Shown piece after piece: positions 1-30,874 of a stretch of 30,874 nt of DNA; position 1 is the first letter of the stretch, and each line of letters starts with the position of its first letter. Below the pieces are notes generated by a model. That model was not told the origin of the DNA, made no database searches, and saw only the letters and a list, made by a program, of their open reading frames with translations. A program made the translations under genes and the position numbers. Source of the DNA: a virus. The DNA lies in the IMG/VR virus record IMGVR_UViG_3300030103_002196, positions 1-30,874 of that record; one strand, 5' to 3'.

Positions 1-1
1 T

Positions 2-421
2 ATTACTTATGCATTTGGTAGTGGTAAAGTAACAGGTAGTTACGGAACAGCAACTGCTAAAAGACTTAATGATGAAGATGCAGTTGATGAAAATGGTGAT
101 AAAGTAAAAGATGCTGATGGTAATCAAGTAATTAACTATGGTCTTAAAACACAATACAAAAATCAATTTAATGCACAGGCTGCAGGATTACTTGCTAAGA
201 CAGATTGGTATGTAATCAAAGCTGCAGATGTAGATTCTTATTCTGTACCTGATAATATCAAAACATACAGAGCAGCAGTTAGAACTAAAGTTAATGCTAT
301 GGAAACATCTATAGATAACTGTTCAGACGTAGATGCATTAATAACTTTATTGACATACACAAAACAAGAAGATGGTTCAATTACAAGACCACTAGGTGAG
401 TTTCCAAAAGAGGTAGTATAG
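2..421 (+). CDS. C-terminal part of a tail-fibre or tail-assembly-like protein (5' end outside window)
   Basis: The frame is open from the first bases and stops at 419-421, so only the last 139 residues are present. The C-terminal part (TDWYVIKAADVDSYSVP, then a helical segment and PLGEFPKEV) resembles a domain that often follows tail-fibre genes in marine phages and is loosely like tail-fibre assembly chaperones with a DW...Y motif. That likeness is from memory and weak. The gene lies directly before the LamG/SPRY gene (one base between stop and start), which supports a place in the tail-fibre cluster. Confidence 0.6.
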   Translation: MTYAFGSGKVTGSYGTATAKRLNDEDAVDENGDKVKDADGNQVINYGLKTQYKNQFNAQAAGLLAKTDWYVIKAADVDSYSVPDNIKTYRAAVRTKVNAMETSIDNCSDVDALITLLTYTKQEDGSITRPLGEFPKEVV

Positions 422-422
422 T

Positions 423-1841
423 ATGGTTAGTATCTTAGGTGCTAATTCAGTAAGTGGTGATTACGAAGTAAGTAATTCTTTAAGATTTGATGATGGCAGT
501 AGTGCTTATTTAAGTAGAACACAAACTGCAGGTAACAGAAGAACTTGGACTTGGAGTGGGTGGATAAAAAGAGGAATAGTAGATACAAGACAAAATATTC
601 TTAGTGCAGGTATTGATGGTAATGATGAGTCACAACTTAGATTTGATGCTACTGGTTATTTGAGATTTAAAGAATCAACAGGCAATTCACCTGAACTTTT
701 ACTTGATACAAATGCACTTTTTCGTGACCCTGCAGCTTGGTATCATATAGTTGTTGCAGTAGATACAACACAAAGCACAGACTCGGACAGAGTAAAAATT
801 TATGTCAATGGTTCACAAGTAACTAGTTTTAATAGCCCAAACTACCCTTCTCAAAATTATGACACAAGATTTAATAATAATTCACAAGCAACATATCTTG
901 GTTTAAATGTTCCTGCTCATACTGATTACTATGATGGTTACATGACAGAAGTTAATTTTGTAGACGGCTCACAAAAAGCACCAACAGACTTTGGAGAGTT
1001 TAATGACAACGGAGTTTGGATTCCAAAAAAATATTCAGGAAGCTATGGTACTAATGGTTATTTTTTACAATTTAAACAAACAGGAACAAGTCAAAATGCT
1101 AGTGGTATAGGTGCAGATACATCAGGTCAAGGTAATCATTTTGCAGTAACTAATCTTGCAGCTACAGATGTAACAGAAGATACCTGTACTAATAATTTTG
1201 CTACCATGAATCCTTTAGATAATTATTACGCAGGTGCAACTTTTTCTGAGGGTAATTGCAAAATTGTTACAGGGAGCAGTCCAACTACATTTGTTACAAG
1301 CACTCTTGGAGTAGAAACAGGCAAATGGTATTGGGAAGTTAAAATAATTGATAAAGCAGGTGGAAGTGATGATACAAGCATAGGTGTTCAAGGAGGAGTA
1401 TCTCCGGGAGCAACAGACCAAATGGGGTATAACACTGCAGGTGTACAACTTAGAAGTAATGGAAACAAGCATACTAACGGAAGCAATGCAACATACATGG
1501 CATCACAAGATAATAATGATATTATTATGGTGGCTTTTGATAAAACTAATAATAATGTTTATTTTGGTGCTAATGGACAATGGGGAGATGGCTCTGGAAA
1601 CACAGATGAATCAAATCCTACAAGTGCGATAAGTATAACAATAACTGCAGGTGATTTTGTCTTTGCTGCATTAGGAGATATGGATGGCTCAGATACTTGC
1701 ACATATGAAATAAACTTTGGTAACCCATCTTTTGCAATATCAAGTGGTAACGCAGATGCTAACGGATATGGAAACTTTGAATATGCACCACCATCAGGAT
1801 ATTATGCACTTAACACAAAAAATTTAGCGGAGTTTGGATAA
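423..1841 (+). CDS. LamG/concanavalin-like plus SPRY domain virion protein, probable tail or receptor-binding protein
   Basis: The 472-residue product has two jelly-roll modules. The first 190 residues read as a LamG/concanavalin A-like domain (SLRFDDGSSAYLSRT, WTWSGWIKRG, WYHIVVAVD, VKIYVNG, then YDGYMTEVNFVDG). The last 180 read as a SPRY domain (GKWYWEVKI, IGVQGG, IIMVAFDKTNNNVYFGANGQW) and end in the marine-phage signature GYYALNTKNL. Such proteins usually sit on the virion surface and bind carbohydrate. An SD-like GAGGT precedes the ATG. The stop overlaps the next start (TAATG), so the two genes are probably translated together. The domain reading is firm; the role as host-contact protein is inferred. 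Confidence 0.85.
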   Translation: MVSILGANSVSGDYEVSNSLRFDDGSSAYLSRTQTAGNRRTWTWSGWIKRGIVDTRQNILSAGIDGNDESQLRFDATGYLRFKESTGNSPELLLDTNALFRDPAAWYHIVVAVDTTQSTDSDRVKIYVNGSQVTSFNSPNYPSQNYDTRFNNNSQATYLGLNVPAHTDYYDGYMTEVNFVDGSQKAPTDFGEFNDNGVWIPKKYSGSYGTNGYFLQFKQTGTSQNASGIGADTSGQGNHFAVTNLAATDVTEDTCTNNFATMNPLDNYYAGATFSEGNCKIVTGSSPTTFVTSTLGVETGKWYWEVKIIDKAGGSDDTSIGVQGGVSPGATDQMGYNTAGVQLRSNGNKHTNGSNATYMASQDNNDIIMVAFDKTNNNVYFGANGQWGDGSGNTDESNPTSAISITITAGDFVFAALGDMDGSDTCTYEINFGNPSFAISSGNADANGYGNFEYAPPSGYYALNTKNLAEFG

Positions 1842-2908
1842 TGGCTTATACAACAATAGATGACCCTTCAGCACATCATCATACACAACTTTTTACAGGT
1901 AATGATAGTAATAGAACAATAACTAATGACGCAAACGCAGGTGATTTTAAACCTGATTTAGTGTGGTTAAAACATAGAAACCACGGAACTAATCACTCTA
2001 ATAACTTAGTAGATAGTTCGAGAGGTGGTACTAAAACTATTTATTCTAATACAACTGACGGAGAAGAAACGATAAGCACTGGTATAACAGGATTTGCTAC
2101 AGATGGATTTACTATTGGTAGTAATGGTGCTGTAAATGCAAATAATATTAATTACAAGGCATGGCAATGGAAAGCAAATGGTGGAACTACAACAACTAAT
2201 GACGCAAGTTCAACAGGTGTAGGAAATAGAGATTCAGTTTATCAAGCAAATACTACAGCAGGATTTAGTATTGTAAGATGGACAGGAGTTCATCCCGGTA
2301 ATCATACTGTCGCTCATGGATTAGGTAAAACACCCAAATGGATAATTTTTAAAAATTTAAGTGATAATGCTAATTGGCACGTTCAACATGCTGAAGCAGG
2401 TGCATATCAAAAATTGCCTTTAAATGGTACTGACCAAAAAACCACAGACTATAATTTAGGATATGGTGGTAGTTCAACTACATTTAATTTACAAAATAGT
2501 AATTTAGATAATGGTGATGGTGATGAGATGGTAGCTTATTGTTGGACACCAATAAAAGGGTATTCAAAATTTGGTAAATATACAGGAAATGGAAACAATG
2601 ATGGACCATTTATTTACACGGGCTTTAAACCGGCATGGCTTATGGTAAGAGTAACAAACGCTTCTACTGATGGTTGGGTAGTATTTGATAATAAAAGAGA
2701 CCCTCATAATGGAGTTCAATATTACGAGTTTATTAATAATGGTAATGCAGAGGGTTCTGGCACAGTTAGATTAGATTTTGTATCTAATGGTTTTAAATTA
2801 AGACAATCAGGTTCATCATGGAATGGTAGCGGTTCAGAGATTATTTACATGGCATTTGCAGAACATCCATTTGTAAGTAGTGAAGGAGTGCCAGTAACGG
2901 CAAGATAG
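1841..2908 (+). CDS. DUF7483-like tail or receptor-contact protein
   Basis: The 355-residue product shows two related units. Each has a segment of the form GFKPD.VWLK or GFKPAWLMVR, then a fragment like SSRG or DNKRDP, and a GF.TDGF or SNGFKL turn. The protein ends with IYMAFAEHPFVSSEGVP followed by VTAR, typical of repeat-containing tail proteins of marine phages that I associate with DUF7483. It is Gly/Asn/Thr-rich with no membrane segment. It overlaps the upstream gene by one base. A beta-rich, surface-exposed tail role is inferred; ligand unknown. Confidence 0.75.
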   Translation: MAYTTIDDPSAHHHTQLFTGNDSNRTITNDANAGDFKPDLVWLKHRNHGTNHSNNLVDSSRGGTKTIYSNTTDGEETISTGITGFATDGFTIGSNGAVNANNINYKAWQWKANGGTTTTNDASSTGVGNRDSVYQANTTAGFSIVRWTGVHPGNHTVAHGLGKTPKWIIFKNLSDNANWHVQHAEAGAYQKLPLNGTDQKTTDYNLGYGGSSTTFNLQNSNLDNGDGDEMVAYCWTPIKGYSKFGKYTGNGNNDGPFIYTGFKPAWLMVRVTNASTDGWVVFDNKRDPHNGVQYYEFINNGNAEGSGTVRLDFVSNGFKLRQSGSSWNGSGSEIIYMAFAEHPFVSSEGVPVTAR

Positions 2909-2920
2909 GAGGAAAACAAC

Positions 2921-2962
2921 ATGTGTGAATATTGTGGCGGTGAATGTATCTGTAGAGGATAA
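2921..2962 (+). CDS. Candidate 13-residue cysteine-rich mini-protein
   Basis: The reading frame MCEYCGGECICRG starts 7 bases after a perfect AGGAGG (2908-2913). It has four cysteines in 13 residues (CxxC...CxC), and its stop TAA is immediately followed by the ATG of the next gene. The strong ribosome site serves this start better than the next one. It could be a metal-binding micropeptide or a leader that couples translation to 2963-3520. Length alone gives no statistical support, so the call rests on the SD, the tight spacing and the composition. Confidence 0.5.
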   Translation: MCEYCGGECICRG

Positions 2963-3520
2963 ATGAAATATTTAAATAAATTATGGTTTTTAGTTTTACT
3001 TTACATAGTTGTTCTATGTATGGGTGTAATTATAAATATTAAAGCTGAAACAAATACGGTGTCGAGTACGGTAGTGACTAATTCGACACCTCCTACCGCA
3101 AACGCACCTTCTATAATCAATTCTAATAGTGATATATGTAAAGTTGGCGTTGGTGGAAGTGTACAAAATAATGTATTAGGTGTGGCTACAGGCGTTTTGA
3201 TAGACGACACGCTGTGTCAAAAATTAAAGCTAAGTCGCTCCATGTACCAATATGGCATGAAAGTTGCGGCTGTTTCTATACTTTGTCAAGACAGTCGTGT
3301 CTGGGATAGCATGACAGATGCGGGTACACCGTGCCCTGTTAAAGGTTTGATTGGTGCTGAAGCTGCAGCATACTGGGAGGCAAACCCTGACGAAATTCCA
3401 GAGGGCAGTAGATATAAAGTAGGGTACATTCAACAAGTAAAAGAAGAAAAACCAGAGGGAGATTTTGATGATATTAAGAATTTTGGTCTTATGGCTCTTT
3501 CTTTATTGCTATTATTCTAA
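2963..3520 (+). CDS. Membrane or secreted conserved marine-phage protein, function unknown
   Basis: The 185-residue product has an N-terminal hydrophobic segment at about residues 7-27, before KAETN, which could be a signal peptide or anchor, and a C-terminal hydrophobic stretch (GLMALSLLLLF). The middle carries conserved-looking Cys and Gly motifs: DICKVGVGGSVQNN, VLIDDTLCQKLKLSR, GMKVAAVSILCQD and AGTPCPVKG. The cysteines suggest disulfides outside the cytoplasm. I recall similar proteins in marine phages but no function. Its last 53 bases are shared with the start of the next gene. Confidence 0.75.
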   Translation: MKYLNKLWFLVLLYIVVLCMGVIINIKAETNTVSSTVVTNSTPPTANAPSIINSNSDICKVGVGGSVQNNVLGVATGVLIDDTLCQKLKLSRSMYQYGMKVAAVSILCQDSRVWDSMTDAGTPCPVKGLIGAEAAAYWEANPDEIPEGSRYKVGYIQQVKEEKPEGDFDDIKNFGLMALSLLLLF

Positions 3521-4940
3521 AGCAGATACTTGCTTACCTGACGTAGAAGGTTTATGTACTCCCGGAGTAACTATAGTAGAAGAAAGTGTTACTGTAAAAA
3601 CAGAAGAAGATAAAGGCACAGAAATAATTTATACTGATACTACTACAACTACTACCACTACAACTACAATAACTAATGAAAATAGTGGTAATATTTTAGA
3701 TGGAAATAATGGATATGTTTCTTCTAATAAAGAAGGCGACATGGATGTTGATTGGGGTGGTCAAGGTCCTGCAAGTATGCCTACAGGTAATTCTTGCTAT
3801 GGTTTAGGTTCAGATAAATGTGCTATGATTACAGGTAGTGGTAATTCGACATCTACTATGGGTGTTTCAGGTATGGGTACAACATTTATTAACACGATTG
3901 ATATATCTGATTTACAAATAGATAACGGTGGAAAAGTAAAATACACAATAGAGGTTGACAAACAAGATGCTCAAGATAGAATCTACATGCACATTACAGG
4001 AACTAACGGAGGGGTTAGTGTCTTTTCAGGTACTGATATCTTGTCTGAATCTGGGATATCATCAGGCTACCAATCTTATAACGGGTCTTTCGATTTCAGT
4101 GGTGTTTTAAAAAACTTAACAATAGAAGTCGGAGGTAGAGATGTAAATCTTGCTGTAGGTCCTTTATTCGATGATGTAACTGTTAATGTATTTTATAATG
4201 TAATTAACACAATTGTAACTCAACAAATAACAACAATAGAAGAAATAGTTTATTTAAATATTTTTGATACAACAGAATTAGAATTTGCTACAGAGGTTTT
4301 TGAATTTAACGATGTTGTGGTAGACGATGCCGGAGATATAGAATTTACACCCATAGAAACTGAACAAGAAGAAATATCATACGAAACTGTCGAAGTAGAA
4401 ATGCAAGAAATAGAATTAGATTTTAAACTAGATGATTTAGAACTTGATATTCCTGAATCTGAAATGGAAATAGCTTCTGTAGAAATGGAAATGGAAATGG
4501 AGATTGAAATGGAAATGGAAATAGAAGAACCTCAAGAGACATCAAATGAGCCAGTTGAAGAAAAACAAGAAGCTAATAATGAAGGAACTGAAGAACCTGT
4601 TGTGGAAGATAACGATAGTTCCGAGCAGAAAGAAGCTGAAGAGTCAACAGAAGAGCCTAAACAAAAATCAGTAAAAGAACCTTCTGCAAAAGAAAAAGCT
4701 GCAACTAAGATTGTTAAAAAAATAGATGATAAAGAAAAATATGATGATGCAGCTCAAATGAAGACATTAATTGTAATGCAAATATTAGGAAATACTAAAA
4801 CTTTTTTTGACACTCAATCAACTATTGTAGATACAGATGTCAATGAATACTTAAACAAAACAATAGAAGATAACTATGGAGTATTATTTAACATGGCACA
4901 AGCACAAACTATAGAGGAGATGATAAATGCCCAGTATTGA
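3468..4940 (+). CDS. Secreted, Thr- and Glu-repeat-rich protein, function unknown
   Basis: The start is taken as ATG 3468 (MILRILVLWLFLYCYYSKA, a clear signal peptide, with cleavage likely before DTC) behind GAGGGAG; a TTG three bases earlier is also open. The 490-residue product has a run of ten Thr near residue 60, a beta-rich middle (KVKYTIEVDKQDAQDRIYMHITG, shown here split: KVKYTIEVD / QDRIYMHITG) that looks like a folded beta-sandwich, and a very acidic stretch from about residue 290 to 410 with Glu-Met and Glu-Ile alternation. The C-terminal 100 residues are helical. It begins inside the upstream gene in another frame. A periplasmic or virion-surface location is inferred from the signal peptide. 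Confidence 0.75.
   Translation: MILRILVLWLFLYCYYSKADTCLPDVEGLCTPGVTIVEESVTVKTEEDKGTEIIYTDTTTTTTTTTTITNENSGNILDGNNGYVSSNKEGDMDVDWGGQGPASMPTGNSCYGLGSDKCAMITGSGNSTSTMGVSGMGTTFINTIDISDLQIDNGGKVKYTIEVDKQDAQDRIYMHITGTNGGVSVFSGTDILSESGISSGYQSYNGSFDFSGVLKNLTIEVGGRDVNLAVGPLFDDVTVNVFYNVINTIVTQQITTIEEIVYLNIFDTTELEFATEVFEFNDVVVDDAGDIEFTPIETEQEEISYETVEVEMQEIELDFKLDDLELDIPESEMEIASVEMEMEMEIEMEMEIEEPQETSNEPVEEKQEANNEGTEEPVVEDNDSSEQKEAEESTEEPKQKSVKEPSAKEKAATKIVKKIDDKEKYDDAAQMKTLIVMQILGNTKTFFDTQSTIVDTDVNEYLNKTIEDNYGVLFNMAQAQTIEEMINAQY
4459..4531 (+). repeat. Hexanucleotide GAAATG/GAAATA tract coding for Glu-Met/Ile repeats
   Basis: Inside the 3468-4940 gene, units of GAAATG, GAGATT and GAAATA follow each other with few breaks, giving alternating Glu and Met/Ile in the product. 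Unit changes add or remove two residues without a frameshift, so length variation would be tolerated. Confidence 0.8.
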
Positions 4941-5388
4941 GTATTCAGGTTTAAAGGTAAGTGGAGGTAAAGCTTTCGCTATACTTACTTTATTAGGTGC
5001 ATTAGGTAGTGGTGCATGGGCAGTCTTTGAGTTTTGGAAAGATTATCAAGACATGAAAAGTAAGATACTAGAATATACTGCTCCTGATTTGTCTCATTAT
5101 GATGAGCAATTAGCAGTCGTTAAATCAGAAATAGATATGATTTTAGATGAAATAACACTTGTATCTGATGTAGCAAAAGATTTACGCAATGATATGAAAG
5201 CAGATTTACGTCAAATGAATGGAGATATACGCCACATTACAGAAATAGTGAATGACATTGAAGATAGACAAAAAGAAGATGTGAGAGAGATATTTGATGA
5301 GATTAAGATTATTGAAGATAATCTTAATTTAGAAATAAACAAAGCTTTGAATAATCCTTTATCAGGAATGTCAGCAAAAACTAAATAG
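4927..5388 (+). CDS. Single-span membrane protein with long coiled coil
   Basis: The 153-residue product has one hydrophobic segment at about residues 15-36 (FAILTLLGALGSGAWAVFEF) followed by a long charged helical region with heptad-like spacing (DEQLAVVKSEIDMIL, RQMNGDIRHITEIV). The start follows GAGGAG with 7 bases between and overlaps the previous gene by 14 bases. Topology resembles small anchors in phage late operons, such as lysis accessory or scaffold-like proteins, but I cannot assign a role. No lipoprotein box or signal cleavage site is evident. Confidence 0.7.
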   Translation: MPSIEYSGLKVSGGKAFAILTLLGALGSGAWAVFEFWKDYQDMKSKILEYTAPDLSHYDEQLAVVKSEIDMILDEITLVSDVAKDLRNDMKADLRQMNGDIRHITEIVNDIEDRQKEDVREIFDEIKIIEDNLNLEINKALNNPLSGMSAKTK

Positions 5389-5396
5389 GAGAAGAT

Positions 5397-5684
5397 ATGT
5401 CTTTAAAGAAACTAGAAGAAAAAGTAGCAGAACTTAGAAAAGAAAACAAAGTATTAAAAGCAGAGAATAAAGAAGTTACTATACATAATAAATTTCTATT
5501 AGATAGATTAGAAACATGGGCAGAAAGAAACTTTCAAGAAAGACAAAAATGGATGAACATGACTGTGGATGAAGTTATTGCATTTAATAAAGACAAACCT
5601 GATTACACTAAAGATAAAGAACTAGCTAAGACTTGGGAAGAACATGGAGAGCGTGTATCTCAAATGAAGGTAGCTAACGGATGA
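5397..5684 (+). CDS. Small coiled-coil protein, function unknown
   Basis: The 95-residue product starts behind AGGAGA. Its first 40 residues form a leucine-zipper-like coil (LKKLEEKVAELRKENKVL). The second half is polar, with a Trp-rich turn (ETWAERNFQERQKW). It overlaps the next start by four bases (ATGA), so the two are probably coupled. It is soluble, unlike its neighbours. Confidence 0.7.
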   Translation: MSLKKLEEKVAELRKENKVLKAENKEVTIHNKFLLDRLETWAERNFQERQKWMNMTVDEVIAFNKDKPDYTKDKELAKTWEEHGERVSQMKVANG

Positions 5685-5881
5685 AATTAGAACTGAAAAC
5701 CATATTACCCTATCTCGTACTTCTTGTAACTATAGGTATGACATGGGGTATGTTTTCAGAACGATTAGATGCAGTGGAGCGTAAAGCAGATACTGTAGCA
5801 CAAATGCAACAAGATATAGCAGTCATCAAAGAAAAAATTATGTGGATGGAAGCATACTTAATTAAAGGGAGTAAAAATTAA
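5681..5881 (+). CDS. Small single-span membrane protein with coiled coil (possible lysis accessory)
   Basis: The 66-residue product has a membrane helix at about residues 8-25 (ILPYLVLLVTIGMTWGMF) and a short coiled-coil tail (RLDAVERKADTVAQMQQDI). The layout of one N-terminal span and a charged helical tail is seen in small marine-phage membrane proteins, some of which are annotated as holin- or spanin-like. It lies 7.8 kb from the lysis pair, so a lysis role is only a guess. It overlaps the next start by one base. Confidence 0.7.
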   Translation: MKLELKTILPYLVLLVTIGMTWGMFSERLDAVERKADTVAQMQQDIAVIKEKIMWMEAYLIKGSKN

Positions 5882-7374
5882 TGGCATATAAACCTTATGA
5901 GGATTTAACAGACCAACAAAAGCAATTATTTGCGGATGAAGGTGCATATAAATCTTTTATGGATACTACACAACCAAAGCCTAAAGCAACAGGAACTACA
6001 AGACAACAACAAGTAAGTGCTATACAAGAGGCATTGCCTACAACTAGAACAGACACTTCTGCTCTGACACAAGCTACTACTGCTGCTCAAATGGTACAGC
6101 CAACTTTACCTAGTGGGTCGACTATTACTCCAGAATTACAACAAGCCAGAACTGATGAAATACAGACAACACCGGGATTAACACAACCTGCACCTGTTGC
6201 TCAAGTAACTGCACCTACTGCTCCTACTATAACACCAACGACAGTAGCTACTACTGCTCAAGTAGAGCCATCAGATTTTACAAAAACATATCAAAATTAT
6301 GTAGCACAATCGGGCACACCTGCAGAACAAATGGCTGCAGCACGAGGTAGTGTAACACAACCTGCTATTGCGGCTACAATGAATATTGCAGACATACCTA
6401 AAGAGGCTACTGTTATGGGTCAGCTAGAAAATATATCTTCTCAAGTAGCTTCTGCTCAACAAGCAGGTCAGCCTTTACCTGCATTTGCTAGTGCTGCACA
6501 AAGAGTTGCAGATGCTGCTATGGCAAAAAGAGGATTAGGTGCTTCTAGTATAGCTGCAGAAGCAATTGCAAGAGGTGTTTTAGATGCTTCTATACCTATA
6601 GCCCAACAAGATGCCCAAGCTTATTCTCAAATAGTATTTCAAAATTTAAACAATAGGCAACAGGCTGCTATTCTAAATGCTCAACAGTATTTTCAAATGG
6701 ACATGGCTAACTTAAATAATACTCAACAAGCTAATTTACAAAATGTTCAATTAAGACAACAAAAACTTTTATCTGACCAGTCAGCTATCAACGCTGCAAG
6801 ACAATTTAATTCTGAAAGCCAAAAACAAACAGACCAATTTTTTGATAATTTACAGGCACAAATTAAACAAAACAATTCTACAATGATGAACTCTATGAGT
6901 CAGTTTAATTCTACAGAAAAGAATAGAATAGAAGCAGAAAATGCTAAAAATAAAGTAGCAGTAGACCAAGCTAATTCATCTTTACAAGCACAACTAGAGC
7001 AATTTAATGCTTCATTGAGTGACCAAAGAGATAGATTTAATGTAGAAAACCAACGTGTTATTGACCAGTCAAATGTAACATGGAGAAGAAATATTAATAC
7101 AGCAAATACAGCAGCTATCAATGCTGCTAATCAAACTAATGCTGCTAATTTATTAGGAGTATCTAATTTTGCAATGTCAGCTTTATGGCAGCAATGGAGA
7201 GACGAAGCATCATGGGCTAACACCTCTGCTGAAAACTCTAGAAATAGACAACACAATCTAGCAGTAGCTGCATTACAAAGACAGACAGCTTTTGATATAG
7301 CTGATGAAAATCAAAAGACAAAGTTATATGAATTAATGGGTGAATTTGCAGTAGAATTACTTAACAGATTTTAG
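5881..7374 (+). CDS. Gln/Ala-rich virion protein, probable internal or ejection protein
   Basis: The 497-residue product has a Thr/Pro/Gln-rich N-terminal region (about residues 35-140), an Ala-rich helical part (185-250), and a long Gln/Asn-rich helical stretch (255-440) with recurring QFN and QAN motifs. Its C-terminus is more compact (WQQWRDEASWANTSAENSRNRQHN shown in part: WQQWRDEASW, then LYELMGEFAVELL). Composition and place before two very large structural-type genes match the internal core proteins of podoviruses. No enzymatic motif was seen. Confidence 0.65.
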   Translation: MAYKPYEDLTDQQKQLFADEGAYKSFMDTTQPKPKATGTTRQQQVSAIQEALPTTRTDTSALTQATTAAQMVQPTLPSGSTITPELQQARTDEIQTTPGLTQPAPVAQVTAPTAPTITPTTVATTAQVEPSDFTKTYQNYVAQSGTPAEQMAAARGSVTQPAIAATMNIADIPKEATVMGQLENISSQVASAQQAGQPLPAFASAAQRVADAAMAKRGLGASSIAAEAIARGVLDASIPIAQQDAQAYSQIVFQNLNNRQQAAILNAQQYFQMDMANLNNTQQANLQNVQLRQQKLLSDQSAINAARQFNSESQKQTDQFFDNLQAQIKQNNSTMMNSMSQFNSTEKNRIEAENAKNKVAVDQANSSLQAQLEQFNASLSDQRDRFNVENQRVIDQSNVTWRRNINTANTAAINAANQTNAANLLGVSNFAMSALWQQWRDEASWANTSAENSRNRQHNLAVAALQRQTAFDIADENQKTKLYELMGEFAVELLNRF

Positions 7375-7382
7375 GAGGAATT

Positions 7383-7643
7383 ATGATAGATTTTATGGGA
7401 GATTTAGGAAAGATTTACAAAGTCTTAAAGACAGGAGCAGAAATATATAGTACTGTAAAAAGTAAAAGAAAAGAAAGAGAACCTACCCCTTTAATAGAAG
7501 AACCATCTCTAGGTGGCATGTTTGAATTATCATCTTCAGGAATGGAACAAGCACGAGGACCAAAAGCCCCTGATGTAACTAATTATGAAGAAGTTTTAAA
7601 TGCATGGCTACAAAGAATAAGTAGATTTGCAATGAGGTCTTAA
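7383..7643 (+). CDS. Small conserved late protein, function unknown
   Basis: The 86-residue product follows a strong AGGAGG with 5 bases to the ATG. It has a short amphipathic N-terminus (MIDFMGDLGKIYKVLKTGAEI), a basic patch (KSKRKERE) and a C-terminal segment VTNYEEVLNAWLQRISRF. The gene is 8 bases downstream of the Gln/Ala-rich protein gene and 1 base upstream of the next gene. It is probably a minor virion protein, judged from context only. Confidence 0.65.
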   Translation: MIDFMGDLGKIYKVLKTGAEIYSTVKSKRKEREPTPLIEEPSLGGMFELSSSGMEQARGPKAPDVTNYEEVLNAWLQRISRFAMRS

Positions 7644-7644
7644 T

Positions 7645-8151
7645 ATGAAATATAATCCATTCGATGCCCCTGTACCCGGACAATCTTTAACAGATACCCC
7701 ACAAAATTATCCTTGGGAACATAGTCCTAAACATACTAATATAAATGAAGCTGCAGAAACTATGTTTAGAGCATTAACAGAAGAAGATGCTGCGATGAAT
7801 TTATTAGCAATGTTAAAATCAGAAGTTCCTGTAGAAGCTATTACACGAACATTAATATTTACAGGGTTTGTAGAAGGTAAATTTAATCCTGATTTAGGTA
7901 TTTTACTTGCACCAATTACTATGAATATGATTATTGCTATAGCTAAAAGAGCAGGTCTTAAAGAGATAGTTATAACTATGAATGATAATTCACCAACTAA
8001 AGTTGCAGAGGAATTTTTAGTGCGTAAAAAATTTGATAAAATCATTGCAAATTTAAAAGTAGAACAAGAAAAAAAGGAAACAGAAGTAACAGAAAAAAAA
8101 TTACCTAAAGTTGCAGGTTTAATGGAAAAAGAAATTGAAGGAGAAGAATAA
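7645..8151 (+). CDS. Conserved late protein, function unknown
   Basis: The 168-residue product opens with YNPFDAPVPGQSLTDTP and then WEHSP, a style common in structural proteins of marine podoviruses. The middle is hydrophobic and helical (FNPDLGILLAPITMNMIIAIAKRAG), here about residues 78-102, and could be a membrane-interacting helix. The C-terminus is Lys/Glu-rich. Its stop overlaps the next ATG by one base. It probably belongs with the ejection proteins around it. Confidence 0.65.
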   Translation: MKYNPFDAPVPGQSLTDTPQNYPWEHSPKHTNINEAAETMFRALTEEDAAMNLLAMLKSEVPVEAITRTLIFTGFVEGKFNPDLGILLAPITMNMIIAIAKRAGLKEIVITMNDNSPTKVAEEFLVRKKFDKIIANLKVEQEKKETEVTEKKLPKVAGLMEKEIEGEE

Positions 8152-9212
8152 TGTCATTTGGAGTATCATTTTTAACAGGAGCATTACAACAACAGCTAGA
8201 TAACTGGAGTGCAGATGATGAACGTATAGGCAAATTAGTAGAAGGTTTAAACGATAAATTAGTTACTGCTGATGATAACGCTACAGAAAAAGCAAATAAA
8301 CTAACTAAAGTTGCAAATATTCTTAATGCTAGTTATGGTCAAAATGGCATCTATCAGTTAGCTTATCAAGTAGACAATAATGCTATTGATTTTAATGATG
8401 ATGTAAATGACATTGCAGATAGAGTTTCTAAATTTGAAATACCAGAAGAGTATATATCAAGCATAGCTAATCCTTATGATTATTTAGGTCAGCAAACTCA
8501 AGCCATGTACGAAAATGATATGTCAGCTTATAATGCTTTATACTCTAATGTAAATGTAGGTAATAAAACAGTAGAAATGTTAGTTCCTCCTAGAGATTTT
8601 TCTAAGTCTTATTCAGGATTACAAGAAGCACCTACTATAGGAGCAGAACCTTTAACTAGTGCAATGCCGGATGTAACAAAATCAGATATAGAAAATAATG
8701 CATATGGTAAAATGGCATTTTTAGTACAAAATCAAATACCTATAGCTGACGGTATGAATCCTAAGTTAGGTAAATTTGCATTAACTGAACTAGAATATAA
8801 TTTTCTTAGAAATGATATTAAAGGAGCAGACTCTGCTCAAGATATTTATAATAGCATTTTAATACACGCAGCAGAGGAATTTGGAGGTGCTAAATTTCTA
8901 ACTGATACTCCACCCGAAGAAGTAGTAGCAGGTATTAAAAACATATTAGCATTGGGAGATTTTGAAACAGGATATGGACAATCAGATATGTCAATGGCTC
9001 AGGGAGATACTAATGTTAATGCATTTTTAAATCAAACAAATGTATATAGTAATGCTGATGCCTTATCTAATTATCAAAAAAACTTACCTAGAGTAGAAAT
9101 AGACTTTGATGCTTTAAGTGATAAAGAAGCAAATGAAATACTAAGTAATGTAACACAAGGAACTATAATAGAATTTAAAACTGGCGGACAAACCTATTTT
9201 GTAGAGTTTTAA
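8151..9212 (+). CDS. Conserved virion-associated protein, function unknown
   Basis: The 353-residue product is acidic, rich in Asn, Asp and Ala, with no signal peptide or membrane span. The N-terminal 110 residues look helical (LQQQLDNWSADDERIGKLV). A later part (ELEYNFLRNDIKGA, DIYNSILIHAAEEFGG) also looks helical. It lies between two large structural-type genes, with an SD-like GGAGAAG before the ATG. I recognise no family; a role in the internal head or ejection complex is inferred from position. Confidence 0.65.
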   Translation: MSFGVSFLTGALQQQLDNWSADDERIGKLVEGLNDKLVTADDNATEKANKLTKVANILNASYGQNGIYQLAYQVDNNAIDFNDDVNDIADRVSKFEIPEEYISSIANPYDYLGQQTQAMYENDMSAYNALYSNVNVGNKTVEMLVPPRDFSKSYSGLQEAPTIGAEPLTSAMPDVTKSDIENNAYGKMAFLVQNQIPIADGMNPKLGKFALTELEYNFLRNDIKGADSAQDIYNSILIHAAEEFGGAKFLTDTPPEEVVAGIKNILALGDFETGYGQSDMSMAQGDTNVNAFLNQTNVYSNADALSNYQKNLPRVEIDFDALSDKEANEILSNVTQGTIIEFKTGGQTYFVEF

Positions 9213-9213
9213 A

Positions 9214-12200
9214 ATGGCAGATATAAACCTGTTAATCAATAAGCTTAATCAAGCTGATGTCGATGAACCTGTTATTCAACAGGATATTCCCCCTATTAAT
9301 AATTTAATAAATAAAATAAATCAAAAAGAAACAAAGACTAAATCTGTAGTGGATGACTTACAGAACAATATACTAAATGTAAATCCTTTAAAGGGTACTA
9401 TTATTACTGGAAAACAACAAGGGTTTGATGGTTTTACAGATATACCTGAAGAAGAAGGTAATCAACATTTATATAGCCAAGTTAAAAAACCTTTAAGTGT
9501 TGAAGGATTAAAAGAAGACGCTATACAGGGATTTAAAAATTCTGGTAATGCTTTTTTATATGGCTACTTAAATAGTGTATCTTCTTTCTATAATACATTA
9601 GCTAATATCCCCGGAGGACTTAATACATTAAGTAACTATGCATCTAATAAATTTGGTAAATCTTTAGAGGGGGCATACAGTGAAGATAGCGAATCAGGAT
9701 TAACTTATGCTTTCAATGTAGCAGAAGATTACTTAAGAAATTTATCTGTTCAATTTAATCCTCATTCGGAAAATCCATATTTTAATACTAAAGCTACTTA
9801 TGGGTATAGACCTACTGACCCTGATACCTTCTCAGAAAAATTAACATCGGCTTTTGCTGCTGCCCCTGTAACTATTGGAGAGTATATTCCTGCCACTAGA
9901 TTATTAAAATCTATGCCTTTAGGATTTGCAACAACAGATGCATTAAGAGAATCCGATAAAGGATTAGAAGAAGCAGCAGTAGCAGGTGCTAAAGGTTACA
10001 TGTTAGGTAGGATTATGAAAGTCTTAGAACCTTTTAATGTAAGAACTAGAGTTACAACTATGAGTGCATTAGGTTATGGTGCAACTGATGGTGATTACGA
10101 AGATAAACTAGTTGGTGGTATTACATTTGGAGCATTAAGTGCTATTGGTAACTTAGATGGTAAAGGTATTGGACAAGCTAAAAAAGATTTAAATGCTTAC
10201 CTAAGTGGGCAAAATTCAAAACAATATAAGTTTCATAGACAAGTAGAAGCTGAAAATAATAAACAATTAAATATGATTGAAAATAAATCAAATGAATATA
10301 CTCAATTAAATGAACAATTAATTCTTGCTAAGGATGCAGCCGGGAAAGGTGAAAAAACTTTAGGTAAAAAAGAAATGAACTCTCTTGAAAAGAGGATTAA
10401 TAAATTAGAAGGGGAGATATATACTTTAAGAGATAATTATAATAAGACAAATGCATTTGCAGAAATGTCTAAAGAGTTTTTAGATTTACGTTCTGTTCAA
10501 ACAGTAGTTAGTAGCTTAATTAAACCTGTAAGAGTTAAAACTAATAAAAAAACAAAAAAGAAAGAATATGAATACGAGCCTACAGAAAAAGATATTAGTA
10601 CCAAAGGAATAAATGGTGCTATTAATGAATTTATATTTCAATCTGCCCCTGCAAGATTTGTAGGAAAAGCAACAAATTCTCTATTTAAAAAAGGTGTAGA
10701 TTTAGTTACTCAAAATAGAATAGCAGCAGAAAATACTATAGATGCAATTTTACGTAATCCTGTATTTAATAAAGCTGAACCTTACTTTGTTAATGTTATT
10801 AAAGGATTAACACCTAAGTCAGGTAAAGAAATAAGCTTATTACCTGCTAATCAATATGCTAAAACAGGAAGAGACCCTAATTCTATTGAAGCTATTCTAG
10901 AAACAAATTCTAAATTTCTAAATGGAGTTATAGAAAAACTTCCTGCTATAGAAAAATTTGCTTCTCAAAATAAAAAGAACAATAAATTATTTAGTAAAAA
11001 AGAAGGAGACTTAACTAATAAAGCATTAATAGATAAATTTAATTTTAATAAGAATGAAATATTAGTATACAAAACTTTAAGAAAAGGATTAAAAGATAGT
11101 TTAAAATTTTATAATGAAATGGGGGCTAAATATGGAGGTGCAGAATTTATACCTGTTAAAGAGCTACCTTCTTATTTTCCTCATATATGGTTGGCTGACT
11201 ACAGGATATTTGTTAGAAAAAAATCTAATAATGAATTAGTAACAGTATTACCTGCAAACAATATTGCTTCTGCTAAATTGGTGCAAAAAGCTGTAGAAAA
11301 AAAATTAGACGGTGTAAAAACACAGCTAGATTCAGCACAAAGAACAGGAGATATGCAAGTATCTGTTTTCGCAGAAACCATGAACTTTTTAAGAAATAAT
11401 AAAGAGTTAGCTAAAGAGGTTAGGGATGCATTTGAAGCTAATTATATAAAGCAAGGATTTAACATTCATAAAATGCCACGTAAACAAAAGTTCGTGGATG
11501 GTTATCTTGGTGCTAATACTAATATCTTTAAAGTATTAGGTATGCCTGAGTCTATAGTAAGAATGAAAAGAAGTTCTGATTTTGTAAAAAGCTATATGGC
11601 ATACATTCAAGGTGCTGTAAGAAGTGGTTATCAAATAAAATTAAGAAGAGAATTAAAAGATTTAACTATGGATAAAAATATAAGTAAACACTATACAAAT
11701 ACTGTGGAATTATTAAACAGATATTATAGTGCTATTTTTTCTGGTGATTTTACCCCTTTAAAAAAGAGTAAAGGTAATACACATTTAATAGATGCTGCTT
11801 TTGAAAACTATTTAGGTAAATATGTAGGTGCTAATTTCGTTGATAGATTTGTCAATAGAGTAAACTCTTTTACTTTAACTACTAGATTACTTATGTTCAA
11901 CATGAGATTTGCCTTATCTCAGGTTATACAACCTTATCAGATGATTGCTATGGGTGGTCAATTAGCTAGACTAAGAGCAATAGGTGAGGGTGGAAGCCCT
12001 ATGGAAGCTTTCTTTAAATCACAAAAAGATTTAATTGCACCTAGTAAAGAAGCGAAGGAAGTAATCCAAGAAGCAGTTAAAAATAGAAATATATCTGCAG
12101 CATTTATTAATGAATTTAGTTCTGCAATTAGAGGTAAATCATTTCAAAATTTTGAAAAGTTTTTAAACGCTGTTACAGGTAAAGGATTCTCTGCAAGACT

Positions 12201-13416
12201 AGAGCAGTTCTCTCGTATGAACGCTACTTTAATGTTTTATCACTCACTAAGAGAGGGTGGTATGTCTCATAAAATGGCTAAAGATAGAGCATGGCAATTA
12301 TCAGATACCTATATGGTAGAGTATAATGCTACCCAAAGACCAATGTTATATGGTTCATCAGGGTTATTAGGTAGAACTTTAGGAAAAACTTTTGGTTTAT
12401 TTAAAACATTTCAGCACAATTATTTAGCACAAATGGTAGAACATGTTAGAACTACACAAAAAACTGGAGATATTATGCCAACAGCATCTTTTGCAGCTAG
12501 TATGGTATTCACTGCAGGTTTGTATGGAGTGATAGGTATAGAAACTGCTGATATATTATTAAAGACTTTAGATAAAACAGTAGGAGGATTAGGAAGACAA
12601 TTTAAAAAAGATTTTAGAATACCTACTTTTTCAGAATGGTTATATGAAAATAATTTTCACCCCTACTTATTATTTGGTGTGCCTTCAACAATGTTAAACA
12701 CAGATTTAACAGCAACTTTAGCTGCTCCTTCTATGATGGGTTTGGATACCGTATTTGCAATGCCTCCGGGATTACAGTTAGTAAATAATGTAGGAACAGC
12801 AACATATAATTATGTTGGTAAAAAATGGAATGGTATAGCTACTGAAGGAGACGCTATGTTATTTCATAACTCTTATGCTCCTAATATAATGAAACCTTTT
12901 ATTGAAGCATATTATAACGCAAAGATGAGAGGTAAGGAAGCTGATTTACCTTTCCCTCTCGCTGTACCTGAGTTAACTATTGAATATCTGAAAGATGTAG
13001 AAAAAGGAGAGACAGGTGTAGTAGTAGTAGGAGCAGGAGATAAAATACGTGCAAAAATAGATAGAGATATAACAGATTGGTCTCGTAGATTATTCTCTTC
13101 ATATACTATAAAAGAGGCATATATAAATAAATCTATCTGGCATGTAACTAAAATGAAAAATAGAAAAGCTATGAAAGAAGAAGATTGGACAGAGTATGCT
13201 GCTATATCTGTTTTAAAAGGCGGAGGAATACCCGATGAATATATAGATTATATGGCAACACAAGGTTACAGTGGCAGTAGAATTGTTTTAAAAGTAAAAA
13301 ATAAATTAAAAGATTTAACACAGGATGTAATTTTTAAAAACTTAAAAGGAGATGTTACAATAGACAAAAAAAATCTAGCAGACACTATGACTAATGATTA
13401 CATAAAAATTGATTAA
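9214..13416 (+). CDS. 1400-residue internal virion or DNA-ejection protein candidate
   Basis: This is the largest gene in the window. The product has a polar N-terminal 110 residues, a hydrophobic helical part (FAAAPVTIGEYIPATRLL, about 208-225), a coiled coil at about 340-410, a Lys-rich linker near 445, a conserved-looking block near 650 (LPSYFPHIWLADYRIFVRK), and a hydrophobic helix near 1093-1112. Size, place after the Gln/Ala-rich protein and before lysis genes, and lack of enzyme motifs fit the large ejection proteins of podoviruses such as T7 gp16, although sequence likeness to T7 is not evident. I saw no lytic transglycosylase motif. Its stop overlaps the next ATG by one base. Confidence 0.7.
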   Translation: MADINLLINKLNQADVDEPVIQQDIPPINNLINKINQKETKTKSVVDDLQNNILNVNPLKGTIITGKQQGFDGFTDIPEEEGNQHLYSQVKKPLSVEGLKEDAIQGFKNSGNAFLYGYLNSVSSFYNTLANIPGGLNTLSNYASNKFGKSLEGAYSEDSESGLTYAFNVAEDYLRNLSVQFNPHSENPYFNTKATYGYRPTDPDTFSEKLTSAFAAAPVTIGEYIPATRLLKSMPLGFATTDALRESDKGLEEAAVAGAKGYMLGRIMKVLEPFNVRTRVTTMSALGYGATDGDYEDKLVGGITFGALSAIGNLDGKGIGQAKKDLNAYLSGQNSKQYKFHRQVEAENNKQLNMIENKSNEYTQLNEQLILAKDAAGKGEKTLGKKEMNSLEKRINKLEGEIYTLRDNYNKTNAFAEMSKEFLDLRSVQTVVSSLIKPVRVKTNKKTKKKEYEYEPTEKDISTKGINGAINEFIFQSAPARFVGKATNSLFKKGVDLVTQNRIAAENTIDAILRNPVFNKAEPYFVNVIKGLTPKSGKEISLLPANQYAKTGRDPNSIEAILETNSKFLNGVIEKLPAIEKFASQNKKNNKLFSKKEGDLTNKALIDKFNFNKNEILVYKTLRKGLKDSLKFYNEMGAKYGGAEFIPVKELPSYFPHIWLADYRIFVRKKSNNELVTVLPANNIASAKLVQKAVEKKLDGVKTQLDSAQRTGDMQVSVFAETMNFLRNNKELAKEVRDAFEANYIKQGFNIHKMPRKQKFVDGYLGANTNIFKVLGMPESIVRMKRSSDFVKSYMAYIQGAVRSGYQIKLRRELKDLTMDKNISKHYTNTVELLNRYYSAIFSGDFTPLKKSKGNTHLIDAAFENYLGKYVGANFVDRFVNRVNSFTLTTRLLMFNMRFALSQVIQPYQMIAMGGQLARLRAIGEGGSPMEAFFKSQKDLIAPSKEAKEVIQEAVKNRNISAAFINEFSSAIRGKSFQNFEKFLNAVTGKGFSARLEQFSRMNATLMFYHSLREGGMSHKMAKDRAWQLSDTYMVEYNATQRPMLYGSSGLLGRTLGKTFGLFKTFQHNYLAQMVEHVRTTQKTGDIMPTASFAASMVFTAGLYGVIGIETADILLKTLDKTVGGLGRQFKKDFRIPTFSEWLYENNFHPYLLFGVPSTMLNTDLTATLAAPSMMGLDTVFAMPPGLQLVNNVGTATYNYVGKKWNGIATEGDAMLFHNSYAPNIMKPFIEAYYNAKMRGKEADLPFPLAVPELTIEYLKDVEKGETGVVVVGAGDKIRAKIDRDITDWSRRLFSSYTIKEAYINKSIWHVTKMKNRKAMKEEDWTEYAAISVLKGGGIPDEYIDYMATQGYSGSRIVLKVKNKLKDLTQDVIFKNLKGDVTIDKKNLADTMTNDYIKID

Positions 13417-13664
13417 TGAAATATGTACTTATATTAATATTATTTTTTAATGGAGAAACTAATCCTAAAATATTTAAATACGCATATGTAGATTTTTTAG
13501 ACGAAAATACTTGTCTGCTTTTCAAAGAAAAACAAGGAGCATTATTACAACAAACTATACAAAAACAGTTTAGTAACAAAGAAATTAAGTATCAAGAAAT
13601 GACGTGTTGGAATATAAAACAATGGTTAGAATATAATAAAACTTTACAAGGAGTAGAAGCATAA
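13416..13664 (+). CDS. Small exported protein next to the lysis genes, function unknown
   Basis: The 82-residue product starts with a short hydrophobic segment (MKYVLILILFF) that could be a signal peptide. Two cysteines (in ENTCLLF and MTCWNI) flank a helical region, suggesting a disulfide-bonded periplasmic protein. The gene is sandwiched between the 1400-residue protein and the holin with one-base overlaps, so a spanin-like or lysis-helper role is conceivable, but no lipobox or coiled-coil spanin pattern is clear. Confidence 0.6.
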   Translation: MKYVLILILFFNGETNPKIFKYAYVDFLDENTCLLFKEKQGALLQQTIQKQFSNKEIKYQEMTCWNIKQWLEYNKTLQGVEA

Positions 13665-14077
13665 TGTTAAGTAAATTATTAGGGGGAAGTTTAGTAGACA
13701 CTGTAGGGAAAGTAATTGATTCAGTCCATACTAGTGAAGAAGAAAAACTTGCCGCAAGAAATAAATTAAAAGAATTAGAAAACGAAATTAATTCTAAACA
13801 AATGGATATAAATTTAGCTGATGCTAAATCTACAGCTACAGGTATTGGGGGTATCATGCAGCGAAGTTGGAGACCCCTAATCGGAATGTCCTGTGCCTTA
13901 GCTATATTGTGGGAGTATGTGCTAAAACAATTTTTAGTATTTATTCTAGCTGCATTTAGTGTAGAACACGCACCATTACCTGAGTTAGATATGGCTACAC
14001 TTTTTCCTTTAGTCACCGCACTTTTAGGCATGGCGGGATTACGTAGCTTCGAAAAATCTAAAAAAATTACTAAATAG
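13664..14077 (+). CDS. Holin of the GTA 3TM type
   Basis: The 137-residue product has a charged helical N-terminus (TSEEEKLAARNKLKELENEI), the family-typical IMQRSWRPLIGMSCALAILWEYV segment (residues about 66-88, given here as IMQRSWRPLIG) and further hydrophobic spans (VFILAAFSV and LFPLVTALLGMAGL), ending in a basic tail. This fits the 'Holin of 3TMs, for gene-transfer release' family, which makes membrane lesions that let the endolysin out. The GH24 lysozyme follows 13 bases later, and the endolysin lacks a signal peptide, so it needs such a partner. Confidence 0.85.
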   Translation: MLSKLLGGSLVDTVGKVIDSVHTSEEEKLAARNKLKELENEINSKQMDINLADAKSTATGIGGIMQRSWRPLIGMSCALAILWEYVLKQFLVFILAAFSVEHAPLPELDMATLFPLVTALLGMAGLRSFEKSKKITK

Positions 14078-14090
14078 TGTAGGAGGATTA

Positions 14091-14522
14091 ATGTCAGATA
14101 TAATTAAAGATGCACTGAAAGAAAGAATAAAACAACATGAAGGATATAGGCTAGATACCTATATAGATACTCTCGGATTCAAAACAGGGGGCTATGGGCA
14201 TAAAATGTTACCCGGAGAAGAACCACCTAAAGATAAAGAGGGATGGGATAAAATATTTGAAGAAGATTTTGATAAAGCATGGAACTTAATGCAAAAGTTA
14301 TGTATGGAAAATGATTTAGATATACCTGCAAAAGCTAAAGGTATTCTATGCGAGATGATTTTTCAAATGGGGTTTGCCGGTGTATCAAAATTTAAAAATA
14401 TGATTAGATATTTAAAAGAGGGCAACTTTCCTGATGCCGCAAACGAGATGTTGCAGAGCAGGTGGTATAGACAAACCCCCAACAGAGCAAGAGCCTTGAG
14501 TATGGAAATGAGACTTGTTTAA
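14091..14522 (+). CDS. GH24 (T4-type) endolysin / lysozyme
   Basis: The 143-residue product aligns by eye with T4 lysozyme at the active site: HEGYRLDTYIDTLGFKTGG shows Glu17, Asp26 and Thr32 with the exact spacing of the T4 E11-D20-T26 triad, followed by YGH. The C-terminal RWYRQTPNRARAL motif is also typical. It should cut the glycan strands of peptidoglycan at the end of infection. AGGAGG lies 5 bases before the ATG. No export signal is present. It is the last plus-strand gene of the late block; its stop overlaps the facing minus-strand gene by 4 bases. Confidence 0.95.
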   Translation: MSDIIKDALKERIKQHEGYRLDTYIDTLGFKTGGYGHKMLPGEEPPKDKEGWDKIFEEDFDKAWNLMQKLCMENDLDIPAKAKGILCEMIFQMGFAGVSKFKNMIRYLKEGNFPDAANEMLQSRWYRQTPNRARALSMEMRLV

Positions 14523-14776
14523 TTCATATTAATAGTATTTTTAATTCTGTCATATAAATCCTCATAAATATAAATAGTATCGTAAATAATAGAAGATAAT
14601 AATACTGAGTTTTCATAATCAGGAAATTTTTTTTTAAATGTATTAATTAAATCAGAAGGTTTAATATAGTCTAAGTCTAGTTTTATTTCCCCACTTTTAT
14701 CTAATTTAACTCTGATGGTAGCAAGGTTACTACTTGCTTTGTTTTTTTGAGATGAAGTCTGCATTGACTTTTTCAT
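14519..14776 (-). CDS. Small protein of unknown function, last gene of the minus-strand operon
   Basis: The 85-residue product has a Ser/Lys/Gln-rich N-terminus and an acidic C-terminal part (LDYIKPSDLINTFKKKFPDY, then YIYEDLYDRI). Its start lies inside the 14730-14894 gene, with 47 bases shared in another frame. The ribosome site is weak (GAGAG), so re-initiation after the upstream gene is likely. It converges with the lysozyme gene, sharing 4 bases, and no clear terminator hairpin was seen between the two operons. Confidence 0.6.
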   Translation of the reverse strand: MKKSMQTSSQKNKASSNLATIRVKLDKSGEIKLDLDYIKPSDLINTFKKKFPDYENSVLLSSIIYDTIYIYEDLYDRIKNTINMN

Positions 14777-14894
14777 CTAATTCTCTCAGTTTACCAAGTA
14801 TCTCTATCAATCTTATTACTTCACCATAAGGTCTAGTAAATAAGTATCTTAGTAATGTTTGTATTTCTTCGTTATTAATTATGTATGTTTTCAT
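14730..14894 (-). CDS. 54-residue small protein, function unknown
   Basis: The frame begins MKTYIINNEEIQTLLRYL and ends ADFISKKQSK. A perfect AGGAGG sits 4 bases before the ATG, which is the best ribosome site in this part of the operon. The product is helical and charged with no membrane span. It starts 8 bases after the stop of the DUF3310 gene and overlaps the next gene by 47 bases. Confidence 0.65.
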   Translation of the reverse strand: MKTYIINNEEIQTLLRYLFTRPYGEVIRLIEILGKLRELDEKVNADFISKKQSK

Positions 14895-14902
14895 ACTGCC
14901 TC

Positions 14903-15139
14903 CTAATTTTTAATTATAATACCTTCACCCATTTCTTCCTCAAACTTTATAAGGTAATCCATATACCATTTTGCTTTCTGCAAATCTTCAAAGCCATTCT
15001 TTTCTCTGTGGCGAGATAAATACTTCCAAATCTGACCTTTTACATAACCTCGAAACTCATCTGTTGTAAGCTGTGATTTAATAGCTTCAATAGTTTCTAT
15101 GGTTTTTGTCTTGTAGTAATTTGGATTTATTTTATCCAT
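14903..15139 (-). CDS. DUF3310 (SaV-like) protein
   Basis: The 78-residue product matches the DUF3310 pattern over almost its full length: NPNYYK, IETIEAIKSQLT, EFRGYVKGQIWKYLSRHREKNG and EDLQKAKWYMDYLI (the third is the longest conserved block, residues about 28-49). DUF3310 is common in phage replication regions, sometimes fused or adjacent to nucleotide kinases, and its exact role is unclear. The start overlaps the upstream nuclease gene by 8 bases. Confidence 0.85.
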   Translation of the reverse strand: MDKINPNYYKTKTIETIEAIKSQLTTDEFRGYVKGQIWKYLSRHREKNGFEDLQKAKWYMDYLIKFEEEMGEGIIIKN

Positions 15140-15545
15140 TCTTTATGTTCTCCAACACAAATAATTCTTTTAATGGAACTAAAACAAATTTAGACTTTCT
15201 ATGGTCTCCACCTAATACATTTTTGTTTTTATACTTTTTTACAAGTTTCTTAACAGTACTTACTTTAAATACTAAAGTACAGTATTCTTCCTCACCGTCT
15301 GTTAAGATATGCATCCAATAATCAGCTTCGGTAACTGATATCCCACTGGGCTTATCATAACATTGAACTTCAATGGCAATGTTTCCTGTCTTCTGCCACC
15401 AATCTCTTTCAGATTTTATTTCAAATTTTTTATTAAAAAAAATATCGTGAATTTTCTTTTCACGCATCTTCCCATACTTTAAATCTAAATCAAATTTTTT
15501 TCTTGTATTATTGTCATCAGAGTTATTAAAATTGTCATCACTCAT
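15132..15545 (-). CDS. PD-(D/E)XK nuclease-like protein
   Basis: The 137-residue product has the order expected of a small PD-(D/E)XK endonuclease: an early glutamate (YGKMREKKI), then FEIKSERDW with a Glu42-x-Lys44 pair, the segment TGNIAIEVQC with Glu59, and KPSGISVTEADYWMHI. The last two blocks are typical of a nuclease family found beside phage replication genes. It may resolve branched DNA or degrade host DNA. It starts by a TAATG overlap after the 15545-15877 gene. Exact catalytic assignments are by eye. Confidence 0.75.
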   Translation of the reverse strand: MSDDNFNNSDDNNTRKKFDLDLKYGKMREKKIHDIFFNKKFEIKSERDWWQKTGNIAIEVQCYDKPSGISVTEADYWMHILTDGEEEYCTLVFKVSTVKKLVKKYKNKNVLGGDHRKSKFVLVPLKELFVLENIKNG

Positions 15546-15877
15546 TAGTTTAATTTACCATCATCACTTTTAAATTTTATATAATCTAATATATCTACTA
15601 TATTAGTATCATTACTATTGCCATTACCTTCTACTACAGGTTCTTCATAAAGTATTTTATTGTCTTCTTCTATAGCTTCTAATCCTAAATCATAAACATA
15701 GGCAGGGTCAGTCAAAGCCATTTTCATCATTCCCATAGCCATAATCTCACATGTTTTTTCATCTTCTGATGGATTTTTATTTTTCTTAATACTACACATA
15801 AATGAACCTTCCTTAGTTGGAACGGGAGTCACATATATTATAGGACCTCTTGATTCTAAGTCTTTACTTTTCGGCAT
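15545..15877 (-). CDS. Conserved protein of the replication operon, function unknown
   Basis: The 110-residue product begins MPKSKDLESRGPIIYVTPVP and has a compact helical centre (CEIMAMGMMKMALTDPAYVY) and an acidic, Asn-rich C-terminal tail. GGAGG lies 9 bases before the ATG, inside the end of the exonuclease gene. It sits between two nuclease genes, so an accessory role in recombination is possible. No family recognised. Confidence 0.65.
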   Translation of the reverse strand: MPKSKDLESRGPIIYVTPVPTKEGSFMCSIKKNKNPSEDEKTCEIMAMGMMKMALTDPAYVYDLGLEAIEEDNKILYEEPVVEGNGNSNDTNIVDILDYIKFKSDDGKLN

Positions 15878-16754
15878 CTTTATTTACCTCCTTGGGGTTT
15901 ACCACTTTAGTATACCAAAACCATCTAGGTGATTTTGCTTTTGACTGTTGCTGTGGAAGGTATTGTAAATCTTCTCCCCAACAAGTTTTTTTGTACGAGC
16001 AAAAAGAACAAACAGTACTTAATACTCTATTACCTGTATTTACTTTATTAAATGTTTCAGGAACGTCCTCGAAACATCTTTCAAATTCTTTATCATTTAC
16101 TAATGCATCTATATTTTCTTCAGCAATTTTTAAAGCTTTAACTTTATAATCTTCATTATAAGTAGGTGTCTCTACTATCTGCCATTCTCCAGTAGATTTA
16201 TTAATAACAATCCAACCACCAAAAGGTTTCCCCGAAGAATCAGAATACAAAGAGCCTTGAACTACATAACCAAAGTTATCATCTTCTTTGACATTATTAA
16301 AACCTTTAGCAAATTTATTATCATAAGCCCACGGAGATGCACTTTTAATATCATAAATTTTATCATCTATCTCAACATCATAAGTACCTTTAATTTTTAC
16401 ACCTGATAATTCATTATGAACTTCTTCCTGTTCAGACTGAATCTTTATACCTGCAGCTTTCATAATACCAATTGCTGCGGCTTCAATTAAATCTCCAAAT
16501 AAAACTCTCATTTTAAAATTATAAGGTGGGGCTTCTGATGAAGAATTATTTTTCTCCATTTGTAATTGGCATAATGGCTTACCAATACTAGACATTCTTA
16601 TTGAAAATTCTTTATTTCTTTCTTCTGTAAATTGTTTTCTAAATGCAGCTTTACAATCTTCTCCAAATTGTTCAATGATATCTTCTGATATGTTAACCCG
16701 CTCCGTAGTGGAACGGGATAATAGTTCTTGTACTTTTATTAGTAGTAAGTGCAC
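15864..16754 (-). CDS. Cas4/RecB-like exonuclease with probable Fe-S cluster
   Basis: The 296-residue product reads as a PD-(D/E)XK exonuclease: FGDLIEAA around residue 88, GTYDVEID with Asp126, YDIKSAS with Asp135 and Lys137, and VVQGSLYS with Gln167. Cys62 together with Cys249, Cys252 and Cys258 (VCSFCSYKKTCW) gives the four-cysteine spacing of the Fe-S cluster in Cas4 and AddB-type nucleases. It probably resects DNA ends for recombination or degrades host DNA. The only start that keeps the whole N-terminus is GTG right after the TAA of the single-strand-binding candidate (TAAGTG), pointing to coupled translation. Confidence 0.85.
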   Translation of the reverse strand: MHLLLIKVQELLSRSTTERVNISEDIIEQFGEDCKAAFRKQFTEERNKEFSIRMSSIGKPLCQLQMEKNNSSSEAPPYNFKMRVLFGDLIEAAAIGIMKAAGIKIQSEQEEVHNELSGVKIKGTYDVEIDDKIYDIKSASPWAYDNKFAKGFNNVKEDDNFGYVVQGSLYSDSSGKPFGGWIVINKSTGEWQIVETPTYNEDYKVKALKIAEENIDALVNDKEFERCFEDVPETFNKVNTGNRVLSTVCSFCSYKKTCWGEDLQYLPQQQSKAKSPRWFWYTKVVNPKEVNKDAEK

Positions 16755-17573
16755 TTACTGGGTTAATTGCTCTATAACTTTAGCATCATCTCCGTCTGAT
16801 TCTGCTTGAGTTGTAGCTTTACCATGCTGAGTAGTAACACTTTTATTTTCAGAATTAATTGTAGTTAGAAAACTCTCTAAAGTTTTTTCATCATCTTTAG
16901 TAAAGTTTAATTCTTTATCTTTATTAATTTTGTAAGTAGAAACAAAAAAACGTACTGCACCTGCTTTTCTTCTCTCCGTACCTAAAGTCAAAGTATATTT
17001 AAACATAGGTTTACCAAGATTAGTTAAGCCTGTAAATGCCTCGTTAACAATATTATAGTTAGTTCCTGTGTTTCTCCAAAGGACAGGGAAGTTATCAATA
17101 TCCACATCCTCACCTTTAGCATTTTTACCTTTAAAAGATACTGTGCCATAAGTCATTTTATAACACTTTATCTGTTTCTGAAGTTCTAATTCAGCAGGTG
17201 TGAGATTAGCTTTTTGTGACTCAGGAAGTTTACCACATCGTGTGCCACCTGATGTATCAAGAATATCTTCTTTCCAGTTCCTAAATATAACTGAACGAGA
17301 GGTATACTTTTTCTCAGCAGGATTGTAAGCCATATACTGATAGGCGGTGTAGAAAGGTCTAAATTCTACTGACTCACCATATATGTTTTGTTCTAGTTCT
17401 GGATGATATATTTGATAGTGACCTGTTGGTAATCTATTACCTTCGTCATCCTCTGCATCTCTGTTTATTTGTAATCGAGATAGCATGGGTCTATTTGTTT
17501 CAACAGTTTGTCCAATAGCTGCCATAATCTGAGCATCGGACATTCCTTTTACTGATATTTCATTAGTCATCAT
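16755..17573 (-). CDS. Probable single-stranded-DNA-binding-type replication protein
   Basis: The 272-residue product has no enzyme motif. It begins with a short leader (TNEISVKGMSDAQIMAAIGQ), continues with a beta-rich region of aromatic and basic residues (GHYQIYHPELEQNIYGESV, FRPFYTAYQYMAYNP, YKMTYGTVSF), and ends in a flexible acidic tail (ESDGDDAKVIEQ). That layout and its place between polymerase and exonuclease genes fit a ssDNA-binding protein; marine phages of the HMO-2011 group carry a similar gene. AAGGAG precedes the ATG. Identification is by context and shape, not by a clear OB-fold signature. Confidence 0.6.
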   Translation of the reverse strand: MMTNEISVKGMSDAQIMAAIGQTVETNRPMLSRLQINRDAEDDEGNRLPTGHYQIYHPELEQNIYGESVEFRPFYTAYQYMAYNPAEKKYTSRSVIFRNWKEDILDTSGGTRCGKLPESQKANLTPAELELQKQIKCYKMTYGTVSFKGKNAKGEDVDIDNFPVLWRNTGTNYNIVNEAFTGLTNLGKPMFKYTLTLGTERRKAGAVRFFVSTYKINKDKELNFTKDDEKTLESFLTTINSENKSVTTQHGKATTQAESDGDDAKVIEQLTQ

Positions 17574-17610
17574 TAATAATAACTCCTTATTATTTATAGT
17601 TGTGGATAAG

Positions 17611-19707
17611 TTACAGATTTATTTCTGTCATGTCAAGCCAATCCGAGCCTACTTTTATTTCTATATCTAAGGGTACATTAAAATCTATATCATACATAGA
17701 TTTCATTGTATTTTTTACTCCTTTAGTAGATTTAGCTAAAATATCTGACATAACATCTTCTTCACCCGGATAGACATCTACTACAATACTGTCATGAACA
17801 GTATTAATTAGTAGACTTTTTACCTTCTTTTGCTTCATCAGTTCATAAGCATTGATACATGCTAATGGAACTATATCGGCAGTGGCAAAACCTTGAACAG
17901 GATAGTTTTTTATCTGTGTTGAATAATTAGAACTACCCCAAGGCATCCTTTTCGCATCAGGAAAAGAATACTGTCTGCCTGTTGGTAAGGTAACTAGTTT
18001 GGTGGCAATTGCACTATATTCTAATTTATCATGCCACTCTTTAATCTGTTTGTATTTAGTTAAAAATTCAGTGTAATATTTTTTTTCATCATCTGTACCA
18101 CTAACACCACCATACAAAGGTTTAAATGTATGAGCCTTAGCATCCTGTCTAGATACTCCTATGATGTCTGCGGTAAACTGATGAACATCAACTCCATTTT
18201 TTATATCTTCCATACCTTGCTTGTCCTGAGCAAGAAACACTGCAGTTCTAAATTCTAACTGTGCAAAATCTACTTCCATAATTTTACCATTCTTAAATCG
18301 TGATTTCATTACTTTTCTAATTGGAAAAGTTTTAGCACGTGGTTGATTTTGGAAATTAGGATTTCTACTAGATAGTCTTCCTGTTGATGTAGCAGTCTGC
18401 ATAAAACTAGGATGTAGTATAGAATTCCATCCTACAAAATTTTGTATGCCTTCAACAAAAGTGGATAGATAAGTTTCTATAGCACTATACTTTGTAATAC
18501 TATCCACAAAATCAATTACTCCATTTTTACTATACTTAGCAATAGTCATTAAAGTTATCTTATCTGTTTTAAATCCAGTATTACAAACTAAACCTACTAA
18601 TTTACTAGCAGTGTCTTTTGAATCTCTCGAAAAGTTTTCTACAATAGTTTTAAGATTAACCTTAAATCCTGCTAACTCTTTTAGTTGATGATATATCAAA
18701 CCTTGTCCGTCACAAGTTTCACACTTACTTAAATTCTTATAAGGGTTACCATCTACTTTCATTTTCTGAACTTTACCATTACCATAACAGGTAGTGCATC
18801 TCTCTGAACGAGTTTTATGTAAAGGCTTTGTATACATCTTAACATACTTATTAAAGTCAGCTATAGACATCTTAGGTCTTCGTTTAGGTTTATTTGTTTG
18901 TTTATTAACACCAATATTAAAAACCTCAGCCCATTTTTTTTTGTTAGTTACTTTTAATCCATAGACTAACCAAGAAAGTTGTTCGCCACTACTAGGTTCT
19001 ATTTTAGTATCTCCCATCATATCCCAAATAGTATCGTCTATCTTTACTCGTAATTGTTTGTGTTCTTTTTCAAACTCATCTTTAACTTGGGATAAAGTAT
19101 CTTTATCAATATAAATGCCATTCATTTCCATATCAGTTAAAACTTTTGTAAATTTGTTCATCATCTTAACAGTGGCTACTAATGATGAATTAGGTTTCTT
19201 ATTCAGGTCTGCTACTTGAGCATCAAAAAGTTGTCTCGTACACTCAACATCTCGTCTACCATAGAACTCAATATCTTTAGGAATAATATCTTTAAAAGTC
19301 ATTCCCTGACTTCTGTATGTATCAATAATAGAAGTAGCTTTATGTATAAGCCCTCTTCTCAAACAACACTCTGATAGAGATATTTTAGTTTTAATACCTC
19401 TATATAAAACGTATTCAGCTATCATTGTATCATAGATGACACCCTCATATGTAAATCCGCAAGAGTATATCCATGATAAATCAAATTTTATATTATGACC
19501 TACAAGGATATCTGTCTTGTCCAAAATATCTTGTACAATTTTTTTATTCTTTTTTAAATCTACATCAGGTAAATCAGGATGCCAAAAAAATAAATACTCA
19601 TTATCTATTCCTAAACTTATTAATTTATTATCAGGATAGTAAGGAGTAGGGCTTCCTTTATAGCCATCTTCAGTTGTTTCTACATCAAATACTGTTATCT
19701 TTGTCAT
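17611..19707 (-). CDS. polA: Family A DNA polymerase with 3'-5' exonuclease and DnaJ-like zinc finger insert
   Basis: The 698-residue product has exonuclease motifs DVETT (Asp8, Glu10), HNIKFD (71-76) and YGRRD (149-153), then polymerase motifs TSTGRLSSRNPNFQNQ (440-455), A (VDFAQLEFR, Asp480), B (RQDAKAHTFKPLYG, 520-533) and C (VHDS, 637-640). Residue 528, equivalent to E. coli Pol I Phe762, is Phe. Motif C ends in Ser where Glu is usual. Between the two parts lie CTTCYGNG (304-311) and CETCDGQG (329-336), a DnaJ-type zinc-finger pair as described in phage HMO-2011. It copies the phage genome. Its ATG overlaps the helicase stop by 4 bases. Confidence 0.97.
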   Translation of the reverse strand: MTKITVFDVETTEDGYKGSPTPYYPDNKLISLGIDNEYLFFWHPDLPDVDLKKNKKIVQDILDKTDILVGHNIKFDLSWIYSCGFTYEGVIYDTMIAEYVLYRGIKTKISLSECCLRRGLIHKATSIIDTYRSQGMTFKDIIPKDIEFYGRRDVECTRQLFDAQVADLNKKPNSSLVATVKMMNKFTKVLTDMEMNGIYIDKDTLSQVKDEFEKEHKQLRVKIDDTIWDMMGDTKIEPSSGEQLSWLVYGLKVTNKKKWAEVFNIGVNKQTNKPKRRPKMSIADFNKYVKMYTKPLHKTRSERCTTCYGNGKVQKMKVDGNPYKNLSKCETCDGQGLIYHQLKELAGFKVNLKTIVENFSRDSKDTASKLVGLVCNTGFKTDKITLMTIAKYSKNGVIDFVDSITKYSAIETYLSTFVEGIQNFVGWNSILHPSFMQTATSTGRLSSRNPNFQNQPRAKTFPIRKVMKSRFKNGKIMEVDFAQLEFRTAVFLAQDKQGMEDIKNGVDVHQFTADIIGVSRQDAKAHTFKPLYGGVSGTDDEKKYYTEFLTKYKQIKEWHDKLEYSAIATKLVTLPTGRQYSFPDAKRMPWGSSNYSTQIKNYPVQGFATADIVPLACINAYELMKQKKVKSLLINTVHDSIVVDVYPGEEDVMSDILAKSTKGVKNTMKSMYDIDFNVPLDIEIKVGSDWLDMTEINL

Positions 19708-20939
19708 TCTATATACCTCGATTTCTCAGGAATTAATACAGTATTAACTATGCCATGCCACCCATTTATTTTATTTTTTATAACATTTAAGTTTCTCATA
19801 AAGTTAGGTGTGTCACCATCATGTTGGGCTTTACCTATTCCAATAATTAAATCAGCTTCGGCTGCTTTTCCTGTTCTACTATTTTCCATCATATCAAAAG
19901 ATAAAACTGCTGAACCTTCTGCCTCTGCATTTGCTTGAGATACACCTACTAAAGTTATATTTCTTCTTTTAGCTATTTCTCTTGCACCTAAATAGATTGC
20001 TCGTAATCTTTCATCACCTCTAGAAAAAGTTCCTTCTACATTTATCTTATCTAGTTGGTCAACAATAACAATATCAGGTTTATTGTCTTCACAATATTTA
20101 TCTAAAGATTCTAATGACCAGTCTACAGAATCATGACAAACTATGTTGTCACTAATCTTAGCCCATTCATCTTTTGCTTCTTGCATACTATCCTGTATAT
20201 CAAGTTTGTGCATGTCAGTCCATGCAGATACCATTCTCATCTGTGTTCTAACTGCAGGTTCTTCATTAATAAAGCAATGAACTTTAGCACCTTGGTGAGC
20301 AAAACCTTCATATCCTGCTACAAGACTTACCCAAAATGCAGTCTTACCTGTTTCGGGTCTGGCAAATATAACCATGAGATTACCTTCACCTACACCATCA
20401 ATTCTATCACCTAGTGTTTTTATATTAAATTTCCATTTAGATGTAACGGATACTGCATCTAACATTTCACCAATATCTTTAGTGACAGGAGTCAGTCCAT
20501 CTTCAGATTCTATTACATCTTCATCAAATTCTTCTACTAATTTTTTAACAGTGGATAATGATTTACTTTTACCATTCCAAACACCATTAGCTTCTTCTAT
20601 AACTTGCCTAGCATGTTCTAACATACGTAAATTTTTTAAGGTATCCGAAACGATATCAGCATTATATTCTGTAGTATCATTACCTATGTTGTCTAGTATA
20701 GTTTCCATTTTCTGCCTGTGAGCAGTGGTAGATGCAGGTTTATAAATATTAAAATATGCATCTTTAATTTCTTCAACAGATAGTTTTTGTATATTACTAT
20801 GCTTTTTATAAGTATCACCTATCACAGTGTATACCTCTGCTAAACCATTAGTAAAATTTTTCTTACTAATTCTCTTTTTGTTTTCTTCAAAAAAGTCACG
20901 GTTTAGACAGAACTTTATTATTCTATTCTCAAGTGACAT
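19704..20939 (-). CDS. DnaB-family replicative helicase
   Basis: The 411-residue product carries a RecA-like ATPase domain: Walker A ARPETGKT (193-200), a block HCFINEEP (221-228), Walker B DIVIVDQLD near 290, and GVSQANAEAEG near 337, all in the order of DnaB and T7 gp4 helicases. The N-terminal 170 residues are helical and probably mediate hexamer or primase contacts. It should unwind the fork for the polymerase encoded next. It overlaps the primase gene by 11 bases and the polymerase gene by 4, a tight primase-helicase-polymerase unit. Confidence 0.93.
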   Translation of the reverse strand: MSLENRIIKFCLNRDFFEENKKRISKKNFTNGLAEVYTVIGDTYKKHSNIQKLSVEEIKDAYFNIYKPASTTAHRQKMETILDNIGNDTTEYNADIVSDTLKNLRMLEHARQVIEEANGVWNGKSKSLSTVKKLVEEFDEDVIESEDGLTPVTKDIGEMLDAVSVTSKWKFNIKTLGDRIDGVGEGNLMVIFARPETGKTAFWVSLVAGYEGFAHQGAKVHCFINEEPAVRTQMRMVSAWTDMHKLDIQDSMQEAKDEWAKISDNIVCHDSVDWSLESLDKYCEDNKPDIVIVDQLDKINVEGTFSRGDERLRAIYLGAREIAKRRNITLVGVSQANAEAEGSAVLSFDMMENSRTGKAAEADLIIGIGKAQHDGDTPNFMRNLNVIKNKINGWHGIVNTVLIPEKSRYIE

Positions 20940-21732
20940 TAAATAACTCCTTTATCTTTGTGTCGTCTAAATATTTTAAGTCTTCGTCTAAGACTTTTAC
21001 TTCTGTATCAACAAGATACCTTAAGCCTTTTGATAAATCAAATGCCTTTTGCGTTGCGTCTCTATCTAAAGCTACAATAACTTTTTTAAAAGTTTTAGAT
21101 AAGTAAATTGCATACTCTTCTTTTAGTGTTGTTCCTAATAATGCAACTCCTGTGTGTACGGAACTAATAGTACATGCCGAAGCACAATCTTCTACTATAA
21201 CTGCAGTATCACTAGTACCACAAGTGAAAGGGATACTATTTTTATTATAGTTAAACCATTTAGGCATAACTATAGGATTAAGACTTCTACCTACTGCGGA
21301 GACAGCAGTACCTTCATCTTTAATTATGAATACTGCTCTATCTTTACGAGGGTCAAAGTATATTGATGCCAGACCTTCAAGATATGCCGGGTAACAATTA
21401 TTTTTTTTAATGTATGCTAAACATTTCTCACTAGACTGAATATTTGTAAAATGATTTGGGATTGTCCAGTTAAATGATTGCTGTCTGTCCGTTTTGACTG
21501 GTGACGATAGTTCCAAGAACTTGGTAACATCATCAGGAGATAATGCTCGTTCAGTAGTACCACCAATCTTACAAGATGCATGATAGCACTTCCACATTAT
21601 CTTACTGTCTTCTGTATTTACGCTGAATGTATTTTTATTAAGACAGAAAGGACAGTCCATTCTAACTTGCGTGTTAGATGCTATGCCTAACTGTTTAATA
21701 TATTCTAATTGATGTTTCTTTGTGATGTACAT
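20929..21732 (-). CDS. DNA primase (zinc-binding and TOPRIM domains)
   Basis: The start is placed at ATG 21732 (MYITKKHQLEY) because AAGGG lies 4 bases before it; a longer frame would begin inside the palindrome at 21745-21762. The 267-residue product has a zinc ribbon (CPFC at 27-30, then Cys49 and Cys54) and a TOPRIM domain (VIVEDCASACT with the Glu, VIVALDRDAT with the DxD). This equals the primase half of T7 gp4, but here it is a separate protein from the helicase. It makes RNA primers for replication. Confidence 0.92.
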   Translation of the reverse strand: MYITKKHQLEYIKQLGIASNTQVRMDCPFCLNKNTFSVNTEDSKIMWKCYHASCKIGGTTERALSPDDVTKFLELSSPVKTDRQQSFNWTIPNHFTNIQSSEKCLAYIKKNNCYPAYLEGLASIYFDPRKDRAVFIIKDEGTAVSAVGRSLNPIVMPKWFNYNKNSIPFTCGTSDTAVIVEDCASACTISSVHTGVALLGTTLKEEYAIYLSKTFKKVIVALDRDATQKAFDLSKGLRYLVDTEVKVLDEDLKYLDDTKIKELFNVT

Positions 21733-21744
21733 AATTCCCTTTCT

Positions 21745-21762
21745 ACTTAACACGTGTTAAGT
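21745..21762. repeat. Palindrome copy 1 (18 bp, perfect)
   Basis: ACTTAACACGTGTTAAGT. It ends 12 bases before the primase start codon and lies just after a minus-strand terminator-like hairpin. It belongs to a ten-copy family confined to 21745-29620. Confidence 0.95.
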
Positions 21763-21783
21763 AATTTTCTCATTTCTTCAAAA

Positions 21784-21819
21784 CCAAAAAAAGGGGCAGT
21801 CATTTCTGACCACCCCTTT
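21784..21819 (-). terminator. Terminator-like hairpin upstream of primase
   Basis: On the minus strand AAAGGGG pairs with CCCCTTT around an inner GTCA/TGAC stem with a 4-base loop, and seven T follow. It should stop or attenuate transcripts arriving from the 53-residue gene before the replication genes. The palindrome follows 22 bases later. Confidence 0.75.
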
Positions 21820-21862
21820 CAGCCACAAAGAAAGAAAGTATATGAGTGAATATACTCTTTCT

Positions 21863-22024
21863 TTATAGCTTTTTTTTCTGATATTGCAAGTTCTTTAAAT
21901 CTTTAATTAAATGTTTATTTATCAAGGGAAATTTAAAATCTGATAGGTATTCCCCTTTATGATATTTCAATAAAGATAATAACCTAGGATTAAATTTTTC
22001 TAGGTACTGTTCAGTTTCATTCAT
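21863..22024 (-). CDS. 53-residue small protein, function unknown
   Basis: The frame starts MNETEQYLEKFNPRLLSLL and ends NLQYQKKKL. GAAGGAG lies 6 bases before the ATG. The product is charged and probably helical, with no cysteine or membrane span. It stands alone: a structured, gene-free leader of about 290 bases precedes it and a terminator-like hairpin follows its stop by about 45 bases. Confidence 0.65.
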   Translation of the reverse strand: MNETEQYLEKFNPRLLSLLKYHKGEYLSDFKFPLINKHLIKDLKNLQYQKKKL

Positions 22025-22314
22025 GATTACTCCTTCATAAAGTCAAAGTGTAGGTAGGTCATCAAACACTAACTTCCCTACCTTCCCTCGCACAAGAAAA
22101 TATGACTAAACTTGTGGGTGTTTGGGCTTACACTATTTTAGGGTGAGCAGGAGTCAATAATGCAAACAATAAATCTACTCACCCAATGTACTTTGCGTTG
22201 CGTTTGAATTTATACTCGGCTACGAACCCAAGAATACGAAATGGCTTACGCACGAGTACCAACTAGTTAGTTTAAAGAAACATTCAATCGTCATCAAATG
22301 TTTCTCTAAACTTT
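22025..22314 (-). ncRNA. Candidate structured leader RNA upstream of the 53-residue gene
   Basis: No gene fits here, but the minus-strand transcript can fold repeatedly. There is a 15-base stem with one mismatch between 22298-22312 and 22269-22283 and a TACTCG/CGAGTA stem (22253-22258 with 22213-22218). A 10-pair stem GGGTGAGTAG/CTGCTCACCC lies at 22141-22184. A junction closed by AGTGTA/TACACT (22129-22134 with 22047-22052) holds ACAAG/CTTGT and AGGTAGG/CCTACCT stems and ends 10 bases before the GAAGGAG of the downstream gene. A cis-regulatory leader or a stable ncRNA is possible. Folding was judged by eye only. Confidence 0.45.
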
Positions 22315-22330
22315 CTTAACACGTGTTAAG
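22315..22330. repeat. Palindrome copy 2 (16 bp)
   Basis: CTTAACACGTGTTAAG, with the outer pair broken (T on both sides). It lies between the hairpin at 22337-22370 and the structured leader. Unlike most copies it is not next to a start codon. Confidence 0.95.
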
Positions 22331-22336
22331 TAAAAA

Positions 22337-22370
22337 GGGGTGTGAGAAAAAACTACTAAACTCACACCCC
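22337..22370 (-). terminator. Terminator-like hairpin before palindrome copy 2
   Basis: GGGGTGTGAG and CTCACACCCC form a perfect 10-pair stem with a 14-base loop, and on the minus strand the stem is followed by five T. It lies downstream of the 22423-22450 promoter, so it may attenuate that transcript. Confidence 0.75.
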
Positions 22371-22422
22371 AAGGTCGTCATATTAACAAACAACTCCCGA
22401 AAGGATTTTGGAGTCACTTATA

Positions 22423-22450
22423 ATAATAAACTAATCTCCTGTTAAGTCAA
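22423..22450 (-). promoter_or_regulatory. Minus-strand promoter, TTGACT-16-TATTAT
   Basis: The -35 TTGACT (22450-22445) runs into TTGACTTAACAGG, and TATTAT (22428-22423) follows after 16 bases. It overlaps the stop of the 22447-22695 gene. The sequence ACTTAACA equals a half-site of the repeated palindrome. Confidence 0.6.
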
Positions 22451-22695
22451 ATCGTAACAGGCTGATTATCTTTACCTATAATCGTAACATCGCCTAATGC
22501 TTCTATCCAAACTTTAGCACCACAGGATAAAGGCTTGTTAGGGCTATAGACAATTCTTGTAGCACCATTACAAACAACATCAGAGCCATAATAGTTATGC
22601 TTGTAGGTTTTAACTGTAATAACATCTTTGATGTCATCAGGATGTTTGGCATTGTGTCGAATGTTATGCTGATTGACATGAATACGTTTAATCAT
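22447..22695 (-). CDS. Small conserved phage protein, function unknown
   Basis: The start is set at ATG 22695 (MIKRIHVNQHNIRHN), 7 bases after GGAG. The 82-residue product contains VITVKTYKHNYYGSDVV and TRIVYSPNKPLSCGAKVWIEA, a pattern I recall from conserved small proteins of phages and some bacteria, with no known function. It looks like a compact beta-barrel. The first 8 bases overlap the end of the preceding gene. Confidence 0.7.
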   Translation of the reverse strand: MIKRIHVNQHNIRHNAKHPDDIKDVITVKTYKHNYYGSDVVCNGATRIVYSPNKPLSCGAKVWIEALGDVTIIGKDNQPVTI

Positions 22696-22879
22696 ATGAC
22701 TCTCCATTCTTTTTTACTACTTCACTAACATCAATAATTGTTCTATCTTTGTCAGTTTCATACAAAGCACTAGTATGACCATCCATTAAATAATTATCTT
22801 GTGCTTCTTCTACATCTTCTGCTTTTATGTAATACTTTTTTGTTTTGGTTATCTCAACAACAATTTCATACATAGGCAT
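22688..22879 (-). CDS. Small beta-beta-alpha type protein, function unknown
   Basis: The 63-residue product reads YEIVVEITKTKKYYIKAEDV followed by EEAQDNYL: two beta strands and a helix with an A-E-x-x-E-E-A turn. The same pattern appears in the 24291-24476 gene, so the two may be distant paralogues. AAAGGA precedes the ATG, and the start overlaps the upstream stop (TAATG). Confidence 0.65.
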   Translation of the reverse strand: MPMYEIVVEITKTKKYYIKAEDVEEAQDNYLMDGHTSALYETDKDRTIIDVSEVVKKNGESYD

Positions 22880-23214
22880 TAGTTTACATCCTTTACATCT
22901 ACTGCACCAACAAACATCAAACGATACTCATCAGTATTCTCTACCTCAATATGATAAATCATACCTTTGGCTTTGATGTATTTAATCGTGTTGTAATTAA
23001 TATTACGATAACCTTTTTTCTGCATATCATACGCAACTAAAAAGTTATTAGGGTCGGTATATTGTTTACCACCCTTTTGATTTTTCTTTACACCTAGTCG
23101 GAATACTCCCGTTCTAAATGTTCCGTCTTTCTTGTAGAAACCTACAGAGAAAGTATTTTGTGTACCCACCATTTCTTTGATAGCTTCTGGCACACTCATT
23201 TTTGACATAAGCAT
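22879..23214 (-). CDS. SH3-barrel-like small protein (DUF2693-like)
   Basis: The 111-residue product has FSVGFYKKDGTFRTGVF, a Gly/Lys-rich loop (GVKKNQKGGK), then LVAYDMQKKGYRNINYNTIKYI. This order of a KKDG strand, a GG loop and a YDM-x(5)-R-x-I-N strand pair resembles the SH3 beta-barrel proteins of DUF2693. The function is unknown. The SD (GGAAAGGAAAG) fits the ATG at 23214, and palindrome copy 3 ends 14 bases upstream. Confidence 0.65.
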   Translation of the reverse strand: MLMSKMSVPEAIKEMVGTQNTFSVGFYKKDGTFRTGVFRLGVKKNQKGGKQYTDPNNFLVAYDMQKKGYRNINYNTIKYIKAKGMIYHIEVENTDEYRLMFVGAVDVKDVN

Positions 23215-23228
23215 TAGCTTTCCTTTCC

Positions 23229-23244
23229 CTTAACACGTGTTAAG
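23229..23244. repeat. Palindrome copy 3 (16 bp)
   Basis: CTTAACACGTGTTAAG, flanked by C on the left and T on the right, so the outermost pair is lost. It ends 14 bases before the start of the 22879-23214 gene. Confidence 0.95.
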
Positions 23245-23247
23245 TAT

Positions 23248-23325
23248 TTATAACATTCCAATCCACTTCTTAAACGTGAATAATAGGAATAAAACAATTA
23301 CTAAAAATATAATATCCAAATCCAT
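23248..23325 (-). CDS. Possible 25-residue membrane micropeptide
   Basis: The frame MDLDIIFLVIVLFLLFTFKK continues for five more residues and is almost wholly one membrane helix with a basic end. It starts 7 bases after the stop of the 23333-23554 gene and ends 3 bases before palindrome copy 3. There is no clear SD, so translation would depend on coupling. AT-rich intergenic sequence can produce such a frame by chance. Confidence 0.3.
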   Translation of the reverse strand: MDLDIIFLVIVLFLLFTFKKWIGML

Positions 23326-23332
23326 AAATTTT

Positions 23333-23554
23333 TTACGATTTCGCTTTACAGATTTTAAAATGCATGATAGAAGGGGTTACCACCCCCGAGGATATATCTA
23401 CTTCCATATCTTCTTTTGTTTCCTCTCGAACATTTTTATCATGTATTCCGTAGCTTCCTTCAAGGTCATCTTTTTGTCCTTCACTATCTTTTTTTGTTTC
23501 ATTGTTATTAATAATATCATACCCAAAGGGTAAATCAAATTTAGTTCTTTTCAT
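23333..23554 (-). CDS. Small acidic protein, function unknown
   Basis: The 73-residue product starts MKRTKFDLPFGYDIINN, followed by a highly charged stretch (KKDSEGQKDDLEGSYGIHD) and a C-terminal part VDISSGVVTPSIMHF. It looks largely disordered. AAGGAAA precedes the ATG. It overlaps the upstream gene by 14 bases. No family recognised. Confidence 0.55.
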   Translation of the reverse strand: MKRTKFDLPFGYDIINNNETKKDSEGQKDDLEGSYGIHDKNVREETKEDMEVDISSGVVTPSIMHFKICKAKS

Positions 23555-23726
23555 TATTTATTTCCTTATTGTTTCTATAATAATCAAAAGTTAATATTTT
23601 ATTAACTCTGATACGTTCATACTTTCTTTTTCTTTCTTCTATATTTAACCTTTCAGCTTTTGTGTAAGACTGAATGGTTTTTTTATCTTTTTCTTTGCGA
23701 CCCATGATTGTTACATCATGTATCAT
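23541..23726 (-). CDS. Small basic protein, function unknown
   Basis: The 61-residue product is strongly basic and helical (KEKDKKTIQSYTKAERLNIE, then ERKRKYERIRVNK), which would suit nucleic-acid binding. GAGGTGA lies 5 bases before the ATG at 23726. An internal ATG at 23705 (MGRKEK) has no SD. It overlaps the upstream gene by 11 bases. Confidence 0.55.
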   Translation of the reverse strand: MIHDVTIMGRKEKDKKTIQSYTKAERLNIEERKRKYERIRVNKILTFDYYRNNKEINNEKN

Positions 23727-23934
23727 TGCTCACCTCATCTAAATCATCTTCAACCATGACATGAATATCAAGCTTATGTTTGTCATAATCTAATCCATAA
23801 TCATCCAATAACATTCTTTTAGCAAGATATTCTGCGTCTTCGTGAATATCTCTACTATTACCTGCTACTTTTACTTTGTAGCGAATAGTAAAAGATACTT
23901 CCAAAGGATAGTTTCTTTTTAATCCAGACATCAT
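23716..23934 (-). CDS. Small protein, function unknown
   Basis: The start is set at ATG 23934 (MMSGLKRNYPLEV), which shares ATGA with the stop of the 23931-24101 gene, behind GAGAGGTG; a GTG two codons earlier is inside that SD. The 72-residue product has two predicted beta strands (LEVSFTIRYKVKVAG) and a helix (DAEYLAKRMLLDDYG), then an acidic end. Confidence 0.6.
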   Translation of the reverse strand: MMSGLKRNYPLEVSFTIRYKVKVAGNSRDIHEDAEYLAKRMLLDDYGLDYDKHKLDIHVMVEDDLDEVSNDT

Positions 23935-24101
23935 TGACACCTCTCTTCAAATATTTTTTCTACTAGTTCATAGAATATACTATCTATGGTAGCAATGTCC
24001 AAGTCATGCTTCTCTACTAAATTAGAGAAATCATTCATGGGCATTTCTTCTAGTTCGTCTTTTATTCTTTCTTTTACTTCTTCGTTCTGATGACAACTCA
24101 T
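23931..24101 (-). CDS. 56-residue acidic helical protein, function unknown
   Basis: The frame starts MSCHQNEEVKERIKDELEEM and ends VEKIFEERCQ. It is tied to both neighbours by ATGA overlaps (24098-24101 upstream, 23931-23934 downstream), which is good evidence that it is translated although it is short. The product is helical and acidic, with one Cys at each end. Confidence 0.65.
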   Translation of the reverse strand: MSCHQNEEVKERIKDELEEMPMNDFSNLVEKHDLDIATIDSIFYELVEKIFEERCQ

Positions 24102-24310
24102 ACTGATAACCCACCTTTACTTATTCCAAATACTAAATAGTCCTTCATGTATTCCCCATATCCTGAGGATTCATAATCATCATGAGTTATTTGTATTCTT
24201 ACTGTCCAATACTTATCTTCATCAACAGATAAAGATTTTTGAATTTGAACACCACTTACATGATGATTTTTAGGTATAACTTTTTTAATATTACGCATTG
24301 TTATCTTCAT
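24098..24310 (-). CDS. Small protein, function unknown
   Basis: The 70-residue reading starts MKITMRNIKKV; a second ATG at 24298 (MRNIKK) has better SD spacing (AAAGGA, 12 bases) and may be the true start. The rest shows beta strands (YWTVRIQITHDDY) and YGEYMKDYLVFGIS. It overlaps the preceding gene by up to 20 bases. No family recognised. Confidence 0.6.
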   Translation of the reverse strand: MKITMRNIKKVIPKNHHVSGVQIQKSLSVDEDKYWTVRIQITHDDYESSGYGEYMKDYLVFGISKGGLSV

Positions 24311-24476
24311 TCCTTTCTAATAGTGTTGCGTATTGATAATCGACTTCATCAATTTCCAAGTCACCACTAATATCTAGACCACCTTTTTCTTGTAATATTT
24401 TTCTAGCTTCATCTTCACTCTGTGCTTGTATTTCATAAGTGTAGGCACAAGGCACTGCAAATTTAAATGTTGTCAT
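24291..24476 (-). CDS. Small beta-beta-alpha type protein, function unknown
   Basis: The 61-residue product, FKFAVPCAYTYEIQAQSEDE then ARKILQEKGG, shows two strands and a helix with the A-x-S-E-D-E-A pattern also seen in the 22688-22879 gene. Phage genomes often hold several such small proteins of unknown role. AAAGGA precedes the ATG, and TAATG couples it to the upstream gene. Confidence 0.6.
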   Translation of the reverse strand: MTTFKFAVPCAYTYEIQAQSEDEARKILQEKGGLDISGDLEIDEVDYQYATLLERNEDNNA

Positions 24477-24697
24477 TATTCTTTTTCCTTTTTCTTCTTT
24501 AGGTCAATAAGATTATCTATCAATTTAGATAAGTCATTGTATGTACCAATAAGATTATTAACTACATTATTGATGTGTTCTTTTTCATTTCTGTGAAAGT
24601 GTGGATGATGTTGCATCCACTCATAAGCAATGATGTCAGATAAATACTTTTCCGTATCTTTCATGACATTTCTTGCTTCTTTTAATTGGTCAATCAT
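24476..24697 (-). CDS. Small helical protein, function unknown
   Basis: The 73-residue product is helical throughout (IDQLKEARNVMKDTEKYL, NNVVNNLIGTYNDLSKLID) with a His-rich middle (MQHHPHFHRNEKEH) that could bind metal, and a Lys/Glu tail. GGGGGT lies 5 bases before the ATG. It overlaps the upstream gene by 4 bases. Confidence 0.6.
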   Translation of the reverse strand: MIDQLKEARNVMKDTEKYLSDIIAYEWMQHHPHFHRNEKEHINNVVNNLIGTYNDLSKLIDNLIDLKKKKEKE

Positions 24698-24909
24698 TCT
24701 TGACCCCCTACTTGAACAAACAATCTACCACCCAAGTAATTTAAATTATTACTCGTGACGTATTCTTTTGCTAATTCAGCAGGTTCACTACCAGATTTTA
24801 CAGGAACAGAAAATGGTATGGTAGCTTTACCCAATAAGTTATCCTCTAAAGGAATGATATAAACGTAACGTACTACGTCTTCTTCTTTTTTTTCTACTTT
24901 TTTAGACAT
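24694..24909 (-). CDS. Small protein, first gene of an early sub-operon
   Basis: The 71-residue product has a charged N-terminus (MSKKVEKKEEDVV) and then beta strands (RYVYIIPLEDNLLG, IPFSVPVKS) and a helix (AELAKEYVTS). AGAAAGG lies 6 bases before the ATG. Palindrome copy 4 ends 12 bases upstream and a promoter sits just beyond, so it heads the series of overlapping genes down to 23333. Confidence 0.65.
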   Translation of the reverse strand: MSKKVEKKEEDVVRYVYIIPLEDNLLGKATIPFSVPVKSGSEPAELAKEYVTSNNLNYLGGRLFVQVGGQE

Positions 24910-24921
24910 GATTACCTTTCT

Positions 24922-24937
24922 CTTAACACGTGTTAAG
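24922..24937. repeat. Palindrome copy 4 (16 bp)
   Basis: CTTAACACGTGTTAAG with T on both sides. It ends 12 bases before the start of the 24694-24909 gene and begins 11 bases after the -10 of the promoter at 24949-24976, so it would span roughly +5 to +20 of that transcript, a classical operator place. Confidence 0.95.
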
Positions 24938-24940
24938 TAT

Positions 24941-24966
24941 AAGGGTGCATTATAAAATACACCCTT
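24941..24966 (-). terminator. Inverted repeat overlapping the promoter
   Basis: AAGGGTG (24941-24947) and CACCCTT (24960-24966) form a 7-pair stem. The loop contains the promoter's -10 box, so the full hairpin forms only in read-through RNA from the DUF932 gene. It may stop that RNA; the T tract is poor. Confidence 0.45.
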
Positions 24967-24976
24967 GTTAAATCAA
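24949..24976 (-). promoter_or_regulatory. Minus-strand promoter, TTGATT-16-TATAAT
   Basis: TTGATT (24976-24971), part of TTGATTTAACAAGGG, is followed after 16 bases by a perfect TATAAT (24954-24949). It lies 2 bases after the stop of the DUF932 gene and would start RNA near 24942. Confidence 0.7.
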
Positions 24977-24978
24977 AT

Positions 24979-25869
24979 TTATGCTGCTTGTAGTAAGCTA
25001 TTCCATTCACCACTACCTAAAGCTTTAGTGATAGATGCTTGTCTAGTCATCTGATATTTTGGTGTTCTAGCTTTACCATTGAAGTTGTGAGTAGCCCAAT
25101 GGGTCATGGTGTTGTACAATGACCATACTGTATTACCCCACCTATCTTTCTCTCTTGAGAATAAGTGATTTAAAGCTTCTAATCTTTTCTGATTAACTTT
25201 ATTGGCATTATGTTTTGAGCCTCTACACATAGTGTTCTTAAAGAATGTATTAGCATAATCTAGTCGAGGTAATTCTTTAACACCCCATGTAGACATTCTA
25301 TTGGCTTGAAGCAGATAGTTATCTACTAATCTTCCAATATCATCGACTAACTCTAAATCCTGTAAGTTTTTAGTGTGCTTACCATAATGCTTTACAAATG
25401 CTTTACCATTAAACACTTGTAAGTTGGCACAGTAGCCACCATAACCACCAAACACAAAATGAAATGCCATTTTCATATTATAAGAATTGTAAATATCAAA
25501 TCTTAAATACTGGAAGTCATCACCATTCTTTGTAGGAATATGAACTTTGTATTGGTCATCTTTACAAACAATAGTTCTCTTTACTAATGCACCTCTGTCA
25601 AACACTTGGTCAGTGACATCAATATTATTGAACTCACGATAAGAATTATCGAGTTCTTTATTTACTGTTTGGTATAAAGGAGCATGAGGTAATAGCTTAT
25701 AATTCTTACCTACAATGGCTATGGTTTCATTTGTATCTAGTCGATAGATAGCACGACCTACATCAAATGGAACTACTGTTGATGCTCCTACTGTTTGTAT
25801 TGCTCGTTCTGTGACAGGGAAATCAAACTTCCCTGTATCTAGTTTTTCTCTAGCTTCTTTGCTTAACAT
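24979..25869 (-). CDS. DUF932 family protein
   Basis: The start is set at ATG 25869 (MLSKEAREKLDTGKF) behind GAAAGG; a longer frame would begin inside palindrome copy 5. The 296-residue product has the DUF932 order: VGKNYKLLPHAPLYQTVN near residue 60, a Gly-rich aromatic centre (FHFVFGGYGGYCANLQVFNG) and a C-terminal WSLYNTMTHWATHNF. DUF932 proteins are common in large phages and plasmids; their role is not settled. It stands alone between two promoter-palindrome units. Confidence 0.8.
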   Translation of the reverse strand: MLSKEAREKLDTGKFDFPVTERAIQTVGASTVVPFDVGRAIYRLDTNETIAIVGKNYKLLPHAPLYQTVNKELDNSYREFNNIDVTDQVFDRGALVKRTIVCKDDQYKVHIPTKNGDDFQYLRFDIYNSYNMKMAFHFVFGGYGGYCANLQVFNGKAFVKHYGKHTKNLQDLELVDDIGRLVDNYLLQANRMSTWGVKELPRLDYANTFFKNTMCRGSKHNANKVNQKRLEALNHLFSREKDRWGNTVWSLYNTMTHWATHNFNGKARTPKYQMTRQASITKALGSGEWNSLLQAA

Positions 25870-25893
25870 ATATTTACCTTTCTTTGTTAAGAT

Positions 25894-25911
25894 ACTTAAC
25901 ACGTGTTAAGT
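25894..25911. repeat. Palindrome copy 5 (18 bp, perfect)
   Basis: ACTTAACACGTGTTAAGT. It ends 24 bases before the DUF932 start. An additional half-site, CTTAAC, lies 4 bases downstream on the minus strand. Confidence 0.95.
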
Positions 25912-25922
25912 AATTTATTAAA

Positions 25923-25946
25923 GTGGGGAGTTGGTAGACCCCCCAC
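25923..25946 (-). terminator. GC-rich hairpin before palindrome copy 5
   Basis: GTGGGG (25923-25928) and CCCCAC (25941-25946) form a 6-pair stem with a 12-base loop, followed on the minus strand by TTTAATAAATT and the palindrome. It may attenuate the transcript from the 26008-26035 promoter. Confidence 0.5.
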
Positions 25947-26007
25947 ACGTATATACACAAACTAATTTCACAAGAGTAATCTCTTGCTACGATTGATTTG
26001 TATTATT

Positions 26008-26035
26008 ATATTATTGAAAAACCCTGTTAAATCAA
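26008..26035 (-). promoter_or_regulatory. Minus-strand promoter candidate for DUF932
   Basis: TTGATT (26035-26030), in TTGATTTAACAGGG, shares 13 of its 14 bases with the start of the 24949-24976 promoter. TAATAT follows at 16 bases (26013-26008), or TATAAT at 19 bases. The -35 block is convincing, the -10 less so. Confidence 0.5.
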
Positions 26036-26112
26036 CGGGATATTCCAATAAATTCAACACTTTTGCATACCTGTTATATCAGATTAGCAATAGTGTCTTC
26101 CACCACCAACAC

Positions 26113-26118
26113 TATAAT
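26113..26118 (+). promoter_or_regulatory. Plus-strand TATAAT box
   Basis: A perfect -10 hexamer lies 23 bases before the ATG of the embedded plus-strand gene. No good -35 is present at 16-18 bases; instead an inverted repeat ATAGTGT/ACACTAT covers that zone, so an activator or repressor site is possible. Confidence 0.45.
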
Positions 26119-26141
26119 AGTAATTAATGGGGGGTGAAACT

Positions 26142-26351
26142 ATGAATGGTGTATTTACAAATACTAAAAAGTCTATTGATTTTTTTCTTAACTGTTTCAG
26201 TTTTCTTGATAATAACGAAGACCATGTCAAACGATTTGTTGAAGTCGAATTCAAACCAAATGACAGGCAGTGGGCTTATGAACAGGTCAAAGCAGGAAAC
26301 AGAAGTATTTTTTCTTACAAAAAATATAAGTGGAAAAAATTTAATAGTTAA
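26142..26351 (+). CDS. Small plus-strand protein embedded in the minus-strand early cluster
   Basis: The start is set at ATG 26142 (MNGVFTNTKKSIDFF), 5 bases after a GGGGGGTG that can act as SD; an ATG at 26127 has none. The 69-residue product has FVEVEFKPNDRQWAYEQVKA followed by GNRSIFSYKKYKWKK, a plausible folded segment with a basic end. It has its own -10 box and runs against every neighbour for 6 kb on both sides. Its stop overlaps the stop of the facing 26348-26524 gene by 4 bases. No family recognised. Confidence 0.55.
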   Translation: MNGVFTNTKKSIDFFLNCFSFLDNNEDHVKRFVEVEFKPNDRQWAYEQVKAGNRSIFSYKKYKWKKFNS

Positions 26352-26524
26352 GAATTATTAGACTTCATGTATTCCTTATTATCTTTATCGGTAATACGTT
26401 GGTCTAATAATAATCTAGGCTCGTGCGTTCCATGATAATTAACATTAGATTTAAGAAATATTTTCTTACCACTACTGTTGATTACATGGCAACCACACCT
26501 ATAATATAATTTTTTACTTTTCAT
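26348..26524 (-). CDS. 58-residue small protein, function unknown
   Basis: The frame begins MKSKKLYYRCGCHVINSSGK and ends DNKEYMKSNNS. AGGAG lies 7 bases before the ATG. A CGC pair near the N-terminus and FLKSNVNYHGTHEPRLLLD in the middle give it some protein-like character. It follows the GP88-like gene by 9 bases and is probably co-transcribed with it. Confidence 0.6.
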   Translation of the reverse strand: MKSKKLYYRCGCHVINSSGKKIFLKSNVNYHGTHEPRLLLDQRITDKDNKEYMKSNNS

Positions 26525-26533
26525 AATATTCTC

Positions 26534-27223
26534 CTAATGTGTAATAAATAATACACTCTTTACTTCCTTATTCCAACAAAGGGTACATGTACCACAACTA
26601 GCAGTCTTACCTAATTGTTCGGGGCAAGTGATACCATTGTCAGTTAGTTCTTTACTATTGGCAGATAGATTATCTTCCAACATATCTGAGAAACGTACAG
26701 AAAATCTATCCCACATTTTATTTCTTAAATTTTTTATAGCCTTACCAATACTTCTTTCCTCTTTCCAACCAATACCAACATTATTGATGTCATGCTGTTT
26801 ACGATTGTAATGGTGATGAGTATAGCCATAGCAAGATAGATTAGGAAAAGTCAACAATGCCATTTCCCAAAAGTCTACATACTCCACACTAGGAAAGTCA
26901 CCACCAACGTGAAGTCTAACAAGAAAACCTTGTTGATGTTTCTTGTCTAGCTTCATTAGTTCTTTCCATAACCTTGTCATCAAAGATTTAGAATACTTAA
27001 ATCGGTGAGCGAAAGGCATATTATCGTCATAGCAATTATCCCAATGATAACAACTGCTTGGACAATTTTTTCTTACCTCTAAATGTAACGTGTAAATAGG
27101 CTTACCTTTGTGTCTACCTTTGGTCACCCACTTACCAAGTTTTTTATTGGTGCTACGTTTTAACAAGTCAAACTTGTAGCTTGTTGCACCAAAGACATTA
27201 TGTGTATATTTACAACCATTCAT
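26534..27223 (-). CDS. GP88-like / DUF7227-like cysteine-rich protein
   Basis: The start is set at ATG 27223 (MNGCKYTHNVFG) because AAAGGAA lies 7 bases before it; the longer frame would begin inside palindrome copy 6. The 229-residue product has an N-terminal cysteine set (NCPSSCYHWDNCY; Cys54, 58, 64), a central block RLHVGGDFPSVEYVDFW (103-119), CYGYTHHHYN, and a C-terminal set (TCPEQLGKTASCGTCTLCW; Cys200, 210, 213, 216). I recall this order from phage proteins of the GP88/DUF7227 type, of unknown function. The cysteines suggest a zinc or iron-sulfur site. Confidence 0.75.
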   Translation of the reverse strand: MNGCKYTHNVFGATSYKFDLLKRSTNKKLGKWVTKGRHKGKPIYTLHLEVRKNCPSSCYHWDNCYDDNMPFAHRFKYSKSLMTRLWKELMKLDKKHQQGFLVRLHVGGDFPSVEYVDFWEMALLTFPNLSCYGYTHHHYNRKQHDINNVGIGWKEERSIGKAIKNLRNKMWDRFSVRFSDMLEDNLSANSKELTDNGITCPEQLGKTASCGTCTLCWNKEVKSVLFITH

Positions 27224-27253
27224 AATAGTTCCTTTCATTATTATAATAGTATC

Positions 27254-27271
27254 ACTTAACACGTGTTAAGT
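27254..27271. repeat. Palindrome copy 6 (18 bp, perfect)
   Basis: ACTTAACACGTGTTAAGT. It lies 8 bases after the stop of the 27280-27804 gene and ends 30 bases before the GP88-like start. No clear hairpin or consensus promoter precedes this copy. Confidence 0.95.
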
Positions 27272-27279
27272 CATGTATG

Positions 27280-27804
27280 CTAGTATCTACTGAAGAAGTA
27301 TTGGCTTCTTTCTATGAAGTCACAAACATCAATCCAATGTCTTGATATAAAGTTTCTATCTTGCCTATTCTTTTTTCGTAATTGTTTAGGCACAGGCGAA
27401 CAAGTCCATTGAAAATATCTGCGTATTCTATCTGTCAACGTATTATGAAAATAGTTTACCCCTGTATATTCCCAATGTTCTGTGGGATTTTTCAAGCTTT
27501 CTTCAAACCATTCTCGTATAGAGCCACTTGGTTCATTTTCTAATACTTGTTTACTTCTTTCAATATCCTTCTCAATAGTATGATGATATACCATGACTAA
27601 TTGAACATTCTTGTATTTTTTCATTTGTTGTGGTTTCACATTTAATGAATTAATACGAAAATTGTTCATTTCTTCTTGATGTTTGGATACGTCTTTGTCA
27701 AAGCACATTTCACTATATACAACATAGTAATTGTATATATCTCTGTGCCACCAATTATGGATTTTAAACATTACTATTTCCATAAATTCACAAAAATATC
27801 TCAT
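27280..27804 (-). CDS. Conserved-looking early protein, function unknown
   Basis: The 174-residue product is rich in Trp, His and Tyr (FKIHNWWHRDIYNYYVVY). A long charged helical region (HTIEKDIERSKQVLENE) and EHWEYTGVNYFHNTLTDRIR follow, then a basic part (KQLRKKNRQDRN). The start uses AAAGGAAAA and shares TAATG with the upstream stop. The aromatic and basic character would suit nucleic-acid or protein contacts. No family recognised. Confidence 0.6.
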   Translation of the reverse strand: MRYFCEFMEIVMFKIHNWWHRDIYNYYVVYSEMCFDKDVSKHQEEMNNFRINSLNVKPQQMKKYKNVQLVMVYHHTIEKDIERSKQVLENEPSGSIREWFEESLKNPTEHWEYTGVNYFHNTLTDRIRRYFQWTCSPVPKQLRKKNRQDRNFISRHWIDVCDFIERSQYFFSRY

Positions 27805-28082
27805 TACTTTTCCTTTCTTAATTCTGAATAGTCAATGTCAAAGATAAATACACTTAAAGGTAAAAATCCTGTTTCAAACATATGACCCTTTATCTTTAGA
27901 CCTCTATCCATTCTAGATGTCCATTCTTTTAGTTCTTTATTCACAATGGTGATTGGAATATATTCTGTGCTATCACCATTATGTACCATTTTTACTAAAG
28001 ATACTTTTTCAGCACGTTCCAAATGTTCTTTGCTGATATCAACGAACTTTGAGTTTACTTTCATACTTACTTTTCTAGTCAT
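27804..28082 (-). CDS. Small early protein, function unknown
   Basis: The 92-residue product starts at ATG 28082 behind AAAGGTGG and overlaps the upstream gene by 8 bases. It shows a basic N-terminus (MTRKVSMKVNSKF), VSLVKMVHNGDSTEYIPI and FLPLSVFIFDIDYSEL, probably mixed alpha/beta. No family recognised. Confidence 0.6.
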   Translation of the reverse strand: MTRKVSMKVNSKFVDISKEHLERAEKVSLVKMVHNGDSTEYIPITIVNKELKEWTSRMDRGLKIKGHMFETGFLPLSVFIFDIDYSELRKEK

Positions 28083-28287
28083 CCACTGCCACCTTTACTA
28101 TTGAATAATCTCTCCAACGAGGATTATTACCATGCATATTCTCAAGGCTAGACTCAAATTCATCTTGTGCCTCAAAGAAATCTTTTGCACTTATTCTTTC
28201 TATAATCTTACCAAATGAATCATAGTTCTCATCATCAGGTTTCTGTTTACTCTTAATGCTATATTTAGCTTCACATACAAATATCAT
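28075..28287 (-). CDS. Small early protein, function unknown
   Basis: The 70-residue product opens MIFVCEAKYSIKSKQKP and has a helix FFEAQDEFESSLENMHG and a C-terminal strand SIVKVAV. The layout resembles the other small strand-helix proteins of this cluster. GAAAGGAAAA precedes the ATG, and palindrome copy 7 ends 36 bases upstream. It heads the 28287-27280 sub-operon. Confidence 0.6.
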   Translation of the reverse strand: MIFVCEAKYSIKSKQKPDDENYDSFGKIIERISAKDFFEAQDEFESSLENMHGNNPRWRDYSIVKVAVDD

Positions 28288-28323
28288 AATGTTTTCCTTT
28301 CTTTGCGTGTGTTGTTATTAATC

Positions 28324-28341
28324 ACTTAACACGTGTTAAGT
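28324..28341. repeat. Palindrome copy 7 (18 bp, perfect)
   Basis: ACTTAACACGTGTTAAGT, ending 36 bases before the start of the 28075-28287 gene. Copy 8 lies 31 bases further out. Confidence 0.95.
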
Positions 28342-28372
28342 AAGAGAGGAAATCAAAGGAGGGATATATAAG

Positions 28373-28386
28373 TTAACACGTGTTAA
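28373..28386. repeat. Palindrome copy 8 (14 bp core, degenerate flank)
   Basis: TTAACACGTGTTAA, with G on the left instead of C, so only the 14-base core is symmetric. It and copy 7 form a pair whose centres are 47 bases apart (28332/28333 and 28379/28380). Confidence 0.9.
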
Positions 28387-28436
28387 GCTAAGCAGTGATT
28401 GTGTTGGAGATAGGAACACTAATCGTGCCTAGCATT

Positions 28437-28465
28437 ATAATATCAAAGGTAGTTTCTTAAGTCCA
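28437..28465 (-). promoter_or_regulatory. Minus-strand promoter candidate, TGGACT-17-TATTAT
   Basis: TGGACT (28465-28460) in TGGACTTAAGA resembles the TTGACTTAACA of the other early promoters at 9 of 11 places. TATTAT (28442-28437) follows after 17 bases, overlapping a second box TATAAT (28439-28434). RNA from here would cross palindromes 8 and 7. Confidence 0.5.
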
Positions 28466-28617
28466 GTTTGTCGCAGTTAGTAATGTGTGGGGAAATATTT
28501 TTTGGGGTGATGTCGTAGTAGTTGTCGTTCGTTCGTTGTCGTTTGTCCAAAGGTTAGCCGTTTGTCCTTGTCGATAGTTCCGTAGGAACGATAGTTCCAT
28601 AGGAATTTTTTTTAGAC
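28466..28617. repeat. Gene-free region with direct repeats, candidate origin or control region
   Basis: Two 17-base units, CGATAGTTCCGTAGGAA (28572-28588) and CGATAGTTCCATAGGAA (28589-28605), stand head to tail, each with its own small GTTCC/GGAAC-type symmetry. Two CGTTTGTCC copies (28540-28548 and 28559-28567) start 19 bases apart, and GTCGTTCGTTCGTTGTC (28524-28540) is a short CGTT run. The stretch lies between a strong terminator and a promoter, so it is probably little transcribed. Its composition differs from the surroundings. Confidence 0.6.
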
Positions 28618-28648
28618 AAAAAAAAACCCCCGAGATTTCTCTCGGGGG
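28618..28648 (-). terminator. Strong Rho-independent terminator
   Basis: CCCCCGAGA and TCTCGGGGG form a perfect 9-pair stem with a 4-base loop, followed on the minus strand by nine T. It ends the transcript of the 28665-29393 gene, 16 bases after its stop codon. Confidence 0.93.
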
Positions 28649-28664
28649 CTTAAGTTGTTAATTA

Positions 28665-29393
28665 TTAGAAGTTTATAGCTGTTGGCATTTTAGCTTTCCC
28701 TGCCATTTGGGGATTAGCTTTTTCAGTAGCCTCAGTAGTTCTTTTTTCAAAGGCTTCAGAAGCGTTGAGTATCAACAATTCTAGCTTTTCGATATCTAAT
28801 TCTATGAAAAATCTAGGGTTGTTATTCAGATAATCAATAGCTTGGGTAGCCTCAGATAAAGTAGATACCTCATTTTTTTTGGTGTCTCGATTTCTAGTCT
28901 TATTTTTCTTATCCATATTTTTGACAGATAATACTTTTTTCTTTGCATCTAAAATTTGAGCAGTTTTTTCATCAATGCTAAATTTAGGATTTTCAAAGAG
29001 TGTCATCGATGCATCAATTATTCTTTTCATTGCCATTACAAATGAATGTAGCTGCTTTGATTTATCGTAGCCAGTGAAATGATAAAGAGCATTTCTTAAC
29101 TGGTCCTTTGATAGTACTAGATTATTTTTCTTAGCCTCAGTAATCATTTGAACAGTTAATTTAATTAATGAGATTTTTTGAGATACTGATTTTTTTTCAG
29201 CATTTTCAAAAGTCTTTATTAATCCTTTACCTACTGAAAAAATCTCAGTTAAAGTTTTCTCAGAATAATAATTTTTCTGAAGTTCTTTAGGCAATTTTAA
29301 AGCCTTAGCCTTAACTGTTTTTTGAGCCACCTTTGAAGAATGGCTTGATGTTGATTTCTTAGTAGTTTTTTTAGTAGTTTTATTTTTAGTCAT
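28665..29393 (-). CDS. Lys-rich protein, first early gene, function unknown
   Basis: The 242-residue product starts behind GAAAGGA with a Lys/Thr/Ser tail (TKNKTTKKTTKKSTSSHSSK) of histone-like composition, followed by helical parts (LTEIFSVGKGLIKTFENA, QMITEAKKNNLVLSKDQL, FVMAMKRIIDASMTLF) and a second basic linker (KNMDKKNKTRNRDTKKN). It is a single-gene transcript: promoter at 29891-29918, two palindromes in its leader, strong terminator behind it. Being first, basic and separately controlled makes it a candidate DNA-binding regulator or nucleoid protein. No family or helix-turn-helix was recognised. Confidence 0.75.
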   Translation of the reverse strand: MTKNKTTKKTTKKSTSSHSSKVAQKTVKAKALKLPKELQKNYYSEKTLTEIFSVGKGLIKTFENAEKKSVSQKISLIKLTVQMITEAKKNNLVLSKDQLRNALYHFTGYDKSKQLHSFVMAMKRIIDASMTLFENPKFSIDEKTAQILDAKKKVLSVKNMDKKNKTRNRDTKKNEVSTLSEATQAIDYLNNNPRFFIELDIEKLELLILNASEAFEKRTTEATEKANPQMAGKAKMPTAINF

Positions 29394-29501
29394 TTTTAAA
29401 TCCTTTCAAAGATTTGTTAATTAAGTAAGATTAAACCATTTTTTTGATGTTAATACAAATAAATAATAAGGCTAAATATCTGGCTATAAATAAAGATAAT
29501 A

Positions 29502-29519
29502 ACTTAACACGTGTTAAGT
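29502..29519. repeat. Palindrome copy 9 (18 bp, perfect)
   Basis: ACTTAACACGTGTTAAGT, 108 bases before the start of the Lys-rich first early gene, in its presumed leader. Confidence 0.95.
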
Positions 29520-29602
29520 AAATCCATATTGAAAGTACTTAAGTTATATTTTTTCTCTATCTCTCTATTACCTCACCAATAAAACTACTTGAGATATTAT
29601 TA

Positions 29603-29620
29603 ACTTAACACGTGTTAAGT
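29603..29620. repeat. Palindrome copy 10 (18 bp, perfect)
   Basis: ACTTAACACGTGTTAAGT. It is 101 bases centre to centre from copy 9 and is the outermost copy toward the divergent promoters. None is found beyond it. Confidence 0.95.
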
Positions 29621-29808
29621 AATTTATTTCTATCAATAATAATTATTTATTTCATTACTGTTTGTTTATTTAGAATAATATTTATTACAGCTAGAAAAAT
29701 ATTAATAATGCTATAGGGTGTGCAGGTGGCATAGGGGGTACTAGGTGTATACATATACGTCAACGTACTAAAAATTCAGGATAGGTATTGAAACTACTTT
29801 TGGCATGA

Positions 29809-29826
29809 CTTAAGGGTGTCCTTAAG
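29809..29826. repeat. Inverted repeat CTTAAGG-GTGT-CCTTAAG
   Basis: Seven-base arms around a 4-base centre, about 65 bases downstream of the minus-strand early promoter's -10. It shares CTTAA with the main palindrome but has a different centre, so a separate site is likely. Confidence 0.7.
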
Positions 29827-29890
29827 GGTATACATTACGAGTATATTTGAGGGTATTATAGACGTACGTACGGGGCATAGCCCAATTACT

Positions 29891-29918
29891 ATTTTAATAC
29901 TGTCCACCATTTTGTCAA
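29891..29918 (-). promoter_or_regulatory. Minus-strand early promoter, TTGACA-16-TAAAAT
   Basis: A perfect -35 (29918-29913) and a 5-of-6 -10 (29896-29891) with 16 bases between them. It faces the Lys-rich first early gene, with a leader of about 490 bases. Its -35 is 14 bases from that of the plus-strand promoter. Confidence 0.7.
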
Positions 29919-29932
29919 TCATAAAATTTTAT

Positions 29933-29960
29933 TTGACAGAATACCCTCTGACACTATAAT
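29933..29960 (+). promoter_or_regulatory. Plus-strand sigma70-type promoter, TTGACA-16-TATAAT
   Basis: Both hexamers match the bacterial consensus perfectly. RNA would start near 29967 and lead to the 30082 gene and the genes beyond the window's right edge. It should be read by the unmodified host RNA polymerase. Confidence 0.85.
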
Positions 29961-30081
29961 TAAATAATATGGTTTAGGTACATCCAAAGAGTCACACATT
30001 CTTGACGTATAACCAAGGACATTCACGGAGGTACTACCTAAATCAAATTTGAAAAATTCATCAAAAAGGAGTGAAACTACT

Positions 30082-30261
30082 GTGGCAGCAAAATCAACAG
30101 TTAATAAAGCAGGTAATTACACCAAGCCGGGTATGAGGAAACAACAGTTTCAACGAATTAAAGCAGGTTCTAAGGGTGGTAGACCGGGGCAATGGTCCGC
30201 AAGGAAAGCACAGATGTTGGCATCGGCTTATAAGAAAGCCGGTGGCGGATACAAATCCTAG
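30082..30261 (+). CDS. DUF5872-like small basic protein
   Basis: The start is set at GTG 30082, 10 bases after AAAGGAG, because it gives the typical N-terminus MAAKSTVNKAGNYTKPGMRK; a TTG start at 30049 has no SD. The 59-residue product continues FQRIKAGSKGGRPGQWSARK and AQMLASAYKKAGGGYKS, matching the DUF5872 pattern seen in phages and other viruses. Strongly basic, it may bind nucleic acid; the role is unknown. It is the first gene behind the consensus plus-strand promoter. Confidence 0.8.
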   Translation: MAAKSTVNKAGNYTKPGMRKQQFQRIKAGSKGGRPGQWSARKAQMLASAYKKAGGGYKS

Positions 30262-30276
30262 CTGTAACCCTTTTAT

Positions 30277-30600
30277 TTGCCAAAAAAAGCACTATATAAA
30301 GTTTACATAACATATTATGAAACAGGAGAATACTATATCGGTGTTACATCCAAATCTGGAATACATTTTGATAATTATTTTGGCTCTAATACTACAGATT
30401 TAAAAATATCCCATAAAGAAGTATTGTTTTATACACACAATAAATCAGATGCCAAGTTAATGGAATTGATTTATCAACTAAAAAGTTTTAATGATAAAAA
30501 GTGTTTAAATAAAATGCTGAATATCAGACTAAGAAGAGATTTTATAAAAAAGATACCGAGGTTTACAATAAAAATAAAAAATGGCATATCTAAATCATAA
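30277..30600 (+). CDS. GIY-YIG-like nuclease
   Basis: The 107-residue product starts at TTG 30277 without a clear SD. KVY (residues 8-10) and YIG (20-22) in YKVYITYYETGEYYIGVTSK match the two halves of the GIY-YIG motif, followed by NYFGSN, the loop usual in this family, and LMELIYQL with a candidate catalytic Glu. The usual Arg of the first helix is not obvious, so activity is uncertain. Free-standing copies in phages may be homing enzymes or may act in DNA processing. It overlaps the next gene by 20 bases. Confidence 0.7.
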   Translation: MPKKALYKVYITYYETGEYYIGVTSKSGIHFDNYFGSNTTDLKISHKEVLFYTHNKSDAKLMELIYQLKSFNDKKCLNKMLNIRLRRDFIKKIPRFTIKIKNGISKS

Positions 30601-30874
30601 TCTACCACCTTTTAGTGCCTACATTAGAAATGAATATTTATACGACCATGAAAAAGGTCATGGTGAATATACATTTGCCGATGTACATACAGTTAATAGC
30701 TTAGAAAGAAGAGCATTACTATTTGAGTGTCTGTTACCAAATGGGGTAAACTGGACAAGAAGACCTATTCATGCATTTTGTTGGAAGAAGAACGCACCCA
30801 AGCATGATTTAAACATCCATCAGTATTGGGATTGCTTCTCACCCTACGTAGATGTCCAAAGAAGAAATAGATTA
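30581..30874 (+). CDS. Conserved marine-phage protein (3' end outside window)
   Basis: The first 98 residues are present: MAYLNHNLPPFSAYIRNEYL, a segment KGHGEYTFADVHTVNSLERR, and RRPIHAFCWKKNAPKHDL. I recall this N-terminal pattern (MAYLNHN, PP, Y.R.EYLYD, KGHGE, PIHAFCWK) from conserved proteins of marine podoviruses that lie near the packaging genes. Function unknown. The frame is open to the window edge. Confidence 0.75.
   Translation, partial: MAYLNHNLPPFSAYIRNEYLYDHEKGHGEYTFADVHTVNSLERRALLFECLLPNGVNWTRRPIHAFCWKKNAPKHDLNIHQYWDCFSPYVDVQRRNRL

Follow-up and report, generated by a model that had tools for sequence, protein, structure and literature searches.

The leader RNA described here is real, conserved, modular and absent from Rfam, and it constitutes a new phage RNA. 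It lies in the window, i.e. the whole 30,874-nucleotide stretch of DNA that was analysed, itself part of a 48,112-base virus record, and is predicted to be a minus-strand phage transcript made of separate structured modules (HP1, X, H and C), of which X and C would be domains that are exchanged and rearranged among marine phages. The initial annotation had pointed to a possible structured RNA in front of a 53-residue gene; that observation holds and understates what is present.

The large rightward genes of the window sit left of ~14.5 kb, and the replication genes, with polymerase, primase and helicase among them, run leftward. On the minus strand (22314-22025) the order is palindrome, HP1, X, H, C, Shine-Dalgarno and 53-aa gene (Table 1). 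The 290 bases are gene-free, as had been stated, with no ORF of at least 40 aa wholly within them on either strand. No family match to the 53-aa gene was found in Pfam or PHROGs, and reading frames related to it follow the leaders of five related loci (L002-L006). Relatives, which carry L numbers throughout, are loci with a primase or helicase plus contigs found by X or C patterns.

Table 1. Features of the leader and its surroundings, in window coordinates.
Feature	Position	Strand	Basis
Terminator-like hairpin GGGGTGTGAG / CTCACACCCC then TTTTT; ends upstream leftward genes	22332..22370	-	sequence reading
Palindrome CTTAACACGTGTTAAG, leader start	22315..22330	.	one of 10 copies
HP1, 5'-proximal hairpin, 20 pairs	22269..22312	-	folding; relatives
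Module X	22185..22262	-	17 viral contigs; 10 distinct sequences aligned
X P1, ACTCG with CGAGT	22257-22253 / 22218-22214	-	
X core, GTAAGCCATTT..GTTCGT		-	
X invariant tail, AACGCAACGCAAAGTAC, 17 nt	22204-22188	-	
H, 10-pair hairpin GGGTGAGTAG / CTGCTCACCC	22141..22184	-	folding
Module C, three-way junction	22047..22134	-	covariation, 13 distinct sequences
C P1	22134-22130 / 22051-22047	-	
C P2, CCC with GGG	22126-22124 / 22087-22085	-	
C P2b	22116-22111 / 22096-22091	-	
C P3	22082-22078 / 22057-22053	-	
C candidate pseudoknot, AAACAC with GTGTTT	22123-22118 / 22069-22064	-	
Shine-Dalgarno AAGGAG of 53-aa gene	22030..22035	-	sequence reading
53-aa gene, first after leader, starts primase group	21863..22024	-	ORF list
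DNA primase gene, next downstream	20929..21726	-	PHROGs phrog_47, E 1e-19

The terminator-like hairpin upstream of the leader is missing from the terminator-scanner list, its 14-base loop exceeding the scanner's limit. The palindrome that follows it is likely to be an operator or promoter element. Its core, TTAACACGTGTTAA, has 10 exact copies in the window, as in the whole 48-kb record, and all ten stand at the starts of leftward gene groups (21747, 22316, 23230, 24923, 25896, 27256, 28326, 28373, 29504 and 29605); the primase gene carries its own at 21747-21760. In related phage records TAACACGTGTTA is present in 11, 7 or 4 copies; L009 carries TTATAACGTTATAA in its place, which would fit a joint change of operator and regulator across related phages.

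Excess folding stability was found on the minus strand, where the leader folds at -83.5 kcal/mol versus -63.8 +/- 4.75 for shuffled sequences (z -4.16, 0 of 200 as low); the plus strand gives z -1.82. In piecewise folding, a stem first described as 15 bases long proves to be HP1 (22312-22269), which actually has 20 pairs (z -8.7), and the 10-pair stem is H (22184-22141), with its 10 pairs intact (z -3.9). Folded alone, X (z -1.6) and C (z -1.27) have unremarkable energies. A local scan of 1,026 windows of 120 nt peaked on the minus strand at HP1 and the adjoining terminator-like hairpin, with z -6.2 (start 22261, a segment that also contains the upstream terminator-like hairpin) and -5.4 (start 22201), and starts from 22021 to 22141 reached just -0.6 to -1.9, so that C is not unusual. 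Because the segments over C are unremarkable, the energy excess of the leader is local to HP1 and H; it demonstrates hairpins and not the junction, and relatives were therefore needed for C. Folding energy was accordingly set aside as a test of structure, being misleading for modules such as X and C that are not unusually stable. In relatives, HP1 keeps GAAA(C/T)A...T(G/A)TTTC and the surrounding sequence is changed. A second gene-free stretch (28321-28680), after a 242-aa gene, also folds strongly, on both strands (z -6.4 and -5.9).

The three-way junction closed by AGTGTA/TACACT that had been drawn from the window is module C (22134-22047), which ends ~11 bases before the Shine-Dalgarno, essentially where it had been placed, and its helices are backed by compensatory changes in relatives. 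The C core occurs in 15 viral contigs; the window and L002, in which the copy carries a single additional A, bring the total to 17 phage records, and model R2 finds one C copy per positive record. Removal of the duplicates L111, L198, L200 and L202 (L098 and L008 being one contig) left 13 distinct sequences for alignment. Over 18 named pairs, 93.0% of cells are paired versus 74.9% in shuffles, both-side changes occur in 12 of the 18 pairs (7.1 on average in shuffles) and in 43 cells (11.6 in shuffles), and the covariation score is 0.561 (0.204 shuffled); none of 500 shuffles attained any of these four values, and 15 of 500 attained the count of further pair types. With partners slid by 1-3 columns, 25-48% of cells are paired. 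These counts come from an automatic alignment with pairs named by the author and from shuffles that ignore relatedness, and they were lowered by the L093 and L201 rows, which are misaligned by two bases in P1. In a hand alignment with hand-chosen helix blocks, standard pairing holds at each pair in 12 or 13 of 13 sequences, except at two pairs with 10/10 or 11/11. Whole stems differ between phages (e.g. CACAG/CUGUG, GAGC/GCUC and UACGAUC/GAUCGUA), and AAACACC, CGAGG and GTTAGTGTTT are fixed. The comparison shows the structure of C to be conserved. AAACAC and GTGTTT are complementary and could form a pseudoknot, a possible pairing that is invariant in 13/13 sequences and so offers no covariation test. 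A hammerhead-like reading of 'UGAUGA' in C was rejected, the motif being altered in L093 and L008.

The leader hence has both excess stability (z -4.16) and, in C, the compensating base changes whose joint absence would have spoken against a structured RNA, with covariation strong for C and modest for X, and the structure is no artefact of folding energy. That the pairing arose by chance in an AT-rich gap could be read from the unremarkable folding energies of X and C (z -1.6 and -1.3), but the probability of this is close to nil: the covariation of C (0/500 shuffles) already contradicts it, and the modules recur in phages that otherwise have no DNA in common with the window.

Module X is conserved in another manner. 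Its tail, AACGCAACGCAAAGTAC, is present in 21 viral contigs besides the window, in 17 of which the whole of X is found, the matches in L102, L103, L104 and L109 being due to chance. A relaxed pattern allowing changes returns the same 17 contigs as the strict pattern, from which it follows that the X core barely varies. Mean column identity among the ten distinct sequences is 88%, and core and tail are nearly invariant though mostly outside the stem. The stem itself changes from ACTCG/CGAGT to ACTAG/CTAGT and CCTTG/CAAGG, with two of five pairs changing on both sides (hand-chosen blocks). X is thus a well-conserved element with modest structural proof, and its near-invariant core fits what is expected of a binding surface. 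Several further readings of X were discarded. The candidate pseudoknot UUGGGUU/AAnUCAA, in which 92.9% of cells pair, is unproven, as 450 of 500 shuffles score as high, and the minimum-energy fold is incorrect for X, its GUAC/GUAC closure being absent in relatives such as L012, L093 and L100, where the ACUCG/CGAGU stem is kept. A tRNA-like reading of GGGTTCGTAGCC was dropped (no tRNA in the window; motif altered in L108), as was pairing of X with a host RNA in antisense, the exact 19-nt tail being found on either strand in 0 of 84,980 prokaryote species genomes. The C core has no exact match in 84,980 prokaryote genomes.

The modules are more alike between phages than the genes around them. 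When the window was compared by blastn with the analysed stretches of each relative locus, L093, L096 and L101 shared only X with it (93.4% over 76 bases), L095 had 91% identity in X and 68-70% in genes, and L100 and L106 had 82-88% in C and X and 63-73% in genes. A gap of this kind would result from strong constraint, module exchange or both. Against 50,697 phage records the leader gave no blastn match at E<=1, and the sole phage record matched by the helicase-to-leader stretch was Pelagibacter phage HTVC033P (67% over part of the helicase). Hits to Staphylococcus phages that blastn returned for the L106 region (43 bases at a best E of 3e-4) were taken as chance.

The strand of action can be judged from G-U pairs, which are present in conserved C helices as well as in the candidate pairing of X and which would be A-C mismatches on the opposite strand; they indicate a minus-strand RNA and point away from a DNA structure. 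An origin structure was among the suggestions of the initial annotation, and a DNA-level element, i.e. a replication origin or single-strand structure near the replication genes, would suit the location of the leader, which in the window clade immediately precedes genes for primase, helicase and polymerase. Such an element is very improbable, since the modules are also found before the gene upstream of terminase (L093 and L201) and before small early genes (L196 and L197), and since the opposite strand could not form the G-U pairs of the conserved helices.

The leaders of the primase and helicase loci are mosaics whose module order varies between phages, and one compact module may stand where another phage has a different one. 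C lies directly before the start site in 5 of 17 records (the window, L113, L196, L202 and L197), is separated from the gene by a palindrome in two (L002 and L008) and by module B in one (L201); in the remaining nine (L093, L100, L106, L111, L195, L198, L199, L200 and L203) what comes next is other modules, a terminator or a promoter-like stretch. Visual inspection was the basis for the promoter-like stretches of L093, L106, L195 and L203, and that of L106 is absent from the scanner list. A palindrome stands between the RNA cassette and the next gene in L002, L003 and L008, and in L106 a terminator closes the C-HP1-X region ahead of primase. A conserved class of downstream gene was sought for C and X, and unrelated genes were found to follow them. 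Genes of one family, MLVLETTTRKRVD, are preceded by X in L095 and by C in L197, and the MNKKKEID gene near terminase is preceded by C-B in L201, C-B-HP1-X in L093 and B-HP1-X in L096 and L101. A 56-aa protein of the window with NDFSNLVEKHDL (23931-24101, minus strand) has a relative encoded immediately downstream of C in L196 and L202.

The annotation's suggestion of a small RNA gains support for X in one other phage, L108, where a scanner-listed promoter-like site, TTGACA-16-TAGAAT (11/12 consensus), is followed by X, module B and a scanner-listed terminator of 11 pairs. In the window no scanner terminator overlaps C or X, and the leader continues into the 53-aa gene. The suggestion of a cis-regulator is possible for the window and is unspecific, the same modules standing before different genes and the same gene family having X or C. 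According to this explanation C and/or X would sense a ligand or protein and control translation or elongation into the 53-aa and primase operon, as proposed for manA and wcaG. It would account for C lying ~11 bases before the Shine-Dalgarno and, in 5/17 records, directly before a gene, for the complementarity between ACTCCT within H and AGGAGT at the Shine-Dalgarno region, and for a highly conserved core of the sort typical of aptamers. We consider it possible but rather unlikely, because another module, a terminator or a promoter-like stretch follows C in 9/17 records, the downstream genes have no shared theme and no terminator overlaps C or X in the window; moreover, the H hairpin also precedes C in L008, but there its complement has no counterpart at the Shine-Dalgarno site of the gene downstream of C. 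Modules that change genes from phage to phage and that can precede terminators are poorly explained by a role specific to the gene downstream.

Other modules accompany X and C in related phages. Module B (GGC..GGGTAGTGCC..AAAACTACCC, with a variable insert) looks like an H-type pseudoknot and occurs in L108 (3277-3242), L006 (2088-2125), L120, L121, L200 and others. A module-B-like match lies within 700 nt upstream in 13 of 73 distant primase relatives, or ~11 of 73 as those of L168 and L170 look spurious. Module F has an outer stem UGGGU/GCCCA, a conserved loop GTAATACTAGTT and a variable third stem (L006:2022, L008:416 and L009:180), and module M is GCATTGAGCCAGAG.TATATGTAAGGCAAAAGCAGG inside a changing outer stem (L202:2024-2059, L106:5275-5310, L100, L111 and L199). 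Module D resembles what we take to be the c-di-GMP-I riboswitch motif; this identity was rejected, as no Rfam match at E<=0.5 was found in the seven loci searched. Module K (GTCCCAAYG..CRTTGTGGGTATAA..GCC) has compensating changes and is found in L008 (~560-680), L196, L202, L132 and L136, and also in the cultured pelagiphage HTVC115P (MN698247.1, ~2740-2870), between gp07 and gp08. K thereby provides a related module for which both phage and host are in culture (Pelagibacter phage HTVC115P and HTCC7211).

At gathering score the window has no match in Rfam 15; with lower thresholds, the leader and related stretches gave none or sub-gathering matches only, and no manA covariance-model match covers the leader. 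A weak manA match is present at L202:722-934 (29.5 bits, cut-off 55.2, E 2.8e-5 in 1.8 kb), ~1.3 kb from the C of that record, which also carries B, M and K. A large catalogue of structured RNAs in viruses and phages by Fremin and colleagues reportedly exists and may list some of the modules. X and C are unreported in the published literature searched, published supplements lying outside that search, and none of the Pelagibacter ubique motifs is recognisable as X or C from the text alone of the available part of PMC2704228. The nearest known kind are the marine phage RNAs manA (RF01745), which has a candidate pseudoknot, and wcaG (RF01761), described in the accessible part of PMC2864571 as structured RNAs of marine metagenomes and cyanophages that lie in possible 5' UTRs. 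These mostly precede metabolic genes, from which X and C differ, being also without an Rfam match. The STAXI motif, a pseudoknot motif near DNA-handling genes (PMC2864571, same part), offers another comparison. STAXI is tandemly repeated, whereas X and C are single-copy in the records searched.

Type III antitoxin RNAs have phage-borne copies. As small pseudoknotted RNAs in phage-host conflict (ToxI; excerpts of PMC5449768 and PMC5772629) they invite comparison with the modules. However, no tandem 30-50 nt repeats and no tandem family were found in 20900-23700, and in the place of the neighbouring toxin the gene after the leader has no Pfam or PHROGs match. GOLLD and ROOL are likewise linked to phages. 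They are large, ornate bacterial RNAs (PMC12286853, in the part available), unlike the modules here, which are ~45-110 nt and have no Rfam match.

A further explanation is that HP1 and the junctions or pseudoknots keep early transcripts from 5' decay, for instance by stalling RNase J as xrRNA can. Flaviviral xrRNA, which combines a three-way junction and a pseudoknot, can halt bacterial RNase J1 in vitro (PMC5760640, in the part available), and C would be alike if its candidate pairing is real, its P1, P2/P2b and P3 covarying as a three-way junction; strand order, sequence and host differ, and the likeness of C is drawn from sequence alone. A protective role would further suit a 20-pair hairpin at the presumed 5' end and the interchange of compact modules at the same place, as expected for a generic job. 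For X and C it is nevertheless improbable, as a generic block needs no 17-nt invariant tail in X and the candidate pseudoknot of C never varies.

The reading that we tentatively favour, at somewhat less than even confidence, is that X and C are RNA domains which act on a partner in trans and which this phage places at the 5' end of an early transcript. The job of each domain would be independent of the downstream gene, most likely the binding of a conserved host or phage macromolecule; some phages would carry X as an apparent stand-alone transcript, and this phage would carry the domains at the 5' end of its early operon transcript, with HP1 at the presumed 5' end probably protecting it. The extreme sequence conservation of X, the modular order and the varied gene contexts, as shown by comparison between phages, argue for a partner in trans. 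The position of C directly before the Shine-Dalgarno in 5/17 records, as for a cis-regulator, would count against it, as would the thin pairing support for X, with two of five stem pairs varying on both sides.

Structured RNA families are poorly charted in phages of abundant ocean bacteria. Here, the conservation of X outlives all other DNA likeness between phages and the structure of C is demonstrated by covariation. The movement of modules among differing gene contexts is suggestive of RNA effectors with a gene-like spread. In a more speculative extension, to which we give low confidence, marine phages would draw on a common stock of compact RNA domains (X, C, B, K, M, F and others) and swap them between genomes like anti-defence genes, each domain being an effector that blocks or decoys one conserved host factor, e.g. 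an RNase, a toxin or the translation machinery. If true, such leaders would be the RNA counterparts of anti-defence islands.
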